Positions 1-64,000 of a stretch of 64,000 nucleotides of DNA are shown here, one piece after another. The DNA is from Edaphobacter lichenicola (GTDB lineage: Bacteria > Acidobacteriota > Terriglobia > Terriglobales > Acidobacteriaceae): positions 62,001-126,000 of the forward strand of contig NZ_JACHDY010000002.1 of NCBI RefSeq assembly GCF_014201315.1, read 5' to 3'. Within the stretch, counting starts at the first letter, position 1. Each line of letters begins with the position of its first letter. A program made the translations under genes and the position numbers. The notes beneath the pieces are model-generated. The model had not been told where the DNA came from and searched no databases. It worked only from the letters and a program-made list of their open reading frames with translations.

Positions 1-562
1 GCGTGACCGTCTGCTGATGCAACTCATCCATCGCGGCACGACCATACTCTGACGCAGGCTCCATAACGGTTGCAGCTACACTCGTCAGAGCCAGCTTCGC
101 GTGCAGTCTTCCAGCAACCAGGGCAAGCATCACGGCGACCGGATGCGCAGCCACAAGAGCAGGCGTCTTCAAATCCGGCTCCGGGCTCGCAAGCGCGCTT
201 TTGTCTGCAAGCACCTCAGTCACCCACGGCGCTCGAACCAGAACGTCCTTCTCGCCGTCCAATGCATAGGTCAGGTCGACAATACTCGCCCCCGCGCGTC
301 GTGCCGTCTGCCAATGCTTCTTCGTCACTGCTGCATCGCCAGCAAAAAAAACGAAGTCCATCCGTTCGAAAGACGATGCTTCGAGCCTCTGTATAAACGC
401 AACCTCATCGCCAGCGGCAGTCACTTGTCCCGCAGCCTCTTCTTCGTCGAGCAGCACAAAATCCGATGTGCCCAGCGACGACTCGCCCAACTCCTCACTC
501 AGCTCCTTACCGGCGAGCGAAGATGCCCCAACGATTCCGATTCGATACATTTGTTCCGCCAT
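1..562 (-). CDS. Asd/Usg-like semialdehyde dehydrogenase family protein (3' end outside window)
   Basis: Partial: begins at ATG 562 (AGGA four bases upstream) and runs off the window edge after about 187 residues. The N-terminus has a Rossmann glycine motif (GIVGASSLAG, residues 9-18) typical of the aspartate-semialdehyde dehydrogenase/ArgC family. Where catalytic ASADHs carry Asn-Cys-Ser/Thr before the dimerisation helix, this protein reads VAAHPVAVMLALV (about residues 137-149), so the nucleophilic cysteine appears absent, as in the Usg subgroup. It is therefore probably not a working ASADH; its role is unknown. It sits 78 bp downstream of pssA on the same strand and may be the last gene of a psd-pssA operon. 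Confidence 0.72.
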   Translation of the reverse strand, partial: MAEQMYRIGIVGASSLAGKELSEELGESSLGTSDFVLLDEEEAAGQVTAAGDEVAFIQRLEASSFERMDFVFFAGDAAVTKKHWQTARRAGASIVDLTYALDGEKDVLVRAPWVTEVLADKSALASPEPDLKTPALVAAHPVAVMLALVAGRLHAKLALTSVAATVMEPASEYGRAAMDELHQQTVT

Positions 563-640
563 ATTGTCCTGAATGTCGTCGCGATCTGAGGTCCTGCAGC
601 GCCAGACTATTATCTTATCCGCCCTTTGCACATCACTGGA

Positions 641-1480
641 TTACACCGTGGAGTGCCGTCGCTCTCTACCCCACGAATACGCAAGCCGAGCCACCACACC
701 AGACACCAGGTACGCCATCGCCAGGATGATCAGCATGTACTCCGAATAGAGCACAATCAGCGCTCCTATAAACGCTATCACCGCCACCAGTTGAAAGGGA
801 TGACGCTTGCCGAGTGTGATCTCTTTTGCACTCCAGAACCGCCAGTTGCTCACCATCAAAAAGCTGGTGAACAGCAGCAGGCACAGCCATACCAGCGCTA
901 TCCACGGGCTGTCGATCGGCGATCCATGCTGAAAGTGAATCACCGAGCTGATTACACCCGCACCTGCTGGAATCGGCATGCCCACAAAATATTTCTTGCC
1001 CGGCCGTCCCGGATTGCGAGGCTGCGGATTGATGCTGATGTTAAATCGCGCCAGTCGACTGGCACCGCAGATCAAAAAGATAAAGCAGACAAACACTCCG
1101 ATATGCACGATCTGTTGTCGCGCCTCCGGATGCGCCATCAGCGGCAGCATTCGGAAACCCCAGATATAAGCCAGCAAACTCGGTGCCACGCCAAACGTAA
1201 TCACGTCCGCCAGCGAGTCGAGTTCTTTCCCAAAGTCGCTCGTTGTGTTGGTCATTCGTGCGATGATGCCATCGAGACCATCAAACAAAACGGCAATCCC
1301 AAGCGCCAGCGCAGCTCGATCAAAGTAACTCTGATCTGCAACCGACCCCTGAATACTCTGCGTAATTGCGTAGTATCCAGCAGCCATATTGCCCGCCGTA
1401 AATAGCGAAGGCAGCACATACATCCCGCGACTAGGCTGCCGCCTTATCTTCCCGTCGGTCCCGATCTGCGCGTCCTCCAT
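641..1480 (-). CDS. pssA: CDP-diacylglycerol--serine O-phosphatidyltransferase
   Basis: Integral membrane enzyme that joins CDP-diacylglycerol and serine to give phosphatidylserine, the precursor of phosphatidylethanolamine. The CDP-alcohol phosphatidyltransferase signature is complete: D70-G71-x2-A74-R75-x8-G84-x3-D88-x3-D92. Several hydrophobic segments follow, including a cluster near the C-terminus. The 279-residue length fits the family. Its ATG overlaps the stop of the upstream psd gene (TGATG), which implies translational coupling, and the two enzymes catalyse consecutive steps. Confidence 0.93.
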   Translation of the reverse strand: MEDAQIGTDGKIRRQPSRGMYVLPSLFTAGNMAAGYYAITQSIQGSVADQSYFDRAALALGIAVLFDGLDGIIARMTNTTSDFGKELDSLADVITFGVAPSLLAYIWGFRMLPLMAHPEARQQIVHIGVFVCFIFLICGASRLARFNISINPQPRNPGRPGKKYFVGMPIPAGAGVISSVIHFQHGSPIDSPWIALVWLCLLLFTSFLMVSNWRFWSAKEITLGKRHPFQLVAVIAFIGALIVLYSEYMLIILAMAYLVSGVVARLAYSWGRERRHSTV

Positions 1481-2130
1481 CAGGCCACCACTGCGGTCGT
1501 GTTTCTTAGCGATTGCTCGGGGAGCACGGCCAGCACGGTCGATCCACCCTTCACGCGAGCCCCCGTCTTCACCTTCAGATTCGCCGCTGCCGGCATCAGC
1601 ACATCTACCCGCGACCCAAATTTGATAAGTCCGATTCTCTGTCCGCGCTCCACCCGGTCGCCCACCTTCAGGTTACAAACGATGCGCCGCGCCAACAGTC
1701 CTGCGATCTGCTTGAAGCTGACCTCGTATCCTCCGGCATCGATCGTGATCAGAGTCTGCTCGTTGTTCAACACCGACTCCGGCTTCATCGCATTCATAAA
1801 TTCGCCCTTGCGAAACTCGCATACCTTCACGACTCCGCCCACCGGCGACCGGTTCACATGCACATCAAAGACATTCAGAAAGATGCTGAGCCGCAACCGG
1901 CTCCCGCTAATCGTCTCGATCCACTCCGCTTCTGTCACCACACCGTCGCCAGGAGACACAATCTGTCCCGGCGCCTGCGGAATCGTCCTGTTGGGATCGC
2001 GAAAAAACCACAAAAAGAAGGCCGCCAGCACCACCGGTAGCGCCACTAACGCAATCGGCATGTTCAGATACCAGAGCGCCGCCGCCACAACCCCGAGCCC
2101 TAAGGCATAGAAAAAACCGTCTCGCACCAT
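1480..2130 (-). CDS. psd: Phosphatidylserine decarboxylase, short single-domain type
   Basis: Pyruvoyl-dependent enzyme that converts phosphatidylserine to phosphatidylethanolamine. Visible features are an N-terminal hydrophobic anchor (about residues 6-36), the RDPNR stretch after it, the DVHVNRSP motif, and the C-terminal KFGSRVD motif where self-cleavage between G172 and S173 should form the pyruvoyl group. The 216 residues match the compact Psd class rather than the longer E. coli type. I chose the ATG at 2130 (MVRDGFF), the start usual for this class; a GTG at 2157 would add nine residues but has its GAGG too close. Co-directional and overlapping with pssA. Confidence 0.92.
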   Translation of the reverse strand: MVRDGFFYALGLGVVAAALWYLNMPIALVALPVVLAAFFLWFFRDPNRTIPQAPGQIVSPGDGVVTEAEWIETISGSRLRLSIFLNVFDVHVNRSPVGGVVKVCEFRKGEFMNAMKPESVLNNEQTLITIDAGGYEVSFKQIAGLLARRIVCNLKVGDRVERGQRIGLIKFGSRVDVLMPAAANLKVKTGARVKGGSTVLAVLPEQSLRNTTAVVA

Positions 2131-2224
2131 AAGTGACTCGATTATAAGGCCACGCACACCTCAGCCCCGAGCGCAGCCCCACTCTAGCCTGTCGCCTCCA
2201 TACCAACGAACCGTGCGCTAAACC

Positions 2225-2443
2225 TTAGGATGCTCCCAGACGCCGAAGCCGTTCCATCTCATCCTTCAAACTCAGCTTCAGCTTCTTCAGTCTTACCTCT
2301 TCCAACTGCTCCGAGTCGGTGAGAAATAACTTGGACCGCAGCGTATCCAGCCTGCGATCGTAAAGGCTATGTTCTTGCATTAATTGTTGAATGGAAGGAA
2401 ACGACGCAGGATGGGGCAGCTCGGTGAACTTGCCAGTTTGCAC
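2225..2443 (-). CDS. DUF465/YdcH-like small helical protein
   Basis: A 72-residue, highly charged, helix-forming protein. It contains the stretch HSLYDRRLDTL followed by a Leu/Lys/Glu-rich segment ending in a short basic tail, as in DUF465 (YdcH) proteins. I place the start at GTG 2443 because a strong GGAGGT lies nine bases upstream; a longer reading to 2491 lacks this. No signal peptide or membrane segment is seen. The biochemical role of DUF465 proteins is not established. It lies between rimI and psd, transcribed in the same direction. Confidence 0.72.
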   Translation of the reverse strand: MQTGKFTELPHPASFPSIQQLMQEHSLYDRRLDTLRSKLFLTDSEQLEEVRLKKLKLSLKDEMERLRRLGAS

Positions 2444-2525
2444 GTGAGAGTACCTCCAGCAACAGACGACATTCGCACTGATGGCCGACAAGCTATCACA
2501 GCCGAATCAGCACCCGCAATGTGGA

Positions 2526-3023
2526 TTACTCGTCTCCCGCTAACCTCAACTGCATCAGCAACGCGTCCTCCGTCGGATCTCGATAATAGCCACTGCGCTG
2601 TCCAACAACGGCAAATCCCAGCCCCTGATAAAGCGCGACGGCCCCCACGCCTCCAGCCCTCACCTCGAGTTCCATCTCAGTCGCGTCCTGGTCCCTACAC
2701 CAGGAAATGACAGCCTCGCACAACGCCCTTCCCACACCCACTCGTCGCGCCGACGCACTCACCGCCACGCTCTCCAGCTCCGCCAACCTCAGAGCTCCCG
2801 AAACAACAACCTTCCCCACCGCAAACCCCAGCAAATTTCCCTTTGCCTCCGCAACAAACAGACACCGCCTCACTCCAGCCTCAGCAGATCCATCCGAACT
2901 CACAATCGCCGCATACTCCGCCTCCGCCCAATGCGGAGCCTCTGGTGTAGCCCTCTCCAGCCGCATCACACCAACAAGATCCCCAGCATTGACTGCTCGA
3001 ATCCGATAGCTTTCGAAACTCAT
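2526..3023 (-). CDS. rimI: Ribosomal-protein-alanine N-acetyltransferase, GNAT family
   Basis: GNAT acetyltransferase of 165 residues with the acetyl-CoA pyrophosphate-binding motif R93-R-x-G96-x-G98-R and the preceding beta-strand LESVAV. RimI acetylates the N-terminal alanine of ribosomal protein S18, and in many bacteria rimI travels with tsaB. Here its ATG overlaps the tsaB stop by four bases (ATGA), which supports the assignment over a generic GNAT. Start ATG 3023 is fixed by that overlap. Confidence 0.85.
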
Positions 3024-3688
3024 CGAGCGGCTCGCGGAACGGCAGGCTTGGCAAATATCTCAGCATCGGTTCGTCTCAGATAATTCGCATCGAGCGCAGC
3101 CGCATTCTCGAATCGCCCCGACGCCACCCGCTCCACTGCAAACGGCAGAGCATCCCCAGCCAACGGCTCCTCCACCAGCTTCGGACGCAACTCCGCCAAA
3201 GCCTCCGCCACCTTTGATTCACAGGCCACCACCAGACCACCCGAAGCCGCCATCATCACATCCTGCGCGCTCATCAAGACCTCCCGCACGCGTCTCCTCC
3301 CCACATACTCCCCGTAGTAAAACTCCCCGCGACCAGCATCCAGAACCGCATGCACCCTCTGCTCCCCGCCATCGACAGAAGCAGCAAGCAGCGCCAGCCG
3401 CGACACCGCAATCAGAGGTACCGCACCAGCCTCGCTCAGCCCCTTAGCCGCGCTCACCCCCACCCGCACCCCAGTAAAAGATCCCGGCCCATACACCACC
3501 ACCACCGCCGCCAACCCATCCAGTCGCCAACCACTCTCCGTCATCAAACGCCGCACAGCCGGTATCAATCGCTCCGACGAACTCCTGCCCGGCAACACCT
3601 CGGTAGCGACGATCGCCTGAGCCATCTCGGTATCCACCAGCGCAACGCTCCCCTCTCCGCCCGCCGTTTGAATCATCAAAAACCGCAT
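3020..3688 (-). CDS. tsaB: tRNA threonylcarbamoyladenosine biosynthesis protein TsaB
   Basis: ASKHA-fold partner of TsaD and TsaE in the t6A37 modification of ANN-decoding tRNAs. The hallmark [12 protein letters not shown] lies around residues 66-77, the N-terminus has the short strand MIQTA, and the serine-rich [10 protein letters not shown] loop is present. The ATG at 3688 overlaps the meaB stop (TGATG) and has GAGGG upstream; a GTG one codon earlier is possible. It is the middle gene of a tightly overlapping meaB/mce-tsaB-rimI set. Confidence 0.93.
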
Positions 3689-4977
3689 CACGCCCCACCC
3701 TCACGCGGCTCAACTGCATCCCCGACAATCTCCAGCAGCACGCCCCCCGTGCTGGCCGGATGCACAAAGAAATACCGATGCCCCCCAGCCCCCACCCTCA
3801 CCGCATCGCTCGCCAACCTGACACCCTGCTTCATCAGCCGCGCAAACATCGCATCAATCCCATCCACATGTACGGCGATATGGTGCAGCCCTTCACCTCG
3901 CTTGGCCAAAAATCTCCCGATCGTGGAGTCTGCCTCGGTCGCCTCCAGCAGCTCAATCCGGCTTTCGCCCAGAGGCAACATCGCCGTCTTCACCCGCTCG
4001 TGCTCCACAGTCTCTTCATGACTCACCACCAGCCCAAGCGCCTCATAAAACCCACGCGCCCCCGCAATGCTCTTCACTGCGACACCCAGATGATCCAGCC
4101 GCAAACCACCCAACCCACTCTGCGCCATCACATTCTTCCCGGCAGCATCCTCGATCCTTACTCTTCGCGCGCCCTTCTCGACGGCACATCGCCTCACCGT
4201 CTCCATCAACTCCCCAACACCCTCTCCTGTCGTCGCCACCGTCCGCACAACTGGAGGCACCCACTCCCCGCGTTCCATCGCCAAGCCCTGCATAGCAACG
4301 ATCTCCTGCTCCACCAGCTCCGCGCCGCCACGGTCGCTCTTGTTCACAACAAACACATCCGCGACCTCCATCACGCCGGCCTTCAGACTCTGCACCCCAT
4401 CCCCCATCCCCGGAACAAGCACCAGCACAGTCACATTCGCCAGGCCAATCACATCGACCTCATCCTGCCCCACGCCCACCGTCTCAATCACAATCGTCTT
4501 CCGCCCCGCCGCCTCCATCACCGAGCAGACATCGGCAGCCGCACGCGCCACCCCACCCATCGCTCCACGCGAGGCCATACTGCGAATAAACACGCCGTCA
4601 TCCCCGGCAAAGCCCTGCATCCGAATCCTGTCCCCCAGCAACGCCCCGCCCGTATAAGGGCTCGACGGATCCACCGCGACCACCCCTACACTCTGTCCCT
4701 CCCGTCGCAGCCACCTCACCATCTGGTCCACCAGCGTGCTCTTCCCCGCCCCGGGAGGTCCCGTCACGCCCACCCGCAGCGATCCCCCTGAAAACTCGCG
4801 GCAGGCCTCCAGCAACTCCGCTCCCCCGCCATCCTCCACGAGAGAGACAGTCCGGGCCAGAGCGCGAAGATCGCCTTCCCGCATCCGCACCATCATCTGC
4901 GTAACTTCAACCCCAGCCGTCCTGAAATCCTTAGCCACGTCAGCGATGATATCGTGCTTCGCTCTGCATCCATCCAT
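3688..4977 (-). CDS. MeaB/ArgK GTPase fused to methylmalonyl-CoA epimerase
   Basis: One reading frame of about 429 residues holds two enzymes. Residues 1 to about 280 are a G3E GTPase of the MeaB type (Walker A GPPGAGKS near 75-82, later NKSD), which protects and reloads the B12-dependent methylmalonyl-CoA mutase. From about residue 294 it is a VOC-fold methylmalonyl-CoA epimerase: LDHLGVAV start, then LHHIAVHV and LLEIVG, giving the expected two His and one or two Glu metal ligands. Both parts belong to the propionyl/methylmalonyl-CoA route, so the fusion is functionally coherent. No mutase gene is in the window. Start ATG 4977 has AGGG upstream; the frame extends to a TTG at 4983. Confidence 0.88.
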
Positions 4978-5104
4978 AAACAAGCCCTATGCCTCAGATC
5001 CCATTCACCCAATTCGCGTTCGCTTGCGAGCATGCGTTTCCTTCAACACCGATCAAGGGCTATTTGTAATCAAAAATGATCTTTCCCCTTCGTCAGAATG
5101 GCGC

Positions 5105-5132
5105 TTGACACCTACTGCCCAACACAGACTAT
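5105..5132 (+). promoter_or_regulatory. Possible sigma-70 promoter of the MFS gene
   Basis: A perfect -35 TTGACA lies at 5105-5110. The best -10 is poor: GACTAT at 5127-5132 with a 16-bp spacer. A similar GCTTGACACCT block precedes the PEP-CTERM gene at 10526. It lies about 95 bp before the MFS start codon. Confidence 0.3.
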
Positions 5133-5202
5133 CCTCATCCTCGACACCCTTTTCTCCGAATCTGCCTCAGCAGGCGCAAAACCGGGGAACCCGTCAGACG
5201 TA

Positions 5203-5225
5203 TAGTTACGCTGGAGTTGCAACTA
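5203..5225 (+). promoter_or_regulatory. Dyad overlapping the ribosome-binding site of the MFS gene
   Basis: The 10-bp perfect palindrome AGTTGCAACT (5215-5224) overlaps the GGAG ribosome-binding site and abuts the ATG at 5226. Wider arms TAGTT (5203) and AACTA (5221) flank it. It could be an operator for the FadR-type regulator encoded directly downstream, or a small RNA hairpin that hides the Shine-Dalgarno site. This is inference from symmetry and position only. Confidence 0.4.
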
Positions 5226-6554
5226 ATGTCGATCAACACTGCCAGCCTGCCTGATTCGGGCTTCACCACCGCCGCCCCGGAGAGATCCAACATCCGCTGG
5301 CTCGTCTGCGGTCTTCTCTTCCTCGCCACCACCATCAACTACATGGACCGCTCGGTCTTCTCCCTCATCGAGCCGCTCCTCCACCTCGACTTCATGGGCT
5401 GGATTCCCGGCATCGACGCCGCCCATCAGACCGCCTACAACATCAACTACGGCCGCGTCCTCATCTGCTTCCAGATCGCCTATGGCGTCGGCTTCCTCTT
5501 CGCCGGCCGCATCATCGACAAGCTCGGCACCAAAACCGGATACGCCCTCGCCATCCTGATCTGGGGATGTGCCTCGATCAGCCACTCCATCGTGGCCAGC
5601 GTCGCCGGCTTCTGTATCGCCCGCGTCTTCCTCGGCCTCGGCGAATCCGGCAACTTCCCCGCCGCCATCAAGGCCACCACCGAGTGGTTTCCCTCTGAAG
5701 AGCGCGCCCTCGCTACCGGCCTCTTCAACTCTGGCTCCAACGCCTCCGCCTTCATCGCACCAGTCCTCATAGCAGCCGTCGCCGCCCGTTGGGGATGGCA
5801 TGCAGCCTTTATCTGCACCGGCTCCATGGGACTCATCTGGGCGGTTGTCTGGCTCATCTTCCCCTACAACAAACTCCGCCGCGCCGCGACCCAGACCCAG
5901 ACCGACCTCGCCCCCGTCACCCAGGGCGGCTCCATCTATCCCATCCTCCTTCGCCACCGCGGCTTCTGGGCCTTCTGCATCGCCAAAGGCATCACGGACC
6001 CCATCTGGTGGTTCTATCTCTTCTATCTCCCTAAGTTCCTCAACGACAACTACGGCCTCAACCTAAGCCACGTCAAATATCCGCTCATCGTCATCTACAC
6101 CGCCGCGAGCATCGGCTCCATCGCCGGGGGCTGGCTCTCCGGCTTCCGCATGAAGCACGGCCACAGCGTCAACTCCGGACGCAAGTTCGCACTTCTCCTC
6201 TGCGCCCTGTGCGTCACTCCCATCATGCTCGTCCCACACATGCACACACTCTTCCCCAGCAATGCCTGGCCAGCCATCGGACTCTTTTGTTTGGCCACCG
6301 CCGCGCATCAGGGCTGGTCCGCCAACCTCTTTTCCACGCCAACCGACATGTTCCCCTCGACCGGCGTCAGCACCGTCGTCGGCATCGGCGGCGCCGCCGG
6401 AGCCCTCGGCGGCGCGTGCTTCACGTGGCTTGTCTCTCACTACTTCTCTCTCCACCCCTTGCTGATCTTCATGATGGCTGGCCTCGCCTACGTCATTGCC
6501 CTCCTGATCTTTCAGCTCCTGGTCCCGCGCCTTGGTGGGCGGCAAACTACCTAA
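5226..6554 (+). CDS. MFS transporter, ACS family (hexuronate/sugar-acid type)
   Basis: A 442-residue membrane protein with about 12 hydrophobic segments. The first helix ends in the TTINYMDRSVFS motif typical of the anion:cation symporter family (ExuT, GudP and relatives), followed by FAGRIIDKLGTK between helices 2 and 3 and GLGESGNFPAAIKATTEWFP in helix 4. An extra segment after helix 1 (MGWIPGIDAAHQ) is seen in ExuT-like members. The substrate is probably a sugar acid, but it cannot be read from sequence. Start ATG 5226 has GGAG nine bases upstream. A FadR-type regulator follows on the same strand. Confidence 0.85.
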   Translation: MSINTASLPDSGFTTAAPERSNIRWLVCGLLFLATTINYMDRSVFSLIEPLLHLDFMGWIPGIDAAHQTAYNINYGRVLICFQIAYGVGFLFAGRIIDKLGTKTGYALAILIWGCASISHSIVASVAGFCIARVFLGLGESGNFPAAIKATTEWFPSEERALATGLFNSGSNASAFIAPVLIAAVAARWGWHAAFICTGSMGLIWAVVWLIFPYNKLRRAATQTQTDLAPVTQGGSIYPILLRHRGFWAFCIAKGITDPIWWFYLFYLPKFLNDNYGLNLSHVKYPLIVIYTAASIGSIAGGWLSGFRMKHGHSVNSGRKFALLLCALCVTPIMLVPHMHTLFPSNAWPAIGLFCLATAAHQGWSANLFSTPTDMFPSTGVSTVVGIGGAAGALGGACFTWLVSHYFSLHPLLIFMMAGLAYVIALLIFQLLVPRLGGRQTT

Positions 6555-6696
6555 ACTCAGACTTCTCCATCGCAACCAGCAAGCTGAGTCGGACATAGCC
6601 CACCCTGCCTCTCTGCTTCCCTTATCCCGACCCGAACACACGGCCCACCACCGTGTTACCCTTCATCAAATCAGGCGCAAAGGAGTGTTGTTCAGC

Positions 6697-7494
6697 GTGA
6701 AAAAAGAGGTCAAGGAGCAGTTCGAGGAGGTCTCCAGCCACAGCCAGCTCACCATGCAGGTCGTCGAACACATTCGCCTGCTCATCAGTTCGGGCGAGGT
6801 GCGTCCCGGCGACCGCCTGCCCCCTGAACGCGACCTCGCTCGCCAGCTCAAGATCAGCCGGTCCAGTCTGCGCTCCGGCATTGGCTTTCTCGCGGCCATG
6901 GGGGTCCTCAAAAGCCGCCACGGCGCCGGCACCTTCGTCGCCTCCGGACCGCCCTCGTTCGACTCCAGCTCCTTCTCCGTCCTCGGGACTCTGCATGGCT
7001 TCCTTCCTGGACAGATGTTCGAAGCCCGCAGTGTCATTGAGTCCAACCTCGCCTCTCTCGCCGCCGAACGCGCCACCGACGAGCAGATCACAGAGCTCGC
7101 AGAAGAGGTTGCTGAGATGTACGCCGCGCTCGACGATCCTCACGAGTACCTCATTCACGATGTTCGCTTTCATCGCGCTATCGCGCGGGCTGCGGCTAAC
7201 CCAATCCTCGCCGCGGTGATGGAGACCATCATCGCCAATCTCTATGAGCGGCGCAGCAAGACGATCCAGAACGCGGTTGATCTGAAGGAATCCTCCGAGA
7301 TGCACCGGGAGATCTACCGCGCCATCCGCTCGCACAACCCCGCGCAGGCCCGCCGCGCCATGGAGCAGCACCTCGACCTTGCCCGGATCGCCCAGGAGTC
7401 CGAGACCGAGGTTGCCGCGCCGGTCGTTGGGGTCGCAGGGGAGGTTGGAGAGGTTCCTGCGCCTGCCGAGGACAAAGCTCATCTGAGCCGGTAG
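6697..7494 (+). CDS. GntR-family transcriptional regulator, FadR subfamily (FCD domain)
   Basis: A DNA-binding regulator of about 265 residues. The N-terminal winged helix-turn-helix includes GDRLPPERDLARQLKISRSS and the wing SRHGAGTFVA. The C-terminal all-helical FCD ligand domain has the DVRFHRAIARAA metal/ligand motif and a later HREIYRAI histidine. I chose GTG 6697 because AAGGAG precedes it by 11 bases; the frame itself is open much further upstream. As the gene lies directly after an ACS-family transporter, it probably senses that transporter's substrate and represses it (inference). The C-terminal 30 residues are low-complexity Val/Gly/Glu/Ala. Confidence 0.85.
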   Translation: MKKEVKEQFEEVSSHSQLTMQVVEHIRLLISSGEVRPGDRLPPERDLARQLKISRSSLRSGIGFLAAMGVLKSRHGAGTFVASGPPSFDSSSFSVLGTLHGFLPGQMFEARSVIESNLASLAAERATDEQITELAEEVAEMYAALDDPHEYLIHDVRFHRAIARAAANPILAAVMETIIANLYERRSKTIQNAVDLKESSEMHREIYRAIRSHNPAQARRAMEQHLDLARIAQESETEVAAPVVGVAGEVGEVPAPAEDKAHLSR

Positions 7495-7749
7495 TTTTTG
7501 GCACTTTTTTTATCCGGTGGGGAACGAGAGTGTTTTTGCAGGGGTTTTTGGCGAAAATCGTGTTTTAGACGTGGTTTTTTGATGGTGAAACTGTGGTGGT
7601 TTGCGTGGTAAACGTGGTGTTTTAGCAGTCACTTTTTTGGCTGCGAAAAATACGCCAATCTTTCGGGATTTATTTTCGGGCGCAGCCTCCCCGATGCTCC
7701 CTCCGGCGGGAAGTGCGCGTCCCCACCCTGCTAAACTGGGCTCTGGCCC

Positions 7750-10284
7750 ATGCCCGAGCAAAAGTTCTATCTCACTACCCCTATCTACTACGTCAACGCA
7801 CGCCCGCACATCGGCCATGCGTACTCGACCCTCGCGGCCGACGTGATTGCGCGCCGTCACCGCCTGCTCGGCGAGGACACCTTCTTCCTCACCGGCACCG
7901 ACGAGCACGGCCAGAAGATCGAGCGCTCGGCCGCCGCGGCCGGCATTGCGCCCCAGCAGTTCACCGACCAGGTCTCGGCCGAGTTTCGCACCCTCTGGGA
8001 CCGCATGGGCCTGACCTACGACGATTACATCCGCACCACCGAGCCTCGGCACCAGCGGGGAGTTCAGCGCTTGTTTGCCGACCTGCACCAGCGCGGGCAG
8101 ATCTACCTCAGCACCTACACGGGCCAGTACTCCATCGGGGAGGAGATCTTCGTCGACGGACCTCCGGGCGTCCTCGGCCCCGATGGCAAGCCAACCGAGA
8201 CCGTCACCGAAGAGAACTTCTTCTTCAAGCTGAGCGAGTACCAGCTTCCGCTCATCGACCTCATCGAATCCGACACGTTCCTGATCCAGCCCGAGTCCCG
8301 CAAGAACGAGGTTCTCAGCTTCCTCCGCGGCGACGTCAAAGGCTTTGTTTCGGCTGCATACGATCGGGCACTCTTTGAGCAGACCGATGATGTTTCTTCG
8401 AGACCAACACCATTCAACCTTCCGGCAGATCCTCTCCGCAACGCTGAGGAAGATGGAAAGATCGGCCGGACCGCTCTAGGCAACCGCTACGTCAAAGGAC
8501 ACCTCCGCGACCTCTCAGTCTCCCGCTCCAGCTTCACGTGGGGGATTCCCGTTCCTGAGCCAGCGGCCTCCGAGACCACGCAAAAACACGTCATCTATGT
8601 CTGGCTCGATGCCCTGGCCAACTACATGACCGCGGTCGGCTATGGCAGTGACGCGCCTGAGGACGTTGCAAAGTTTGAAAAGTACTGGCCCGCCAATCTC
8701 CACCTCATGGCAAAGGAGATCACGCGCCAGCACTGCATCTACTGGCCTGCCTTCCTTCTCGCCGCCGGCCTGCCTCTACCGAAGGCCGTGACAGCCCACG
8801 GCTGGCTGCTCTTCGATGACAGCAAGATGTCGAAGTCCAAGGGCAACATCGTTCGCACCGAGACCATCCTCGACGCCTTCGGCACCCTCTGTCCCCCCAT
8901 ATCGGCCCAACCAGAATCGCCTCGGCCTCCAACCAAGGCCGAGCAGGACCTCTTCGCCACCGACGTCCTCCGCTACTTCCTCCTCCGCGAGATCCCCTTC
9001 GGCCAAGACGGCAGCTTCAGCTTCGAAGCCATGATCACCCGCTACAACGCCGACCTCGCCAACGGCTACGGCAACCTAGTCAGCCGAACCTTGAGTATGA
9101 TCGCTCGGTTTTGTAGTTCGGCCAATGTGATGGGGCGACTTAGCGGTGCTAGCGTACCTCCTCTCAGAACTCTGCACGACGAATCGCATATCCGCTTTTA
9201 TCCTGAGATCAGTTCACTGTCTGAGACGACGGCAAGAAGTTTTGGACAAACCTTTAACTCTTTCGACCTCGCAAAATCTCTCGAAAGCGTTTGGATCCTG
9301 ATTGCTAGAACGGATTCATTTATCAGCGAGACATCGCCATGGAAACTGCTTAAAGAGGTAGCGACAGCACAGAATCTAGAAACTCTTGAGACCTTGACAC
9401 CTGAACACGCAGCGGCCTTAGTGCGAGTTGAAGGGATTCTTTACACAGCTGCAGAATCCATACGCATCATCACGGCTTTGCTCTATCCTGTTCTTCCCTA
9501 CGCCACGGCCAAAGTCTGGGCGCAACTCGGACTCGGGGACATCGAAGTCGCCACTCGCAATGGCGAACTGAAGAATCTAGAATGGGGCGGCTTGAAGCCC
9601 AGCACAAAACTTGGCCCGCTGGCCCCCATTTTTCCTCGAGCAGACAAAGGACTCGCGCAGATCATGATCGACATGGAAAACCCCTCCGCCCCGAAGCCAG
9701 AACAGCCCACGCCCTCACGCTTCGTCGACGAGACGACGACGCACACCGCTCCTGTCCCAACCGACCCCACGCATCCCGGCGCGCCCCCTCGCACCTTCGC
9801 CCTGGGTGGTGCAGCACCCGGCATGACCGTCGCAGGCAGTCTCGCCATCAGCACCGAGCGCACCGGCACGCCCTCGCACACTGAAGCGCCCGCCTCGGGC
9901 ATCTTCGCCAACTCGGCGGCGCAGTCGAGCCTCTCCGGCACTGCGCCCGACACGCCGCAGATCGCCATCGACGACTTCGTCAAGATCGACCTTCGCGTCG
10001 CGCAGATCGTCGTCGCCGAGCGTATTCCCAAGGCCGACAAGCTGCTCCGCCTCGAGGTTGATCTTGGCTATGAGAAGCGCCAGATCCTCTCCGGAATCGC
10101 CGAGTGGTATACGCCGGAGGAACTGATTGGCAAGAAGATCGTCGTCATCGCAAATCTTGCTCCTCGCAAGATGCGTGGCCTGGAGTCGCATGGGATGCTG
10201 CTGGCCGCCTCGCATGGCGAAGACGGTAAGCCTGTGCTAGCAACGTTTGGCGAAGAGATTGCCTTGGGCTCTCGACTGAAATAA
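7750..10284 (+). CDS. metG: Methionyl-tRNA synthetase with C-terminal tRNA-binding domain
   Basis: Class I synthetase of 844 residues that charges tRNA-Met. It shows the HIGH motif (PHIGHAYST, near residue 20) and KMSKS (DSKMSKSKGN, near 358). The zinc-knuckle cysteines are absent (YTGQYSIGEE), as in the zinc-less B. subtilis class. The last 110 residues form a Trbp111-like OB-fold domain (DFVKIDLRVAQIV to the end), joined by a Pro/Thr/Ala-rich linker of roughly 90 residues. Unusual extra segments occur at about residues 199-245 and 378-400, and the helical domain around 9080-9500 is visibly poorer in GC than the rest. The last 11 codons are duplicated downstream of the next gene. Confidence 0.95.
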   Translation: MPEQKFYLTTPIYYVNARPHIGHAYSTLAADVIARRHRLLGEDTFFLTGTDEHGQKIERSAAAAGIAPQQFTDQVSAEFRTLWDRMGLTYDDYIRTTEPRHQRGVQRLFADLHQRGQIYLSTYTGQYSIGEEIFVDGPPGVLGPDGKPTETVTEENFFFKLSEYQLPLIDLIESDTFLIQPESRKNEVLSFLRGDVKGFVSAAYDRALFEQTDDVSSRPTPFNLPADPLRNAEEDGKIGRTALGNRYVKGHLRDLSVSRSSFTWGIPVPEPAASETTQKHVIYVWLDALANYMTAVGYGSDAPEDVAKFEKYWPANLHLMAKEITRQHCIYWPAFLLAAGLPLPKAVTAHGWLLFDDSKMSKSKGNIVRTETILDAFGTLCPPISAQPESPRPPTKAEQDLFATDVLRYFLLREIPFGQDGSFSFEAMITRYNADLANGYGNLVSRTLSMIARFCSSANVMGRLSGASVPPLRTLHDESHIRFYPEISSLSETTARSFGQTFNSFDLAKSLESVWILIARTDSFISETSPWKLLKEVATAQNLETLETLTPEHAAALVRVEGILYTAAESIRIITALLYPVLPYATAKVWAQLGLGDIEVATRNGELKNLEWGGLKPSTKLGPLAPIFPRADKGLAQIMIDMENPSAPKPEQPTPSRFVDETTTHTAPVPTDPTHPGAPPRTFALGGAAPGMTVAGSLAISTERTGTPSHTEAPASGIFANSAAQSSLSGTAPDTPQIAIDDFVKIDLRVAQIVVAERIPKADKLLRLEVDLGYEKRQILSGIAEWYTPEELIGKKIVVIANLAPRKMRGLESHGMLLAASHGEDGKPVLATFGEEIALGSRLK
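10252..10283 (+). repeat. Direct repeat 1: native metG 3' end
   Basis: These 32 bp encode the end of MetG (EEIALGSRLK-stop). A near-identical copy with 2 mismatches lies 884 bp downstream at 11136-11167, straight after the PEP-CTERM gene. The two copies bracket that gene. Confidence 0.85.
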
Positions 10285-10306
10285 ATCTCTCGCCTGAAAT
10301 AAATCT
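10271..10306 (+). repeat. 18-bp tandem duplication across the metG stop codon
   Basis: Two adjacent units (CTCGACTGAAATAAATCT and CTCGCCTGAAATAAATCT, one mismatch) span the metG TAA. The downstream copy of the metG tail at 11136 has only a single unit, so this duplication arose after, or only on one side of, the larger duplication. Confidence 0.85.
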
Positions 10307-10315
10307 CAAGAACCT

Positions 10316-10398
10316 GTCCTGCCGGACGGGCGCCCTGCGCGGCCAGCGGTCACTTCGTGACGTGTGTACCGCTTCGTTCGGGTGCTCACGTTGGTCGC
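10316..10398 (+). repeat. Nested inverted-repeat element, copy A (left half only)
   Basis: Begins with the family's outer arm (GTCCTGCCGGACGGGC), then GGTCACTTCGTGAC, a GTGTACC box and the first half of the central hairpin (ACGTTGGTCGC). No right half follows, so this copy cannot form the long palindrome. It lies 31 bp after metG. From 10399 to the PEP-CTERM gene promoter I see nothing else recognisable. Confidence 0.75.
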
Positions 10399-10527
10399 GA
10401 ATGAACGGGGAGCCTTCACTCCGCCTCAGGATGATTTTGTAGTCTTTAGGCCTGCGGCAACGGCTGTCGTCGTACTTCGGATCCGATTGCCGATGACCCC
10501 AAGACGCTCGCTGCCGTGCGAATCCGC

Positions 10528-10556
10528 TTGACACCTGCTTCCTGCGGACGCATTCT
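10528..10556 (+). promoter_or_regulatory. Candidate sigma-70 promoter of the PEP-CTERM gene
   Basis: TTGACA at 10528-10533, a 17-bp spacer, and CATTCT at 10551-10556. It lies 45 bp before the ATG at 10601. Confidence 0.45.
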
Positions 10557-10600
10557 TGTGGCGTAAATTCAGCCAGATCCACGGAAGGAAGCTCTCACCC

Positions 10601-11134
10601 ATGAGAAAGATTGTCTTCCCACTTGTTCTGCTTGCCTCTGCCTTCGTTCAGCCTTTAACCGCCCACGCCGATGCTATCGATGACTTTGTCCTGACCGGCG
10701 TTGGGAATAGCAACCTCATCACTTTTTCTCTTCCCGCCTCGCCGCCGGGCAATACAGCCACCTGCCCGCCCGTTTCTCCGTCTTGCGTTCCGCCCTATCT
10801 GCTCTCCTTCATCGCAAGCGCTCCGGTCACTACCAACGGCGTCACAACGGACGAAGATCTCACGTTCCTGACCGGACGGGCTGGAGGAGGCTTCTATATC
10901 GACCTGCAGAGGTACTTTGGCCCGACACTTTATGTTCTCAATGGGGAAGATCCAACCTTCGTTCCGGGAACCTATGATCTCTTTTCTTTTGGCGCGGGCC
11001 CCCCGCTCACCTATAGCCTGACCATCACGCCAGAGACTACTGCGCCGACGCCTGAGCCCTCGACACTAGCTCTTTTCGGAACAGGTCTTGTCGGCCTGAT
11101 CGAGTTCGCGCGTACCCGGAAGAGGCGCGTTTGA
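10601..11134 (+). CDS. PEP-CTERM sorting-signal protein
   Basis: Secreted protein of 177 residues. It starts with a signal peptide (MRKIVFPLVLLASAFVQPL...AHA, cut near residue 23) and ends in a PEP-CTERM tripartite signal: the PEPST motif, a hydrophobic helix (LALFGTGLVGLIEF) and a basic tail RTRKRR. Such tails are recognised by exosortase systems that deliver proteins to the outer surface; no exosortase is in this window. The middle part is a compact, cysteine-poor beta-rich domain I do not recognise. Start ATG 10601 is preceded by GGAAGGAAG. A copy of the metG 3' end begins two bases after its stop, suggesting the gene arrived as an insert. Confidence 0.8.
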   Translation: MRKIVFPLVLLASAFVQPLTAHADAIDDFVLTGVGNSNLITFSLPASPPGNTATCPPVSPSCVPPYLLSFIASAPVTTNGVTTDEDLTFLTGRAGGGFYIDLQRYFGPTLYVLNGEDPTFVPGTYDLFSFGAGPPLTYSLTITPETTAPTPEPSTLALFGTGLVGLIEFARTRKRRV

Positions 11135-11135
11135 T

Positions 11136-11167
11136 GAAGAGATTGCGCTGGGCTCTCGACTGAAATA
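11136..11167 (+). repeat. Direct repeat 2: copy of the metG 3' end
   Basis: Thirty of 32 bases match 10252-10283 and it would still encode EEIALGSRLK followed by a stop (TAG instead of TAA). It has no upstream metG coding sequence, so it is a remnant. It is followed, as at the native site, by a GTCCTGCCGG element. Confidence 0.85.
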
Positions 11168-11179
11168 GTCTCAGGGCCT

Positions 11180-11305
11180 GTCCTGCCGGACGGGCGCCCT
11201 GCGCGTGGCCACCCCACAAACGAAGACCTGTTTGCGGGGACCCCGGTTCGCTGCGGTCACTTCGTGACTTGTGTACCGCAACGCTCGGGTGCTCCCGTTG
11301 GTCGC
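11180..11305 (+). repeat. Nested inverted-repeat element, copy B (left half with an insert)
   Basis: Same order as copy A: outer arm, GGTCACTTCGTGAC, GTGTACC, and half of the central hairpin (CTCCCGTTGGTCGC). An extra 30-bp stem-loop (CCCCACAAAC ... GTTTGCGGGG) sits between the outer arm and the GGTCACTTCGTGAC box. It fills the gap between the converging PEP-CTERM and cupin genes. Confidence 0.72.
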
Positions 11306-11321
11306 TGGATAGGTTTCCCGC

Positions 11322-11807
11322 CTAGACGATCGCTTTTTGTACGCCGATGGCGACGACGAAGTAGTTTGCCATCACGTCGCCGACGTTCTTTAGCCCGTGC
11401 AGCACGCCCGATGCCGTGAAGATGACGCCGCCGGGTTCGACGATGCCGGTCTTGCCGTCGCTGGTCACCTCAAGCCTGCCCTCGCGAATCATCAGGAACT
11501 CGGAGTGGGTGTGGCGATGGGGCTGATGCGGCATCTGGCCGGGAGGCAGCGCGGTCTCGTGCACCTCGACAAACTCGCCCGTGGCCAGCCGCCCCTGAAT
11601 GACGGCACGGCTTGCGCCGCCGTTCGCCGAGGCATGGATGGGCAGCTTGTCGAAGGCGAAGATCTCGGAGTGCGCCAGCACCGGCTCTGCGGCGTGAGTG
11701 CTGCTCTGTCCTTCTGGAGACACATTGCTTTGGCCTTCCGCCACGCCGCCCATCGCCGCAAAGGCCGAGAGAGCGACACAAAGATCACGTCGGGTTAGAT
11801 TGTTCAT
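11322..11807 (-). CDS. Exported cupin-domain protein
   Basis: A single-domain cupin of 161 residues with an N-terminal export signal carrying a twin arginine (LTRRDL) and a hydrophobic stretch to about residue 25, so Tat export is possible. The metal-binding motif is seen at GQMPHQPHRHTHSEF (His cluster and Glu), followed by the second cupin motif near PGGVIFTASGVLHG with a further His. Small cupins of this kind have many roles and no substrate can be assigned. It is transcribed towards copy B of the repeat family and divergently from tatD. Confidence 0.75.
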   Translation of the reverse strand: MNNLTRRDLCVALSAFAAMGGVAEGQSNVSPEGQSSTHAAEPVLAHSEIFAFDKLPIHASANGGASRAVIQGRLATGEFVEVHETALPPGQMPHQPHRHTHSEFLMIREGRLEVTSDGKTGIVEPGGVIFTASGVLHGLKNVGDVMANYFVVAIGVQKAIV

Positions 11808-11931
11808 GCCGACATACTACGCGGTCCGAACTATACCCGTCACGCACTCCCTTGCCGCTCCTCTTCGCCGCTCCTCTTCGCCGCTTCCCTGGCAGGCTCA
11901 TGCGGCGCGCCGATGGGGTACCCTGAAAGAG

Positions 11932-12807
11932 ATGGCTCTGATCGACTCCCACGCCCACCTTGACTTCTACATCGAGACCCCGACGGAGCGCGATGAGGTG
12001 CTGCGCCGCGCCTACGCCGCAGGGGTCCATAGCATTCTCGCGATCGGCATCGGCGATGGCCCGGCGACGATGCAGCAGGCGCTTGAGATTGCTGACTCAA
12101 CCGCGGGCGCTGGGCTTCCGCAAGGCTATCCCCAGATCTATCCTCAGATTTATGCCAGCGCCGGGATTCATCCGCAGGAGGCGGCTCACGCGACTTCGGA
12201 GGCGCTCGAAAAGCTGGCCGCCCTGGGCGCGCAGGAACGATGCATCGCTGTCGGCGAGATCGGGCTCGACTACTACCACTTCGACAACCCCGACATCGCC
12301 ACGCAGAAACAGGCTTTTATCGCCCAGATGCGAGTGGCTGCGAAGTTGCGCAAGCCGATCCTGATCCACTGCCGGACGAGCGAGCTCGCCACCCCGCAGG
12401 CGAAAGAGAAGTTCGGCGGCGCCGACACCTGGGAGGACCTGCTCGCGCTGATCGACGAGCATTGGACGCCGCATGGGCTGGGGGGGATCATGCATTGCTT
12501 TTCGGGGACGGTCGACCAGGCGGAACAGTCTCTTGCCGCGGGCTTTCATCTCTCTTTTGCCGGGAACCTGACCTACCCGAGGGCGCAGGGGATTCGCGAC
12601 GCCGCGGTTGCTGCTCCGGCTGACCGCATCCTGGTCGAGACGGATGCGCCGTTTCTTGCGCCGATCCCGCTGCGTGGCCAGCGCAACGAGCCTGCCCTGG
12701 TCGTCCATACGGCGGCAGCCCTGGCGGAGCTTCGCGGCATCTCACCAGAGGAGCTCGCTACCCTGACGACGGAGAACTTCAAAAATCTCTTCCCCACAAC
12801 GCGCTAA
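11932..12807 (+). CDS. tatD: TatD-family metal-dependent DNase
   Basis: TIM-barrel hydrolase of 291 residues. Metal ligands are in place: SHAHLD at the N-terminus, GEIGLDYYH, HCRTS, MHCFSG and ETDAPFLAP. TatD/YcfH enzymes are 3'-5' DNases linked to DNA repair. The start is ATG 11932 (MALIDSHAHLD), since family members begin within a few residues of the HxH motif, although the frame is open to 11698. A 20-residue stretch (IADSTAGAGLPQGYPQIYPQ) with a short repeat, around residue 60, is longer than usual. Confidence 0.9.
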   Translation: MALIDSHAHLDFYIETPTERDEVLRRAYAAGVHSILAIGIGDGPATMQQALEIADSTAGAGLPQGYPQIYPQIYASAGIHPQEAAHATSEALEKLAALGAQERCIAVGEIGLDYYHFDNPDIATQKQAFIAQMRVAAKLRKPILIHCRTSELATPQAKEKFGGADTWEDLLALIDEHWTPHGLGGIMHCFSGTVDQAEQSLAAGFHLSFAGNLTYPRAQGIRDAAVAAPADRILVETDAPFLAPIPLRGQRNEPALVVHTAAALAELRGISPEELATLTTENFKNLFPTTR

Positions 12808-12824
12808 ACTGTCGAGCGCTGACA

Positions 12825-12893
12825 TAATAGAGAGCGACCAGTTACAGACAAATAGAGACGGCCAAGTTACAGACAAATAGAGATCGACCAAGA
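12825..12893 (+). repeat. 25-bp tandem repeat, about three units, upstream of yajQ
   Basis: The unit AATAGAGA-x2-G-x-CCA-x-GTTACAGACA occurs almost three times with a 25-26 bp period; the last unit runs into the GAAGGA ribosome-binding site of yajQ. It lies between tatD and yajQ. Confidence 0.8.
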
Positions 12894-12913
12894 TACCGAC
12901 GAAGGAACACACC

Positions 12914-13414
12914 ATGGCATCCGATAACAGCTTCGACGTAGTGAGCAAGGTAGAGATTCAGGAAGTGAAGAACGCGATCGATCAGGCCTCGAAGGAGGTC
13001 CATGCCCGCTTCGACCTCAAAGATTCGAAGTCGAAGATCGAGCTTGAGGGGACCGACACGATTCAGCTCGCCTCGCAGGACGAGTACAAGCTGCAGGCGG
13101 TGACCGAGATTCTGTCGCAGAAGCTGGTCAAGCGCGGCGTGTCTTTGAAGAACCTGGAGTTCGAGAAGATCGAGCCGGCGGCAAACTCGAGCGTCAGGCA
13201 GAAGATCAAGCTGGTGCAGGGGATTCCGTCGGAGAAGGCGAAGATCATCGTCGCGGCCATCAAGGACTCGAAGAAGAAGGCACAGGCCAGCATTCAGGGC
13301 GACACCGTCCGGGTGGTGAGCAAGGACCGCGACGTTCTGCAGGAGGTGATGGCGCTGCTGAAGGGTAAAGATATCGGCGTCGAGCTGCAGTTCACCAACT
13401 TCCGCTCCAACTGA
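12914..13414 (+). CDS. yajQ: YajQ-family (DUF520) nucleotide-binding protein
   Basis: A 166-residue soluble protein aligning along its whole length with YajQ: SFDVVSKVEIQEVKNAIDQ at the N-terminus, RFDLKDSKS, a central QKIKLVQGIPSEKAKII segment and a C-terminal LQFTNFRSN. Family members bind cyclic di-GMP in some bacteria and otherwise resemble RNA-binding folds. ATG 12914 has GAAGGA upstream. The gene is bracketed by two different short tandem repeats, which is unusual. Confidence 0.92.
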   Translation: MASDNSFDVVSKVEIQEVKNAIDQASKEVHARFDLKDSKSKIELEGTDTIQLASQDEYKLQAVTEILSQKLVKRGVSLKNLEFEKIEPAANSSVRQKIKLVQGIPSEKAKIIVAAIKDSKKKAQASIQGDTVRVVSKDRDVLQEVMALLKGKDIGVELQFTNFRSN

Positions 13415-13420
13415 TCTGCT

Positions 13421-13465
13421 ACCTGAACCCCTGCGACCTGAACCCCTGCGACCTGAAACCCAGGG
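13421..13465 (+). repeat. 15-bp tandem repeat downstream of yajQ
   Basis: ACCTGAACCCCTGCG occurs twice exactly (13421, 13436) and a third time degenerate (13451). It starts seven bases after the yajQ stop. Confidence 0.85.
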
Positions 13466-13583
13466 CGGCAAAAAGACTGTTCCTGGCTGCCACCTCGCCA
13501 ATCCTTGGTGCGATCAAAATTCTGAGTTACTTTTTCGAGCCTGACCTGAAGCCAAATCCACATCCTGATACTCTGACTAGTAA

Positions 13584-14588
13584 GTGAGTACGCTCTCCAT
13601 CGCGACCGCAGCCGAGGTGTTCGACCTCCTCCGTGACGATCTAGCCGCCATCGAGCAGGAGTTCTCCCGGCAATCCGCCTCCGACGTCGAGGTTGTCACC
13701 GACATCGCGCGGTACCTTATCGCGGGTGGCGGCAAGCGCATCCGGCCGCTGCTTCTGCTGCTCTCGGCCAAGGCCCTGGGCTGCACCAGCGAGAGCCGCA
13801 TACGGCTGGGCGCGGTCGTCGAGATGCTCCACACCGCGACCCTCGTTCACGACGACATCATCGACGAGGCCGACACGCGCCGCGGCCGCCCCTCTTCGAA
13901 CACCACCTGGGGCAACGCCAAATGCGTCCTCGCGGGCGACTGGCTCTACATGCAATCCTTCTCGGCGGCCCTCGAAGAGCGGAACTTTCGCGTCCTCGAG
14001 CTGCTGATCTCGCTCACCCAGCAGATGGTCGAGGGCGAGCTGCTCCAGATCGAAAAGCTCGGCCACCTGATCAACGAAGAGGAGTACTTCGACCTCATCT
14101 TCCGCAAGACGGCTTGCCTCTTCAAAGTCTCGATGCAGCTTGGCGCGGCGATCACGCCGGCTCACGGCTTCGGCGACCCTGACGAGCTTGAGGCTCAACT
14201 GGGCGAGTACGGCCGCAACCTGGGCCTCGCGTTCCAGATCGTCGACGACGTTCTCGACCTGACCGCCGCCGAAGATGTCCTCGGCAAGCCTGTCGCCTCG
14301 GACCTGCGCGAAGGCAAAGCCACGCTCGCCGTCATCCACGCGCTTGAGCGCGGCACAGGAGCCGACCGCGAGGCGATTCGCACCGTCCTCGCCGACCGCA
14401 GCTTCGCCCGTGTCTCCCACCCGCAGATCCTTGAGATTCTGCAGCGCCACGGCTCGATCGACTACGCCATGGACACCGCCTGCGCCTACGCCGAAGCAGC
14501 CCGCCTCACCATCGCCGACCTGCCCGACTCCGAAGCCAAGCGCGCCCTGCTCTGGGTTCCCGGCTTCGTCACCACCCGCGACCGCTAA
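13584..14588 (+). CDS. Trans-polyprenyl diphosphate synthase (octaprenyl/solanesyl type)
   Basis: Isoprenoid chain-elongating enzyme of 334 residues, probably making the side chain of menaquinone or ubiquinone. Both aspartate-rich motifs are present: HDDIIDEADTRRG (first, with the RR pair) and VDDVLDLTA (second), together with GGGKRIRP and GEL(L)QIE. The small residues before the first motif (MLHTATLVHDD) are consistent with a long-chain enzyme. Start GTG 13584 is preceded by no strong ribosome-binding site. It stands alone between yajQ and a small hypothetical gene. Confidence 0.92.
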   Translation: MSTLSIATAAEVFDLLRDDLAAIEQEFSRQSASDVEVVTDIARYLIAGGGKRIRPLLLLLSAKALGCTSESRIRLGAVVEMLHTATLVHDDIIDEADTRRGRPSSNTTWGNAKCVLAGDWLYMQSFSAALEERNFRVLELLISLTQQMVEGELLQIEKLGHLINEEEYFDLIFRKTACLFKVSMQLGAAITPAHGFGDPDELEAQLGEYGRNLGLAFQIVDDVLDLTAAEDVLGKPVASDLREGKATLAVIHALERGTGADREAIRTVLADRSFARVSHPQILEILQRHGSIDYAMDTACAYAEAARLTIADLPDSEAKRALLWVPGFVTTRDR

Positions 14589-14658
14589 GATCGTCGATAC
14601 TTTCGGGACTGCTCCATCTTTCGCTTCTCAGGGCAGGATGTAAACTGCTCGCACAGCC

Positions 14659-15093
14659 ATGCCCTTTCCTGAGTTGACGAACAGGTTGCTTCGCCTCTTC
14701 AACATCAAAGACTCGAGCGAAGCCGCGACATCCATCCCCTTGGACCGTCCATTGACGCTTGAAGAACAAAGCCTCATAGAGTGGCTTCTACTGCATGGCG
14801 AACCAAGCGCATCAGAATTTCTTCCACAATTGGAAGCAGCACACGTCTACTGTGGATGTAGCTGCGGTTGCCCAACGATCAACATAGAAGTTCCTGTTTC
14901 CATCCCCGCTGCTCACGCCCAAAGCAACATCCTTGCCGATTTTGTCGCAGGTACAGATGAAAATCCTGTCGGAGTCATCCTGTTCCAAGCAGGAGGCCGA
15001 CTGTCCGGACTTGAGGTCTACGCTTTTGGAGACCCTCCCATTCCATTTGGCTTGCCAGATCCGACTACCGTTCGTCTATTCGAGAAAAAGTGA
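14659..15093 (+). CDS. Hypothetical protein with a CGCSCGCP motif
   Basis: 144 residues, not recognised with certainty. After a predicted helical N-terminus (LTLEEQSLIEWLLLHGE) there is a cluster of four cysteines in CGCSCGCP (near residues 65-72), followed by a beta-rich half ending GLPDPTTVRLFEKK. The cysteine cluster could bind a metal. No signal peptide or membrane span. The base composition is visibly lower in GC than the flanking genes, and a possible transfer origin should be considered. Confidence 0.6.
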   Translation: MPFPELTNRLLRLFNIKDSSEAATSIPLDRPLTLEEQSLIEWLLLHGEPSASEFLPQLEAAHVYCGCSCGCPTINIEVPVSIPAAHAQSNILADFVAGTDENPVGVILFQAGGRLSGLEVYAFGDPPIPFGLPDPTTVRLFEKK

Positions 15094-15172
15094 AATCTCT
15101 GGAATTAGAGACGCTACTTTCTCTTACTCCCGCACCTAGGCGTATTCAACCGCCAAACGCTACTCCTCGTGC

Positions 15173-15409
15173 TCACCCTGCTTGGACGTCTTTCACTTCA
15201 TCCAGGTCCACGACCCGCATTGCATTTCTGCCCTGCTCGACGAGCACCTGGATTCTGCCCTCTGCTGCCTCCAGCTCCTTCTTGCAGGCGTTCGAGAGCT
15301 TCAGGCCCTCCTCGAACAGATGCACCGAGTCGTCGAGCGAGAGGTCTCCGCGCTCCAGCTTTTCGACCACACTCTCCAGCGCTGTCAACTGCTCTTCAAA
15401 GTTTGCCAT
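15173..15409 (-). CDS. xseB: Exodeoxyribonuclease VII small subunit
   Basis: A 78-residue coiled-coil protein matching XseB: FEEQLTALESVVEKLERGDLSL, then SVHLFEEGLKLSNAC and the LEAAEGRIQVL segment. It pairs with XseA, absent here, to degrade single-stranded DNA. Its ATG overlaps the stop of the upstream methyltransferase/reductase gene (TAATG), so the two are co-translated. Confidence 0.9.
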   Translation of the reverse strand: MANFEEQLTALESVVEKLERGDLSLDDSVHLFEEGLKLSNACKKELEAAEGRIQVLVEQGRNAMRVVDLDEVKDVQAG

Positions 15410-17349
15410 TATGCAACCTCAACTTCGGCGAGACCGAGCACATCGGCGGCGACACCGTATCGTCCGAAGGGCGCACTGACCTGAACGCCCTGCACCATGG
15501 GCTTGGCCTCGGCCAGCATCTCCTGAGCAATCTTGACGCCCTCAAGCCTGCCTGCCTCGGGCGTCAAGGCCCTGGCCATCCGCGCCATGATCTCATCCGG
15601 CATGCTTACGCGCAGATCGTTCTTCATAAACTCCGCGTTGCGCAGGCTGGTCAACGGCCAGATGCCCGCGATCACCGGAATGCGGAAGCCTTCGATCCTG
15701 CGCAGAAACTCTTCGAGCACGCGTATGTCGAAGACCGGCTGCGTGATGGCATACTCCGCACCCGCCTCTACCTTGAACGCAAACCGGCGGACCTCCTGAT
15801 CCATATCCTGCACGCCAGGGTTCGCCGCGACCGCGATGGAGAAGCCTGTGGACCCGCCAATGGAGTTGCTGCCGATGTCGAGCCCGTAGTTCAGATTGTG
15901 CACGATATTGACCAGCCCGATCGCGTCGACATCGAAGACCGCGGTCGCATTGGGATAATTGCCCAGCTTCGGCGGATCGCCCGTGAGGCAGAGAATATTC
16001 TTCAGCCCGATCGAGGACGCGCCCAGCAGATCGCTCTGAATGCTCAGCACGTTGCGGTCGCGGCAGGTGTAGTGCAGAATCGTCTCGATGCCGACGTGCT
16101 GCTGGATCTGCACGCACAGGCTCTGCGCGCTCATCCTCGCGCTGGCCCGCGGCGAGTCCGGTACGTTGATCGCATCCACGCCCAGCCGGTGCAGCTGCGT
16201 CGCGCCATCGAGCTCCTTGCTGCAGTCGATGCCCTTCGGCGGCACGATCTCCACCATCGTGACGAACTCGCCCGCCGCTACCATCGAGCCGATCTTCGAC
16301 CGTTCGGCCAGCGGCGGCGGCGAAACCTTACTCTCCTTGATGATCGTGGCCTTGCCGGTTGGGTCGCGCTGCATCACCTCGACGCCGCTCTCCATCGCGT
16401 CGAGCGCACGCAGCGAACTCTTCATCGCGCGCGTGTAGCTTGGCGTGGTTCCGCAGCATCCGCCAACAATGCTCGCGCCGGCCTTCACTAACTTGCGGGT
16501 AAAGCTGGCCATGTACTCGGGCGAGGTGAGATAGATCGTGCGCCCTTCGACGGCCCGTGGAATTCCTGCGTTGGGCATCGCAGCCAGCGGCAGCGGGGTC
16601 AGTGGCCGCATGCGCTCGATCACGCTCAACACCGTCGCCGGGCCTGCGCTGCAGTTGCATCCCACGGCGTCGGCGCCCCACTCCGTCAGCTTGATGGCGG
16701 CGGTCTCTGCCGAAGCTCCGTCCAGGCAGTTGCCCTCTTCATCGACGGTCATCATCACCACGACGCGAACTCCCGGAGCGACGCGCCGCGCTGCCAGAAT
16801 CGCCTGCTCCGCCTCGGTCAGCGAGGTCATCGTCTCCACGATCAGCAGATCGACGCCCACGCCGGGGCCGCCTTCGACCAGCGCGCGGATCTGCTCGGCG
16901 AAGGCATCCTGCGCCTCCTCGAGGCCCACCTTGCCCAGCGGCTCCAGCCTTACGCCCAGCGGCCCGATCGACCCCGCAACAAACGCCTCGCAGGCCTGCT
17001 TCTCCTGGATCTGGTTGACGCACTCCCGCGCCAGCTTGACGCCCGCCACGTTGATTGCGTGCACCTGATCCTGCAGCCCGTGCAGACCGAGGCGAAACCT
17101 GTTGCCGCCAAAGGTGTTGGTCTCGACCACCTCCGCGCCGGCCTGGAGGTATTCGTTATGGATCTCGCGCACCAACTCCGGTTGCGAGAGGTTCAGCTCG
17201 TCGTAACAGCGGTTGATGAAGACGCCGCGCGCGTACAGCATCGTGCCCATGGCTCCGTCGCACAGCACCGTTGCGCCGTCAAACAACCGGCCGGCCGCAG
17301 CATAGCCTGCAACAGACGCCAACTCCGCACTACGTACACCATCTGCCAT
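15409..17349 (-). CDS. Bifunctional homocysteine S-methyltransferase/5,10-methylenetetrahydrofolate reductase
   Basis: A two-domain YitJ-type protein of about 646 residues. The N-terminal half is a homocysteine S-methyltransferase barrel: GAMGTMLYARG near the start, ETNTFGGNR, and the zinc cysteines in GCNCSAGP and GGCCGTTP. The C-terminal half is a MetF-like FAD reductase: VEIVPPKG, CRDRN, CLTGDPP and TQPVFD. Together they could make 5-methyl-THF and use a methyl donor to convert homocysteine to methionine. ATG 17349 has GGAG six bases upstream; a TTG at 17361 is the only extension. Confidence 0.92.
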   Translation of the reverse strand: MADGVRSAELASVAGYAAAGRLFDGATVLCDGAMGTMLYARGVFINRCYDELNLSQPELVREIHNEYLQAGAEVVETNTFGGNRFRLGLHGLQDQVHAINVAGVKLARECVNQIQEKQACEAFVAGSIGPLGVRLEPLGKVGLEEAQDAFAEQIRALVEGGPGVGVDLLIVETMTSLTEAEQAILAARRVAPGVRVVVMMTVDEEGNCLDGASAETAAIKLTEWGADAVGCNCSAGPATVLSVIERMRPLTPLPLAAMPNAGIPRAVEGRTIYLTSPEYMASFTRKLVKAGASIVGGCCGTTPSYTRAMKSSLRALDAMESGVEVMQRDPTGKATIIKESKVSPPPLAERSKIGSMVAAGEFVTMVEIVPPKGIDCSKELDGATQLHRLGVDAINVPDSPRASARMSAQSLCVQIQQHVGIETILHYTCRDRNVLSIQSDLLGASSIGLKNILCLTGDPPKLGNYPNATAVFDVDAIGLVNIVHNLNYGLDIGSNSIGGSTGFSIAVAANPGVQDMDQEVRRFAFKVEAGAEYAITQPVFDIRVLEEFLRRIEGFRIPVIAGIWPLTSLRNAEFMKNDLRVSMPDEIMARMARALTPEAGRLEGVKIAQEMLAEAKPMVQGVQVSAPFGRYGVAADVLGLAEVEVA

Positions 17350-17529
17350 AACCGTCTCCAAGTGTTCTCACCATCTTAAGCCACTCGGCGGACCTGCTCC
17401 AAACTAAGAAAATTCAACCCTTTGCCGATTTCTCCCAAACCGCGGACTGGCCGAGTCCTTTGTTATACTCGGCAGATAGCCGTTGGCCGCCAGATTATGC
17501 CGCAGCGCTCAGGTTGGAGTTAGTTACCG

Positions 17530-19083
17530 TTGACGAATCGAAGTCTCTTTACCCAGTCTCTCCGTGCCCAGATCTTCTGCGGCTTCCTGATCGCCGCTGT
17601 CACGCTGGGACTTACAGCCTGCGGCCCGTACTACTACAAGTTTCCCCAGTTTCCCTTCGCCAACCGGCCGATTCCGCCCAGCAAGCTTGCCCAACGCGTG
17701 ATGGTGGGCGTCACGGCGAACGGCGGCACCAGCGGCAGCCTGCAGATCCTCGATGCGAAGCGTGACCTGCGCAACAACGTCGAGAACACCCGGACGTCGT
17801 TCTCGATCAGCGGCTACTCCTCCGGCTATCCCAACCTCATCCTCAACTTCCCCTCTGAGATCGCCGGGTACGTCTACTCCAACACTCTGGGCGACGTGCA
17901 GATCATCAACTATGGCACCGAGTCCGCCACCGGTTCTGCCGGCACCTTCCCGGCCAGGTCCACCAGCATCGCTGTCCCGCCAACCTTCGGCCACGTCTAC
18001 TCGGCCGAAGAGGGCGCCGGCCTACTCGGGATCATCGACAAGACCACGGGAGGGACCTACGCGCTCAACCTGCCGAATGTCTTCCAGGTCGTTGTCAACC
18101 AGGGCGACACGGTCATCCTGGCGATGGTCCGCAACTCCAACTCGCTCTACCGCGTCATCAAGCTGAACGCCAGCCAGTACACCACCTCAACCGCCGCAAT
18201 TGCCGCGATTGGCGCGGTCGACTGCCAGCCCTTCAACCTTCCTATCTACTGCGTCATCCCGGTCAACACCGGAAGCAATACGAGCGCCTTCGACCGGCCC
18301 GCTGGAGCCTACTTCTCCCTCGACGGCAACACGGTCTACGTTCTCAACTGTGGCGCAGAGTGCGGTGGAACCACCTCCAGCATCACCTACCTGCTGCCGG
18401 GCGCGCTCCAGGTCAACAGCTACACCAACAGCACCGTCCCGGCACAGCAGAACCCCAACGCCTTCTCCTCCAATCTCCCGGTCCCAGGCGGGGTTACAAC
18501 GGCAGTCTCGGATGGAAATAATCTTTACGTAGCCGGTCAGCAGCGGCAGCCCGACGGCCTCTTTGCCGGCAACCTCTCCATCATCAGCCTCGCGACCAAC
18601 GCTGTCACCAGCACCGTCTCCATCTCCGACGGCACTCACACCAAGATTCTCTTCGCCGACGACAATACGCTGTGGATCGGCTCCCAGCTCTGCGCCACCG
18701 GCGAGCGCGCGGCCCGTGCCGCCCAGCAGATCGCAACCGGCCAGGCCACCGACCAGAGCGCCAACTACAACTGCCTCACCCGCGTGGTTCTGCCGTCGGG
18801 TTCCACCGGGGCCAGCGCATTCATCGTTCCTGCGGTCACACAGAGCGCAACGTCGCCGGTCGTCGTCCCTTACCCCAACACGAACCAGAACCAGTACTAC
18901 TATGGCGACCTGACCGGCCTCTGCTGGGTCCAGGGCTTCCACAAGGTCTACACCGCCTACGGTGGACAGGTCCACGTCTTCAACACTACGGACGGCTCCG
19001 AGATCAACAACGCCAATGTTACCGTTCAGGGAACAGCGCTCGACGTTGCCTACCTGGACGCTGTCACCGACGCAGCCAACTAA
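17530..19083 (+). CDS. Predicted lipoprotein with beta-propeller-like repeats
   Basis: A 517-residue exported protein. The N-terminus has a signal sequence ending in a lipobox (TLGLTAC), so it is probably anchored to a membrane by lipid. The rest is rich in short beta-strands separated by Gly/Asn/Asp turns, with repeated motifs such as GYVYSNTLGDVQIIN, NTVYVLNCG and NNLYVAG, resembling YVTN/NHL-type beta-propellers. A pair of cysteines (CGAEC) lies mid-protein. Function unknown; surface adhesion or scaffolding is only a guess. Start is TTG 17530 with GGAG ten bases upstream. Confidence 0.72.
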   Translation: MTNRSLFTQSLRAQIFCGFLIAAVTLGLTACGPYYYKFPQFPFANRPIPPSKLAQRVMVGVTANGGTSGSLQILDAKRDLRNNVENTRTSFSISGYSSGYPNLILNFPSEIAGYVYSNTLGDVQIINYGTESATGSAGTFPARSTSIAVPPTFGHVYSAEEGAGLLGIIDKTTGGTYALNLPNVFQVVVNQGDTVILAMVRNSNSLYRVIKLNASQYTTSTAAIAAIGAVDCQPFNLPIYCVIPVNTGSNTSAFDRPAGAYFSLDGNTVYVLNCGAECGGTTSSITYLLPGALQVNSYTNSTVPAQQNPNAFSSNLPVPGGVTTAVSDGNNLYVAGQQRQPDGLFAGNLSIISLATNAVTSTVSISDGTHTKILFADDNTLWIGSQLCATGERAARAAQQIATGQATDQSANYNCLTRVVLPSGSTGASAFIVPAVTQSATSPVVVPYPNTNQNQYYYGDLTGLCWVQGFHKVYTAYGGQVHVFNTTDGSEINNANVTVQGTALDVAYLDAVTDAAN

Positions 19084-19208
19084 GGGTGTAGGGTGTAGTG
19101 CTCAGGGTGTAAAGCCTAGGGCTCGGGCAGGGGAGAGAGGCAGGATCTTCCTTGGACCTAAACCCTGCACCCTAAACCCTGCACCCTAAGCCCTGCACCC
19201 TAAGCCCC
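19083..19208. repeat. Inverted arrays of heptamer repeats before bshB1
   Basis: The first array, from 19083, consists of AGGGTGT-type heptamers (19083, 19090, 19104, with degenerate units at 19097, 19111 and 19118). After a 35-bp spacer, a second array of seven heptamers alternating AAACCCT/GCACCCT fills 19160-19208. The arrays are complementary in sense (AGGGTG against CACCCT) and could fold into a long imperfect hairpin. The second array ends one base before the bshB1 ATG. Confidence 0.9.
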
Positions 19209-19209
19209 T

Positions 19210-19941
19210 ATGTCCTCGCCCGCTCAACTCGACATCCTCGCTATTGCAGCCCATCGCGACGACGTCGAGCAGACCTGCGGCGGCACTCTGATGGCCATGC
19301 ACGCCCGCGGCTGGACCACCGGCATCCTCGATCTCACCCAGGGCGAGTCAGGCACCCGCGGCACCGCCGCCGACCGTGAAGCCGAGGCCAACGCCGCCGC
19401 CCGCATCCTCAACGTCGCCCATCGCGAGGCTCTCGACCTTCCCGACGGCAACATAGAGAACACCCTGGCCAACCGCCTCAAACTGGCCGCCGTCCTCCGC
19501 CGCCTGCGCCCCCGCGTCGTGATCCTTCCCTACTGGCAGGGCCGTCATCCCGACCACTACACCTCGGCCACGCTGGGCTATGAAGCCTGCTTCGTCAGCG
19601 GCCTCGCCAAGGTCGTAACGCCCGGCGCCCCCCACCCGCCGCATCGGCCCTACAAGATCCTCTACGCTAGCCTCTACGCCGACGTGCGCCCCACCTTCGT
19701 CGTCGACATCACGCCCTTTGCCGAGCAGCGCCTGCAGTCTCTGCTGGCCTACCGCTCGCAATACGGCGCGCAGCCTGAAGGCACTGGCCTCTTCGTCCCC
19801 GAGGAGGAGATTCGCGAGCGAACCTTCGCCACCGCCCGCCACTACGGCCTGCTGGCTGGAGTCCGCTACGCCGAGCCTTTTGTTCAGAAGGAAGTAAGTC
19901 TTGTTGATGACATCATGACCCTTCCTGTCCAATCAATCTAG
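19210..19941 (+). CDS. BshB1-like PIG-L deacetylase (bacillithiol pathway)
   Basis: Zinc-dependent N-acetylglucosaminyl-malate deacetylase type, 243 residues. Zinc ligands are seen in AHRDDVEQ (usually AHPDD; the proline is arginine here, the His and Asp residues are kept) and in WQGRHPDHYTS. The C-terminal GVRYAEPFVQKE is typical of BshB1. Such enzymes perform the second step of bacillithiol synthesis. No bshA or bshC is in the window, so the pathway link is family-based. The ATG has no Shine-Dalgarno: the 49 bases upstream are heptamer repeats. Confidence 0.75.
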   Translation: MSSPAQLDILAIAAHRDDVEQTCGGTLMAMHARGWTTGILDLTQGESGTRGTAADREAEANAAARILNVAHREALDLPDGNIENTLANRLKLAAVLRRLRPRVVILPYWQGRHPDHYTSATLGYEACFVSGLAKVVTPGAPHPPHRPYKILYASLYADVRPTFVVDITPFAEQRLQSLLAYRSQYGAQPEGTGLFVPEEEIRERTFATARHYGLLAGVRYAEPFVQKEVSLVDDIMTLPVQSI

Positions 19942-20035
19942 CCACGAATATTATTGTCTCCGCAATCCGTTCCGCCCTGCGCCTCGTCATCACAACGAGG
20001 TGCAGCCAGCAACGTGCATTGAGGAGAGGTACATC

Positions 20036-20977
20036 GTGGAAAAAAAGCTAAATGACTTGATAGACAAAGCCCTGTCCCGCCGAAAGTTTTTGGCCGGAGC
20101 AGGGACGGCCGCTGCCGGAGCAATGATTATCGGTTGCAACAACAGCACACCAGCACCCACCACCACACCCACACCGACGCCAACCCCGCTCGACATCCCT
20201 GACAACGACATTCTGAACTTCGCCCTCAACCTCGAATATCTTGAGGCCGAGTTCTACCTCTACGCCGCGACCGGAGCCGGTCTCTCCTCCGCCGATGCAC
20301 TCACCGGGGCAGGTACCACGATCGTTCCTGCGGGCATTAAGGCAGTTCCGTGGACCAGCCCAGTCTTCGCTCAGTACGCCGCCGAGATCGCACAGGATGA
20401 GCTGAATCACGTTCGCTTCCTCCAGGCAGCCATCACGGGCAACAAGGGAACTCCAGTTCCCCGTCCTGCTCTCGACCTTACCTTCTTCGGTCCGCTGGCT
20501 GTCGCAGCCAAGATCACCACCTCCCCCACCTTCAATCCCTTCGACGGCAACAACGACTTCCTTATCGGAGCCTTTGTCTTCGAAGATGTCGGGGTTACGG
20601 CTTACAGCGGCGCCGCTCCTCTGCTTGCCAACAACAACATCCTGACCGCCGCCGCCGGTATCCAGGCGACGGAGGCCTATCACGCTGCCGAGATCCGCAC
20701 CCTGATCACTGCCGTAGATGGCGCGGCCGGAAATCAGACCTACACCACCATTGCCAACCAGGTGTCTGCTCTCCGCGCCACGCTCGGCGGAGGAAAAGAG
20801 ACCCCACTCAGCGTCTCCAGCATCGTTGCTGCTGATCCTACTTACGCCATCGCCTTCGGTCGCACAACCGATCAGGTTCTGCACATCGTATACGGCGCGG
20901 CGGGCGGAGCAGGCCTCTCCAAAGGCGGCTTCTTCCCCAATGGACTCAACGGCAAAATCACAGCGACAGCTTCCTAA
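20036..20977 (+). CDS. Tat-exported ferritin-like domain protein 1
   Basis: 313 residues. A twin-arginine signal (SRRKFLAGAG) is followed by a lipobox-like IIGC and a Thr/Pro spacer. The ferritin-like four-helix domain (PF13668 type) then begins with DILNFALNLEYLEAEFY and continues with the metal-ligand helices AQDELNHVRFL (E-x2-H), FEDVGVTAY and EAYHAAEIR. It probably binds a di-iron or other metal centre outside the cytoplasm; its substrate is unknown. Start GTG 20036 has GAGGAGAGG seven bases upstream. It pairs with a paralogue 13 bp downstream. Confidence 0.82.
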   Translation: MEKKLNDLIDKALSRRKFLAGAGTAAAGAMIIGCNNSTPAPTTTPTPTPTPLDIPDNDILNFALNLEYLEAEFYLYAATGAGLSSADALTGAGTTIVPAGIKAVPWTSPVFAQYAAEIAQDELNHVRFLQAAITGNKGTPVPRPALDLTFFGPLAVAAKITTSPTFNPFDGNNDFLIGAFVFEDVGVTAYSGAAPLLANNNILTAAAGIQATEAYHAAEIRTLITAVDGAAGNQTYTTIANQVSALRATLGGGKETPLSVSSIVAADPTYAIAFGRTTDQVLHIVYGAAGGAGLSKGGFFPNGLNGKITATAS

Positions 20978-20990
20978 GGACGGAGACATC

Positions 20991-22010
20991 ATGGCAACTT
21001 TAGAGACACAGCAACTCGACGAAATTATCGTAAGTACCCGCCGAAAGATGCTCACCAAGGGAGGCGCCGCGCTCGCCGCTCTTGCCTTCGGCGCAACGGC
21101 AACCCCTAAAAAAGCAGAGGCCCAGTCGGCTACGATCGGCGACTCGGACATCCTCAACTTCGCCCTCAACCTGGAGTATCTCGAGGCGCAGTTCTACAAC
21201 CTCGCGGTCTACGGCGTCACCATCGACAAGCTGTCGACGCCGATTCCCGTCAGCGTCAACGGCAACGCCGCTGGAACCGTTACTCTGAGCCCGACCTTCG
21301 CCAAAGTGCCTTTCTCGCTTTCCTACGTCCAGGCCTATGCCACGGAAACCGCAACGGAAGAAGGCAAGCACGTCCTCTTCCTCCAGAGCGCTCTCGGCGC
21401 CAAGGCAGTCTCGATGCCCAACATCGATCTGTACAACTCCTTCAACGCCCTTGCCGCAGCAGCGCTCATCGGACCCTCCTTCAACCCCTTCGCAAACGAC
21501 GCTAACTTCCTGATCGGGGCCTATATCTTCGAGGACGTGGGAGTCTCCGCCTATGGTGGAGCCGCCGCCCTGATCTCTGACAAGGTCAATGTCCTCCCGG
21601 CTGCAGTAGGTATCCACGCCGTCGAGGCATATCACGCCGGTCTCATCCGCACCACCATCAATGGACTCGATGGCGGCGGTGGCACCGGACCGCTCAGCAC
21701 GCTGACTCAGATGATCTCGGCAGCGCGTTCTTCGCTGGCGAATCCCGATCCCACCAAACCGATCACGACTCCGTTCGTCACCTTCACAGGCTCAGCGGCA
21801 GACGACATCGGAATCACCACAACCCCGGTCGCGCTCAACACCGCCACCGCGAACATCACCGCATCCACCATCGTCGACTGCGACCAGAACTCGCTGGGCT
21901 GGTCCCGCAATACCTCCCAGATCCTCGCAATCGTCACCGGCACGAAACCAACAGATACGGTCCATCAGGGAGTCTTCTTCCCCAATGGCCTCAACGGTCT
22001 CATCGCTTAG
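20991..22010 (+). CDS. Tat-exported ferritin-like domain protein 2
   Basis: A 339-residue paralogue of the preceding gene. It has a weaker twin-arginine leader (STRRKMLTKGG) ending at an AEA cleavage site and no lipobox, so it is probably free in the periplasm whereas its partner may be anchored. The ferritin-like helices are kept: DILNFALNLEYLEAQFY, EEGKHVLFL, FEDVGVSAY and EAYHAGLIR. Both proteins end in nearly the same G-x-FFPNGLNG motif. ATG 20991 has AAGGACGGAG upstream. The 13-bp spacing from the first gene and a terminator just after this one make a two-gene operon. Confidence 0.82.
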   Translation: MATLETQQLDEIIVSTRRKMLTKGGAALAALAFGATATPKKAEAQSATIGDSDILNFALNLEYLEAQFYNLAVYGVTIDKLSTPIPVSVNGNAAGTVTLSPTFAKVPFSLSYVQAYATETATEEGKHVLFLQSALGAKAVSMPNIDLYNSFNALAAAALIGPSFNPFANDANFLIGAYIFEDVGVSAYGGAAALISDKVNVLPAAVGIHAVEAYHAGLIRTTINGLDGGGGTGPLSTLTQMISAARSSLANPDPTKPITTPFVTFTGSAADDIGITTTPVALNTATANITASTIVDCDQNSLGWSRNTSQILAIVTGTKPTDTVHQGVFFPNGLNGLIA

Positions 22011-22032
22011 TTCCATTACTCGTATCAACAAG

Positions 22033-22064
22033 AGCCGCGGCCTACAAAGCTGCGGCTTTTCTTG
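22033..22064 (+). terminator. Intrinsic terminator of the ferritin-like operon
   Basis: Stem AGCCGCGGC / GCTGCGGCT (one G-T pair), 7-base loop, then TTTTCTTGTTT. It lies 22 bp after the stop of the second ferritin-like gene. Confidence 0.85.
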
Positions 22065-22084
22065 TTTCTATTGTTCAAAGACCT

Positions 22085-22705
22085 TCAAACAATCACTCGC
22101 GCTCGCAGCCGCCGCCGCACAAACCCCACCACCTCGTCCGTCACATAGATCGGCGGCCGTATCGGCAGCACTGGCGTTCCCTCTACCAGCTTCAGCGAAA
22201 CACCCTTCCACTCGGGCCTTCCCAGCACGCCCTCTGGCACCAGCACGGCATCGGCGCGATCCAGAAAGTACTTCGCCGAATCTTTGAAGTCCGCCGTCTC
22301 GGGATCGAGCACGCTCAGATAAAGATCTGGCCTCAGGAATCGCAGGATGCTGTTCGACTCGATCACCACGTTCTCCGCTCGCTCGATCTCCTTGCGAATG
22401 CGCGGCATCGCCTCAGACAGATCGCCCTGCCGCGTCCTCACCCAAAATGACCGCGCCGCACCCGCCGCCAGATAGCGTCCCGAATCCGTCGTTGCATCTC
22501 CCCCCGGGCGCTCTTCACTCACCGCAACCGTATGTTCGGCGGTCTCGCAGTCGCAGGGCTCACCATTGGCCGAGCACATCCCATGCCCGAACTGCGTGAT
22601 CTTGAACGCGGTCCAATGCATCTCCGGCATCGCGGCAACCAGACCTGCCACGACGCTGGTCTTTCCGATGTTTCTTGTATGCCCGCCAGCCACCATAATC
22701 GCCAT
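22085..22705 (-). CDS. P-loop NTPase of unknown function (MobB/CobB-like)
   Basis: 206 residues. The N-terminal Walker A-like motif GGHTRNIGKTS (residues 7-17) resembles MobB and dethiobiotin synthetase/CobB-type P-loops. A cysteine cluster C-x6-C-x-C (CSANGEPCDC, about residues 44-53) follows and may bind a metal or cluster. Later motifs VVIESNSIL and LSVLDPET are typical of SIMIBI-class folds. No molybdenum cofactor genes are nearby, so I do not assign it to that pathway. It converges on the ferritin-like operon and is upstream of repeat copy C. Confidence 0.7.
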   Translation of the reverse strand: MAIMVAGGHTRNIGKTSVVAGLVAAMPEMHWTAFKITQFGHGMCSANGEPCDCETAEHTVAVSEERPGGDATTDSGRYLAAGAARSFWVRTRQGDLSEAMPRIRKEIERAENVVIESNSILRFLRPDLYLSVLDPETADFKDSAKYFLDRADAVLVPEGVLGRPEWKGVSLKLVEGTPVLPIRPPIYVTDEVVGFVRRRLRARVIV

Positions 22706-22732
22706 CTAGCACCACGCGTTCCACTAATTTTA

Positions 22733-22924
22733 GTCCTGCCGGACGGGCCCACTGCGCGTGGGGCGGGCGTTCGCACGCCTTTTTAGAGCTTCGCGTGGTC
22801 ATCCCGTTGGTCGGAGGGAAGATGATTCCGACCAACGGGAGGACTCATGCTGATGAGTTTGCCACGACCGGTATACGCGTCACGAAGTGACCGCCCCACG
22901 CGCAGTGGGCCCGTCCGGCAGGAC
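22733..22924. repeat. Nested inverted-repeat element, copy C (full, perfect arms)
   Basis: This is the best-preserved member, 192 bp. Outer arms 22733-22766 and 22891-22924 are perfectly complementary over 34 nt. A central hairpin pairs TCCCGTTGGTCGGA (22802-22815) with its exact complement at 22827-22840. The left flank holds GGCGTTCGCACGCC followed by TTTTT, and the right flank holds GTATACGCGTCACGAAGTGAC. The element ends four bases from the lpxD stop codon and lies between two minus-strand genes. Confidence 0.92.
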
Positions 22925-22928
22925 AGCT

Positions 22929-23867
22929 TTAACGCCGCTTCAACCGCGCAAGATCCCGCAGATACTCCTTCAAAGGCCGCGCCGGCCGTCCCCAGAACAC
23001 CTCGCCCGGCCCGCGCATCTTCTTCCCGCTCAGCACTCCCGCTCCGCCGCCAAGAATCACTCCCGCCCCCACCGTTGCATGCTCTCCAATCCCGACCTGC
23101 CCACCCAGAATCGCGCCATCCTCCACCACACTCGACCCTGAGATCCCCGTCTGCGCCGCGATAATCACGTTCTTCCCAATCACACAGTTATGCCCGATAT
23201 GCACCAGGTTATCGATCTTCGTTCCACGCCCGATCCGCGTCTCCCCCAGCGCACCACGATCAATCGTAGTATTCGCGCCAATCTCGACATCGTCCTCCAC
23301 CACCAGCCGCCCCTGCTGCGGAAAGATCAGATACTCTCCCGTCTCCGCACTCCGCACATACCCAAACCCCGTCGATCCCAGCACGGCTCCAGCCTGCACC
23401 ACCACGCGGTCCCCCAGCACCGTCCCTGCATAGATCGTCACCCGCGCACCAATCTCGCATCCACTCCCTATCACCACGCCATCACCAAGCACAGCACTCG
23501 GCCCAACCGCCGTTCCAACACCAATCGCCACTCTCTGCCCCACCACGGCCGAAGCATGCACTCCCGCCCTAACTCCGCTGACACTAAGTCTTCGCGCCAC
23601 CAGCGCAAACGCATACCTCGCATCCGCCACCCACAACACCCGCGGGTCCGGCGTCCGATAGGGCTGCATCTCCGCCGACTCCAGCTTCCTGCTCGCCAGA
23701 ATCACCCCAGCCTTCGACCGCAGCGCCCTGCCCAGCGCCTCCCCTTCGACCGCAAACACAACCGAGTTCTCGCCCGCATCCTCGATACTCGAGACCGAGG
23801 TAACCTCCACCTCCAGCAGCGGCGCGCTCACCCCAACCCAGTCCGCGATCTTGCTCATCGTTGTCAT
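22929..23867 (-). CDS. lpxD: UDP-3-O-acylglucosamine N-acyltransferase
   Basis: Adds the N-linked hydroxyacyl chain in lipid A synthesis. The 312-residue protein has the short N-terminal uridine-binding domain, then a long left-handed parallel beta-helix of hexapeptide repeats ([20 protein letters not shown] and onward), and a C-terminal helical tail ending [10 protein letters not shown]. The probable catalytic histidine is in HIGHNCVIG. Start ATG 23867 has GGGGAG upstream. It follows lpxL with a short gap, forming a lipid A acylation pair. Confidence 0.92.
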
Positions 23868-23875
23868 CAATAGCT

Positions 23876-23909
23876 CCCCGCCATCAGTAGATCCCCGCCA
23901 TCAGTAGAT
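23876..23909. repeat. 17-bp perfect tandem duplication at the lpxL-lpxD junction
   Basis: CCCCGCCATCAGTAGAT occurs twice in a row, followed by CCCC. The lpxL stop codon lies in the second unit, and the first unit supplies part of the lpxD ribosome-binding region (GGGGAG on the minus strand), so copy-number change would alter the lpxL-lpxD spacing. Confidence 0.9.
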
Positions 23910-24845
23910 CCCCTCTTCTCCCGGAGGCCGCGTCTTCCACCGCCGATGCATCCACAGCCACTGATCAGGATACTGCCGAATCGTCGCCTCAATCGCCGCC
24001 GTAAAGGCCGCCGTATTTGTAACCGCATCGGTTTCAGAATCCCCCGTATGCCTCACTTCAAGCTCTCTGCCGAAGCGCAACACATACTTCTGGTCGCTCT
24101 CCTCCCACAGGAGAAACCCCGGCACCACCGCCGCACCCGTCTTGCCTGCAATCCGTGCCATCCCCGAGGCCGTACACGCCGGCACGCCAAAGAACGGCAC
24201 AAACACGCCCTGCGGCGGAGTCATATTCGTATCCATCAGAATCCCCACCGTCTCCCCCGCGCGCATCGACGCAATCAAACCTCGCGCAAAGTCGTCCTTA
24301 TGAATGACACGGTTTCCATGCAGGCACCGAATGCGATTCACAAACTCATCCACGAGCGGGTTGTCCAGCCGCCGTATCACCATCCCCATCGGCATGCCCA
24401 TCAGCGAGTGATAAAAACTCGACAACTCCCACGCCCCCAGGTGCCCCGTCAACACCAGCACACCCTTCCCACGCTCGCGAGCCGCCACATAATTCTCCAG
24501 TCCCTCATAGCGAATAAACCGGCTCGCACTCTTCTGCGTGTATCCCGGCATCAGGCAGAACTCCGCCAGCAGCCAGCCAAGACGCCGGTACAACGACCGC
24601 AGAATCCTCTCCCGCTCCCCCTCCGGCATCTCTGGAAACGCAAGCTTCAGGTTCCGCACACCCACTCCGCGCAGCCGCCCCAGCGCATGATAGGCAATGG
24701 CTGCAATCCCCGCGCCTACCGCCCTGGCCGATCCCCGCGGAAGCAACCGCATCCCGTGAACCGCCAGCCACACCACGGCAAACTCAACCCGTTCGCGGAA
24801 GCTCACCTCTGCGTCAATTCCCTCTTTTTGTGGACCTTTGCTCAA
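23901..24845 (-). CDS. Lipid A biosynthesis acyltransferase, LpxL/HtrB family
   Basis: Transfers a secondary acyl chain to lipid A at the inner membrane. The catalytic H-x4-[DE] motif is HLGAWE, preceded by GKGVLVLTG, with the later motifs DTNMTPPQGVFVPFFG and a C-terminal QWLWMHRRWKTRP typical of the family. One hydrophobic segment lies near residues 22-50. The chosen start is TTG 24845, which has AGAGG close upstream; a shorter internal start cannot be excluded. Which acyl position it modifies is not readable. Confidence 0.88.
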   Translation of the reverse strand: MSKGPQKEGIDAEVSFRERVEFAVVWLAVHGMRLLPRGSARAVGAGIAAIAYHALGRLRGVGVRNLKLAFPEMPEGERERILRSLYRRLGWLLAEFCLMPGYTQKSASRFIRYEGLENYVAARERGKGVLVLTGHLGAWELSSFYHSLMGMPMGMVIRRLDNPLVDEFVNRIRCLHGNRVIHKDDFARGLIASMRAGETVGILMDTNMTPPQGVFVPFFGVPACTASGMARIAGKTGAAVVPGFLLWEESDQKYVLRFGRELEVRHTGDSETDAVTNTAAFTAAIEATIRQYPDQWLWMHRRWKTRPPGEEGIY

Positions 24846-24879
24846 GCCTCTAGTCTACCGATTCCAACCCGCGCCGCCG

Positions 24880-24912
24880 GAAAAACAGAAAGGGCGGCCG
24901 AATAAGCCGCCC
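24880..24912 (-). terminator. Intrinsic terminator of the SYLF gene
   Basis: Read on the minus strand: GGGCGGC stem, short loop, GCCGCCC, then TTTCTGTTTTT. It follows the SYLF gene by about 36 bp and precedes lpxL, separating the two transcripts. Confidence 0.88.
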
Positions 24913-24947
24913 CTCCGCAATCGAACAACGTTCAAGCAACAGATGCA

Positions 24948-25652
24948 TTACTGGTTCTTGGCAACGACGAAGTACTTCGCCACAGTGCGCACAAAGGGAC
25001 GAGCCTCAACCGGCGTAACCTGCTTGCCGCCGAGGATCTGATCGAACCCGATGTCCGAACCGTAGAGCGCGCGAGTATCGTCCTGGTTCTGCGACAGCAC
25101 CGTGCCGTCGAGATTGATACCCGCAAACAGACCCTTGCTACGCGAGTAGCTCAGGAACTCGGCATTCAACTTCCAGTCCGTTCCTGCCTGCGCATTGCGT
25201 CCCACAGGACCAGCCGAAGCCGCCGCATCCGCGCCCAGCTTGAACTTGTTCTTCAACATGTCCTGCAGGCCCTGCTGGTTCATTGCGATCAGCACCAGGT
25301 CCGTCGCCTGTCCGCCAATCTGGAACCCGAAGCTGCCGCCGGCCAGTTGAACACACACCGGAGCGCTCCACTTTCCGCTTGGCGTACGGCAGGTTGCAAC
25401 ACCCTGGCCATACTGCGCGCCCACAACGAACGCGCCCTTCTTGTAGCTGGGAATCACCACTACGCACGATGCGCCCGACAGAATGCCACCCGGAATCGCC
25501 TTGTCCGGGGTTGCCATAATCTCGTGAAGCACCTGGCTGGCGGCATTGAGACGCTCCGCAACCTTCGCCTTATCGCCCTCCGCCTGCGCCGACAGAGAAC
25601 CGGCGATCATCGCCAAACCACACAAAGCCACTGAAATCTTCTTTAGCATCAT
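24948..25652 (-). CDS. Secreted SYLF-domain (YSC84-like) protein
   Basis: 234 residues with an N-terminal signal peptide (MMLKKISVALCGLAMIAGSLSAQA). The SYLF/Ysc84 lipid-binding domain follows: LHEIMATPDKAIPGGIL, the CVVVIPSYKKGAFVVGAQYGQG strand, SFGFQIGGQATDLVLIAMN, and the C-terminal GINLDGTVL. Bacterial SYLF proteins are periplasmic or outer-membrane associated with unclear roles. The start ATG 25652 follows AAAGGGA. It is monocistronic, with its own terminator and a strong terminator upstream. Confidence 0.85.
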   Translation of the reverse strand: MMLKKISVALCGLAMIAGSLSAQAEGDKAKVAERLNAASQVLHEIMATPDKAIPGGILSGASCVVVIPSYKKGAFVVGAQYGQGVATCRTPSGKWSAPVCVQLAGGSFGFQIGGQATDLVLIAMNQQGLQDMLKNKFKLGADAAASAGPVGRNAQAGTDWKLNAEFLSYSRSKGLFAGINLDGTVLSQNQDDTRALYGSDIGFDQILGGKQVTPVEARPFVRTVAKYFVVAKNQ

Positions 25653-25799
25653 CGTTATCCCTTTCACTCTTTAGTTCTGTATTTTGGAGGGGGCCCGGCA
25701 AGCTGCCTATTTCCAACAATATATACGATGAGGAGAAACCGTTCTAAGTTGTCCCGCCAACAGAACGGGACCAGAATACGCCGAGATAGCTACACACAC

Positions 25800-25862
25800 G
25801 CAAAAAAAATGGGGGTTGTAGAGATAATGTCGGCAGAACTCCGACGCTATCTCTACAACCCC
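25800..25862 (-). terminator. Strong hairpin with T-run, minus strand
   Basis: Arms GGGGTTGTAGAGATA (25812-25826) and TATCTCTACAACCCC (25848-25862) are perfectly complementary over 15 bp, with an inner CGG/CCG pairing. On the minus strand the stem is followed by ATTTTTTTTG, giving an intrinsic terminator. It ends the transcript of the LuxR-type gene about 210 bp after its stop, or that of an unannotated RNA in between. The rest of 25653-25800 holds nothing I recognise. Confidence 0.82.
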
Positions 25863-25951
25863 TCTCCCAGGTCTGTGTTGCTTGGTAGTACTTTGCCCCA
25901 CATTACCTTCGCTCACAACGGTACGAAGGTGGGTACACCTTTGAGCGGTTT

Positions 25952-25973
25952 TTGTTAACTTAGTAGTTAACAA
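25952..25973. promoter_or_regulatory. Perfect 9-bp dyad in the LuxR-SYLF gap
   Basis: TTGTTAACT (25952-25960), spacer TAGT, AGTTAACAA (25965-25973). It lies 103 bp downstream of the LuxR-type gene stop in an AT-rich patch. It looks like a protein-binding operator, but no bound regulator can be named. Confidence 0.45.
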
Positions 25974-26075
25974 ACTATTGGCGCGAAAATCTTCCCCAAC
26001 TAACGCCAGACATGGACTTGCAACTCAGAGCCGCAAAACAGCCCATCGCAGCCGGTCAAATTCTGCAACAAAATC

Positions 26076-26750
26076 TTAGGGTACCTGCCGCAGCAGCTTC
26101 TGATTAACGGCCTGAACAGACAGCGCGATGCGATTATCAACCCCCACCTTCCGCATCAGGTTGCCCACGTGCTTCTTCACAGTGCCCACGTCGATTCCGA
26201 GCTCCCGGCCAATCGCCGGGTTAGGATGTCCGGCAGCCAGCAAACGCAACACCTGCAGCTCCCGTTTCGTGAACTTCGGTTCCTTGGCCGGCTTGGTCGT
26301 CTCCGCTCCAGCTGAAGTCGACTCCAGCAAGCGCGCCAATACCTTGCGCGGAGCCCACACCGACCCATCCTGCACAACATCGATCGCCATCCGAATCTCG
26401 CTCTCCTTCGCCGAATGGGCCAGGTAGCCCTTCGCCCCCGCGCCGATAATGCGTTGGATGTGATCGTGATCCTCCTCCAGCCCCAGCACGATCAGCCGAA
26501 AGCGCGGACGGGTCCTGCGAAACGTAGCCAGCAGCTCGAAGATGTGATCCGTACACGCCGAATCGATCAGGATCAGCGACACTCCCGAGGCATCGAGCGC
26601 GCCCGGAACCGACAGCGGAACCACCTCCACCGGCCCGCCATCGGGAAAGATCGTCTGCAACCCCAGAATCCGCAGCGGATCCGCAGCCACCAGGCCGACG
26701 CGCAGAGATCCCCCGGCCTTCTTCCCCTTCTTCTGTTTGGCATCCTTCAT
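26076..26750 (-). CDS. LuxR/NarL-type response-regulator-like transcription factor
   Basis: 224 residues. A CheY-like receiver domain (about 17-130) is followed by a LuxR helix-turn-helix (about 157-215: TKRELQVLRLLAAGHPN...IGIDVGTVKKHVGNLMRKVG). The receiver is atypical: the usual acidic pair at its start reads AADP, but the phospho-acceptor position (LILIDS) and the switch lysine (GAKGYL) are kept. It begins with a lysine-rich tail (KDAKQKKGKK). No histidine kinase is nearby, so it is an orphan. A strong terminator lies downstream. Confidence 0.83.
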   Translation of the reverse strand: MKDAKQKKGKKAGGSLRVGLVAADPLRILGLQTIFPDGGPVEVVPLSVPGALDASGVSLILIDSACTDHIFELLATFRRTRPRFRLIVLGLEEDHDHIQRIIGAGAKGYLAHSAKESEIRMAIDVVQDGSVWAPRKVLARLLESTSAGAETTKPAKEPKFTKRELQVLRLLAAGHPNPAIGRELGIDVGTVKKHVGNLMRKVGVDNRIALSVQAVNQKLLRQVP

Positions 26751-26834
26751 CGCCTGCGCAGCCCCTTTACTCAGCGTCGTGCATTTAGTAGGCCGACTTA
26801 AGCGCTTCAGAAAAGATCGTGACCCGGAGTTCTA

Positions 26835-27389
26835 CTACAGCTTCGGCAGCACGATTCCCTGCTGATGCTGGTACTTCCCTTTACGGTCCGCGTAGCTGAC
26901 CTCACACACCTCGTCGGACTGGAAGAACAGGATCTGGCAGAGCCCTTCGTTCGCGTACACCCGCGCCGGCAGCGGCGTTGTGTTCGAGATCTCGAGCGTC
27001 ACAAACCCCTCCCACTCCGGCTCGAACGGTGTCACGTTCACAATAATTCCGCAGCGCGCGTAGGTTGACTTGCCCACGCAGATCGTCAGCACATCGCGAG
27101 GAATCTTGAAGTACTCGATCGACCGCGCCAGCGCAAACGAGTTCGGCGGAACGATCACGCTGTCGGCCTGCACCGTCACAAACGAGCGCTCGTCGAACGC
27201 CTTGGGATCGATGATCGCACTGTTGACATTGGTAAAGATCTTGAACTCGTCCGAGACCCGAAGATCGTATCCGTACGAAGAAAGTCCATACGAAATAACA
27301 CCCTCTCGAACCTGTTTTTCGCTGAACGGAGAGATCATTCGGTGTTCGTTCGCCTGCTGGCGAATCCAACGGTCGCTTTTAATTGCCAC
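26835..27389 (-). CDS. dcd: dCTP deaminase
   Basis: Converts dCTP to dUTP for thymidylate synthesis. The 184-residue protein has [13 protein letters not shown], the nucleotide-binding [11 protein letters not shown] and the catalytic-region [15 protein letters not shown], plus a C-terminal [12 protein letters not shown] use the GTG start at 27389 (VAIKSDRWI), which matches the usual Dcd N-terminus and has GAAGGGG upstream; the frame is open 14 codons further. Confidence 0.93.
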
Positions 27390-27544
27390 TCTGGTGCCCC
27401 TTCGGTCCTGCTCTTTTTGAAATTTCTTCAATTCTCGCAGAAGGTGATATCCCTAATTGTCGCAGAAGGGTGTAAATTGGGTGCGGTAGTGTCCCAGGTC
27501 CCCTTGCCTCATTAGATTCTTCATCTTACGGTAGCGTTCTTTCG

Positions 27545-27573
27545 TTGACAATCTAAGTTCGAGTTTCTAACAT
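27545..27573 (+). promoter_or_regulatory. Sigma-70 promoter of the HU gene
   Basis: TTGACA (27545-27550), exactly 17 bp, then TAACAT (27568-27573). This is the clearest housekeeping promoter in the window. It lies 62 bp before the ATG of the HU-like gene. Confidence 0.75.
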
Positions 27574-27634
27574 CACCGTACTACCAGGTCAGCACCAGTT
27601 TTCTAAAAATTACAGCCCAAGGACGGCGGCCCAG

Positions 27635-27904
27635 ATGATTAAGCAGGATCTCATACAGAGGGTGGTAGAAAGAACCGGCCTTCCAAGGACAAAAGCAGAG
27701 TCGGCTGTCGATGCGATCTTTGAAAGCATGAAAGCGACTCTCATCGCGGGCGACCGCATTGAACTCCGCGGATTTGGTGTCTTTACCGTCAAGCCGCGCA
27801 AAACCGGAATCGGCCGCAACCCAAGGACCGGCGCCGAGGTCACCATCGCCCCAGGCAAAGCAGTCCGCTTCAAGCCTGGCAAAGAGCTTCATCTGCTCGA
27901 CTAA
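27635..27904 (+). CDS. HU/IHF-family DNA-binding protein
   Basis: A basic histone-like protein of 89 residues. It shows the helical dimerisation half (MIKQDLIQRVVERTGL...AVDAIFESMKATL), the core IELRGFGVFTVKPRK, and the DNA-minor-groove arm GRNPRTGAEVTIAPGKAVRFKPGK with its proline. These proteins bend DNA and organise the nucleoid. HU and IHF subtypes cannot be told apart safely here. It has its own good promoter and lies between dcd and priA on the opposite strand. Confidence 0.92.
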   Translation: MIKQDLIQRVVERTGLPRTKAESAVDAIFESMKATLIAGDRIELRGFGVFTVKPRKTGIGRNPRTGAEVTIAPGKAVRFKPGKELHLLD

Positions 27905-27987
27905 CGCATCCGATCTAAGTCTCGGCGCACCAGCAGTCGGGACTCGTTTGCGATAACCTCCCCAACATTTTCTTCAAGAGCGATGCG

Positions 27988-30531
27988 TCACATCAGGTGC
28001 ACCGCATCCACGTCGACCACCAGGTTCCGGCGCGCAATCCCCTGCGTCTCCGCGTACGCCAGCATCGCCCGCAGCGTCTCGCCCAGCGTCTGCCGCCGCT
28101 CCGCCTTCAGCACAAAGTGGTAGCGATAGATCCGCTTCAGCCGCACAATCGGAGCCGCCGCCGGCCCCAGCACCCGCACCTTATCCAGCCGTGCCTTCTG
28201 AAACCATCGCCCCAGCGTGCCCGCCCACCCCGTAGCCTCCTCCAGCTTCTCGCTCTGAATGACCACATTGGCCAGCACAGCATACGGCGGGTAGTGCATC
28301 CACCGCCGGTATTGCATCTCCTTCGCCACAAACCCCGGATAGTCATGCTTCGCAGCGAACTGAATCGCATAGTGATCCGGGTGATACGTCTGCACCAGCA
28401 CCTTGCCGATAAGATCCCCGCGCCCCGCCCGGCCCGACACCTGCGTCAGCAACTGAAACACCCGCTCCGCCGCGCGAAAGTCCGGCAGCCCCAGCTGAAA
28501 GTCCGCCCCCACGACTCCCACCAGCGTCACCCCGTGAATGTCATGTCCCTTGGCGATCATCTGCGTCCCCACCAGCAGGTTAATCTCGCCCCCATGCAGC
28601 CGCGCCAACAGCCGCTCCATGTCGCTCCTCCCGCGCACGGTATCGCGATCCATCCGACCGATCCGCGCCGTCGGAAACAGCTCCTGCAGCCTCTCCTCTC
28701 CCTGCTGCGAGCCCACCCCAAGAAAATAAAGATGTTCACTCTCACACTTCGGACAAGCCTTCGGCACCGACCGCCGCGATCCGCAGTAGTGGCACTCCAG
28801 CCTCTGCCCCGGCTGCGCAATCGCATCATTCCCGCTCACCGGCTTGTGGTAGGTCATCGACACCGCGCAGTTCTCGCACTCGATCTTCTCCCCGCAGCTC
28901 CGGCACAGCACCGTCGATGAGTACCCACGCCGATTCAACAACAAGATCACCTGCTCTCCGCGATCGAGCGTAGCCTGCGTCTCCTCCATCAACCTCCGCG
29001 AAAAGATCTGCTCCTGCCCCGTCTCGCGAAACTCCTCCCGCATATCCACCAGCTCAACCAGCGGCAGCGGCCTATCCGCAACCCGCGCGCGCATCTCCAC
29101 CAGCGCATAACGCCCCTTCTCTGCATTCGCCCAGCTCTCGAGCGACGGCGTCGCCGACCCGAGCACCACCACTGACTCATTCAGCTTCGCCCGCATCACC
29201 GCAACATCGCGCCCGTGATACCGCGGCGTCTCCTCCTGCTTGTAGCTCGAGTCGTGCTCCTCATCTACGATGATCAGCCCCAGATCCACCATCGGCGCAA
29301 ACACCGCCGACCGCGTCCCCACCACGATCCTCGCCTCGCCCCGCCGAATCCTGTGCCACTGCTCCGCCCGCTCATCCGGCGTCAGTTGAGAGTGCAAAAG
29401 CGCCACCTCACCACCAAACGCCGCCACCATCTGCCCCGCCATCGCCGGCGTCAACCCAATCTCCGGCACGAGCAGCAACGCGCTCTTCCCCGCATCCAAA
29501 GCCCGCTGCATCGCAGCAAAATAAACCGAAGTCTTCCCGCTCCCCGTAATCCCATACAGCAGATGCGGTTTGAAACCACCCTTCTCCATTGCCGCCGCAA
29601 TCGTCCCCAGCGCCTCCATCTGCGCTTCATTCAAAGCATGTTCATGCGCATGCTTCTTCCCCTCCGCGCCCACGCCGCCCAGATGAAACTCCTCCGCAAC
29701 CTCTTCAATCCCCACCAGTCCACGCTTCACCAGCGTCCCCAGTGTAGACTCCGGCACTCCCGCGCGCGTCAGGCTAAGCCGCAGATCCCGTACCCGCATC
29801 CGCCCACCCACCGCCGCCAGCTCCGCCATCACCGCCAGCTGGTTCTCATTCAACCGCGGCAGTCGCCCTCCGACAGGCTTTTGCTCGCTACTCCCTACGC
29901 CCTCTTCCCTACTCCCTAAGCCCTGCACCAACACCGCCACCTTCTCCAGCCGCCGCGCATCCCGCTCCTCCGCCACCGCCTCGCGCACCAACCACTTCTT
30001 CCGGACCATCCCCTCCAGCAGCCCCTTATTCGCCCCCGTAGCCGACCGCAGCGCCGACATCTTCGCCACCTCGCCCCCCTCCAAATAATTCAGCACCGAG
30101 TACTCGCGATTCTGCTCCTCCACCGTCAGCTTCGATCGCCGCGAAGACCCCTTCACCGCCCCCTCATACAACACCCTCCGACCAGCCTCAGCGATCCGAT
30201 AAGAAAAATGCCGCTTCACCTCCGCCGCCAGCGGCAGCATCCCCCGCAGCACCTCGCCAAGCGGAGCGACATAGTACTGCGCAATCCACGCCGCCAGCTT
30301 CATCAACTCCTCCGGCAGCAGGGCGGCCTCATCCAACACCTGCTGTACCGGCTTGATCTCAAACTCCTCCGCCGGCGCATCCTCATGCACCCGAACCACC
30401 ACGCCCATCAGCCTCTGCCCACTGAACGGCACCAGCACCCGCGCCCCCACCACGGGCACAAGCCCATTCACCCCATAGGTAAATGTCTGGTCCAGCGGCA
30501 CCGGCAAAGCAACATCACAAAACTGCGGCAT
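27988..30531 (-). CDS. priA: Primosomal protein N' (replication restart helicase)
   Basis: 3'-5' DNA helicase of 847 residues that reloads the replisome at stalled forks. The N-terminal 3'BD domain begins FCDVALPVPLDQTFTYGV. The helicase core has Walker A GITGSGKTSVY, DEEHDSSYKQ and GSATPSLES. Eight cysteines form the two zinc sites (CRSCGEKIECENC and CHYCG...CPKC). Near residues 200-215 the sequence GLGSREEGVGSSEQ is encoded by an array of 7-bp repeats and looks like an insertion into the linker before the helicase core. Confidence 0.95.
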   Translation of the reverse strand: MPQFCDVALPVPLDQTFTYGVNGLVPVVGARVLVPFSGQRLMGVVVRVHEDAPAEEFEIKPVQQVLDEAALLPEELMKLAAWIAQYYVAPLGEVLRGMLPLAAEVKRHFSYRIAEAGRRVLYEGAVKGSSRRSKLTVEEQNREYSVLNYLEGGEVAKMSALRSATGANKGLLEGMVRKKWLVREAVAEERDARRLEKVAVLVQGLGSREEGVGSSEQKPVGGRLPRLNENQLAVMAELAAVGGRMRVRDLRLSLTRAGVPESTLGTLVKRGLVGIEEVAEEFHLGGVGAEGKKHAHEHALNEAQMEALGTIAAAMEKGGFKPHLLYGITGSGKTSVYFAAMQRALDAGKSALLLVPEIGLTPAMAGQMVAAFGGEVALLHSQLTPDERAEQWHRIRRGEARIVVGTRSAVFAPMVDLGLIIVDEEHDSSYKQEETPRYHGRDVAVMRAKLNESVVVLGSATPSLESWANAEKGRYALVEMRARVADRPLPLVELVDMREEFRETGQEQIFSRRLMEETQATLDRGEQVILLLNRRGYSSTVLCRSCGEKIECENCAVSMTYHKPVSGNDAIAQPGQRLECHYCGSRRSVPKACPKCESEHLYFLGVGSQQGEERLQELFPTARIGRMDRDTVRGRSDMERLLARLHGGEINLLVGTQMIAKGHDIHGVTLVGVVGADFQLGLPDFRAAERVFQLLTQVSGRAGRGDLIGKVLVQTYHPDHYAIQFAAKHDYPGFVAKEMQYRRWMHYPPYAVLANVVIQSEKLEEATGWAGTLGRWFQKARLDKVRVLGPAAAPIVRLKRIYRYHFVLKAERRQTLGETLRAMLAYAETQGIARRNLVVDVDAVHLM
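29890..29924. repeat. Heptamer array inside the priA coding region
   Basis: Five consecutive 7-bp units ending in CCCT: ACTCCCT, ACGCCCT, CTTCCCT, ACTCCCT, AAGCCCT, followed by GCACC. This is the same style of repeat as before bshB1. Thirty-five bases is not a multiple of three, yet the priA frame stays open. Confidence 0.85.
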
Positions 30532-30647
30532 CCCTCTAGCCTAATGCCTCCCGCTCGCCTCCACCGCAACATACCCTTTGCCCACACGCGCAACTATTCG
30601 CGCCGCCCGGCACTCTCCCCGTCCGCTCCCGCAAATCGCACTACCAC

Positions 30648-31196
30648 CTAGGCCGCCCGCCTGGCCTTCTTGATCAGCTTCTCCGCCACGGCAATCTCCT
30701 TGTACCCGAGCAGCTTGTAAACCTTGCCCTCAAGCTGGTGATAGTTGACGAAAAAATCCTGCAGCTCCTTCAGAAATTTCTTTGGCAGATCGTTTAGCTT
30801 GCGAACATTCGCATACATGTGGTTGGCGTCTGCAATGGCCACCAGGCGATCGTTGCGAATCCTCTTCTTGCCGTCCACCTGCTCGCCTTCAATCACACCA
30901 ATCAGCCGCGAAGGCACCAGCACCCCCGGAAACGCCGGCTCATCCATCAGCAGCAGCACATCGATGGGATCCCCATCGTCTGCAAGCGTGCGCGGCAGAA
31001 ACCCAAAGTCATACGGAAAGACCATCCCCGCAGGCAACACCTTCTTCAACGCAAATATCTCCTGTTTCGTATCGAAGGAGAACTTGTTGCGGCTGCCCTT
31101 AGGCGTCTCCACAATCACCTGCAGCAACCCGTCTTTCTTCAAAACCGGCTCCAGCCGCGTAGGATCGATCAAACTCTTGGAACTCTTCCCTGCCAT
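30648..31196 (-). CDS. ppa: Inorganic pyrophosphatase, family I
   Basis: Soluble enzyme that hydrolyses pyrophosphate to drive biosynthesis. The family signature DDGDPIDVL with its three metal-binding aspartates is intact, as are the early NKFSFD and FPYDFGFLPRT motifs. At 182 residues it is of normal bacterial size. The C-terminal tail EKLIKKARRAA is basic. ATG 31196. It follows the priA orientation but is separated by about 120 bp. Confidence 0.92.
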   Translation of the reverse strand: MAGKSSKSLIDPTRLEPVLKKDGLLQVIVETPKGSRNKFSFDTKQEIFALKKVLPAGMVFPYDFGFLPRTLADDGDPIDVLLLMDEPAFPGVLVPSRLIGVIEGEQVDGKKRIRNDRLVAIADANHMYANVRKLNDLPKKFLKELQDFFVNYHQLEGKVYKLLGYKEIAVAEKLIKKARRAA

Positions 31197-31330
31197 AGCG
31201 CCCCTTTGGCTGTTTTGTTAACAGATTGTCACAAGCCTTAGAGACACCCCTCAACACATAGGTTGCATAGGTCCCGCCCGGAGCGTTCTGGCAGATCAAT
31301 AACTCCAATCCCCATCGCACACCAACGCCA

Positions 31331-31351
31331 CAATTACCTCAAGGGTAATTG
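31331..31351. promoter_or_regulatory. Perfect 8-bp dyad upstream of the NTF2-like gene
   Basis: CAATTACC (31331-31338), spacer TCAAG, GGTAATTG (31344-31351), 59 bp before the TTG start. It is a convincing operator shape and might be bound by the MmyB-like regulator encoded two genes on. Confidence 0.5.
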
Positions 31352-31409
31352 CGAGCGAATTCCAACCGGTCGATATTGAAACAAGCGACACGTCGCCTCG
31401 GAGAATGCT

Positions 31410-31799
31410 TTGAACACGCTGACCATCATCAAGACCACTCCCCCTCAATGGCTCCTTGATTTTTGGAGTGAAATCGATAACAAAACCTTCGGCAAAGGTT
31501 TTGACTGCTTCGCGAAAAATGCAACCTGTCACTTAGGCATCGCAGAGTGGAACGGACGCGAGCAGATTCGCGAAAGCCTTCGCGCCTTTATCGACACAGG
31601 CTTCACCGCGCATCACGATGTCACCGAATACTGGGACAGCGGCCCGCTAAAGATCTTCCGCGGCATCGTGACCATGAAGCCTGACGACACCACCAAACCC
31701 ACCGTCAAGCCAGTCATGACACACTTCTTCTACATGGACGAAGCCGATCCCACCAAGGTCCGCAGCTGGATTGGATCGGTAGGCCCCGTCCAGTTTTAA
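31410..31799 (+). CDS. NTF2/SnoaL-like fold protein
   Basis: 129 residues with the alpha+beta cone pattern of SnoaL-like proteins: an N-terminal helix (PPQWLLDFWSEID), the strand CHLGIAEWNGREQIRESLRAF and a C-terminal sheet (THFFYMDEADPTKVRSWIGSVG). This fold serves as isomerase, hydrolase or ligand-binding scaffold, and no function can be read. Start is TTG 31410 with GGAG seven bases upstream. A regulator gene follows after 70 bp on the same strand. Confidence 0.65.
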   Translation: MNTLTIIKTTPPQWLLDFWSEIDNKTFGKGFDCFAKNATCHLGIAEWNGREQIRESLRAFIDTGFTAHHDVTEYWDSGPLKIFRGIVTMKPDDTTKPTVKPVMTHFFYMDEADPTKVRSWIGSVGPVQF

Positions 31800-31869
31800 C
31801 CGTCCAGTTCTAACCGTCGCGCAAACTCATCCGTCACCTGCCAACCCATCACCGAACATCTCAAACCAA

Positions 31870-32628
31870 ATGACCCAGCAAACCGAACACGAGCTAGGCA
31901 CCTTCCTTCGCTACTGGCGACAGCAGCGAGGGAAGAGCCAGCTCGATCTCTCCCTCGACGCCGGAGTCTCTCAACGCCACATCAGTTTTGTGGAGAGCGG
32001 CCGCAGCACTCCCAGCAGAGACCTGCTCCTCAGTCTGGCCAAAAGACTCGACGTGCCCCTTCGCGAACAGAACGTCCTCCTCCTCGCCTCCGGATACGCC
32101 CCCGTCTACCTCGAAAGCGCGCGGGACTCCCCGGAGATGGCCGTCGTCAACCGTGTCATCGATCGCATGTTGCGGCAGAACGAGCCGCACCCCGCCCTCA
32201 TGATGGATCGCTACTGGAACGTCCTCAGGACCAACGAAGCCGCACCGCGTTTCTTCAATTCGTTCGTCGATCTATCGAAGAGACCCAAGCCGCAAAATCT
32301 TCTCCATCTTATGTTCGACCCTGATGGCATGCGGCCATTCCTAGAAGACTGGGAAGACGTCGCCTCGGGGCTTCTACAGCGCGTCCATCGCGAAGCGGTA
32401 GGACACGTCACAGATAAAAAGACAAAGGAACTGCTCGACGAATTGAAGAAATACCCGGGAGTGACCGAACTAAGCAGGTCCGTCAAAAATCAAGCCCCGG
32501 TCCTGCCGATCACCTTCGTCAAAGGAAACAAGAGGTCTTCGTTTTTTTCGATGATCTCGACCATCGGCCTGCCGCAAGATATCACCGCGCAGGAGTTCCG
32601 CATCGAATGCATGTTTCCCGTCGAATGA
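31870..32628 (+). CDS. XRE-family regulator with MmyB-like ligand domain
   Basis: 252 residues. The N-terminal helix-turn-helix (LGTFLRYWRQQRGKSQLDLSLDAGVSQRHIS) is followed by SGRSTPSRDLLLSLAKRLDVPLRE, typical of this subfamily. The C-terminal half (VIDRMLRQNEPHPALMMDRYWNVLRTNEAA onward) is the MmyB-like PAS-related domain, proposed to bind fatty-acid type ligands. It is likely to control the NTF2-like gene before it (inference). ATG 31870. Confidence 0.85.
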   Translation: MTQQTEHELGTFLRYWRQQRGKSQLDLSLDAGVSQRHISFVESGRSTPSRDLLLSLAKRLDVPLREQNVLLLASGYAPVYLESARDSPEMAVVNRVIDRMLRQNEPHPALMMDRYWNVLRTNEAAPRFFNSFVDLSKRPKPQNLLHLMFDPDGMRPFLEDWEDVASGLLQRVHREAVGHVTDKKTKELLDELKKYPGVTELSRSVKNQAPVLPITFVKGNKRSSFFSMISTIGLPQDITAQEFRIECMFPVE

Positions 32629-32667
32629 GTAATGTCAACGCGGTATTCGTGTGCTTAGAATATAGGC

Positions 32668-33837
32668 GTGAAAATCAAGAGCTATCGCTTTGAACTATCT
32701 TGCACGCTATGGCTGGCCTGTGGCGTCGTCGCCGTCGCGCAGGATGCGGCTTCAAAGGCCCCAGTAAGCGCGCCAGGGACCGTAACGCCGATTGCGCTGC
32801 CGGCGATGACGACGGCCCAGGCTTCCCAGCGCAAGGGAAGCTACAGCGTCACCGTTCCCGGAAGCGGAGACTGGACCGATGCGGGCTTCGTGGTGGCCGC
32901 GGGAGACACCATGAGCTATAGCGCCACCGGACAGCTCACCCTGTGGGATGCACGAGCCTCAGCGCCAGCCGGAGTCGCGCGCGGCTGGAAGGATCTTCTC
33001 CGGCAGTTTCCCCTGGACAGCGCAAGCGCAGGTGCGCTCATCGGGCGCATCGGCAGCGCCGACGCAGCGGTGCCGTTTGCCATCGGCGGCCAGTTGGAGC
33101 AGACCGTGCCGGCCAGCGGCGAGCTATTCCTTGCCGCCAATGTGCCGAAGGAGGTCGGCGCTCAGGGCAGCTACAAAGTGTCGCTGAAGATCACAGCGGC
33201 CAAGCCCGTCTCGCAGACGACCGTCTCGCAGGCGACGGCGCTGTTCACCCCGGCGCTGCTGGACGGCGTACCCCAGCGGGTAGGCGATGAGCAAGGTAAT
33301 CCGGGCGACATGGTGAACTTCTGCATCGTAGGCACGAAGGACGCAGTCGAAAAGGCGTTCACCGCGGCAGGCTGGGTGCAGGTGGACCAGACAAACAATG
33401 CGGCAGTTCTCCATGGCCTCCTCTCGACCCTGTCCAAGAAAGCCTACACCGCGGTGCCGATGAGCACGCTCTACCTCTTCGGCCGCCCGCAGGACATGAG
33501 CTATGCGCGCGGCGACGCGATCACCGTCGCCTTCGTCCGCCATCATCTGCGGGTGTGGGACACCGGGCGCACCGCTGGCGGCCTGCCGGTGTGGGTTGGC
33601 TCTTCGACGCACGACGAGGGCCTCGAGAAGGATCAGAGGAACAACGGCATAACCCACCACATCGATCCGGAGGTGGACAAGGAGCGGGACTTTATCCAAT
33701 CGAGCTTTGCAGCCGCGGGAGTGCTGGATGCAGCCGCCTACATCACGCCGAAGGATCCTCTGCACGAGGCGAAGACGGCAACAGGTGGAACATTCCAATC
33801 TGATGGAAACGTAGTAGCGATGGTTCTGCGCCACTGA
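32668..33837 (+). CDS. Secreted protein with PA-IL-like and LssY C-terminal domains
   Basis: 389 residues with a signal peptide ending near CGVVAVAQ. The N-terminal part (VTVPGSGDWTDAGFVVAAGDTMSYSATGQLTLWD... and LIGRIGS, GELFLAAN) resembles the PA-IL/LecA-like sugar-binding fold. The C-terminal part (VNFCIVGTKDAVEKAFTAAGW to RHHLRVWDTG and the DHHIDPEVDKERD-like stretch THHIDPEVDKERD) matches the LssY C-terminal domain of unknown function. The combination suggests a sugar-binding surface protein. Start is GTG 32668. Repeat copy D begins 28 bp after its stop. Confidence 0.72.
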   Translation: MKIKSYRFELSCTLWLACGVVAVAQDAASKAPVSAPGTVTPIALPAMTTAQASQRKGSYSVTVPGSGDWTDAGFVVAAGDTMSYSATGQLTLWDARASAPAGVARGWKDLLRQFPLDSASAGALIGRIGSADAAVPFAIGGQLEQTVPASGELFLAANVPKEVGAQGSYKVSLKITAAKPVSQTTVSQATALFTPALLDGVPQRVGDEQGNPGDMVNFCIVGTKDAVEKAFTAAGWVQVDQTNNAAVLHGLLSTLSKKAYTAVPMSTLYLFGRPQDMSYARGDAITVAFVRHHLRVWDTGRTAGGLPVWVGSSTHDEGLEKDQRNNGITHHIDPEVDKERDFIQSSFAAAGVLDAAAYITPKDPLHEAKTATGGTFQSDGNVVAMVLRH

Positions 33838-33865
33838 GGTGGAACGACCGGGCAGCTTCTAAGAA

Positions 33866-34062
33866 GCTGTCCTGCCGGACGGGCCCGCTACCGCGGAGCG
33901 GTCACTTCGTGACGCGTATACCTTGTCTTGCAGCGACGATCTGCTGTGGTCCTCCCGTTGGTCGGAATCAACTTTTCCTCCGACCAACGGGAGGACCAAG
34001 CGAAGCAGTATGCAAGTCACGAAGTGACCGCTCCGCGCAGGAGGCCCGCCCGGCAGGACAGC
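33866..34062. repeat. Nested inverted-repeat element, copy D (symmetrical variant)
   Basis: 197 bp. Both flanks carry the GGTCACTTCGTGAC hairpin (inverted on the right), so the arms GCTGTCCTGCCGG ... GTCACTTCGTGAC match over about 47 nt with a few differences. The centre pairs GGTCCTCCCGTTGGTCGGA with its complement. There is no GGCGTTCGCACGCC-TTTTT module. Lies between two plus-strand genes. Confidence 0.9.
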
Positions 34063-34137
34063 GTCTAAGACACAACACGAGACACTGCGTCAGGATATTG
34101 CCCTCTTGCTCCACCATCTTGATATGCTTCTCCCACC

Positions 34138-34842
34138 ATGAAGAAGATCACCCTTCCCGCCCTCCTGGCCCTTCTTCTCCCCCTCGCCGCCTGCGAGCCG
34201 CACCCCCAGCCCACGCCCGAGCCCGCACCCCGCCCCCGCGCCACCGCGCTCCCAAGCCAATCTCCAGACCAAGCCGCCGCCGGCCAGCAAGCCTTCGACT
34301 ACTACCTCCTCAATCTCTCCTGGTCGCCCGAGTTCTGCCACTCGCACCCCAACGCAACCGAGTGCGCCCAGCGCCCAGCCTTCGTCCTCCACGGCCTCTG
34401 GCCCCAGAACACCAACGGCGGCTACCCTCAGAACTGCTCCACCGACTACGGCCCGCGCGACCCCTCCACTTACAGCGACATCTACCCCGACCCCGGCCTC
34501 CTCCGTCACGAGTGGCGCACCCACGGCACCTGCTCCGGCCTCTCTCCCGATGCCTTCTTCACCCTCGCCCGCACCGCATACCAGGCTGTCACCATTCCGC
34601 CCACACTCGCCCAGCTCGACCACCAAATCTCGCTCACCCCGGCTCAACTGATCGACCTCTTCCAGACCGCGAACCCGACCATACCCGCCGCCAGCCTCGC
34701 CATCAGCTGCGGCAACAACTACCTCACGGCCGTAGAGGTCTGCCTCGACAAAACCGCCCACCCAACCCCATGCGGCCCCATCCGCTCCTGCCGAGCCAAC
34801 GCAGTCCGCATCACCCCACCCGTAAAACTCACCGCAAACTGA
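34138..34842 (+). CDS. RNase T2 family ribonuclease
   Basis: 234-residue exported ribonuclease. A lipoprotein-type signal (LLPLAAC19) and a proline-rich spacer lead into the T2 domain. The two catalytic segments are clear: FVLHGLWPQ with H85, and HEWRTHGTC with H124, E125 and H129. The usual lysine between Trp and His in the second segment is threonine here. Several cysteines could form the conserved disulfides. It probably degrades extracellular RNA for nutrients. ATG 34138. Confidence 0.9.
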   Translation: MKKITLPALLALLLPLAACEPHPQPTPEPAPRPRATALPSQSPDQAAAGQQAFDYYLLNLSWSPEFCHSHPNATECAQRPAFVLHGLWPQNTNGGYPQNCSTDYGPRDPSTYSDIYPDPGLLRHEWRTHGTCSGLSPDAFFTLARTAYQAVTIPPTLAQLDHQISLTPAQLIDLFQTANPTIPAASLAISCGNNYLTAVEVCLDKTAHPTPCGPIRSCRANAVRITPPVKLTAN

Positions 34843-35260
34843 CAAGACACCCGTTCCCTCAGGAACACGTCACTGCACCAGAGCGCGCCGCCGCGACTAG
34901 AACACCTCACCGTGTCACGCCGCCACTGCAACTAGAACATGCAGTCAGACACACCACTGCAACAAGACACGCCTCGACCAGGTACACCAACTAGATACGT
35001 CATCTCGACCGAAGCAACGAACAGCATCATCGTTCGTTGCGGAGTGGATTGCGGCCATAGCTCTCAGTTGCAGCGAATTAATTCATGCTGCGGTATCCGT
35101 CAAGATCCCCGTATTTCCTCCATCAACGGAGAAACTCAACACAAGAGCGCAGAAATTCGCTGTCAAGCCCCGAAACAACGAAAACCCGCGTCAATCAAGG
35201 AGATTCGCGTGGCGTATCAGTTATCCCAAATCCGGTAAAATAAAGGAAGAGAAGAAAAAG
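34843..35260. other. Long gene-poor region between RNase T2 and udg
   Basis: About 420 bp without a convincing gene. The first part has loosely repeated ACTAGAACA/CACTGCAACTAGAAC phrases. From about 35155 the composition changes and the text (GCTGTCAAGCCCCGAAAC ... ATCAAGGAGATTCGCG ... CCGGTAAAATAAAGG) runs into a terminator at 35261, which suggests a short transcript or regulatory leader. A 99-codon frame at 34939-35238 has no family features and I do not call it. 35291-35468 also shows no gene. Confidence 0.4.
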
Positions 35261-35284
35261 GCCCGGCACACAGCCGGGCTTTCG
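35261..35284 (+). terminator. Hairpin terminator
   Basis: GCCCGGC, loop ACACA, GCCGGGC, then TTTCG. An A-rich run on the left side would serve as a T-run on the other strand, so it may act in both directions. Confidence 0.65.
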
Positions 35285-35468
35285 TCATTAAACTCATAAA
35301 CCCTTTGTTTGGAGGAATCTGCAGGCAACTCCTTTGTTATGACATTTTTAGAAGCCTAGACCTTCCGTAAGATAATGATTCTAGGAAACTTGCGCCTCTG
35401 TAATAGGAGGGGCCCCCCCAGGATAAAGACCAAGGTAGATGGAGATGAAGAAAGGAAACGAGACAGCT

Positions 35469-36359
35469 CTACGCCTTGGCGGGAGACTTCAACCCCATCT
35501 CCCCCATCACCCTCTGCAGATCCTTCCACGCCTCACCCTTCATCGCCGGATCGCGCAGCAGAAACGCCGGGTGATAGGTCACCGCCAGCTTCGCTCCCCT
35601 GCAACTATGCCACCTGCCCCGCAGAGCGCTCAGAGACTGCTTCACTCCCAGCAGATACATCGCCGCCGTCGCCCCCAGCGCCACAATCACCTGGGGCTGC
35701 ACCACATCGATCTGCTGCAATAAAAACTGATCGCAGGTATTCGCCTCCACCGGCTCAGGAACCCGGTTCGCCGGCGGCCTGCACTTCACGATGTTGGCGA
35801 TGTAAACCTCCTCGCGCTTGAGGCCCATCGCCTGGATCATGTTGTTGAGCAACTGCCCAGCCTTGCCGACGAACGGAATCCCCGAGGTGTCCTCATCCGC
35901 CCCCGGCCCCTCGCCGACAAACATCAACCGCGCATTGGCATCGCCATCGCCAAACACAATCGTCCGCCTGCCCGCATACGCCAGCGGACAGCGGGTGCAA
36001 TCGCCAATCTCAGTCTTAATCTCAGCCAGCGCCTCAGCCTTATGCGCCGCATCCACCCGCGCAGCAGGCAGGGGTAGAAGATCATCGAAACTCACAAGCT
36101 TCGCGATGGGAGGCTCCAGAAATTGAGGTCGAACCGGAACAGCAACTGGAACAACCGGCTGCTCCACCACAGTCGTCTTCGCAGGCAGCGGTCGCGCTTC
36201 AGCCACCTCGTCGACAACGGAGACCGCAGCAACGGCAGCAGGAGCCGGAACCGGAACAGCCTCGGCGTACACCGGCTCGCCCCGACGATAGAAGTCATGG
36301 ACGCCCATGTCGCGAAGATATTCCACGTAAGCCCGCAGCTGCTCTGCTTCTCCTGCCAT
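35469..36359 (-). CDS. Uracil-DNA glycosylase, family 4/5 iron-sulfur type
   Basis: Removes uracil from DNA. The catalytic core lies in the C-terminal 200 residues: CTRCPLA, the motif GEGPGADEDTSGIPFVGKAG, NIVKCRPPANR, TCDQFL and the final YHPAFLLRDPAMK. Four cysteines in these segments fit the 4Fe-4S site. The N-terminal 90 residues (EQLRAYVEYLRDMGVHDFYRRG, then a Val/Pro/Ala-rich linker) are an extension common in relatives from this phylum. ATG 36359. Last gene of the long minus-strand cluster. Confidence 0.9.
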   Translation of the reverse strand: MAGEAEQLRAYVEYLRDMGVHDFYRRGEPVYAEAVPVPAPAAVAAVSVVDEVAEARPLPAKTTVVEQPVVPVAVPVRPQFLEPPIAKLVSFDDLLPLPAARVDAAHKAEALAEIKTEIGDCTRCPLAYAGRRTIVFGDGDANARLMFVGEGPGADEDTSGIPFVGKAGQLLNNMIQAMGLKREEVYIANIVKCRPPANRVPEPVEANTCDQFLLQQIDVVQPQVIVALGATAAMYLLGVKQSLSALRGRWHSCRGAKLAVTYHPAFLLRDPAMKGEAWKDLQRVMGEMGLKSPAKA

Positions 36360-36406
36360 GGCTCTATGGTATCGCGGCCAGCGTCGTCAGGTTCAGTGCG
36401 TCAAGC

Positions 36407-36619
36407 TCAGTGCACAGGAATGTCGAGCACAGGTTCTACCACCTTCTCTGGCAGAACAAACTTGACGTGTCCCTGTTTGATCTCATCCTGCGCCACGCGA
36501 CAAGCCTTCATCGACTTGGCCACGATCAGAGGAGAGGCGCCAGACTGTAGCTGCCGCGCCCGACGCGCCGCACCTTTTACCAGACTGTACTTATTGTGGA
36601 AAGCATTCTCAATCGTCAT
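36407..36619 (-). CDS. rpoZ: RNA polymerase omega subunit
   Basis: A small subunit (70 residues) that helps assemble RNA polymerase. The recognisable segment is NKYSLVKGAARRARQLQSG, followed by the LIVAKSMKACRVAQDEI helix. ATG 36619 gives the expected N-terminus (MTIENAFHNKYSLV); the frame is open to 36691 but the added residues fit nothing. Gene order gmk-rpoZ is widely conserved and supports the call. Confidence 0.88.
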   Translation of the reverse strand: MTIENAFHNKYSLVKGAARRARQLQSGASPLIVAKSMKACRVAQDEIKQGHVKFVLPEKVVEPVLDIPVH

Positions 36620-36695
36620 GCGTTTCACCCCGATGCAGAAGTTATAACTCACCCCGATGAAAAGCCATACACAATTCGTAGTGGATAACACGTCC

Positions 36696-37355
36696 TTAGT
36701 CGTGAAAGGTACTCAACGCGCTCTTCAAACGAGGCGAAGCAACATCGGTCCTGCAGCTCGAAGCCAGCGCCTGCACCCCGTCTCGCTCGCCGCGCTCACA
36801 CAAAACAATCGCCCTCAGCTCCGCCACAGCCTGGTCAAGCACATCGTTCACCAGCGCATACCTGTAGTCCCACATCTGCTTCAACTCAGTCCGAGCCTCC
36901 GCCAGCCGACTCTGAATCACCTTCTCGGAGGTCACATGCTCCGCCTCGCTCCTGTTGCGCAATCGCATCTCCAGCACCTGCGGACTAGGAGGCAAGATGA
37001 AGATTGACACCGCCGCCGGCATCTTCTTCATCACCTGCACCGCGCCCTGCACATCGATGTCGAGCAGCAGATCCTTCCCCGCATCCTTCGCATGTCCCAG
37101 AGCCGACATCGCCGTCCCGTAGTAGTTGCCGAAGACCTCCGCCCACTCCAGAAAGTCTCCCGCCGCAATCATCCGCTCGAACTCCGCTCGGGTCGTGAAG
37201 TGATACTCCCGCCCATCCGTCTCCGACCCCCGTGGCGCCCGCGTCGTATACGAAATCGAAAAGTCCAACCCCTCCACCAACGTCCGCAGCTGACTCACCA
37301 GCGTCGACTTCCCCGAACCCGACGGCGCCGAAATGATAAAAAGAATTCCTGCCAT
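36696..37355 (-). CDS. gmk: Guanylate kinase
   Basis: Phosphorylates GMP to GDP. The protein of 219 residues begins MAGILFIISAPSGSGKSTL with the P-loop at 10-17, followed by the GMP-binding SYTTRAPRGSETDGREYHF. The C-terminal 25 residues (DGVQALASSCRTDVASPRLK) go beyond the usual end and are not conserved. ATG 37355 is chosen over an upstream TTG. It lies between yicC and rpoZ. Confidence 0.93.
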   Translation of the reverse strand: MAGILFIISAPSGSGKSTLVSQLRTLVEGLDFSISYTTRAPRGSETDGREYHFTTRAEFERMIAAGDFLEWAEVFGNYYGTAMSALGHAKDAGKDLLLDIDVQGAVQVMKKMPAAVSIFILPPSPQVLEMRLRNRSEAEHVTSEKVIQSRLAEARTELKQMWDYRYALVNDVLDQAVAELRAIVLCERGERDGVQALASSCRTDVASPRLKSALSTFHD

Positions 37356-37411
37356 GCGCCTCAATCACCTATTCCATTTGTCTCTGCCAGTCTAACAACC
37401 GCGCGCACAAG

Positions 37412-38317
37412 CTACTCGAGATTCTGAACCTGCTCCCGCGCCTTCTCGATCTCAGCCTTCATCTCGAGCCCCAGTTCCGTAATCCGCAAGCTGTTCTCGC
37501 CGGCTGCTCCGCTGGTCTTTGACAGCATCGTATTCGCCTCGCGATTCAGCTCCTGCAACAGAAAGTCCAGCCGCTTGCCCAACTCGCCGCCCTCCTCCAG
37601 CATCACCACAAAGCGCTCCACATGCGTCCGCAACCGAACGATCTCCTCCTCGATATCGCTCTTCTCCGCCAGCACTGCAGCCTCAGCCAGCAGCCGCTCC
37701 TCGCTCACAGGCACGCCCTGCGTCAGCTCCATCAGCCGGCTCCGCAGCCGCTCGAACTGCACCTCGCGCACTCCGTTCCTCAACCCAGCCATCTCTTCCC
37801 CGAAAGCCTGCAGCCGCAGCATCGAAGCCTTCAGCTCAGCCGCCAACGAAGCACCCTCCTGAGCTCGCCCCTCGTTCACCTTCCCAACCAACGGAACGAC
37901 CAGCGAGAGCACCGCCGCGTCAAGCCCCTCAATCTCAGCCGCACCACCAACGCCCTCAGCACTCATCACACCCGGTATGCGCAACATCGCATTCAGGTCC
38001 GGCTCACTCGACACGCCATGCGTCTCCGCAGCCTCACGAAACGCCTGCACGTAAGCCTCCAGCAAACCCGCGTTCAACTGGATCTCAACGTTCGCCCTAC
38101 GCTCGACTTGCAGCGTCACCTCGATATGCCCCCGGCGAAGATTCTCCTTCAACATCCTTCGCAGCTGCACCTCGAGACCGTCGCAGGAAGAAGGCAACCG
38201 AAGATGGAGATCAAGAAACCGATGGTTCACGCTCTTCATACTCAAAGTAAAAGCAATGCTATCCCGCACCGCTCCGCGCAGACTCGCGTACCCAGTCATC
38301 GAATAAATATCCGTCAC
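37412..38317 (-). CDS. yicC: YicC-family endoribonuclease
   Basis: 301 residues. N-terminal SMTGYASLRG, the SVNHRFLDLHLRLPS segment and the C-terminal block GKRLDFLLQELNREANTMLSKT...EIEKAREQVQNLE are all hallmarks of YicC/YloC, now regarded as an RNA endonuclease family. The GTG start at 38317 overlaps the stop of the ABC transporter gene (GTGA), indicating coupling. Its position just before gmk is the common bacterial order. Confidence 0.92.
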   Translation of the reverse strand: MTDIYSMTGYASLRGAVRDSIAFTLSMKSVNHRFLDLHLRLPSSCDGLEVQLRRMLKENLRRGHIEVTLQVERRANVEIQLNAGLLEAYVQAFREAAETHGVSSEPDLNAMLRIPGVMSAEGVGGAAEIEGLDAAVLSLVVPLVGKVNEGRAQEGASLAAELKASMLRLQAFGEEMAGLRNGVREVQFERLRSRLMELTQGVPVSEERLLAEAAVLAEKSDIEEEIVRLRTHVERFVVMLEEGGELGKRLDFLLQELNREANTMLSKTSGAAGENSLRITELGLEMKAEIEKAREQVQNLE

Positions 38318-40227
38318 GCGATCCCCTCCAACCCGACCGTCAGTGCACTTTCACTGCTACTTGCCGGCACAACATCGTCCTCACTGAACTGCATATTGTA
38401 GAGTCGCCGATAGGTCCCGGAGTGTTGCATCAGCTCATCATGCGTACCCATCTCCGTGATCCGTCCCCCTTCAATCACCGCAATACGAGAGGCTCGTCGC
38501 ACCGTCGACAGACGATGTGCAATCACAAACACCGTCCGCCCCTGCATCAGATTCGCCAACGCCGCCTGCACATACTGTTCGCTCTCCATGTCGAGAGCCG
38601 ATGTCGCCTCATCCAGAATCAGGATCGGGGCGTTCTTCAAAATTGCCCGCGCAATCGCCAGCCTCTGTCGCTCTCCCCCGCTCAGCCGAGTCCCCTTCTC
38701 GCCGACCATCGTGTTATACCCGTCGGGCATGTTGAGAATGAACTCATGCGCCAACGCCATCCGCGCCGCCTCTTCCACCTTGCTCATCGGCACATCCGGC
38801 TGACCGTAAGCAATGTTATTCCGCACCGTATCGTTGAACAGCACCGTCTCCTGCGTCACCTTTCCAATCTGCTGCCGCAGCGAAGCAATCGTCACATCGC
38901 GCAGATCGTGTCCATCCAACAGAATCCTTCCTTCATTCACATCGAAGAAACGAGGAATCAGATTCACCAGCGAGGACTTGCCCGCTCCACTCGGACCAAC
39001 AAACGCAATAACCTCACCCGGCCGCACATTCAAATTAATCCCACGCAGCACCTGCTTCACCTCGCCATCGCTCTCATAGGCGAAGCCGACATCTTCAAAC
39101 CGGATCTCCTCTTTAAACTCCTTCAAAACAAACGCGCGCTTCTTCTCCTGCACATCGTCCTGCGCATCCATAAACTTGAAGATCTCTTCGCTCGCCCCCA
39201 GCGCCTGCTGAAAGCTGTTATAAAACAGCGCAAACTTCCGCACCGGATCGTAAAGAGTAAACACCGCTATCAAGAAGGAGATAAACGACCCGATCGTCAT
39301 CGAGCCGCTCTTGATGCGATCGCGGCCAAGCAGCAACAGCAGTGCAATCGCGACCGAACCGAGCCCATCCATCAAAGGAGAACTGATCGCCTGCACACTC
39401 ACCGACCGCAGATTGGCGCTGAACAGCCTCCGCGCCGCACGCCGGAAGCGGTTCATCTCCCACAACTCCATGCCGAAGGCCTTCACGATTCGATTACCCG
39501 TAATCGTCTCGTGAATAATGTTCTGAATCTCTGCCAGCTTGTCCTGCCCTTTGCGCGTCGTCTGCCGCACCCGCCGCCCGATACGTCGCGCCGAGGAGAT
39601 CACCACAGGAACGAACAACAACAGTACCCAGGCCAGCTTGCCACCATAGAAGATCGCCACGCCGATCATAAAAATCAGCGTAAATATCTGCTGCAGAAAC
39701 TCCCCCAGCACGCTCGACATCGCCGTCTGCACGCGCTCAATATCATTGATCAGCGTCGACAGCAAAGTGCCCGTTGTGTGCTTCTGAAAGAACCCCACCG
39801 AACGTCGCAGAACTGCGTTGTACAGATCGTTGCGCAGGTCGGTAATCATCCCGAAGCCCGCGTAATTCACCAGGTAAGTCCCCACATAGTCACACACCGA
39901 CTTCACCAGTGCGGAGACCACCAGCGCATAAGCCACCACCGTCCACGCATTGTGCAGCGGGCTCGGAACCAGAAAGTGCAGGTTCAACGGCCTGCCAAGA
40001 AGAGGCACATGAGGAAACACAAGCACATCATGCGTGTACGCATCCGGACTCAACACATTGTCGAAGATTGGCTTTACCAGCAGCACGCGAAACGCCGCCA
40101 TCGCACCCACCACTGCCATCAATGCCACCGACGCCACCGAATAAAGGGCGTACGGCCGAACATACAGCAGCAATCGCCAGATGCGCCTCAAGCCGTCACT
40201 CTCCCGATTGTCGCCATTGCATCGCAC
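38314..40227 (-). CDS. MsbA-like ABC transporter, permease-ATPase fusion
   Basis: 637 residues. Residues 1 to about 340 form a six-helix exporter domain, and the rest is an ATPase with Walker A GPSGAGKSSL, signature LSGGERQRLA and Walker B ILILDEATSALD. It fits the MsbA lipid flippase type that moves lipid A-core across the inner membrane, which makes sense beside lptCA and lptB, but other lipids or drugs are possible. Start ATG 40227. Confidence 0.88.
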   Translation of the reverse strand: MRCNGDNRESDGLRRIWRLLLYVRPYALYSVASVALMAVVGAMAAFRVLLVKPIFDNVLSPDAYTHDVLVFPHVPLLGRPLNLHFLVPSPLHNAWTVVAYALVVSALVKSVCDYVGTYLVNYAGFGMITDLRNDLYNAVLRRSVGFFQKHTTGTLLSTLINDIERVQTAMSSVLGEFLQQIFTLIFMIGVAIFYGGKLAWVLLLFVPVVISSARRIGRRVRQTTRKGQDKLAEIQNIIHETITGNRIVKAFGMELWEMNRFRRAARRLFSANLRSVSVQAISSPLMDGLGSVAIALLLLLGRDRIKSGSMTIGSFISFLIAVFTLYDPVRKFALFYNSFQQALGASEEIFKFMDAQDDVQEKKRAFVLKEFKEEIRFEDVGFAYESDGEVKQVLRGINLNVRPGEVIAFVGPSGAGKSSLVNLIPRFFDVNEGRILLDGHDLRDVTIASLRQQIGKVTQETVLFNDTVRNNIAYGQPDVPMSKVEEAARMALAHEFILNMPDGYNTMVGEKGTRLSGGERQRLAIARAILKNAPILILDEATSALDMESEQYVQAALANLMQGRTVFVIAHRLSTVRRASRIAVIEGGRITEMGTHDELMQHSGTYRRLYNMQFSEDDVVPASSSESALTVGLEGIA

Positions 40228-40280
40228 ATCTCACTATTCTATTGCGCGCCTATTCTACTGCTTGCAGCCGCGCGCAGCAG

Positions 40281-41222
40281 CTACTTCGGCATATCCCGGT
40301 GAGCGGTCTTCACTCGATACCCCTCAGCCGCCAGCCGCTTCTTCATCTCTTCCGCGATAAAGACGGACCGATGCTGTCCTCCGGTGCATCCAAACGCCAC
40401 CGTCAGGTAACTCTTCCCTTCCTTGATGTAGTGAGGCAGAAGAAACTTCAACATCTCTGCGGTCTTATCCAAAAACTCCTTCGTCTGAGGAAACTGCAGG
40501 ACGTACTTCGCGACCCTGGGATGCTTCCCAGTCAGCTTGCGAAACTCCGGCACAAAGTGAGGATTCGGCAAAAACCGCACGTCAAACACCAGATCCGCCT
40601 CTGCGGGCACGCCATTCTTGAACCCAAAGCTGTTCGACGAGATCATAAGAGCTCGTCCGCTCTCCTCGCGTTCAAACTGTGAGTTGATATGTGCCCGAAG
40701 ATCATGCACGTTGAACTTCGTCGTATCCAACACGATGTCGGCGACATTGCGAATCGGGTCCAGCCGCTTGCGCTCCGCCCGAATCGACTTCACCACAGTA
40801 TCGCTGCGTCCCATCGGATGAGGCCGCCGCGTCTCGGAGAATCGCCGAATCAACGCGTCTTCACTAGCCTCCAGAAAGACCACCCGCGTAGGCAGTATTT
40901 TTAATACCTTTTTCAGAATCGAGGGAAACTGATCCAGTCGCATTCCCTCGCGCACATCGACCACCAGCGCCGCGCGTTCGATCTCCGCGGACTGTCGCAC
41001 AAGATCGGCAAAACTCGGCACCAGCTCCAGCGGCAAATTATCGACCGAGTAATATCCCAGGTCTTCAAACGCCTTCAGCGCCGACAGCTTCCCCGACCCC
41101 GAAAGCCCTGTCAGAATGACTAACTCGCCCCGGTGTTCCGGAAGCGCGACCTCCACGATTTTCTTCCTGCGTGTTCCAGTGAATGACTTCACAGAACTCT
41201 TCGTGACCCGCTTGCTCGTCAT
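40281..41222 (-). CDS. rapZ: RapZ/YvcJ-family nucleotide-binding protein
   Basis: 313 residues with an N-terminal P-loop kinase-like domain and the C-terminal RapZ domain (FDVRFLPNPHFVPEFRKLTG, then VAFGCTGGQHRSVFIAEEM). In E. coli RapZ is an RNase adapter controlling GlmZ/GlmS. The Walker A here reads GLSGSGKLS (39-47): the Ser/Thr that normally follows the lysine and coordinates Mg is leucine. It sits in the rpoN cluster next to hpf, but the usual ptsN gene is missing. Confidence 0.9.
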   Translation of the reverse strand: MTSKRVTKSSVKSFTGTRRKKIVEVALPEHRGELVILTGLSGSGKLSALKAFEDLGYYSVDNLPLELVPSFADLVRQSAEIERAALVVDVREGMRLDQFPSILKKVLKILPTRVVFLEASEDALIRRFSETRRPHPMGRSDTVVKSIRAERKRLDPIRNVADIVLDTTKFNVHDLRAHINSQFEREESGRALMISSNSFGFKNGVPAEADLVFDVRFLPNPHFVPEFRKLTGKHPRVAKYVLQFPQTKEFLDKTAEMLKFLLPHYIKEGKSYLTVAFGCTGGQHRSVFIAEEMKKRLAAEGYRVKTAHRDMPK

Positions 41223-41273
41223 GCAGAAATCCTAGCACCCCAGTCTCTAGCACCCCAGCCAAGGAGCCTCGCT

Positions 41274-41897
41274 CTAAGGAACTTCAATCAGCTCCATCTT
41301 CCCGTCACGCTTGCGATAGAGCACCATCGCCTGCCCGCCATGGTCGCGAAACACAAACACCTCGCGGTCTCGAAACGCGGCCTCCTTCACCGCCTCCTCG
41401 ATCGACATCGGCCGCAGCGCAACCGAATCATTCGAGCGCACCACATGCGGCTCCGCAAGCGGCGAGTGCGACGGAAAAGAGTGCACCAGCATCGGCACTG
41501 CCTTACGGCCAACGCTGTTCTTCGTCGCCACCTTCACCGCGGCAGTCTTTCGCGCAGCAGGTGCCGCCACCTCAGCCGCAGCTCCCTTCAAATCTGACTT
41601 GGGATGCCGCTTGATCGTCCCGTATCTCTTCTTATGACGAATCGCCTGCTGTTCAATCTTCGCCAGCGCATCATGCAACGCGACGATCATGTCCGTAGCC
41701 TCACACCGTGCCACCAGCTTCTGATGCCTGGTCTGCACCGTCACCTCAGCGATCTGCCGATACTTGTCCGTGGACAAAATCACATGCACGCTGCCGGAGT
41801 TGCCGACGATCTTCGCAATCGCCTCCACTCCTTCCTCGGTCTGTGACTTCAGCTTTTTTGTAATAGTGGTCTGTCTGCCGGTGTACTCCACGTCCAT
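41274..41897 (-). CDS. hpf: Long-type ribosome hibernation promoting factor
   Basis: 207 residues. The N-terminal 100 residues match the HPF/RaiA domain (MDVEYTGRQTTITKKLKSQTEEG... then YRQIAEVTVQTRHQKLVARCEATDM) that binds the decoding centre of the 30S subunit. After an Ala/Lys-rich linker, the C-terminal dimerisation domain (LRPMSIEEAVKEAAFRDREVFVFRDHGG...VLYRKRDGKMELIEVP) identifies the long form that makes 100S dimers. Directly downstream of rpoN. Confidence 0.93.
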   Translation of the reverse strand: MDVEYTGRQTTITKKLKSQTEEGVEAIAKIVGNSGSVHVILSTDKYRQIAEVTVQTRHQKLVARCEATDMIVALHDALAKIEQQAIRHKKRYGTIKRHPKSDLKGAAAEVAAPAARKTAAVKVATKNSVGRKAVPMLVHSFPSHSPLAEPHVVRSNDSVALRPMSIEEAVKEAAFRDREVFVFRDHGGQAMVLYRKRDGKMELIEVP

Positions 41898-41950
41898 ACG
41901 CTTACCTCGTTCCCGCGATCGTTCGGATCTTTTGGATCTTTCGCAGACGA

Positions 41951-43693
41951 TCAGCGTACACGACGCTGGTGCGTACTTGGAATCTGCATATCTTCCCGGT
42001 ACTTCGCGACCGTCCTTCGGGTCACCTGAATCCCCTGCCGCTGCAACTCAGCCGCCAGTTGATCGTCCGTCAGCGGCTTCCGCTCATCCTCTTCCTCGAT
42101 CAGCTTCTTCACCTTGCGCTTCAGCAGCACCAGCGGCAGATCTCCACCCTCCGGCCCATTCACTCCCTCGGAGAAGAAAAAGCGCAGCTCGAACACGCCC
42201 TGCGAGGTATGCACATATTTATTCGCCACCGCGCGGCTAACCGTCGAAGGATGCACCCCGATCTCCTCCGCAACCTCTTTAATCATCATCGGCTTCAGAG
42301 CGTTGACCCCATGCTCGAGAAACTCCTGCTGACGCCTGACGATCACCTCACACGTCCGCACAATCGTATTCTTTCTCTGCTCGATGTTCCGCAGCAGCTG
42401 AATCGCCGACTTGTACCGCTCCTTCACGTACTCTTTGACTTCCTTCTCCGTCTGCTTCTGCTGCAGCATCTTGCGATAGCCTTGGTTCAACCGAAGCGTA
42501 GGCATATCCTCTTCGTTCATCAGCACAACATAGACATCATCGCGCTTCACAAACGCCACATCCGGCTCAATCAGCCGCGTTTCGCTGTGGTTATACCGCT
42601 GTCCCGGCCGCGGATCCAGGGTGCGGATAAACTCCACCGCCGCATTCACCTCATCCGCCGTCCGCCCACAGCTCCGTGTCAGCTCGCGCATATCCTTCTT
42701 CTGCAACAGCGGCAGGCAGTTCGTCACAATGTGCGTCGCGATACTGAAGACATCTTCACGCCCCGGACTATCCGAGGCTGAAACCGCCTCGATCGCGCCA
42801 TAGTCTTCGTCGGCGTCGCCGGCTGCACCATTTCTTGCAGCCTTCTCCGCAGCGTGCATCTGTTGGCGTCGCAGCACGATCGCCGCCTCGCCCTGCTGAG
42901 CACATATCTGAATCAGCAGACACTCCCGCAAATCTCTCGACCCTACCCCTACCGGATCAAGGAAATTAACCACCTTCCGTGCCTCGCGAACCGCCGCCAA
43001 AAACACACCAGCCGTCTCGTCGGACGCAGCCGCTAAATCCAGCGACTCGCCATGCACGGAGTGGTCGTCCTCGTCCTTCGTCTCCGGAAGATCCCACACA
43101 TGCGCCGATCTGCTTCGGGCCCCACGGTCAAATGGAATCGGCTCCGAACGTTCCGGCTCCTGCATCTGCATTAGAGCCTCCACCAGCTCCTCATCGCTAG
43201 CCGTCAGATAGCCGTTTTCATTCAGATTCCCCACCACCAACTCTGCCGCGGCGCGCACCTCAGGGCTCAAGGTCAGCGAACCAAGCTGCCACGCCAGATG
43301 GTCGCTCAGTGTACTCGGCTGCGAAAGAAAGTTCTCGAACGAAGGCTTGTCGTACTCCTCAAAGTTCGACGCCGTTCGAAAGCCAGGATCAAGATAATCC
43401 TGAAAGTAGCTGCCAAAGTCGATCTCGTCGAACGGGTCCTTTTCTACCCTCTCGCTCTCCGCGGCCACATCCTCCGCCGAGCGCTCCCGATCCCCCTCAA
43501 GCCCTGCTCTCTCATCCAGCGTGGCAACCGACTCTTCCAACTCCTCCAACACCGGATTCTCCACCATCTCGGTATTGATCATCTCTCTCAGCTCGAGCTT
43601 GTTCAGCGCCAGTACGCTGACCATCTGCACCAGTCCAGGGGTCAACACCTGTCGTTGTGAGACTTTCAAGTTCAGCTTCGGTTGCAGCAACAC
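41951..43693 (-). CDS. rpoN: RNA polymerase sigma-54 factor
   Basis: 580 residues. The N-terminal activator-interacting region starts LLQPKLNLKVSQRQVLTPGLVQ. After an acidic, variable middle section comes the core-binding domain, the helix-turn-helix (EIGVHPSTVSRAVANKYVHT) and the RpoN box RRTVAKYRE near the C-terminus. It is longer than the E. coli protein (477) because of extra acidic sequence around residues 55-120 and 150-300. GTG start 43693 with GAGGGA upstream. No clear sigma-54 regulated gene was seen in the window. Confidence 0.95.
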   Translation of the reverse strand: MLLQPKLNLKVSQRQVLTPGLVQMVSVLALNKLELREMINTEMVENPVLEELEESVATLDERAGLEGDRERSAEDVAAESERVEKDPFDEIDFGSYFQDYLDPGFRTASNFEEYDKPSFENFLSQPSTLSDHLAWQLGSLTLSPEVRAAAELVVGNLNENGYLTASDEELVEALMQMQEPERSEPIPFDRGARSRSAHVWDLPETKDEDDHSVHGESLDLAAASDETAGVFLAAVREARKVVNFLDPVGVGSRDLRECLLIQICAQQGEAAIVLRRQQMHAAEKAARNGAAGDADEDYGAIEAVSASDSPGREDVFSIATHIVTNCLPLLQKKDMRELTRSCGRTADEVNAAVEFIRTLDPRPGQRYNHSETRLIEPDVAFVKRDDVYVVLMNEEDMPTLRLNQGYRKMLQQKQTEKEVKEYVKERYKSAIQLLRNIEQRKNTIVRTCEVIVRRQQEFLEHGVNALKPMMIKEVAEEIGVHPSTVSRAVANKYVHTSQGVFELRFFFSEGVNGPEGGDLPLVLLKRKVKKLIEEEDERKPLTDDQLAAELQRQGIQVTRRTVAKYREDMQIPSTHQRRVR

Positions 43694-43888
43694 GTTATTC
43701 CCTCACGACCTGATTACTTTAACTTTGCCCTTGACCTGCCATTTGGCAAGTCTCGTGCTCATTGTGCAATTAATTTCAAACAGAGCGCTATTCCCTGACT
43801 TGGCCACAGTCTACACGCCCTGCCTCGATCTCGCTGTAAGTCTAACGCTGTCAAAGGCTGCGCGCCCTGCACCGATAGCATCTCAGCC

Positions 43889-43906
43889 TTACAACAGAAG
43901 TTGTAA
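43889..43906. promoter_or_regulatory. Dyad between lptB and rpoN
   Basis: TTACAAC, spacer AGAA, GTTGTAA: seven-base perfect arms, 13 bp after the lptB stop in the 225-bp lptB-rpoN gap. No T-run follows, so it is not a typical terminator. It may be a regulator site or an RNA hairpin that partly separates lptB and rpoN expression. Confidence 0.4.
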
Positions 43907-43918
43907 AGTTACAGTTCG

Positions 43919-44647
43919 CTAACTCATCGAGAAGTTTTCGCCCAGATAGATCCGCCGCACCTCAGGATCGCGCCCCAGTTCACCCGGCGTTCCAGTCTTA
44001 AAAATCTTTCCCTCAGCGATGATGTAAGCCCTGTCTGTCACGGACAAAGTCTCTCTCACATTGTGGTCCGTAATCAGCACCCCAATCCCACTCTTCTTCA
44101 ACCCGAAGATAATCTCCTGCAGATCCAGCACCGCAATCGGATCGATCCCCGAAAACGGTTCATCCAGCAGAATGAACGCTGGTTCGATCGCCAGGCACCG
44201 CGCAATCTCCACTCGCCTGCGCTCTCCCCCGCTCAACGCATAGCCCCGCGTCTTCCGCACATGGCCTAGATTTAGCTGCTCAATCAGCTTCTCCGTGCGC
44301 GTCCGCCGGCTCTCCCAGCTCAACTGCTGCGCCTCCAGCACCGCCAGGATGTTGTCCTGCACCGTCAGCTTGCGAAACACCGAAGGCTCCTGCGGCAAAT
44401 AGCTAATCCCATAGTTCCGCGCCCGCAGATACATCGGCAGCCGGCTGATGTCGTGCCCATCCGCAAGCACGCGCCCCGAATCCGGACGCACCAGCCCAAC
44501 GATCATGTAAAAGCTCGTCGTCTTTCCCGCGCCGTTCGGCCCAAGCAGCCCAACCACCTCGCCCTGTTCGATCTCAAGGCTGACCCCCTTCACCACCTGG
44601 CGGCCGCCATACGACTTGCCGATCTCCTCCGTTGATAAGGTCTTCAT
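43919..44647 (-). CDS. lptB: LPS export ABC transporter ATPase
   Basis: ATPase of 242 residues that powers LPS extraction with LptF/G. Walker [11 protein letters not shown], signature [10 protein letters not shown], Walker [14 protein letters not shown] and the switch histidine in LITDHN are all present. Its ATG overlaps the stop of lptCA by four bases. lptF and lptG are not in the window. Confidence 0.94.
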
Positions 44648-47184
44648 TCCTTGTTCTTCACCCGCGTCTCCGTGCGCACTCGCTGTCCCGCGCCACTCTC
44701 TCCTTCATTAGAAACCACGACGTTCTCATCTCCGGTGTGGAATCGCAAAGACGTACCTGTCACGGTCCCCCGCTGATCGTCCACAACCTTCGGTAACGCG
44801 GTCGGTGTCCCAGTCAAAACAAACATGCCATCACTCGCGGTATACACTAGCTGCTCCCCGCTCGCACGCCGGCCAGGTTGTTGCATCTCGATATGCCCAC
44901 TCGCCACGACCCTCTCCACATTGCCGCCCATAAATCCACCCCCCGCCGCACCATCAGCCTTTTTCCCACCAATAGCCGGAGCCGCCTGCAGATACACCAC
45001 GGCCTGCTGCCCCCGCATACTTCCATCCGCGCTATCCACCTGAACACCACCCGTAAAGTCCGCCCTGCGTGCCTCTTCCGAATAAACCAGCTCCCGGCTG
45101 ATCACCCGAACCACGCTGGTCTTACCGCCGCCCACCTGCTTACCGGCCTTGTTATCAGTCTTGGCTGAATCTGCTTTGACACCACTCCCGCCACTTACCA
45201 ACACAGTATGCACTGCGCCAGGAGCACCCTGTCCCTCGCCGTGCGCCAGCAGCCTCTTCTGCTTCTGTTCAAACTCAATCACCGGAGCGTCTACCTGCGA
45301 AGCACCCTGCCACAACCGCGCCGGCTTGCCATTCAATCCCCCCCCATAAAACTTCGCCATCTGCGAATCATGCTTCATCTCCGCACGCGATGCCAGCACA
45401 TGCACCGGCTCCCCTTCACTCCCCACCTGACTGAAACTCGCCTTCACCGAACCATCCGCAGTAGCATCTCCCGTCTGCTGCTCCGTCACCACCCGATCGG
45501 CCCACAACACGCTCGTCCCATTGCTCACCTGCACATTGCCCGTCAACGTCGTCCGTTCCAGTTCGCCGTCATACACAGCGCGCTCCGCCGTCACTCGCTC
45601 CTCTGCCGGAGCCGCAGAATCCCCCAGCTTCTTCACCGGCAGCTCCGTCATCACCACATGCCCCTGCTCCGTCGCGCTCGTAATCTCATCCGCACTCTGA
45701 CCTTTACCAGTAGCATTTGCCCCACGCGCTGCACCCGCGCTCACTGGCCGAAAGTGCGCCACCAGCGAATCCCCCGAACTCGTATCGACAACTCCCTTCC
45801 CATTCACTCGACGCATCGCTGTATGCCCATCGCCATGCACCTCCGCAAGATGATCCGCACTCCCCACACGCACAAAGTGCGCCGTCAAAACATCTCCAGC
45901 CAACCCACTGCTCGTCGGCCCACCGCCCTTGGCAGCCGGGTTCATCACCTTCAACCGCGCGTCACCAGTAGCCTTCGCATCCCGCAACTGTGCCTTCCCA
46001 GCGGCCCCTGCAAATAAGGCTAACTCTACCTGCCCCGCGTTCAACTCACGCTCACCCCATGCGTCACTAGACGCATCCGTTCGAACCCGTTCGTTCAGAT
46101 GCACCGCGCCTGTCATCACCACATGCTCCGGCCGCCCCGTCTTATCGAACCCAGCCCGTGCCTCCGATGCCTCCCCCTTAGCCTGCCGCAGCGATTCATC
46201 CGCCGAGTACTTCACCCCGCCCAGCATCACCGCCGACTGCGGCTGACTCTGCGCACTCAACGTCATCTCGCCTCGCGGAGCCGTCACCATGCCGCCCATT
46301 CCATTCATGAGCGTCACCTCTCCCTCCGCCTCAATCCGCTCCGCCGTCCCATCCGGCCGCAGATGCACGACAACATTCCTCGCCTGCGCAGTCTGCCCCG
46401 CGCCTCCTCTGCCGCCCACCGCCATATACTTCGCCTGCGTCAGCACCGCTCTCTCATTCTGCCGATCCAGCTCCGCCCGCGACGCCGTCAACACCACCGG
46501 CCTGTCGCGCTCCAGCCCATTCACCCTCACCGCCGAGTGCAGCACCACCACTCCAGTATCCGAGTTGTAGTCCGCGCCCACCGCATGTCCGGTCAGCCCA
46601 CCCGACTCGAACTCAATCTCGTTATCCGTCGCCGCCACACCCAGCTTCTGCAAAAACACCAGCCCGCTGGTCGTCACATGGATCAGCCTCACATCTTTCT
46701 TCTCAGCCGATCCCGCACCCTTCTCACCCACTCCCGCGCCATGCAGATCCTTCCCTGCCGCATAGTCCATCTTCGCGTTCGCATCCGCTGCCTCCGGGGC
46801 CTGCAGATCGATATGCACCTCCCCCTCCGCACGGATCACCTCGTTCTTCTGGTCATACTCAAACTCTTTCCCGTAGATCCTGTCGGCCCGATCCTCCTTC
46901 CGCCCATACAGCACGATCCCCACATCATGCAGCGTCACCTTGCCGTCCGCGCGTTCCACCGCCTTCGCCGCATGAACCGTATAGATCGTCCGACCCTGCA
47001 TCGACTGAGAGTAGGTAAACCCGTTGGTCTCCCGCCGAACATTCACCCCCAGCTTCTTCGGCAGATTGGTCAGAAAGCGGTGCGCCCGGTAGTGGGCATA
47101 TCCCAGAAAAGAGGCGATCACGATCACCAGCAGGCCAGCACCTGCCAGCAACCAGACACGCAGCCGTTCTACCGAAACGTTCAT
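44644..47184 (-). CDS. LptC-LptA/OstA-like periplasmic LPS transport fusion
   Basis: 846 residues, much longer than LptC or LptA (each about 190). One N-terminal membrane helix ([22 protein letters not shown]) leads into an LptC-like region ([31 protein letters not shown]), then several blocks with the OstA/LptA beta-jellyroll pattern ([74 protein letters not shown]). It likely forms a membrane-anchored periplasmic bridge for LPS. First gene of the cluster; repeat copy E covers its upstream region. Confidence 0.85.
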
Positions 47185-47211
47185 TCATCTTCTATCTTCT
47201 CATCCCGACGT

Positions 47212-47391
47212 GTCCTGCCGGACGGGCCCACTGCGCGTGGGGCGGGCGTTCGCACGCCTTTTTAGAGCTTCGCCTGGCCCTCCCGTTGGTCGGCACGAGA
47301 TCTGAACCCGCGACCAACGGGAGCGCCGAGCGAAGGGGTATACACGTCGCGAAGTGACCGCCGCCCGCGCAGGGGGCCCGTCCGGCAGGAC
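47212..47391. repeat. Nested inverted-repeat element, copy E (between divergent genes)
   Basis: 180 bp with full outer arms (GTCCTGCCGGACGGGCCC and complement), the GGCGTTCGCACGCC-TTTTT module, a central hairpin CTCCCGTTGGTCG / CGACCAACGGGAG and a right-hand GTCGCGAAGTGACC. It fills 180 of the 244 bp between the divergent starts of lptCA and the 47429 gene, leaving 27 and 37 bp on the sides. Confidence 0.9.
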
Positions 47392-47428
47392 AAGTCATCA
47401 AATACAACTAAAGGTCTAAACTAAGCCC

Positions 47429-48133
47429 ATGGCCGATCAGCTCTACCTCAGTCTCTGGTTCCCCAACTTCCGCTTCGACACCCTCCCCGCGACCATGGTC
47501 TCGGTCATGCGCCAGTTCGCGCTCATCAGCGGAGAAAAGCGCGTAGCAGCAGCCAGCGTCTATCCCATCAGCTTCACCGAAGCCCCCACCTACCAGCGCA
47601 TCTACGTCAACGATGACCGCGCCGAAGAGAACTCCGACACCTCCGGCTCCATCATCGAAAACGCCGTAGCCGAAGCCACCGAACAGCTCCACGACGACAT
47701 GGCCTACGAGTTCGAGATGCGCTGGAAACTCTGGTCCCCTGAGATCGATCCCAACTACCCCAACCCAGACATCGATCCCGACTCCGACATCGACCCCGAA
47801 TACCAGTCCGCCGCTCTCGATCCCCTCTGGAAGCTCCAGCCAGCCACCGTCCGCATCCTCGGCTTCGGCCCCAAGTTCGACGATGCCAGCTTCGACCAGA
47901 ACGGCCACATCCGCATCGACTTCGGCCTCGACACCCCCTGGCTCGCCGAGACCCTCGAAGACGAGCAGCTCGACGAAGCCGCCACCAAACACATCCAGCA
48001 GAACGTAGAGATGCTCTTAGCCTTCACCCTCTCAGTCGAAAAAAACTGCGGCATCAGCAGCCGCCTCCTCTGGACCGAGTCCGGCGAACCCCTCGCGCAG
48101 AAGCTCATCGACCGTCTGCAGCGCGTCAACTAG
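47429..48133 (+). CDS. Hypothetical acidic protein
   Basis: 234 residues, not recognised. It begins MADQLYLSLWFPNFRFDTLPATM and has an internal Asp/Pro-rich stretch (IDPNYPNPDIDPDSDIDPE, about residues 109-127) and amphipathic helices near the C-terminus. No signal peptide or membrane span; strongly acidic overall. ATG 47429 has only a weak ribosome-binding site. Its last eight bases overlap the end of the convergent OpgC-like gene. Confidence 0.7.
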   Translation: MADQLYLSLWFPNFRFDTLPATMVSVMRQFALISGEKRVAAASVYPISFTEAPTYQRIYVNDDRAEENSDTSGSIIENAVAEATEQLHDDMAYEFEMRWKLWSPEIDPNYPNPDIDPDSDIDPEYQSAALDPLWKLQPATVRILGFGPKFDDASFDQNGHIRIDFGLDTPWLAETLEDEQLDEAATKHIQQNVEMLLAFTLSVEKNCGISSRLLWTESGEPLAQKLIDRLQRVN

Positions 48134-49334
48134 CGCTCTCAGCCACAGCCGCCGCATTCTTCGCCGCCGCCACAGCCCTGGCCTCTCTGCGCAGCCGAGC
48201 CTGCCGCATCGCCACCACCATCAGCCCGGCAAAGGTCAGCGACAGCAGCCCATAAGCCCGCGCACCATGCAGCTGCGGAGTATCTTCATACAACAGCGTC
48301 AACCCGACGAACACAAAGAACACATGCGCGCAAAACACCTGCAGCGAAGCCTTCCCCAGCGTCAAAAACGGCTCAACCGAGATCAGCTTCACCAGAAACC
48401 GCCGCATCGAGTAGCAGACGATTAGAAAAGCCGCCAGATTCACCACCCGCATAGGCCCAATCTGCCACTTATCCAGCCCAATCCCCAGCGACTCCTGCGT
48501 CAACACAGGCCCCAGCCAGTGATGCCTCACCCCGAGAAATAAGAGACAAACCGCCCCGCACACCGCCACCACATATCCCGGAACCCGCTTCAGCGGCATC
48601 TCGCCCTCAGCGCTCTTGGCCCCCAACCATAGCCCCGCAATCCAAACCGCCTGCCACGCAAACAAGTTGAACGCGCCCGTCTCCTGCAAAGGAATCTGCA
48701 GATGAGTCACCCGCACCGTCCAATCATGCACCAGCTCCCGTAGCCCAAACTGCGCCCAAACCCACAGCGCCGCGCTCCCCCCAAGCACCCACCTCCACCC
48801 ATAACGCACGCCCACCGCCAGCGCAATCGGCGTCAAAAACATGAAGATCACATACATCGGCAGAATATCCAGCAGCGGAGGGCAGTAGATCAGCAGCCCT
48901 CCGCCAACTATCGCCTCCTTCGGATGAGCCAGATAAAAGTTGATCAGGTTATAGATCGCCGCCCGGTGCGTCTTAGCCGCAAATACAGCCGCAATCGTAA
49001 ACGCGAACGCAAGCATCAGCAGGTGATACCCATAGATCTTCAACGTCCGCCGCCACAGCCTCGCAATCACACCAGACACATCCTCCAACGCGTCCCGCAG
49101 ATAGACCGTGCCCACCAGCATCGCCGAAAGAAACACAAATCCCTCTGCCGACGACACAAAACCAACCGGCTGATTCACAAAGTCGCTGAAGTGTGTCGGC
49201 ATGTGCGTGAACGTCATCCACACCAGGAACAGCCCGCGCAACGCATCCAGCTCCGGCCTCCTCTGCGTCTTGGCACTAGTTAATGTCAACGCCGCAACCC
49301 TCACTCGAAAAAGCGCACCTACAGCATAGGCCAC
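48126..49334 (-). CDS. OpgC-like integral membrane acyltransferase
   Basis: 402 residues with about ten membrane segments. The start RRPELDALRGLFLVWMTFTHMP, followed by GFVSSAEGFVFLSAMLVG, is typical of OpgC proteins, which succinylate or otherwise decorate periplasmic glucans. The C-terminal tail is a basic, Ala-rich cytoplasmic stretch. The start is uncertain: GTG 49334 or GTG 49304, neither with a strong ribosome-binding site. Confidence 0.82.
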   Translation of the reverse strand: MAYAVGALFRVRVAALTLTSAKTQRRPELDALRGLFLVWMTFTHMPTHFSDFVNQPVGFVSSAEGFVFLSAMLVGTVYLRDALEDVSGVIARLWRRTLKIYGYHLLMLAFAFTIAAVFAAKTHRAAIYNLINFYLAHPKEAIVGGGLLIYCPPLLDILPMYVIFMFLTPIALAVGVRYGWRWVLGGSAALWVWAQFGLRELVHDWTVRVTHLQIPLQETGAFNLFAWQAVWIAGLWLGAKSAEGEMPLKRVPGYVVAVCGAVCLLFLGVRHHWLGPVLTQESLGIGLDKWQIGPMRVVNLAAFLIVCYSMRRFLVKLISVEPFLTLGKASLQVFCAHVFFVFVGLTLLYEDTPQLHGARAYGLLSLTFAGLMVVAMRQARLRREARAVAAAKNAAAVAESAS

Positions 49335-49605
49335 ACACCCACCGGCAACCGCGCAGCGATTCGCTCTCTGTCGACTAACACCAAAACCTCTCCCAGCCCC
49401 TCACATTGAGACGTCCCGAACAAGAGATCCGCTTCAGCCGCGCCGAAGTTCGAGACCAACTTTCAAAGCCCTGGGAGCATCAGGAAGCAGAAACCCGGAG
49501 GTCAATCGTCTTTACGAACTTCATCGAAATCTCTTATGCCTTCTTTACGAACGCAGTGCTGAAATATAGAAAGTCGGCTGAAGCAACAACCGACAGGAGA
49601 GTTAG

Positions 49606-49830
49606 ATGAACACCTTTCGCACCCGCAGACCGCTCCTGGTAAACGCCACTCAATGCCTCCACCCCACCCTCATCCTCACCGACTCCGGCCAGCGCAAAGC
49701 CTATCCCGGCGACTGGATCATCGAAGGCGAAAACCGCGAGCGTTACATCGTCGACAACGCCTTCTTCCAGCGCACCTTCGCTCCCATCCCGTGGGAGTCC
49801 TCGAGCGAAGGCCGCCACTACGGCAGCTAA
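49606..49830 (+). CDS. Small hypothetical protein with a PGDW motif
   Basis: 74 residues. The core ...KAYPGDWIIEGENRERYIVDNAFFQRTF... resembles short conserved proteins of unknown role found in several phyla, in which PGDW and FFQRTF-like motifs are shared. No signal peptide. ATG 49606 has AGGAG seven bases upstream. The 270 bp upstream contain CTTTACGAAC twice, 40 bp apart, but no gene. Confidence 0.62.
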   Translation: MNTFRTRRPLLVNATQCLHPTLILTDSGQRKAYPGDWIIEGENRERYIVDNAFFQRTFAPIPWESSSEGRHYGS

Positions 49831-49914
49831 GCCGTCTCTCCCGTCAGAAGTCCAACCCAAAACCACCAACCGGCCCCGGCCGTCGATCCTAAAAAGAGAA
49901 AAGCGCAGTGTCCT

Positions 49915-50604
49915 ATGGCATTGTCCCCTGTACTGGAACCTCCGACCTCCCCGTTCCACTTCACCCCAACCACACCAATCACTCCCACAGCCTCACCCCT
50001 CTTCTCAAAGCCGCGCATCGCCCCATCAGCCCACTCCACCACCCTCCGCAGCGAACCAAAAACCATCTTCCTGCGAACCCGCAAAGCGCAGCTGCAGGAC
50101 GCCCACGCCATCCATCAACTGATCGACAGCTTCTCCCACGACGGCACGCTCCTTCCCCGCTCCTACGCTGAAGTCTGCGCCAACATCAGCACCTTCACCG
50201 TCGTCGAAACCCACACCCACCAGTTCCTCGGCTGCGCCGCCCTCCACATCTACGGCCCGCACCTCGCCGAGATCCGTTCCATCGTCGTTCGTCCCAACAT
50301 CAAAGGCTGCGGAGCCGGCGGCCAGCTCGTCCACGAGCTCCTGCGCCAGGCCAACGCCCGCGGCATCCAGTGCCTCTGCCTCTTCACCCGCATCCCCGCT
50401 TTCTTCGAGCACTTCCACTTCGAAGTTGTCGACCGTCAACTCTTCCGCGACAAAGTGCTCAAAGACTGCCAGCACTGCTCCCGCCGCAACGCCTGCGACG
50501 AGACCGCCATGGCCATCGGCGAACTTCCCGCCTCGCGAGACAAGCCACAGAACGACCTCTTTCTGCCCCGGCAACATTCAGAGCTGGTGCAACTCCAGCT
50601 CTGA
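49915..50604 (+). CDS. GNAT acetyltransferase, short ArgA-like type
   Basis: 229 residues. The GNAT domain begins at about residue 50 (IFLRTRKAQLQDAHAIHQLID) and has the pattern GCAALHIYGPHLAEIRSIVVRPNIKGCGAGGQLVHELL with the acetyl-CoA loop, then FTRIPAFFEHFHFEVVDR and the C-terminal KDCQHCSRRNACDE. This C-terminal cysteine motif and the EIRS strand are typical of short N-acetylglutamate synthases that start arginine synthesis, so that is my best guess. The first 50 residues are Pro/Thr/Ser rich and may be unstructured or not translated. Confidence 0.75.
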   Translation: MALSPVLEPPTSPFHFTPTTPITPTASPLFSKPRIAPSAHSTTLRSEPKTIFLRTRKAQLQDAHAIHQLIDSFSHDGTLLPRSYAEVCANISTFTVVETHTHQFLGCAALHIYGPHLAEIRSIVVRPNIKGCGAGGQLVHELLRQANARGIQCLCLFTRIPAFFEHFHFEVVDRQLFRDKVLKDCQHCSRRNACDETAMAIGELPASRDKPQNDLFLPRQHSELVQLQL

Positions 50605-50669
50605 GTGCATCCCCAGGAAGTGTCATTCAAGGCACCACCACTTCGCGTTACCCTTGCCGTCAATGGTTT

Positions 50670-50688
50670 TCGTCATGCATGATGACGA
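50670..50688. promoter_or_regulatory. Perfect dyad before the small membrane protein gene
   Basis: TCGTCAT, centre GCATG, ATGACGA, 142 bp before the ATG at 50831 and 65 bp after the GNAT stop. Operator-like; no regulator identified. Confidence 0.35.
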
Positions 50689-50830
50689 GCACATAGTGGT
50701 CTTGCGAAGAATGGCAACTCTAGCTGCCCACTTCGCATCTCGCATTCAGCATCGATTTACAAGCAGAACTAAGCAATCTCTGCCTGTACGTCTTGCCGGA
50801 TGCCAGCGACACATCGCCCAGGAAAACAAG

Positions 50831-51007
50831 ATGAACTACATCGAATCGAAAGAAATAGCCCCAACCTTCCAATCCAACATTCGCGCCGAAGACGGCCAAC
50901 TCGACCGCGGTCGCTGGAGCGGCCTCCGCGAAGGTGTCCTCGTCCCGCTGGGCTCCCTCTTCGCAGTCTTTCTCTTCATGCTCGGCGTCATGCTCCTCAC
51001 GCACTAG
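50831..51007 (+). CDS. Small single-span membrane protein
   Basis: 58 residues: a soluble N-terminus (MNYIESKEIAPTFQSNIRAEDGQ), a basic patch, then one hydrophobic helix (VLVPLGSLFAVFLFMLGVMLLTH) at the C-terminus. AGGA lies eight bases before ATG 50831. The longer frame upstream has no coding character. Its last four bases overlap the end of glyS, transcribed from the other side. Function unknown. Confidence 0.6.
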   Translation: MNYIESKEIAPTFQSNIRAEDGQLDRGRWSGLREGVLVPLGSLFAVFLFMLGVMLLTH

Positions 51008-53115
51008 CCCGCGATCACGATCTCCGAAAACTCTGCGATCCCGGAGAAATCCCCGAGCACCTTCTCGAGCAGCGCCAACCTGTTCGCCCGCACTGCCTCC
51101 TCGGGCGCCATCACCATCACCGCCTCGAAGAACGCATCCACCTGCGGCCGCAGCGTAGCAATCTCCTCCAACGCCGCCTTGTAGCTCTTCTCCCCCCGCA
51201 GCCCCTTCACCTTCTCCGCCAACTCCGCCGACTTCTCCGCCAGCGCCTTCTCCGTAGGCTCCTTCAGCAGCGAAGCATTCACACCGCCCGCCGCCGAAAT
51301 CCCCTTCTCTCTGGCCTGCGTAAGAATATTCTTCATCCGCTTGAACGCCGAAGACACCGCTGCAAAATCATCCGACCCACGAACCGCCGTCACAGCCTCC
51401 GCCCGAGCCGAAGCATCGCGAACATCATCTGCCCCCACCGCCAACACAGCCTTCACCACGTCATAGGCCTGTCCCTTCGCCTCACGCAGATAGAACTCCA
51501 GCCGCTCCGCGAAAAAGACCTCGATCTTTCGCACGAGCTCTTCGTTTCCACCCACAGCGGCCCGCGAAATCTCACCCAACCCAAGTTCAACCGAACTCTC
51601 CCCCAGAATCTTGACAATCCCATTCGCCGCCCGTCGCAGCGCAAACGGATCCTTCGATCCCGTCGGTTCAAGCCCCAACCCAAACATGCCGGCAATCGTG
51701 TCTGCTTTATCCGCAATGGCCAGCAACTGTCCCTCTGCCGTTCGCGGAATCCTATCTTCCATCGACACGGGCCTGTACTGGTCATAGATCGCGTCACAAG
51801 CCGCCGGACTGATCCCCTGCGCACGCGCATAAAGACCACCAACCTCACCCTGCAGCTCTGTAAACTCCTTGACCAGCTCAGTCGTAAGATCCGTCTTTGC
51901 CAAAGAAGCCGCATCCAAAAGCGCGTTCAAATCCACCGCAACCCCACGGCCTTCAACCTTGCTGGCCAGCCTCTTGCAAAGCTCGCGCACCCGCTCCGCC
52001 TTCGCCGCATAGCTCCCCAGATCCTTCTGAAACGTCACATTCTCCAGCAGCTTCACCCGCTCCCTCAACGGCACCCGCTGGTCGAACTCCCAGAAGAACC
52101 GAGCATCATTGAACCGCGCTCGCAGCACCCGTTCATTGCCGTGCCGAATCACCGCGACCCCAGCCTCATCGGCCTCCGTATTCAGCACCGCCACAAAGTG
52201 CGGAGCAAGCTTCCCGTCCCCCGTCTTTGGAGATCCAGTCTCCACCGCAAAGTAGTTCTGGTGATCCCGCATCACCGTCACCAGCACCTCCTCCGGCAGC
52301 GCCAGATACTCCTTCTCAAACCCACCCAGCAGCGCCGAAGGCCACTCCGTCAGTTGCGTCAGCTTATCCACCAGCTCATGGTCCTCACGCCACCGCAGCC
52401 CAGGCACCGTCCGCGTTACATGATCCAGAGCCTTCCGAATCCTCTGCCGCCGCGCCTCCACATCCGCAACCACAAAGCCGCCCAGCAAAGCATCCTCGTA
52501 CTTCCCCGGAGCCTTCAACCCAATCGCCGCATCCCCAAACAACACCCGGTGCCCATACGTAACACTGCCTGCTACATATCCACCAAACTCCACCGGCACC
52601 GTCTTCTCGCCCAGCATCGCCACCATCCACCGCACCGGTCTCACAAACCGCTCCGGCCGCCCTGCACGCCAGTACATATTCTTCGCCCAATAGATCCCCG
52701 CCAGCTCCTTCGGCATCTCGGCCGCGATCACCTCTGCCGCACCCCGCCCCGCCTTCACCGAAGTCGCCGCAAGATACTCCCCCTTAGCGTTCGTAATCGT
52801 CTTCAGCGCAGCAACCTCCACCCCCGCCTTCTTCGCAAATGCCACCGCCGCCGGAGTCGCCACCCCGTCCTTATAAGCCACCTTCACCGAAGGCCCCACC
52901 AGCTCCTCAGCCACATCCTCCTGCTGCTCCGCAACGTCTTCCACCCAAACCGCCAGCCGTCTCGGCGTAGCAAAGCTCTTAGCTACCGCACCCAGCCGCA
53001 CCAGCCGCTCGCGCTCCAGCATCTTCACCACGCGCTGCTCCAGCTCCGCCTGCGCTCCCGCAATCATCCGTGCCGGAACTTCCTCCAACCCAATCTCAAA
53101 CAAAAAATCAGCCAT
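51004..53115 (-). CDS. glyS: Glycyl-tRNA synthetase beta subunit
   Basis: Large subunit (about 703 residues) of the bacterial alpha2beta2 enzyme. It begins MADFLFEIGLEEVPARMI, has the HD-type region (GNERVLRARFNDARFFWEFD, GSYAAKAERV), the catalytic-support stretch DKADTIAGMFGLGLEPTGSKDPFALRR, and a C-terminal helical anticodon-binding domain. ATG 53115 with GAGAGGGT upstream is preferred to a TTG-like extension to 53130. It follows glyQ by 41 bp. Confidence 0.95.
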   Translation of the reverse strand: MADFLFEIGLEEVPARMIAGAQAELEQRVVKMLERERLVRLGAVAKSFATPRRLAVWVEDVAEQQEDVAEELVGPSVKVAYKDGVATPAAVAFAKKAGVEVAALKTITNAKGEYLAATSVKAGRGAAEVIAAEMPKELAGIYWAKNMYWRAGRPERFVRPVRWMVAMLGEKTVPVEFGGYVAGSVTYGHRVLFGDAAIGLKAPGKYEDALLGGFVVADVEARRQRIRKALDHVTRTVPGLRWREDHELVDKLTQLTEWPSALLGGFEKEYLALPEEVLVTVMRDHQNYFAVETGSPKTGDGKLAPHFVAVLNTEADEAGVAVIRHGNERVLRARFNDARFFWEFDQRVPLRERVKLLENVTFQKDLGSYAAKAERVRELCKRLASKVEGRGVAVDLNALLDAASLAKTDLTTELVKEFTELQGEVGGLYARAQGISPAACDAIYDQYRPVSMEDRIPRTAEGQLLAIADKADTIAGMFGLGLEPTGSKDPFALRRAANGIVKILGESSVELGLGEISRAAVGGNEELVRKIEVFFAERLEFYLREAKGQAYDVVKAVLAVGADDVRDASARAEAVTAVRGSDDFAAVSSAFKRMKNILTQAREKGISAAGGVNASLLKEPTEKALAEKSAELAEKVKGLRGEKSYKAALEEIATLRPQVDAFFEAVMVMAPEEAVRANRLALLEKVLGDFSGIAEFSEIVIAG

Positions 53116-53156
53116 TACCCTCTCACTCAAATCTGATTCGCCTGAACGCGGACCTG

Positions 53157-54128
53157 CTAACTTGCTAACTCGCTGACTCGTTCACCCTGCGCCGCATAAG
53201 CCTTCGCCACTCCCACCACCAGCGTCCGAATCCGCGCCATCACGCCAACGCGCTCGGTCACCGAGATCGCCCCGCGAGCATCCAGCAGATTGAAAAGATG
53301 CGAGCACTTCAACGCCAGCTCATAGGCCCCCATCACCGGAAACCGCTTCAGTGTTAGCTCATCCATCTTCGCGAAGTCCTTGAAGTCGTCACGAAATCCA
53401 GCCTTCTCCAAAAGAGCCTTGCACTCACTCTCATACAGATTCAAATGCTCCCAAAGCTTCCCCACATCCGCATAGTCGAAGCTGTAAGCCGAAAATTGCT
53501 CCTCCTCAGCCAACCGCATCTCCCCATACGTCACTTCGCGCCCCGTATCCGGCTCCACCGCCCACACAATGTCGTAGATCGAATCCACATCCTGCAAAAA
53601 TCCCGCGATCCGCTCCAGCCCATACGTAATCTCTCCGCAGATCGGATCCAGATCCATCCCGCCGCACTGCTGAAAGTAGGTGAACTGCGTAATCTCCAGC
53701 CCATCCAGCATCACCTGCCAGCCCACGCCCCACGCGCCGCCCACCGGCCACTCCCAGTTGTCCTCTTCGAACTTGATGTCATGTTCCTTCAGATCGATCC
53801 CGATCGCCACCAGCGACTCGAGGTACATCTCCTGAATCCTTACCGGTGGCGGCTTCAAAATCACCTGCAGCTGCGTATGCCGAAACAGCCGATTCGGATT
53901 CTCCCCATAGCGCCCGTCGGCCGGCCTCCGCGAAGGTTGCGCATAAGCGATCCGCACCGGCTTCGGCCCCAGCACCCGCAAAAACGTATCCGGAGACATC
54001 GTCCCCGCGCCAACCTCCACATCGTAAGGCTGCTGCAGCACGCAACCCCGATCCGCCCAAAAACGCTGCAGCGTAAACAACAGCTCCTGAAACGTCAGCG
54101 CGCGCTTCTTTCCAACTCTCTCAGTCAT
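53157..54128 (-). CDS. glyQ: Glycyl-tRNA synthetase alpha subunit
   Basis: Catalytic alpha subunit, 323 residues. [41 protein letters not shown] and YVQPSRRP-like [19 protein letters not shown] are diagnostic, along with [20 protein letters not shown] and [16 protein letters not shown] 54128 gives the usual N-terminus; the open frame continues upstream to 54401 without family similarity. Divergent from the DUF6600 gene. Confidence 0.95.
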
Positions 54129-54372
54129 GCATCTCTCTTCACAAAACGGTAATCCCTCGATTCTAAATGCAATCGCCCAATTCCCCACCGCACCATTCGT
54201 GACGCACACATCTTCTCCCAGCAGAAACACAAGGAACTTCCAGCCTCTTCCCTCCTGCATCAACTTTCCCTCTATGTATGATGGCCGAGTGTATTTACAA
54301 CCCAATTCCAACCATCGGCGACACCATCTGCAAAAAGCCGGGTTGATACAACCTGAGTATCGAGGAACAAAT

Positions 54373-56577
54373 ATGAACACCTCGCACGCGCATACCACCA
54401 TCCGGGGCTTTTATAAAAAGAGCATCCTTGCCACATTTGTCCTAACCCTCCTCACCACCCTCTCCCTCCACGCCCAGAGCTACCCGCAGGACGCAGACCC
54501 ACCCGAGCGCGTCGCCCGTCTCAGCATCCTTCAAGGCAATGTCTCCCTCCAGCCCGCCGGCGTCGATCAGTTCAGTCAGGCCGAGCCCAACTATCCCCTC
54601 ACCAACGGCGACCGCGTCTACGTCGACAACTCCAGCTTCGCCGAGCTCCAAAGCGACGCCCTCGCCATCCGCATGGGCCTCGGTGCCGACCTCTCCCTCA
54701 CCAGCATGACCGACCAGGTCGCCCAACTCGGCCTCGCCCAGGGCTCCATCCATATCCGCAGCTGGAACCTCCAGAATGGCGCCTCCATCGAAATCGACAC
54801 CCCCAACGGCACCATCACCATCCTCCAGCCCGGCGACGTCCGCATCGACAGCTACCCCCAGGACGACACCACCGTCGTCACCGTCAACTCCGGCGAGGCC
54901 GAAGCCACCGGCCCCAATCTCTCCCAGGCCATCAACCCCGGCCAGGCACTCCGCCTCACCGGCTCCAACCCCATCTACGTCGAATACGTAGAGCTCGCAC
55001 CCGGCGACAACCTCGATCGCTTCGATCAGGATCGCGACCGCCGCCAGATGGCCGGACGCGCCGCTTCGCAGCAGTACGTCAACCCCGACATGATCGGATA
55101 CAGCGACCTCCAGGAGTACGGCGAGTGGTCGTCCCAATCCGACTACGGTCAGGTCTGGTATCCCCGCAACGTCGACCGCGACTGGACCCCCTACCACAAC
55201 GGCCACTGGGCCTGGATCGCCCCCTGGGGCTGGACCTGGGTCGAAGCCGAGCCCTGGGGATTCGCTCCCTTCCACTACGGCCGCTGGGCCAGCTTCAACG
55301 GACGCTGGGGATGGATCCCCGGACCCACCATCGTCCGCCCCGTCTACTCTCCCGCTCTGGTAGCCTTCGTCGGAGGCCCTAGCTTCTCCATCAGCGCCGG
55401 CTTTGGAGCAGGCAACGGAGCTGGCCTTACCGCATGGTTCCCCCTCGGCCCGCGCGAGACCTACGTTCCCTGGTATCACGCCAGCTCCGGCTACGTGAAC
55501 CGCGTCAACGTAACCAACATCTACAACCGCAACGTCACCGAGGTCCGCAACGTCTACAACAACCGGACCACCAACATCTACGTCAACAACACCACCGTCA
55601 ACAACATCACCTACGTCAACCGCACCGTCGCCACCACCGTCGTTCCCCAGCGCTCCTTCGCTGCCGGACGCCCCGTAGCCTCAGCAGCCGTTCACGTCGA
55701 CCAGAAGCAGCTCGCCCAGGCTCAGGTCATGCCTCATCCCATGATCACGCCCACTCGTGCGATCGTAGCCCCGGCACCCGCCCGAGCTGTCCCCGTCAAC
55801 ATCGCACGCCCCGTCCTCCAAACCCGCGTCGGCCTCGCGCAAGCAGTACCCGGAGCGCAGGCCCACCCCGTCCCCGTCCACACACTCACCCCGCAACAGC
55901 AGCAGGCAGTCAAAGTCCAGCCTCTGCCCAACGGCCAGCGACCAATCCAACAGCCTGCACCCGCGCCCGTCCAACGACAGCCAATCCAGCAGACCGCAAC
56001 CCAACCCGTTTCACGGCAGGCACCCGTAGAACGAGCCACCCCCACTCCAAACCCGCCCGCGCACCCCGTTCCAACGCAACAGGCACAACCAACAACCCAG
56101 TTCAATCAGCCAAGACCACAACCAACAGCTCCTATCAACCAGCAGAGGCCGCAACAGGAAGCACCCATCAACCAGCAGAGGCCTCAACCAGCAGCTCCCG
56201 TCAACCAGCAAAGGCCTCAACCGGAAGCGCCCATCAACCAACAGAGGCCGCAGCAGTCAGCACCCATCAACCAGCAGAGGCCTGAACCTCCCGTACAAGC
56301 ATCACAACCCAAGCCACAGCCGCGTCCCGTGGATCAACCTCGTCCCCTCATCAACCGAAGCGAGCCCCCACCCGCCCAACCTACCTTCGTCCAGCAGCGG
56401 CAAGCCATCCAGAAGACCGATCCCGGTCGTCCTCTTGGCCCGCAGCAGGTCGAAAACCTCCGCAACGGACGCCCAGCCGGCCCACATGAGCAGCCCGAGC
56501 CAATCGCCCATCCAGCCGCCCGCGCCCCTCAACCCCCTCAACCCAAAAACGAGTCAAAGCAGTCGCCTCCCAAATAG
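54373..56577 (+). CDS. Secreted FecR/DUF6600 protein with Gln/Pro repeat tail
   Basis: 734 residues. Signal peptide to about residue 35 (TLSLHAQ), then a FecR-like domain ([16 protein letters not shown]...[18 protein letters not shown]...[11 protein letters not shown]), followed by a DUF6600 region of Trp/Tyr-rich repeats ([53 protein letters not shown]). The C-terminal 200 residues are low-complexity Pro/Gln/Ala, with five 11-residue [11 protein letters not shown] repeats at about 586-640. Probably a cell-envelope protein, function unknown. ATG 54373 has GAGG upstream. A strong terminator follows. Confidence 0.82.
56128..56292 (+). repeat. 33-bp coding minisatellite, five units
   Basis: Units start at 56128, 56161, 56194, 56227 and 56260, each encoding AP(I/V)NQQRP plus three variable residues. 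The period is a multiple of three, so unit gain or loss keeps the frame. Confidence 0.92.
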
Positions 56578-56598
56578 CCGCTGCCGCCACTCAACCCC

Positions 56599-56635
56599 AA
56601 TCCCGCATCCCCAAAAAGGAGTGCGGGATTTTTTC
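56599..56635 (+). terminator. Intrinsic terminator of the DUF6600 gene
   Basis: Nine-base stem AATCCCGCA / TGCGGGATT with a 14-base loop and a TTTTTT run, 22 bp after the stop. Confidence 0.9.
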
Positions 56636-56671
56636 GCGTCTCTTTCTAAAAGGAACATCGCAATCACGCCC

Positions 56672-57832
56672 CTACTGCGGCGGCGTCAAAATGGGATGCC
56701 TCCCCTCCTCCGGAGCCGAGGTACTATCCGGGTGTATTGTGGTCGGATCGGCCAGCACCTTCGCATCCTGAAGCGGAACCGAAATCCCCGTCGAGCGAAT
56801 AAACGCCTTGCTCTTATCAATGGTCACCACAAGCTCGTGCTGTCCTTTGGTCGAGTTGTACGGCCGTGGAAACTCCACAATATAGCGCCCGCGAACGAGT
56901 GCCACAAACCCCTTCAGCCTTGCCCCCACGTCACTTCGATTCGCCGAAAACACCAACCCTCCGCTCAGCTCGCAGATCGAACGAAAGGGATCCAGCACGT
57001 TGCTCACCCCTGGTGCGCCCACCGCAAGCCACGGCACATACGTCATGCCAAAGATCGCAACCGCGCTGGCCTGCGCAAAAACCCTCACCTCGTTCCATCT
57101 GTACTTACTGCCCCTATCCTTTCCATCAGTCACCGCAAGAATCACCCGCCGGCCAGGGAGCCCGGAAAGTTGATTGGTAACGAAAGCCAGCGCGTCCCAA
57201 AGCTTCACCTCCGGTTCGCACCTCGAATCGCCCTTCGCACGCCTCCGGTCAACCCAAGACTGCAATTCCTCATGGACCAGCTTCCTCAAATGCGCCGCAT
57301 CCGCCGGCACGTCATTCGCATAGCGAGTAAGCTCGCAATCCAGCCCGTAGACCGAGACATGATCCTGCCCGCGCAGAGACAACGGCACAAGCTCCGCAAT
57401 CGCGTCCTCCAGCTTCGACGACAGCTCCACCTCCTGCCCGCTCATGTCCAGCAGGATCGCAAGCGAGATCGGATCATCGCCCTCCAGGCGAACATGCGAG
57501 GCGCGAAACGGCGGCCCTCCATCAAAGCTCACATTGAACCTGTTCGGCGCGATCGGAGCAATCTTCTTCCGATCCTCCCCCAGCACCAGCACCGGAATCT
57601 GGATCGTGTTCGCATAAACATGCAACGTCGGAACATCCGCATCCTGCGCCCTCGCCGGCAGGCCACCTACCCACCCCTCCGCACACAAGGCCCAGACAAA
57701 AACCCAGACACAAACCCAGCCACGCTCCCAGACACAGCCCTCTGCAAACCCGCCCACCCTACCCCAACCAGACGCGAACCCGCTCATCCTCGCCATCGCA
57801 GCAGTATGCCAGAACTTGGTTGGCAGCCGCAT
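56672..57832 (-). CDS. Secreted VWFA-domain protein (acidobacterial type)
   Basis: 386 residues. After an unusually Trp/Gly/Val-rich leader (about residues 13-62, ending LPARAQ) the sequence IQIPVLVLGEDRKKIAPIAPNRFNVSFDGG leads to a von Willebrand A fold: SLAILLDMSGQEVE (MIDAS-like, DxSxQ rather than DxSxS), VILAVTDGKDRGS, and the closing FPRPYNSTKGQHELVVTI. This matches the VWFA-related family expanded in Acidobacteria, role unknown. Its ATG directly follows the HxlR gene stop (TAGATG), so the two are probably one transcript. Confidence 0.82.
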   Translation of the reverse strand: MRLPTKFWHTAAMARMSGFASGWGRVGGFAEGCVWERGWVCVWVFVWALCAEGWVGGLPARAQDADVPTLHVYANTIQIPVLVLGEDRKKIAPIAPNRFNVSFDGGPPFRASHVRLEGDDPISLAILLDMSGQEVELSSKLEDAIAELVPLSLRGQDHVSVYGLDCELTRYANDVPADAAHLRKLVHEELQSWVDRRRAKGDSRCEPEVKLWDALAFVTNQLSGLPGRRVILAVTDGKDRGSKYRWNEVRVFAQASAVAIFGMTYVPWLAVGAPGVSNVLDPFRSICELSGGLVFSANRSDVGARLKGFVALVRGRYIVEFPRPYNSTKGQHELVVTIDKSKAFIRSTGISVPLQDAKVLADPTTIHPDSTSAPEEGRHPILTPPQ

Positions 57833-58309
57833 CTAGACAGAGTCCCGTCGTCCGGCGGCATCCCTCTCAAACAAGGCCCGCGCCCGCTCGATCTCCTTCC
57901 CATGCTTCACCGCCCAGATCCACACCCCACAAAACGCCTCGCCCAGACTCGACCCAAGCGCCGTCAACTCATACTCCACCCGCGGCGGAATCACCGGATG
58001 CACCGTCCGCGTCACCAGCCCGTCCCGCTCCATCTGCCGCACCGTCTTGGTCAGCATCTTCTGGCTCACGCCCCCCACCAGCTTCCCCAGCCGCGTAAAC
58101 CGCACAACCCCATGCTCCTCCAGCACCTCCAACACCAGCATGGTCCACTTATCTGCCACCCGCGCGATAATCTCCCGCACCAGCGCCTCCACCTTCGGAT
58201 CGTTCTCCACCGCATACTTCGGCCTCCCCTTCGCGGCTGCTTTCTTCGCGACCACCTTCTTCGCCACTTTCTTATCGACACCCCGAGCCAAACCAATCGT
58301 TTTTCCCAT
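57833..58309 (-). CDS. HxlR-family regulator with lysine-rich N-terminal tail
   Basis: 158 residues. Residues 40-140 form the HxlR winged helix (VADKWTMLVLEVLEEHGVVRFTRLGKLVGGVSQKMLTKTVRQMERDGLVTR). The first 35 residues are a basic tail with KKVAKKVVAKKAAAKGRPK, like histone H1 or AlgP C-termini, not usual in HxlR proteins; it may add non-specific DNA binding. The gene is divergent from an SDR, a common arrangement in which the regulator controls the oxidoreductase. The 99-bp gap between them has TCAGGT twice, 22 bp apart. Confidence 0.85.
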   Translation of the reverse strand: MGKTIGLARGVDKKVAKKVVAKKAAAKGRPKYAVENDPKVEALVREIIARVADKWTMLVLEVLEEHGVVRFTRLGKLVGGVSQKMLTKTVRQMERDGLVTRTVHPVIPPRVEYELTALGSSLGEAFCGVWIWAVKHGKEIERARALFERDAAGRRDSV

Positions 58310-58408
58310 AGATCCTTCACTCTCTCTCAGGTAAGTATAGATTTTTCAGGTGCCTACTTCCCAATCGATACAAACGATCCTACTATCAACTCAGGAGAAA
58401 TCACCACC

Positions 58409-59185
58409 ATGAATACCACTGGAAACACCATCCTCATCACCGGCGGCGGCTCCGGCATCGGACGCGGCCTCGCAGAGGCCTTCCACAAACTCGGCAACCA
58501 CGTCATCATCGCCGGCCGCCGCAAGCAAGCCCTCGACGACACCGTCGCCGCCAACCCCGGCATGTCCTCCGCCATCCTCGACATCGAAAACGCCGCCAGC
58601 ATCCGCGCCTTCGCCGCCAAACTTCTCGCCGACTTCCCCGCCCTCAACGCCGTCATCCACAACGCCGGCATCATGCGTCCCGAAAAACTCCTCACTCAAC
58701 CAGAAGCCCTAACCGACGCCGAAGCCATCATCACCACCAACCTCCTCGGCCCCATCCGTCTCACCGCGGCTCTGCTCCCTCACCTTGAAAAGCAGCCCCA
58801 CGCCACCATCCTCACCGTCTCCTCCGGCCTCGCCTTCATCCCCATGGCGATGACGCCCACCTACAACGCCACCAAGGCTGCCATCCACTCCTACACCCAG
58901 GCCCTGCGCTATCAGCTCCAGTCCACCAACATTCAAGTCATCGAGCTAGTCCCACCCTACGTCCAGACCGAACTCATGGGCAGCCAGCAAGCCTCCGACC
59001 CACGCGCCATGCCCCTCGCCGACTACCTCAACGAGACCATCGCCATCCTCAAATCCCAACCCGAAGTCACCGAGGTCCTCGTCGAACGCGTCAAACCTCT
59101 CCGCTTCTCCGAACTAAACGGCCCCGAAAAATACACCGCCTTCTTCAAACAGTTCAACGACGCCATGGCCGCCAACCCTCACTAG
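58409..59185 (+). CDS. Short-chain dehydrogenase/reductase
   Basis: 258 residues. Rossmann motif TGGGSGIGRG (11-20) for NAD(P), the NAG motif in IHNAGIM, the catalytic Ser of TVSSGLAF, and Y-x3-K in YNATKAA. It resembles the DltE-like/YdfG subgroup; the substrate is unknown. ATG 58409 has AGGAG ten bases upstream. It is divergent from the HxlR gene that probably controls it. A hairpin-T5 module of repeat copy F starts directly after its stop. Confidence 0.88.
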   Translation: MNTTGNTILITGGGSGIGRGLAEAFHKLGNHVIIAGRRKQALDDTVAANPGMSSAILDIENAASIRAFAAKLLADFPALNAVIHNAGIMRPEKLLTQPEALTDAEAIITTNLLGPIRLTAALLPHLEKQPHATILTVSSGLAFIPMAMTPTYNATKAAIHSYTQALRYQLQSTNIQVIELVPPYVQTELMGSQQASDPRAMPLADYLNETIAILKSQPEVTEVLVERVKPLRFSELNGPEKYTAFFKQFNDAMAANPH

Positions 59186-59333
59186 TGGGCGTTCGCACGC
59201 CTTTTTAGAGCTTCGCGTGGTCCTCCCGTTGGTCGGAATCAATCTTCCCTCGCGACCAACGGGAGCGCAAACCGAAGGTGTATACAAGTCACGAAGTGAC
59301 CGCCCCACGCGCAGTGGGCCCGTCCGGCAGGAC
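59186..59333. repeat. Nested inverted-repeat element, copy F (left arm missing)
   Basis: 148 bp: starts at the GGCGTTCGCACGCC-TTTTT module, then the central hairpin (CTCCCGTTGGTCG / CGACCAACGGGAG), GTATACAAGTCACGAAGTGACC and the full right arm ending GTCCGGCAGGAC. The left outer arm is gone; the SDR stop codon takes its place. The right end is eight bases from the stop of the convergent permease gene. Confidence 0.88.
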
Positions 59334-59341
59334 AATGTCTT

Positions 59342-60415
59342 TTAGAGAATCGGGAACCGCATCACAACAAACCCAACAACACATCCCAGCAAAGCCACCG
59401 CTCCACCAAGCCGCAGGGTCGTCCGCCAGTCCAGCTGCTTCCCCAGCGCACTCAACGAATAAACACTCACCGGCCCCAGAGTGCACAGCAACACCGCAAC
59501 ATAAGGCGTCGGCGCGCCCGCGCGATACAGCACATACGCCAACGCCACATCGAGCGCCATTGGAACCGGCAGCAACGTACCCAGAATCGCCACCAGCACA
59601 ACCCCACCGACCGAGACCGGCACATGCGTCCCATACGCCGGAATCAGCTCAGCCGCCAACGCTCCAAACACTGCAGCCAGAAGCATCCACGGCAAGGTCA
59701 GCACGGTCAGTCGCAGCAAATTCCGCAAGTACGTTCGGCAAAGCGCCACCAACCGAGGACCCAGTCCCTCCCCCTCCATCGCAACACCAATACTCCTCAC
59801 CACCACATCGTTCTCCCAAACCAGCAGCGGCAGACCAATCAGCAATAACGCCGGCACCACCACTCGCATCGCAGCCAGCGGCAGCGGAAACAAGACAAAC
59901 GCCATCGCCACCACAACAGGATTGAAGCTCGGCGAACTGATCATCGCAGCCACCGTCAGCCGCGTGCTCGCCCCACTCGCCAGGAGACTTTGACCCACCG
60001 GAGTAGCGCAGTTCGCACACACTCCCATCGGCGCGCCAGCCACCGCACCACACAGCACATTTCCCGCAGCCGAATTGAACCGCTTCGGCATTCCAACTCC
60101 CGCCAGCAGAGTCATCATCGCAGCGCCGAATGGCAGCGCAAAGTACATCCCAAACCGATTCGTATACAGCCAGTTCAAACTCGTCCGCATCACCCTGGTC
60201 GGCGCCGGCATCGTCGGCGTCACCTTCAACAACGCATCGAACGATATCGGGCCCGCCACCTTGACCGCCGCACCGGCATGCAGCTTCTTCAACAACGCAG
60301 GATAACGCTGCTGACTCCAGAAGGTCACCAGCACGCCAACAGCAATCAGCGCAGCCAGCGATATCTCAAGCGAACGTCGAGACGAAGTCGAAACCGTAAA
60401 CCCAGTTGTGCTCAT
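59342..60415 (-). CDS. ArsP/DUF318-type permease
   Basis: A polytopic membrane protein of about 357 residues. The conserved GAPMGVCANCATPVGQSLLASGAS segment (with the C-x2-C pair) and a later ISSPSFNPVVVAM are typical of the PF03773 permease family, some members of which export organoarsenicals. No arsenic gene is nearby, so the substrate is open. I use ATG 60415 (MSTTGF); the frame extends to 60457. Convergent with the SDR gene. Confidence 0.75.
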   Translation of the reverse strand: MSTTGFTVSTSSRRSLEISLAALIAVGVLVTFWSQQRYPALLKKLHAGAAVKVAGPISFDALLKVTPTMPAPTRVMRTSLNWLYTNRFGMYFALPFGAAMMTLLAGVGMPKRFNSAAGNVLCGAVAGAPMGVCANCATPVGQSLLASGASTRLTVAAMISSPSFNPVVVAMAFVLFPLPLAAMRVVVPALLLIGLPLLVWENDVVVRSIGVAMEGEGLGPRLVALCRTYLRNLLRLTVLTLPWMLLAAVFGALAAELIPAYGTHVPVSVGGVVLVAILGTLLPVPMALDVALAYVLYRAGAPTPYVAVLLCTLGPVSVYSLSALGKQLDWRTTLRLGGAVALLGCVVGFVVMRFPIL

Positions 60416-60500
60416 AAGAAGGCCAAAGTCTACCCGACGCTGCCCACCTTTGAACATCCACCATAAGGTTGACTAGTTCGGACTCACCTCACCTGCCTCT

Positions 60501-60600
60501 GCCCAAATCTCGACCTCTGAGAGGCACGCATCCGCCACGCGCCGGGTGCCGGGTGCCCCATATCTCGATTCTGAGATGTGGCCATTCGCGCCACGCGCGA
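60501..60600. repeat. Two diverged copies of a 45-bp hairpin-forming repeat
   Basis: Copy 1 (60501-60543) and copy 2 (60554-60600) share the order ATCTCGA-x-TCTGAGA ... CGCCACGCGC. Each can form a small stem-loop (ATCTC/GAGAT in copy 2, with flanking pairs). They fill the gap between the permease start and the recO stop. Confidence 0.65.
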
Positions 60601-60611
60601 ACCGCTCTCCC

Positions 60612-61358
60612 TCAATCGCCCAAGACCCTCCCCAGCGCCCGAGCACTCACCAATCTCCGCTCCAGATGCCGCTCCAGGTTCTCCACCGCAAACTTCCGCA
60701 GATCCGCCGCCCGCCCCTTAGGCCAATCCTCCTTCGCCAACTCCCCCACGGTCCCGCGAAAGATCCTCACCGCCTCCCCCACCGAACCCGCCAACAGCGC
60801 CACACTCCCCGGCCTTCGGTCATCCTCGCAGGTCACCCCATCGCTCGTCGCCGAATACCAAACTGTCCCCCCACGCAGATCCAACCCACAAACAACACAG
60901 TGTCCCAGCTCCGGCATCCATCCCATCAGCCTGCTCATCCACAGTGAAAAGTAAGTCACCGGCATCCACACCTTCCCCACCTGTATCTGGTCGAGCACCG
61001 CCAGCACCAGCCGAAACACCGCATCCTCCGGAGCCTGCTCCGGCAGCGCCTCCTCCACCACCTCCGCCACAAACTGCAGCGCCGCCGTCCGCGCATAATC
61101 AATCGGCCGCGACAGCGGCGAACTCAAAATCTCAAACGCATCCAGCCGCACCAGCTCCTGCTTCGGCCTCTCCGCATAGGTCGCCCGCACATACGTCATC
61201 GGCTCCAGCGCCCCGCCAAACCGACGCCGCGACCGCATCGCATGACGAGCCACCCCCTTCACCCGTCCCTGCTCCCGCGTAAACAGGCTCACCAGCAGGT
61301 CCGCCTCCTGAAACGGCCACACCCGCAACACGATCGCCTCTCCCTGCCGCTCAATCAT
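60612..61358 (-). CDS. recO: DNA repair protein RecO
   Basis: 248 residues. The N-terminal OB fold (EAIVLRVWPFQEADLLVSLFTREQGRVKGVARHAMRS) and the helical middle are typical; the zinc site is only partly visible (HCVVCG, then TCEDD), with two of the usual four cysteines followed by a later cysteine. RecO works with RecF/RecR to load RecA on gapped DNA. ATG 61358. Confidence 0.9.
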   Translation of the reverse strand: MIERQGEAIVLRVWPFQEADLLVSLFTREQGRVKGVARHAMRSRRRFGGALEPMTYVRATYAERPKQELVRLDAFEILSSPLSRPIDYARTAALQFVAEVVEEALPEQAPEDAVFRLVLAVLDQIQVGKVWMPVTYFSLWMSRLMGWMPELGHCVVCGLDLRGGTVWYSATSDGVTCEDDRRPGSVALLAGSVGEAVRIFRGTVGELAKEDWPKGRAADLRKFAVENLERHLERRLVSARALGRVLGD

Positions 61359-61471
61359 CCCTACCAGACTATTCCACCGCTAACTGGAAGACGAAAACCA
61401 CCACCGCTGGTATAGGATTGCGTTCCGCGAGCAAACCCATCTGCCGCCAGCAACACTCTTGGAGGAATAGC

Positions 61472-61834
61472 GTGAACAAAAAACAACGATTCTTTGTCGC
61501 AGCAGCAATGACAGTTTCCCTAATCGCAATGGCAGAAGAACCCGGGGCAAACATCAAAGTCACCGGCTGGGTCATCGACTCAGCATGTGCGTACACCAAG
61601 GGCCTGAGCAAACCCATCGGAGTAGCGTGCGCGAAAGCCTGCGCCAAAAACGGTTCGCCTCTGGTCATCCTGCAGGATGACGGAACCATCTATCTGCCGA
61701 TCGACAGCAACACACCCTCCGCATCCCAGAACACCAGGCTACTGCCCTACGCCGGAGAGCACGTTACGATCACCGGAAAGGACTACGCAAGAAACGGCTC
61801 GCACGGCCTCGTCATCGACACTATCTCAAGATGA
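61472..61834 (+). CDS. Small exported protein
   Basis: 120 residues. A signal peptide (FFVAAAMTVSLIAMAEE) leads to a short domain with the motif GWVIDSACAYTKGLSKPIGVACAKACAKNGSPLVILQDDGTIYLP and a C-terminal YAGEHVTITGKDY. Three cysteines in the first motif may bind metal or form disulfides. The latter half looks like a small OB fold. Family unknown to me. GTG 61472 is chosen because GGAGG lies seven bases upstream; the frame is open a little further. Confidence 0.68.
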   Translation: MNKKQRFFVAAAMTVSLIAMAEEPGANIKVTGWVIDSACAYTKGLSKPIGVACAKACAKNGSPLVILQDDGTIYLPIDSNTPSASQNTRLLPYAGEHVTITGKDYARNGSHGLVIDTISR

Positions 61835-61893
61835 GCGGCCAGCCTGATCTTCGACCGAACTGCTCTGCGTAGTCGCTCGAGGGGAGCCGCATC

Positions 61894-61935
61894 CAAAAAA
61901 AGACGCGCAGCCCGTAGGCCACGCGTCTCTTTTTG
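61894..61935. terminator. Bidirectional terminator between converging genes
   Basis: A7 run, AGACGCG, loop with an inner GCC/GGC pair, CGCGTCT, then CTTTTT. Works for the exported-protein gene on the plus strand and the ferredoxin gene on the minus strand. Confidence 0.85.
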
Positions 61936-61953
61936 AAATCACCTGAACGAACT

Positions 61954-62214
61954 TTATCGCCCGAAGTGAGCCGCATTCTTCGTCTGATACTCCGCCCACT
62001 TCTCCGGGAGATCATCGCCCGCATAGATCGCCGACACCGGGCAAACCGGCACGCACGCGCCGCAGTCAATGCACTCCACCGGATCGATAAACAGCTGCAC
62101 CGCGTCGCTGTACCCGTTCTCATCCTTCTTCGGATGGATACAATCCACCGGGCAGGCATCCACGCAAGCCGAATCCTTCGTCCCGATGCACGGTTCCGCA
62201 ATCACATAAGCCAT
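61954..62214 (-). CDS. FdxA-type 3Fe-4S/4Fe-4S ferredoxin
   Basis: 86 residues. The first cluster is set by EPCIGTKDSACVDACPVDC (C-x7-C-x3-C-P, the 3Fe-4S/4Fe-4S pattern) and the second by CIDCGACVPVCP. A soluble electron carrier; partner enzymes cannot be named. The C-terminal tail EKWAEYQTKNAAHFGR is typical. ATG 62214 has GGGAGAT upstream. Confidence 0.92.
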   Translation of the reverse strand: MAYVIAEPCIGTKDSACVDACPVDCIHPKKDENGYSDAVQLFIDPVECIDCGACVPVCPVSAIYAGDDLPEKWAEYQTKNAAHFGR

Positions 62215-62361
62215 CTTAAAAATCTCCCTTATCCACGTCTAAAAGTCACCGTCCAAACTCGCCGCGCAAATTCAGCTCGTACGTAGATTCTAGCAGCACA
62301 TCCGCTCTCGTCCGCAACTCACTCCTCAATGCAACTACGAACGTTTCAGCCCCTGTTTCGC

Positions 62362-62805
62362 TCACTTCAAGCCGCTCTGCTCCTGCATCCGCTCCGCCAG
62401 ATTCTCCGGAAAGATTCTCTCCCGCGACTCCACAATCCTGGCCTCACTCCACCAGCGAATCTCCTTCATAATCTCCCTCTCATCCCGCGTAACTCCTATC
62501 AGCCGAGGCTCCTCCCGCCAACACTTCGCCCTGAACAGAAAATCCGTATTGTCCTGCATCTCCCCCTGATGCAGAAACTGATTCCTGTCGCAGTACACCG
62601 GCCCCGTCACCACCAGCTCCAGCCCAAGCTCCTCCCTCACCTCCCGCGCCGCCGCCGCAGCCTCGGTCTCCCCCGCCTCAATCTCTCCACCCGGCAAAGC
62701 CCAGAAGACGAACTCCCCCTCCTCCCGCGGCACCACAAATCGAATCAGCAGAACATCTCCCGCCTCATCAAACAGCATCACCCGCGCCGTCCGCCTCTTC
62801 CGCAC
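62362..62805 (-). CDS. Nudix hydrolase
   Basis: 147 residues with a full Nudix box: [26 protein letters not shown] (G-x5-E-x7-R-E-x2-E-E-x-G). It hydrolyses a nucleoside diphosphate linked to another group; the substrate is not readable. The start is GTG 62805, one base after the stop of the inositol phosphatase gene, so they are translationally coupled. Confidence 0.85.
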
Positions 62806-62806
62806 C

Positions 62807-63679
62807 CTACTTCGCCGTCAACCGCTTCGCCGCAAACTCCGCCGCCGAAGGAATCGCCGTCAACTCCCGCCCCGCAAACATCTCCGTAAACAGATGCACC
62901 ATCTCCTTCTTAATCAGCCCATTCGTAACCAGAGTCTCACGGCTATCCAGCGTGAACTTCCCCCCATCGAAGTGAGTCACCGTCCCCCCCGCCTCCTCCA
63001 CCAGCAAAAAACCCGCCGAAGTATCCCACGGATTCAGATTGAACTCCCAGAACCCATCCAGCCGCCCCGCCGCCACATAAGCCATATCCAGCGCCGCACT
63101 CCCCGCCCGCCTCACCCCATGCGACCGCAGCGTGATCTCGTTATAAAAGTGAATATTCGGGCTCTCATGCCGCTTCTTGCTCGGAAACCCCGTGGCCGTC
63201 AGCGACTCCTGCAGCGAAGCGGTCTTCGACACATGGATCGCACGCCCATTCAGCCACGCGCCCTTGCCCCTCTCTGTAGAAAACATCTCATCCCGTAGCG
63301 GATCGTAGATCACCCCAGCCACCATCTCTCCATCGGCATCCGCGGCCAACCCCGCGACGCGCCTCTCCAGCCCCAGCACCACGCAGAACGCCGGAAACCC
63401 ATGCGCAAAGTTCGTCGTCCCATCCAGCGGATCCACATACCACCGGAACTCGCTCTCCAACCCACTCCGCGTCCCCTCCTCGCCATACACCCCATGCGCA
63501 GGAAACGCCGCCTTCAGCTTCTCCACAATCAACCGCTCACTCGCCCGATCGGCCTCCGTCACCAGGTCCACATCGCCCTTGTACTCCGTCGTCACCCCCT
63601 TCGTATAAAACCCACGCAACAACGCCCCCGCCTGCCGCGCGATCCCCTCACCAATATGCGCAAACTCAAACTTCTTCAC
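62807..63679 (-). CDS. Inositol monophosphatase family protein
   Basis: About 290 residues. The metal and substrate motifs are clear: [18 protein letters not shown], the signature [12 protein letters not shown], and the second signature [15 protein letters not shown]. Related enzymes are SuhB and CysQ; the true substrate is open. I chose GTG 63679 because GGAGGG lies five bases upstream; the frame runs to 63769 without conserved residues. Followed directly by the Nudix gene. Confidence 0.9.
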
Positions 63680-63786
63680 CGTAACCCTCCCATCGACCGA
63701 AGCCTTCTCCAGTGCTATCGTTGTCCACCAGAGTATCCTGTGCCCCGCCGGCCCCGCTCGAAACTCCATCTCTCTCGAGGTCAGTC

Positions 63787-64000
63787 ATGCCAAAATTTCT
63801 GATCGAACGCGACATCCCCGACGCCGCGCACCTCACCCGCGAGCAGCTCACCGCCATCTCCAAAAGCTCCTGCTCCACCCTCCGCGGCATCGATACCGAA
63901 GTCAAGTGGCTCACCTCCTTCGTCACCGCCGACAAGATCTACTGCATCTACATTGCGCCAGACGAAGAGATCATCCGCCGCCACGCCTTCGAGCACGGCT
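63787..64000 (+). CDS. DUF4242 family protein (3' end outside window)
   Basis: The first 71 residues are visible: MPKFLIERDIPDAAHLTREQLTAISKSSC followed by IYCIYIAPDEEIIRRHAFEHG. This matches small DUF4242 ferredoxin-like-fold proteins, some of which bind nickel. Two His (HAFEH) near the end may be ligands. ATG 63787 has GAGG upstream. Confidence 0.78.
   Translation, partial: MPKFLIERDIPDAAHLTREQLTAISKSSCSTLRGIDTEVKWLTSFVTADKIYCIYIAPDEEIIRRHAFEHG

Follow-up and report, generated by a model that had tools for sequence, protein, structure and literature searches.

What are the two facing arrays of heptamers that stand immediately ahead of bshB1, the bacillithiol biosynthesis deacetylase gene of Edaphobacter lichenicola, and do they take the place of its ribosome-binding site, as an original prediction made from the sequence had proposed? 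We analyzed a stretch of 64,000 nucleotides (hereafter, the window) in which the following features bear on this question.

17530 to 19083, plus strand: upstream open reading frame (ORF) with an uncertain start codon and no Pfam or NCBIfam match, family unknown
19083 to 19121, plus strand: 5' arm of G-rich AGGGTGT-type heptads, with four clear units at 19083 to 19110 and decaying units after them
19111 to 19156, no strand: spacer between the arms, 46 nt, in whose place five relatives have a PF05635 gene
19157 to 19208, minus strand: 3' arm, made of seven heptads that are rich in G on the minus strand and read CCTAAACCCTGCAC x3.6 on the plus strand
19210 to 19941, plus strand: bshB1 (TIGR04001, E 7e-67; PIG-L domain PF02585), without a Shine-Dalgarno (SD) site

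The arrays and their spacer occupy the whole 126-nt gap between the stop codon of the upstream ORF and the ATG of bshB1. The stop codon TAA (19081-19083) shares its last base with the start of the G-rich array, and the C-terminus of the upstream ORF is kept ahead of bshB1 throughout the genus. The 5' arm reads, in order, AGGGTGT AGGGTGT AGTGCTC AGGGTGT and then decays to about 19121, and the 3' arm was reported by TRF as 3.6 copies of the 14-mer CCTAAACCCTGCAC with 97% matches. The sequence confirmed that two facing heptad arrays able to pair lie ahead of bshB1, since the two arms have opposite sense; the claim that the second array stops one base short of the ATG was likewise borne out (19208 versus 19210, with a single base between). 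The RNA of the gap was predicted to fold with z = -2.5, none of 200 shuffles being equally stable, and its hairpin score was 8.2 standard units above mononucleotide shuffles (z = 8.2). The arrays are not a product of chance, because the pattern AGGGYKYAGGGYKYAGGGY, with one mismatch allowed, had 28 matches in the bacterium's own genome and 0 for the reversed control; it was present in 28 of the 62 genomes of the genus. An Rfam search returned sub-threshold microRNA matches only. A single unpaired run of like heptads also occurs elsewhere in the window, at 29889-29927, within a priA-like coding sequence (27988-30531, minus strand), where it is translated as the linker residues VQGLGSREEGVGSSEQ of the protein.

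With regard to translation, bshB1 does lack a Shine-Dalgarno site, as had been stated: its best pairing with the anti-SD sequence was only -0.5 kcal/mol. The further claim, of an array put in place of the ribosome-binding site, was not supported. Judged by predicted pairing, the array displaced no such site and most bshB1 genes of the genus lack a strong one, because the SD was weak in 36 of 43 orthologues whatever occupies the gap; pairing of -5 kcal/mol or stronger was found in the other 7/43. Orthologues without an SD site include some that have no array and some that have an ordinary terminator-like hairpin in the gap. SD sites exist in the genus, for example GAAGGAGATC ahead of rplQ, and a weak SD would therefore be a property of bshB1 itself. 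These data, and the fact that such arrays adjoin the start codons of many unrelated genes, make it extremely unlikely that the feature is a structured or leaderless start with an array in place of the ribosome-binding site, although the absence of a Shine-Dalgarno site and an array ending one base ahead of the ATG are what that reading would predict. Minimum-energy and centroid folds of the gap disagreed on the sequestration of the bshB1 start codon. A start codon farther downstream is improbable because the family model TIGR04001 matches from residue 7 already.

The gap ahead of bshB1 differs among orthologues: it may hold a facing heptad array, an ordinary hairpin or a complete additional gene, or be nearly absent (7 nt in genome G032). 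The extra gene belongs to PF05635, the 23S rRNA intervening-sequence protein family (IVP/S23), whose members form a four-helix bundle. In five genomes (G041, G048, G043, G006 and G047), a PF05635 gene lies between facing heptad arrays at the same spot ahead of bshB1, and in a sixth (G038) the PF05635 ORF at this spot is internally deleted, its ends being kept between the arrays. Since relatives are gene-bearing or deleted at the same spot, the window may be regarded as one state of a gene-bearing, deleted or gene-less locus, and these relatives suggest that its copy descended from a gene-bearing one. The arms of the window enclose no PF05635 gene, only the 46-nt spacer, and so the feature can be classed as a gene-less form only; no IVP remnant is visible in that spacer. 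Several details of the related loci were also recorded. The stop codon of the IVP gene overlaps the ATG of bshB1 in G048 (TAATG). One relative has two copies of bshB1 about 24 kb apart on a single contig (G047:C26; loci L081 and L110), and the IVP element accompanies just one of them. In IVP-bearing or IVP-deleted relatives (loci L077, L084, L086 and L088), the C-rich array shares the reading frame of bshB1 and might form an N-terminal extension of it.

The same comparison bears on whether the stem is an independent hairpin, that is, a terminator or mRNA-end stabilizer of the upstream gene that was lengthened by heptad slippage and into which IVP genes merely insert. A significant hairpin was found in 21 of the 28 orthologous gaps of at least 45 nt, and several of these stems are ordinary and terminator-like (G033, G007, G016 and G023). 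However, the window has no U-tract, its 126-nt gap is too small to hold a promoter of bshB1's own, some relatives have hairpin-free gaps of 7-25 nt, and the AGGGTGT-type unit also borders a PF05635 gene in the same genome. We therefore consider this explanation unlikely.

We favor instead, with a probability of about 0.68, the view that the window contains the gene-less form of a dispersed intergenic stem-loop element resembling 23S rRNA intervening sequences (IVSs), whose complete form carries a PF05635 gene. The complete form consists of a stop codon, G-rich heptads, the PF05635 gene, a facing C-rich array and a co-directional start codon; this architecture was seen at the bshB1 spot in relatives, in the bacterium's own genome with the unit of the window, and across phyla. 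The window itself has two facing period-7 arrays, the G-rich arm 5', with co-directional genes on either side. In its own genome, a PF05635 gene broken by one TAG (C6:18157) has AGGGTGT-type arrays on both sides, which are of the same kind as the unit of the window. That genome contains three more gene-less pairs besides the window, again with the G-rich arm first and again at gene junctions. Weighing against this view, arrays are kept in genomes that have no PF05635 gene at all (G008, G009 and G014). Another complete facing pair (L032 2735-2807; G000:C1:720234-720306; fold z = -7.1) has a secretin gene on one side and the hydrophobic core of a prepilin-like gene on the other, and it seems to be translated as the leader of the prepilin; the same matched units recur in an array of G014.

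The association of PF05635 genes with inverted arrays extends far beyond this genus. PF05635 loci were collected from the genus, from named genomes of many phyla, from the phylum, from paralogues within single genomes and from ten further named genomes, the many-phyla and phylum samples being best-scoring matches. The 5' flank of each gene was aligned with the reverse complement of its 3' flank, and the 99th percentile of 1518 control placements served as the cut-off. Flank pairing exceeded this percentile for 103 of 131 IVP genes, and inverted flanking arms were found at 136 of 164 distinct IVP loci, as against about 1% of control placements; clear arms were absent at 28/164. Among named loci from outside the Acidobacteriota, 50 of 61 had inverted arms. 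The median flank-pairing score was 20.4 for IVP loci and 9.0 for neighboring ORFs (p = 2e-28). Of 91 strongly periodic arms, 78 had a period of 7 or 14, whereas shuffles gave 8 periodic arms of scattered period. The 5' arm was G-rich at 119 loci and C-rich at 16, and a co-oriented ATG lay within 25 nt past the 3' arm at 71 of 136 loci, compared with 9 on the other strand as a control; the window agrees with the IVP loci in having a co-oriented ATG right after its 3' arm. The unit mostly differs among paralogues of the same genome, and at loci with clear arms it is matched on the two sides of the gene. Elements with octad rather than heptad arrays, for example with GCTGACTT units, were observed at five loci (L116, L122, L124, L225 and L241).

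Three measures from this survey were set aside. That the 5' arms might serve as three-frame stop cassettes was rejected, since the two arms exceeded shuffles alike (0.38 and 0.37 versus 0.16 and 0.07). The 5' arm appeared to begin at a median distance of 0 past the stop codon, a value that was not used because stop triplets within the arrays inflate it. IVP identity and array similarity were correlated (rho 0.17, 0 of 300 permutations), a relation that is confounded by relatedness and hence was not taken as proof of cognate binding.

The units themselves bear on another explanation, put forward for the repeats of Xanthomonas and Nostoc, in which the arrays are simple repeats that form G-quadruplexes and have a regulatory role. 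Seven GGG runs follow one another at 4-nt spacing on the minus strand of the 3' arm, a sequence that would allow a quadruplex, and the position beside stop and start codons agrees with that report (PMC4692102). At least four GGG runs were present in only 22 of 136 IVP-flanking arms, however, and IVP-flanking units such as TTAGTTG, AGTACTC and TCAGCTC have the same architecture and are unable to form three-tier quadruplexes. Quadruplex formation was rejected as the common denominator of the arms on account of the former count, and as an account of the window we hold it to be very unlikely.

A likeness to known heptanucleotide repeats had also been proposed, and it is upheld by the G-rich heptads with the unit GGGNATC that Rehm et al. 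(2015, PMC4692102) described in Xanthomonas and Nostoc, and for which a function was not found. In Xanthomonas, 70 and 75 convergent pairs were counted in two genomes, the sense G-rich copy being right after a stop codon and the antisense copy right before a start codon, with variable copy number (PMC4692102). The window arrays share the period of 7, the G-richness, the intergenic and convergent placement and the position beside stop and start codons, but their unit is AGGGYKY. PMC4692102 links its repeats to no gene or mobile element, whereas the arrays described here are tied to PF05635 genes. Rhodanobacter sp. DHB23 has a single PF05635 gene with GGGATTC arrays on both flanks; this unit (GGGATTC/GGGAATC) is of the type studied in Xanthomonas (PMC4692102), and it gave 124 matches in the genome versus 0 for the control. 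Among the first 100 of these 124 matches, there were at least 14 convergent and 0 divergent gene-less pairs, with gaps of 18-92 nt. The window arrays are most closely related to two groups, namely the elements that surround PF05635 genes and, in Xanthomonas, the convergent G-rich heptads (PMC4692102).

Many hairpin-forming inverted doublets of short units for one associated gene are likewise characteristic of REPINs and their REP-associated tyrosine transposases (RAYTs) (PMC3116915), and Y1_Tnp genes are present in both genomes examined. The window could thus be thought to hold a REPIN-like miniature DNA transposon moved by a RAYT. Unlike REPINs, however, its arrays are tandem heptads and not palindromic REP units, and the gene between arrays is PF05635, not a transposase. 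No Y1_Tnp gene was flanked by the AGGGYKY or GGGATTC unit, arrays of the resident unit being near 0 of 5 Y1_Tnp loci. Such an origin has very little chance of being correct. The TAACTGA repeats of Beggiatoaceae (PMC4679880) are also intergenic heptads near start codons, but they are direct repeats almost without an inverted partner and have another unit. The Avd/bAvd proteins of diversity-generating retroelements have a fold related in sequence to PF05635, and IVP-Avd homology has been noted (PMC10053308); the bAvd model gave a weak match, below curated cut-offs.

In Coxiella, the IVS of 23S rRNA carries a PF05635-type ORF, ends in inverted repeats, is excised by RNase III and contains tandem heptamers that vary in number among strains (PMC4990558). 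The intergenic elements resemble it in having a PF05635-type ORF between stem-forming termini, tandem heptamers and ORF decay (PMC4990558). The termini of the window feature likewise form a predicted stem, but the feature lies between the upstream ORF and bshB1, outside any rRNA gene, its arms are heptad arrays and it has no ORF. By analogy, the intergenic element may work as 23S rRNA intervening sequences do: the facing arms would be part of the transcript of the flanking genes and form a long stem-loop, which might possibly be cut by RNase III, and the insert would be tolerated because it is placed between genes. The IVP gene could then be lost through decay or internal deletion, the remaining arrays could be lengthened by slippage, and bshB1 would be expressed regardless, from a start that does without a strong Shine-Dalgarno site in most members of the genus.

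A broader proposal, to which we give somewhat less than even odds, is that PF05635 genes define a large and mostly unrecognized selfish class in which the gene is accompanied by its own facing heptad arrays and gene-less derivatives are scattered, with the Xanthomonas heptads and 23S IVSs as members and the IVP acting on the arms. We found no paper that joins PF05635 to heptad arrays in the open-access literature searched. The reading given here would bring together repeat families with a gene family that earlier work had treated apart. Intergenic heptamer repeats of bacteria have repeatedly been described with no function assigned, while PF05635 has a solved structure (2GSC, XCC0516) and no known function. 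The link gives each of them a partner, as the protein could bind its own arrays, in the form of RNA or DNA, and could move or maintain them, and it suggests where the intervening sequences that interrupt 23S rRNA may have come from.

Gain and loss of the element are visible at the gap between rpoA and rplQ. Five genomes of the genus have a PF05635 element in this gap, whether intact or broken (L114, L115, L123, L128 and L130). The bacterium's own genome has the element at this site. In 11 close relatives whose RplQ is 97-99% identical and whose upstream region was read, another sequence stands there, related from one genome to the next and in most of them with a GC-rich hairpin. The lineage-specific gain was not taken as transposition; replacement by recombination would be as likely, because IVPs at the same site are each other's nearest relatives. 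The orientation of the PF05635 elements in this gap is always that of rplQ.
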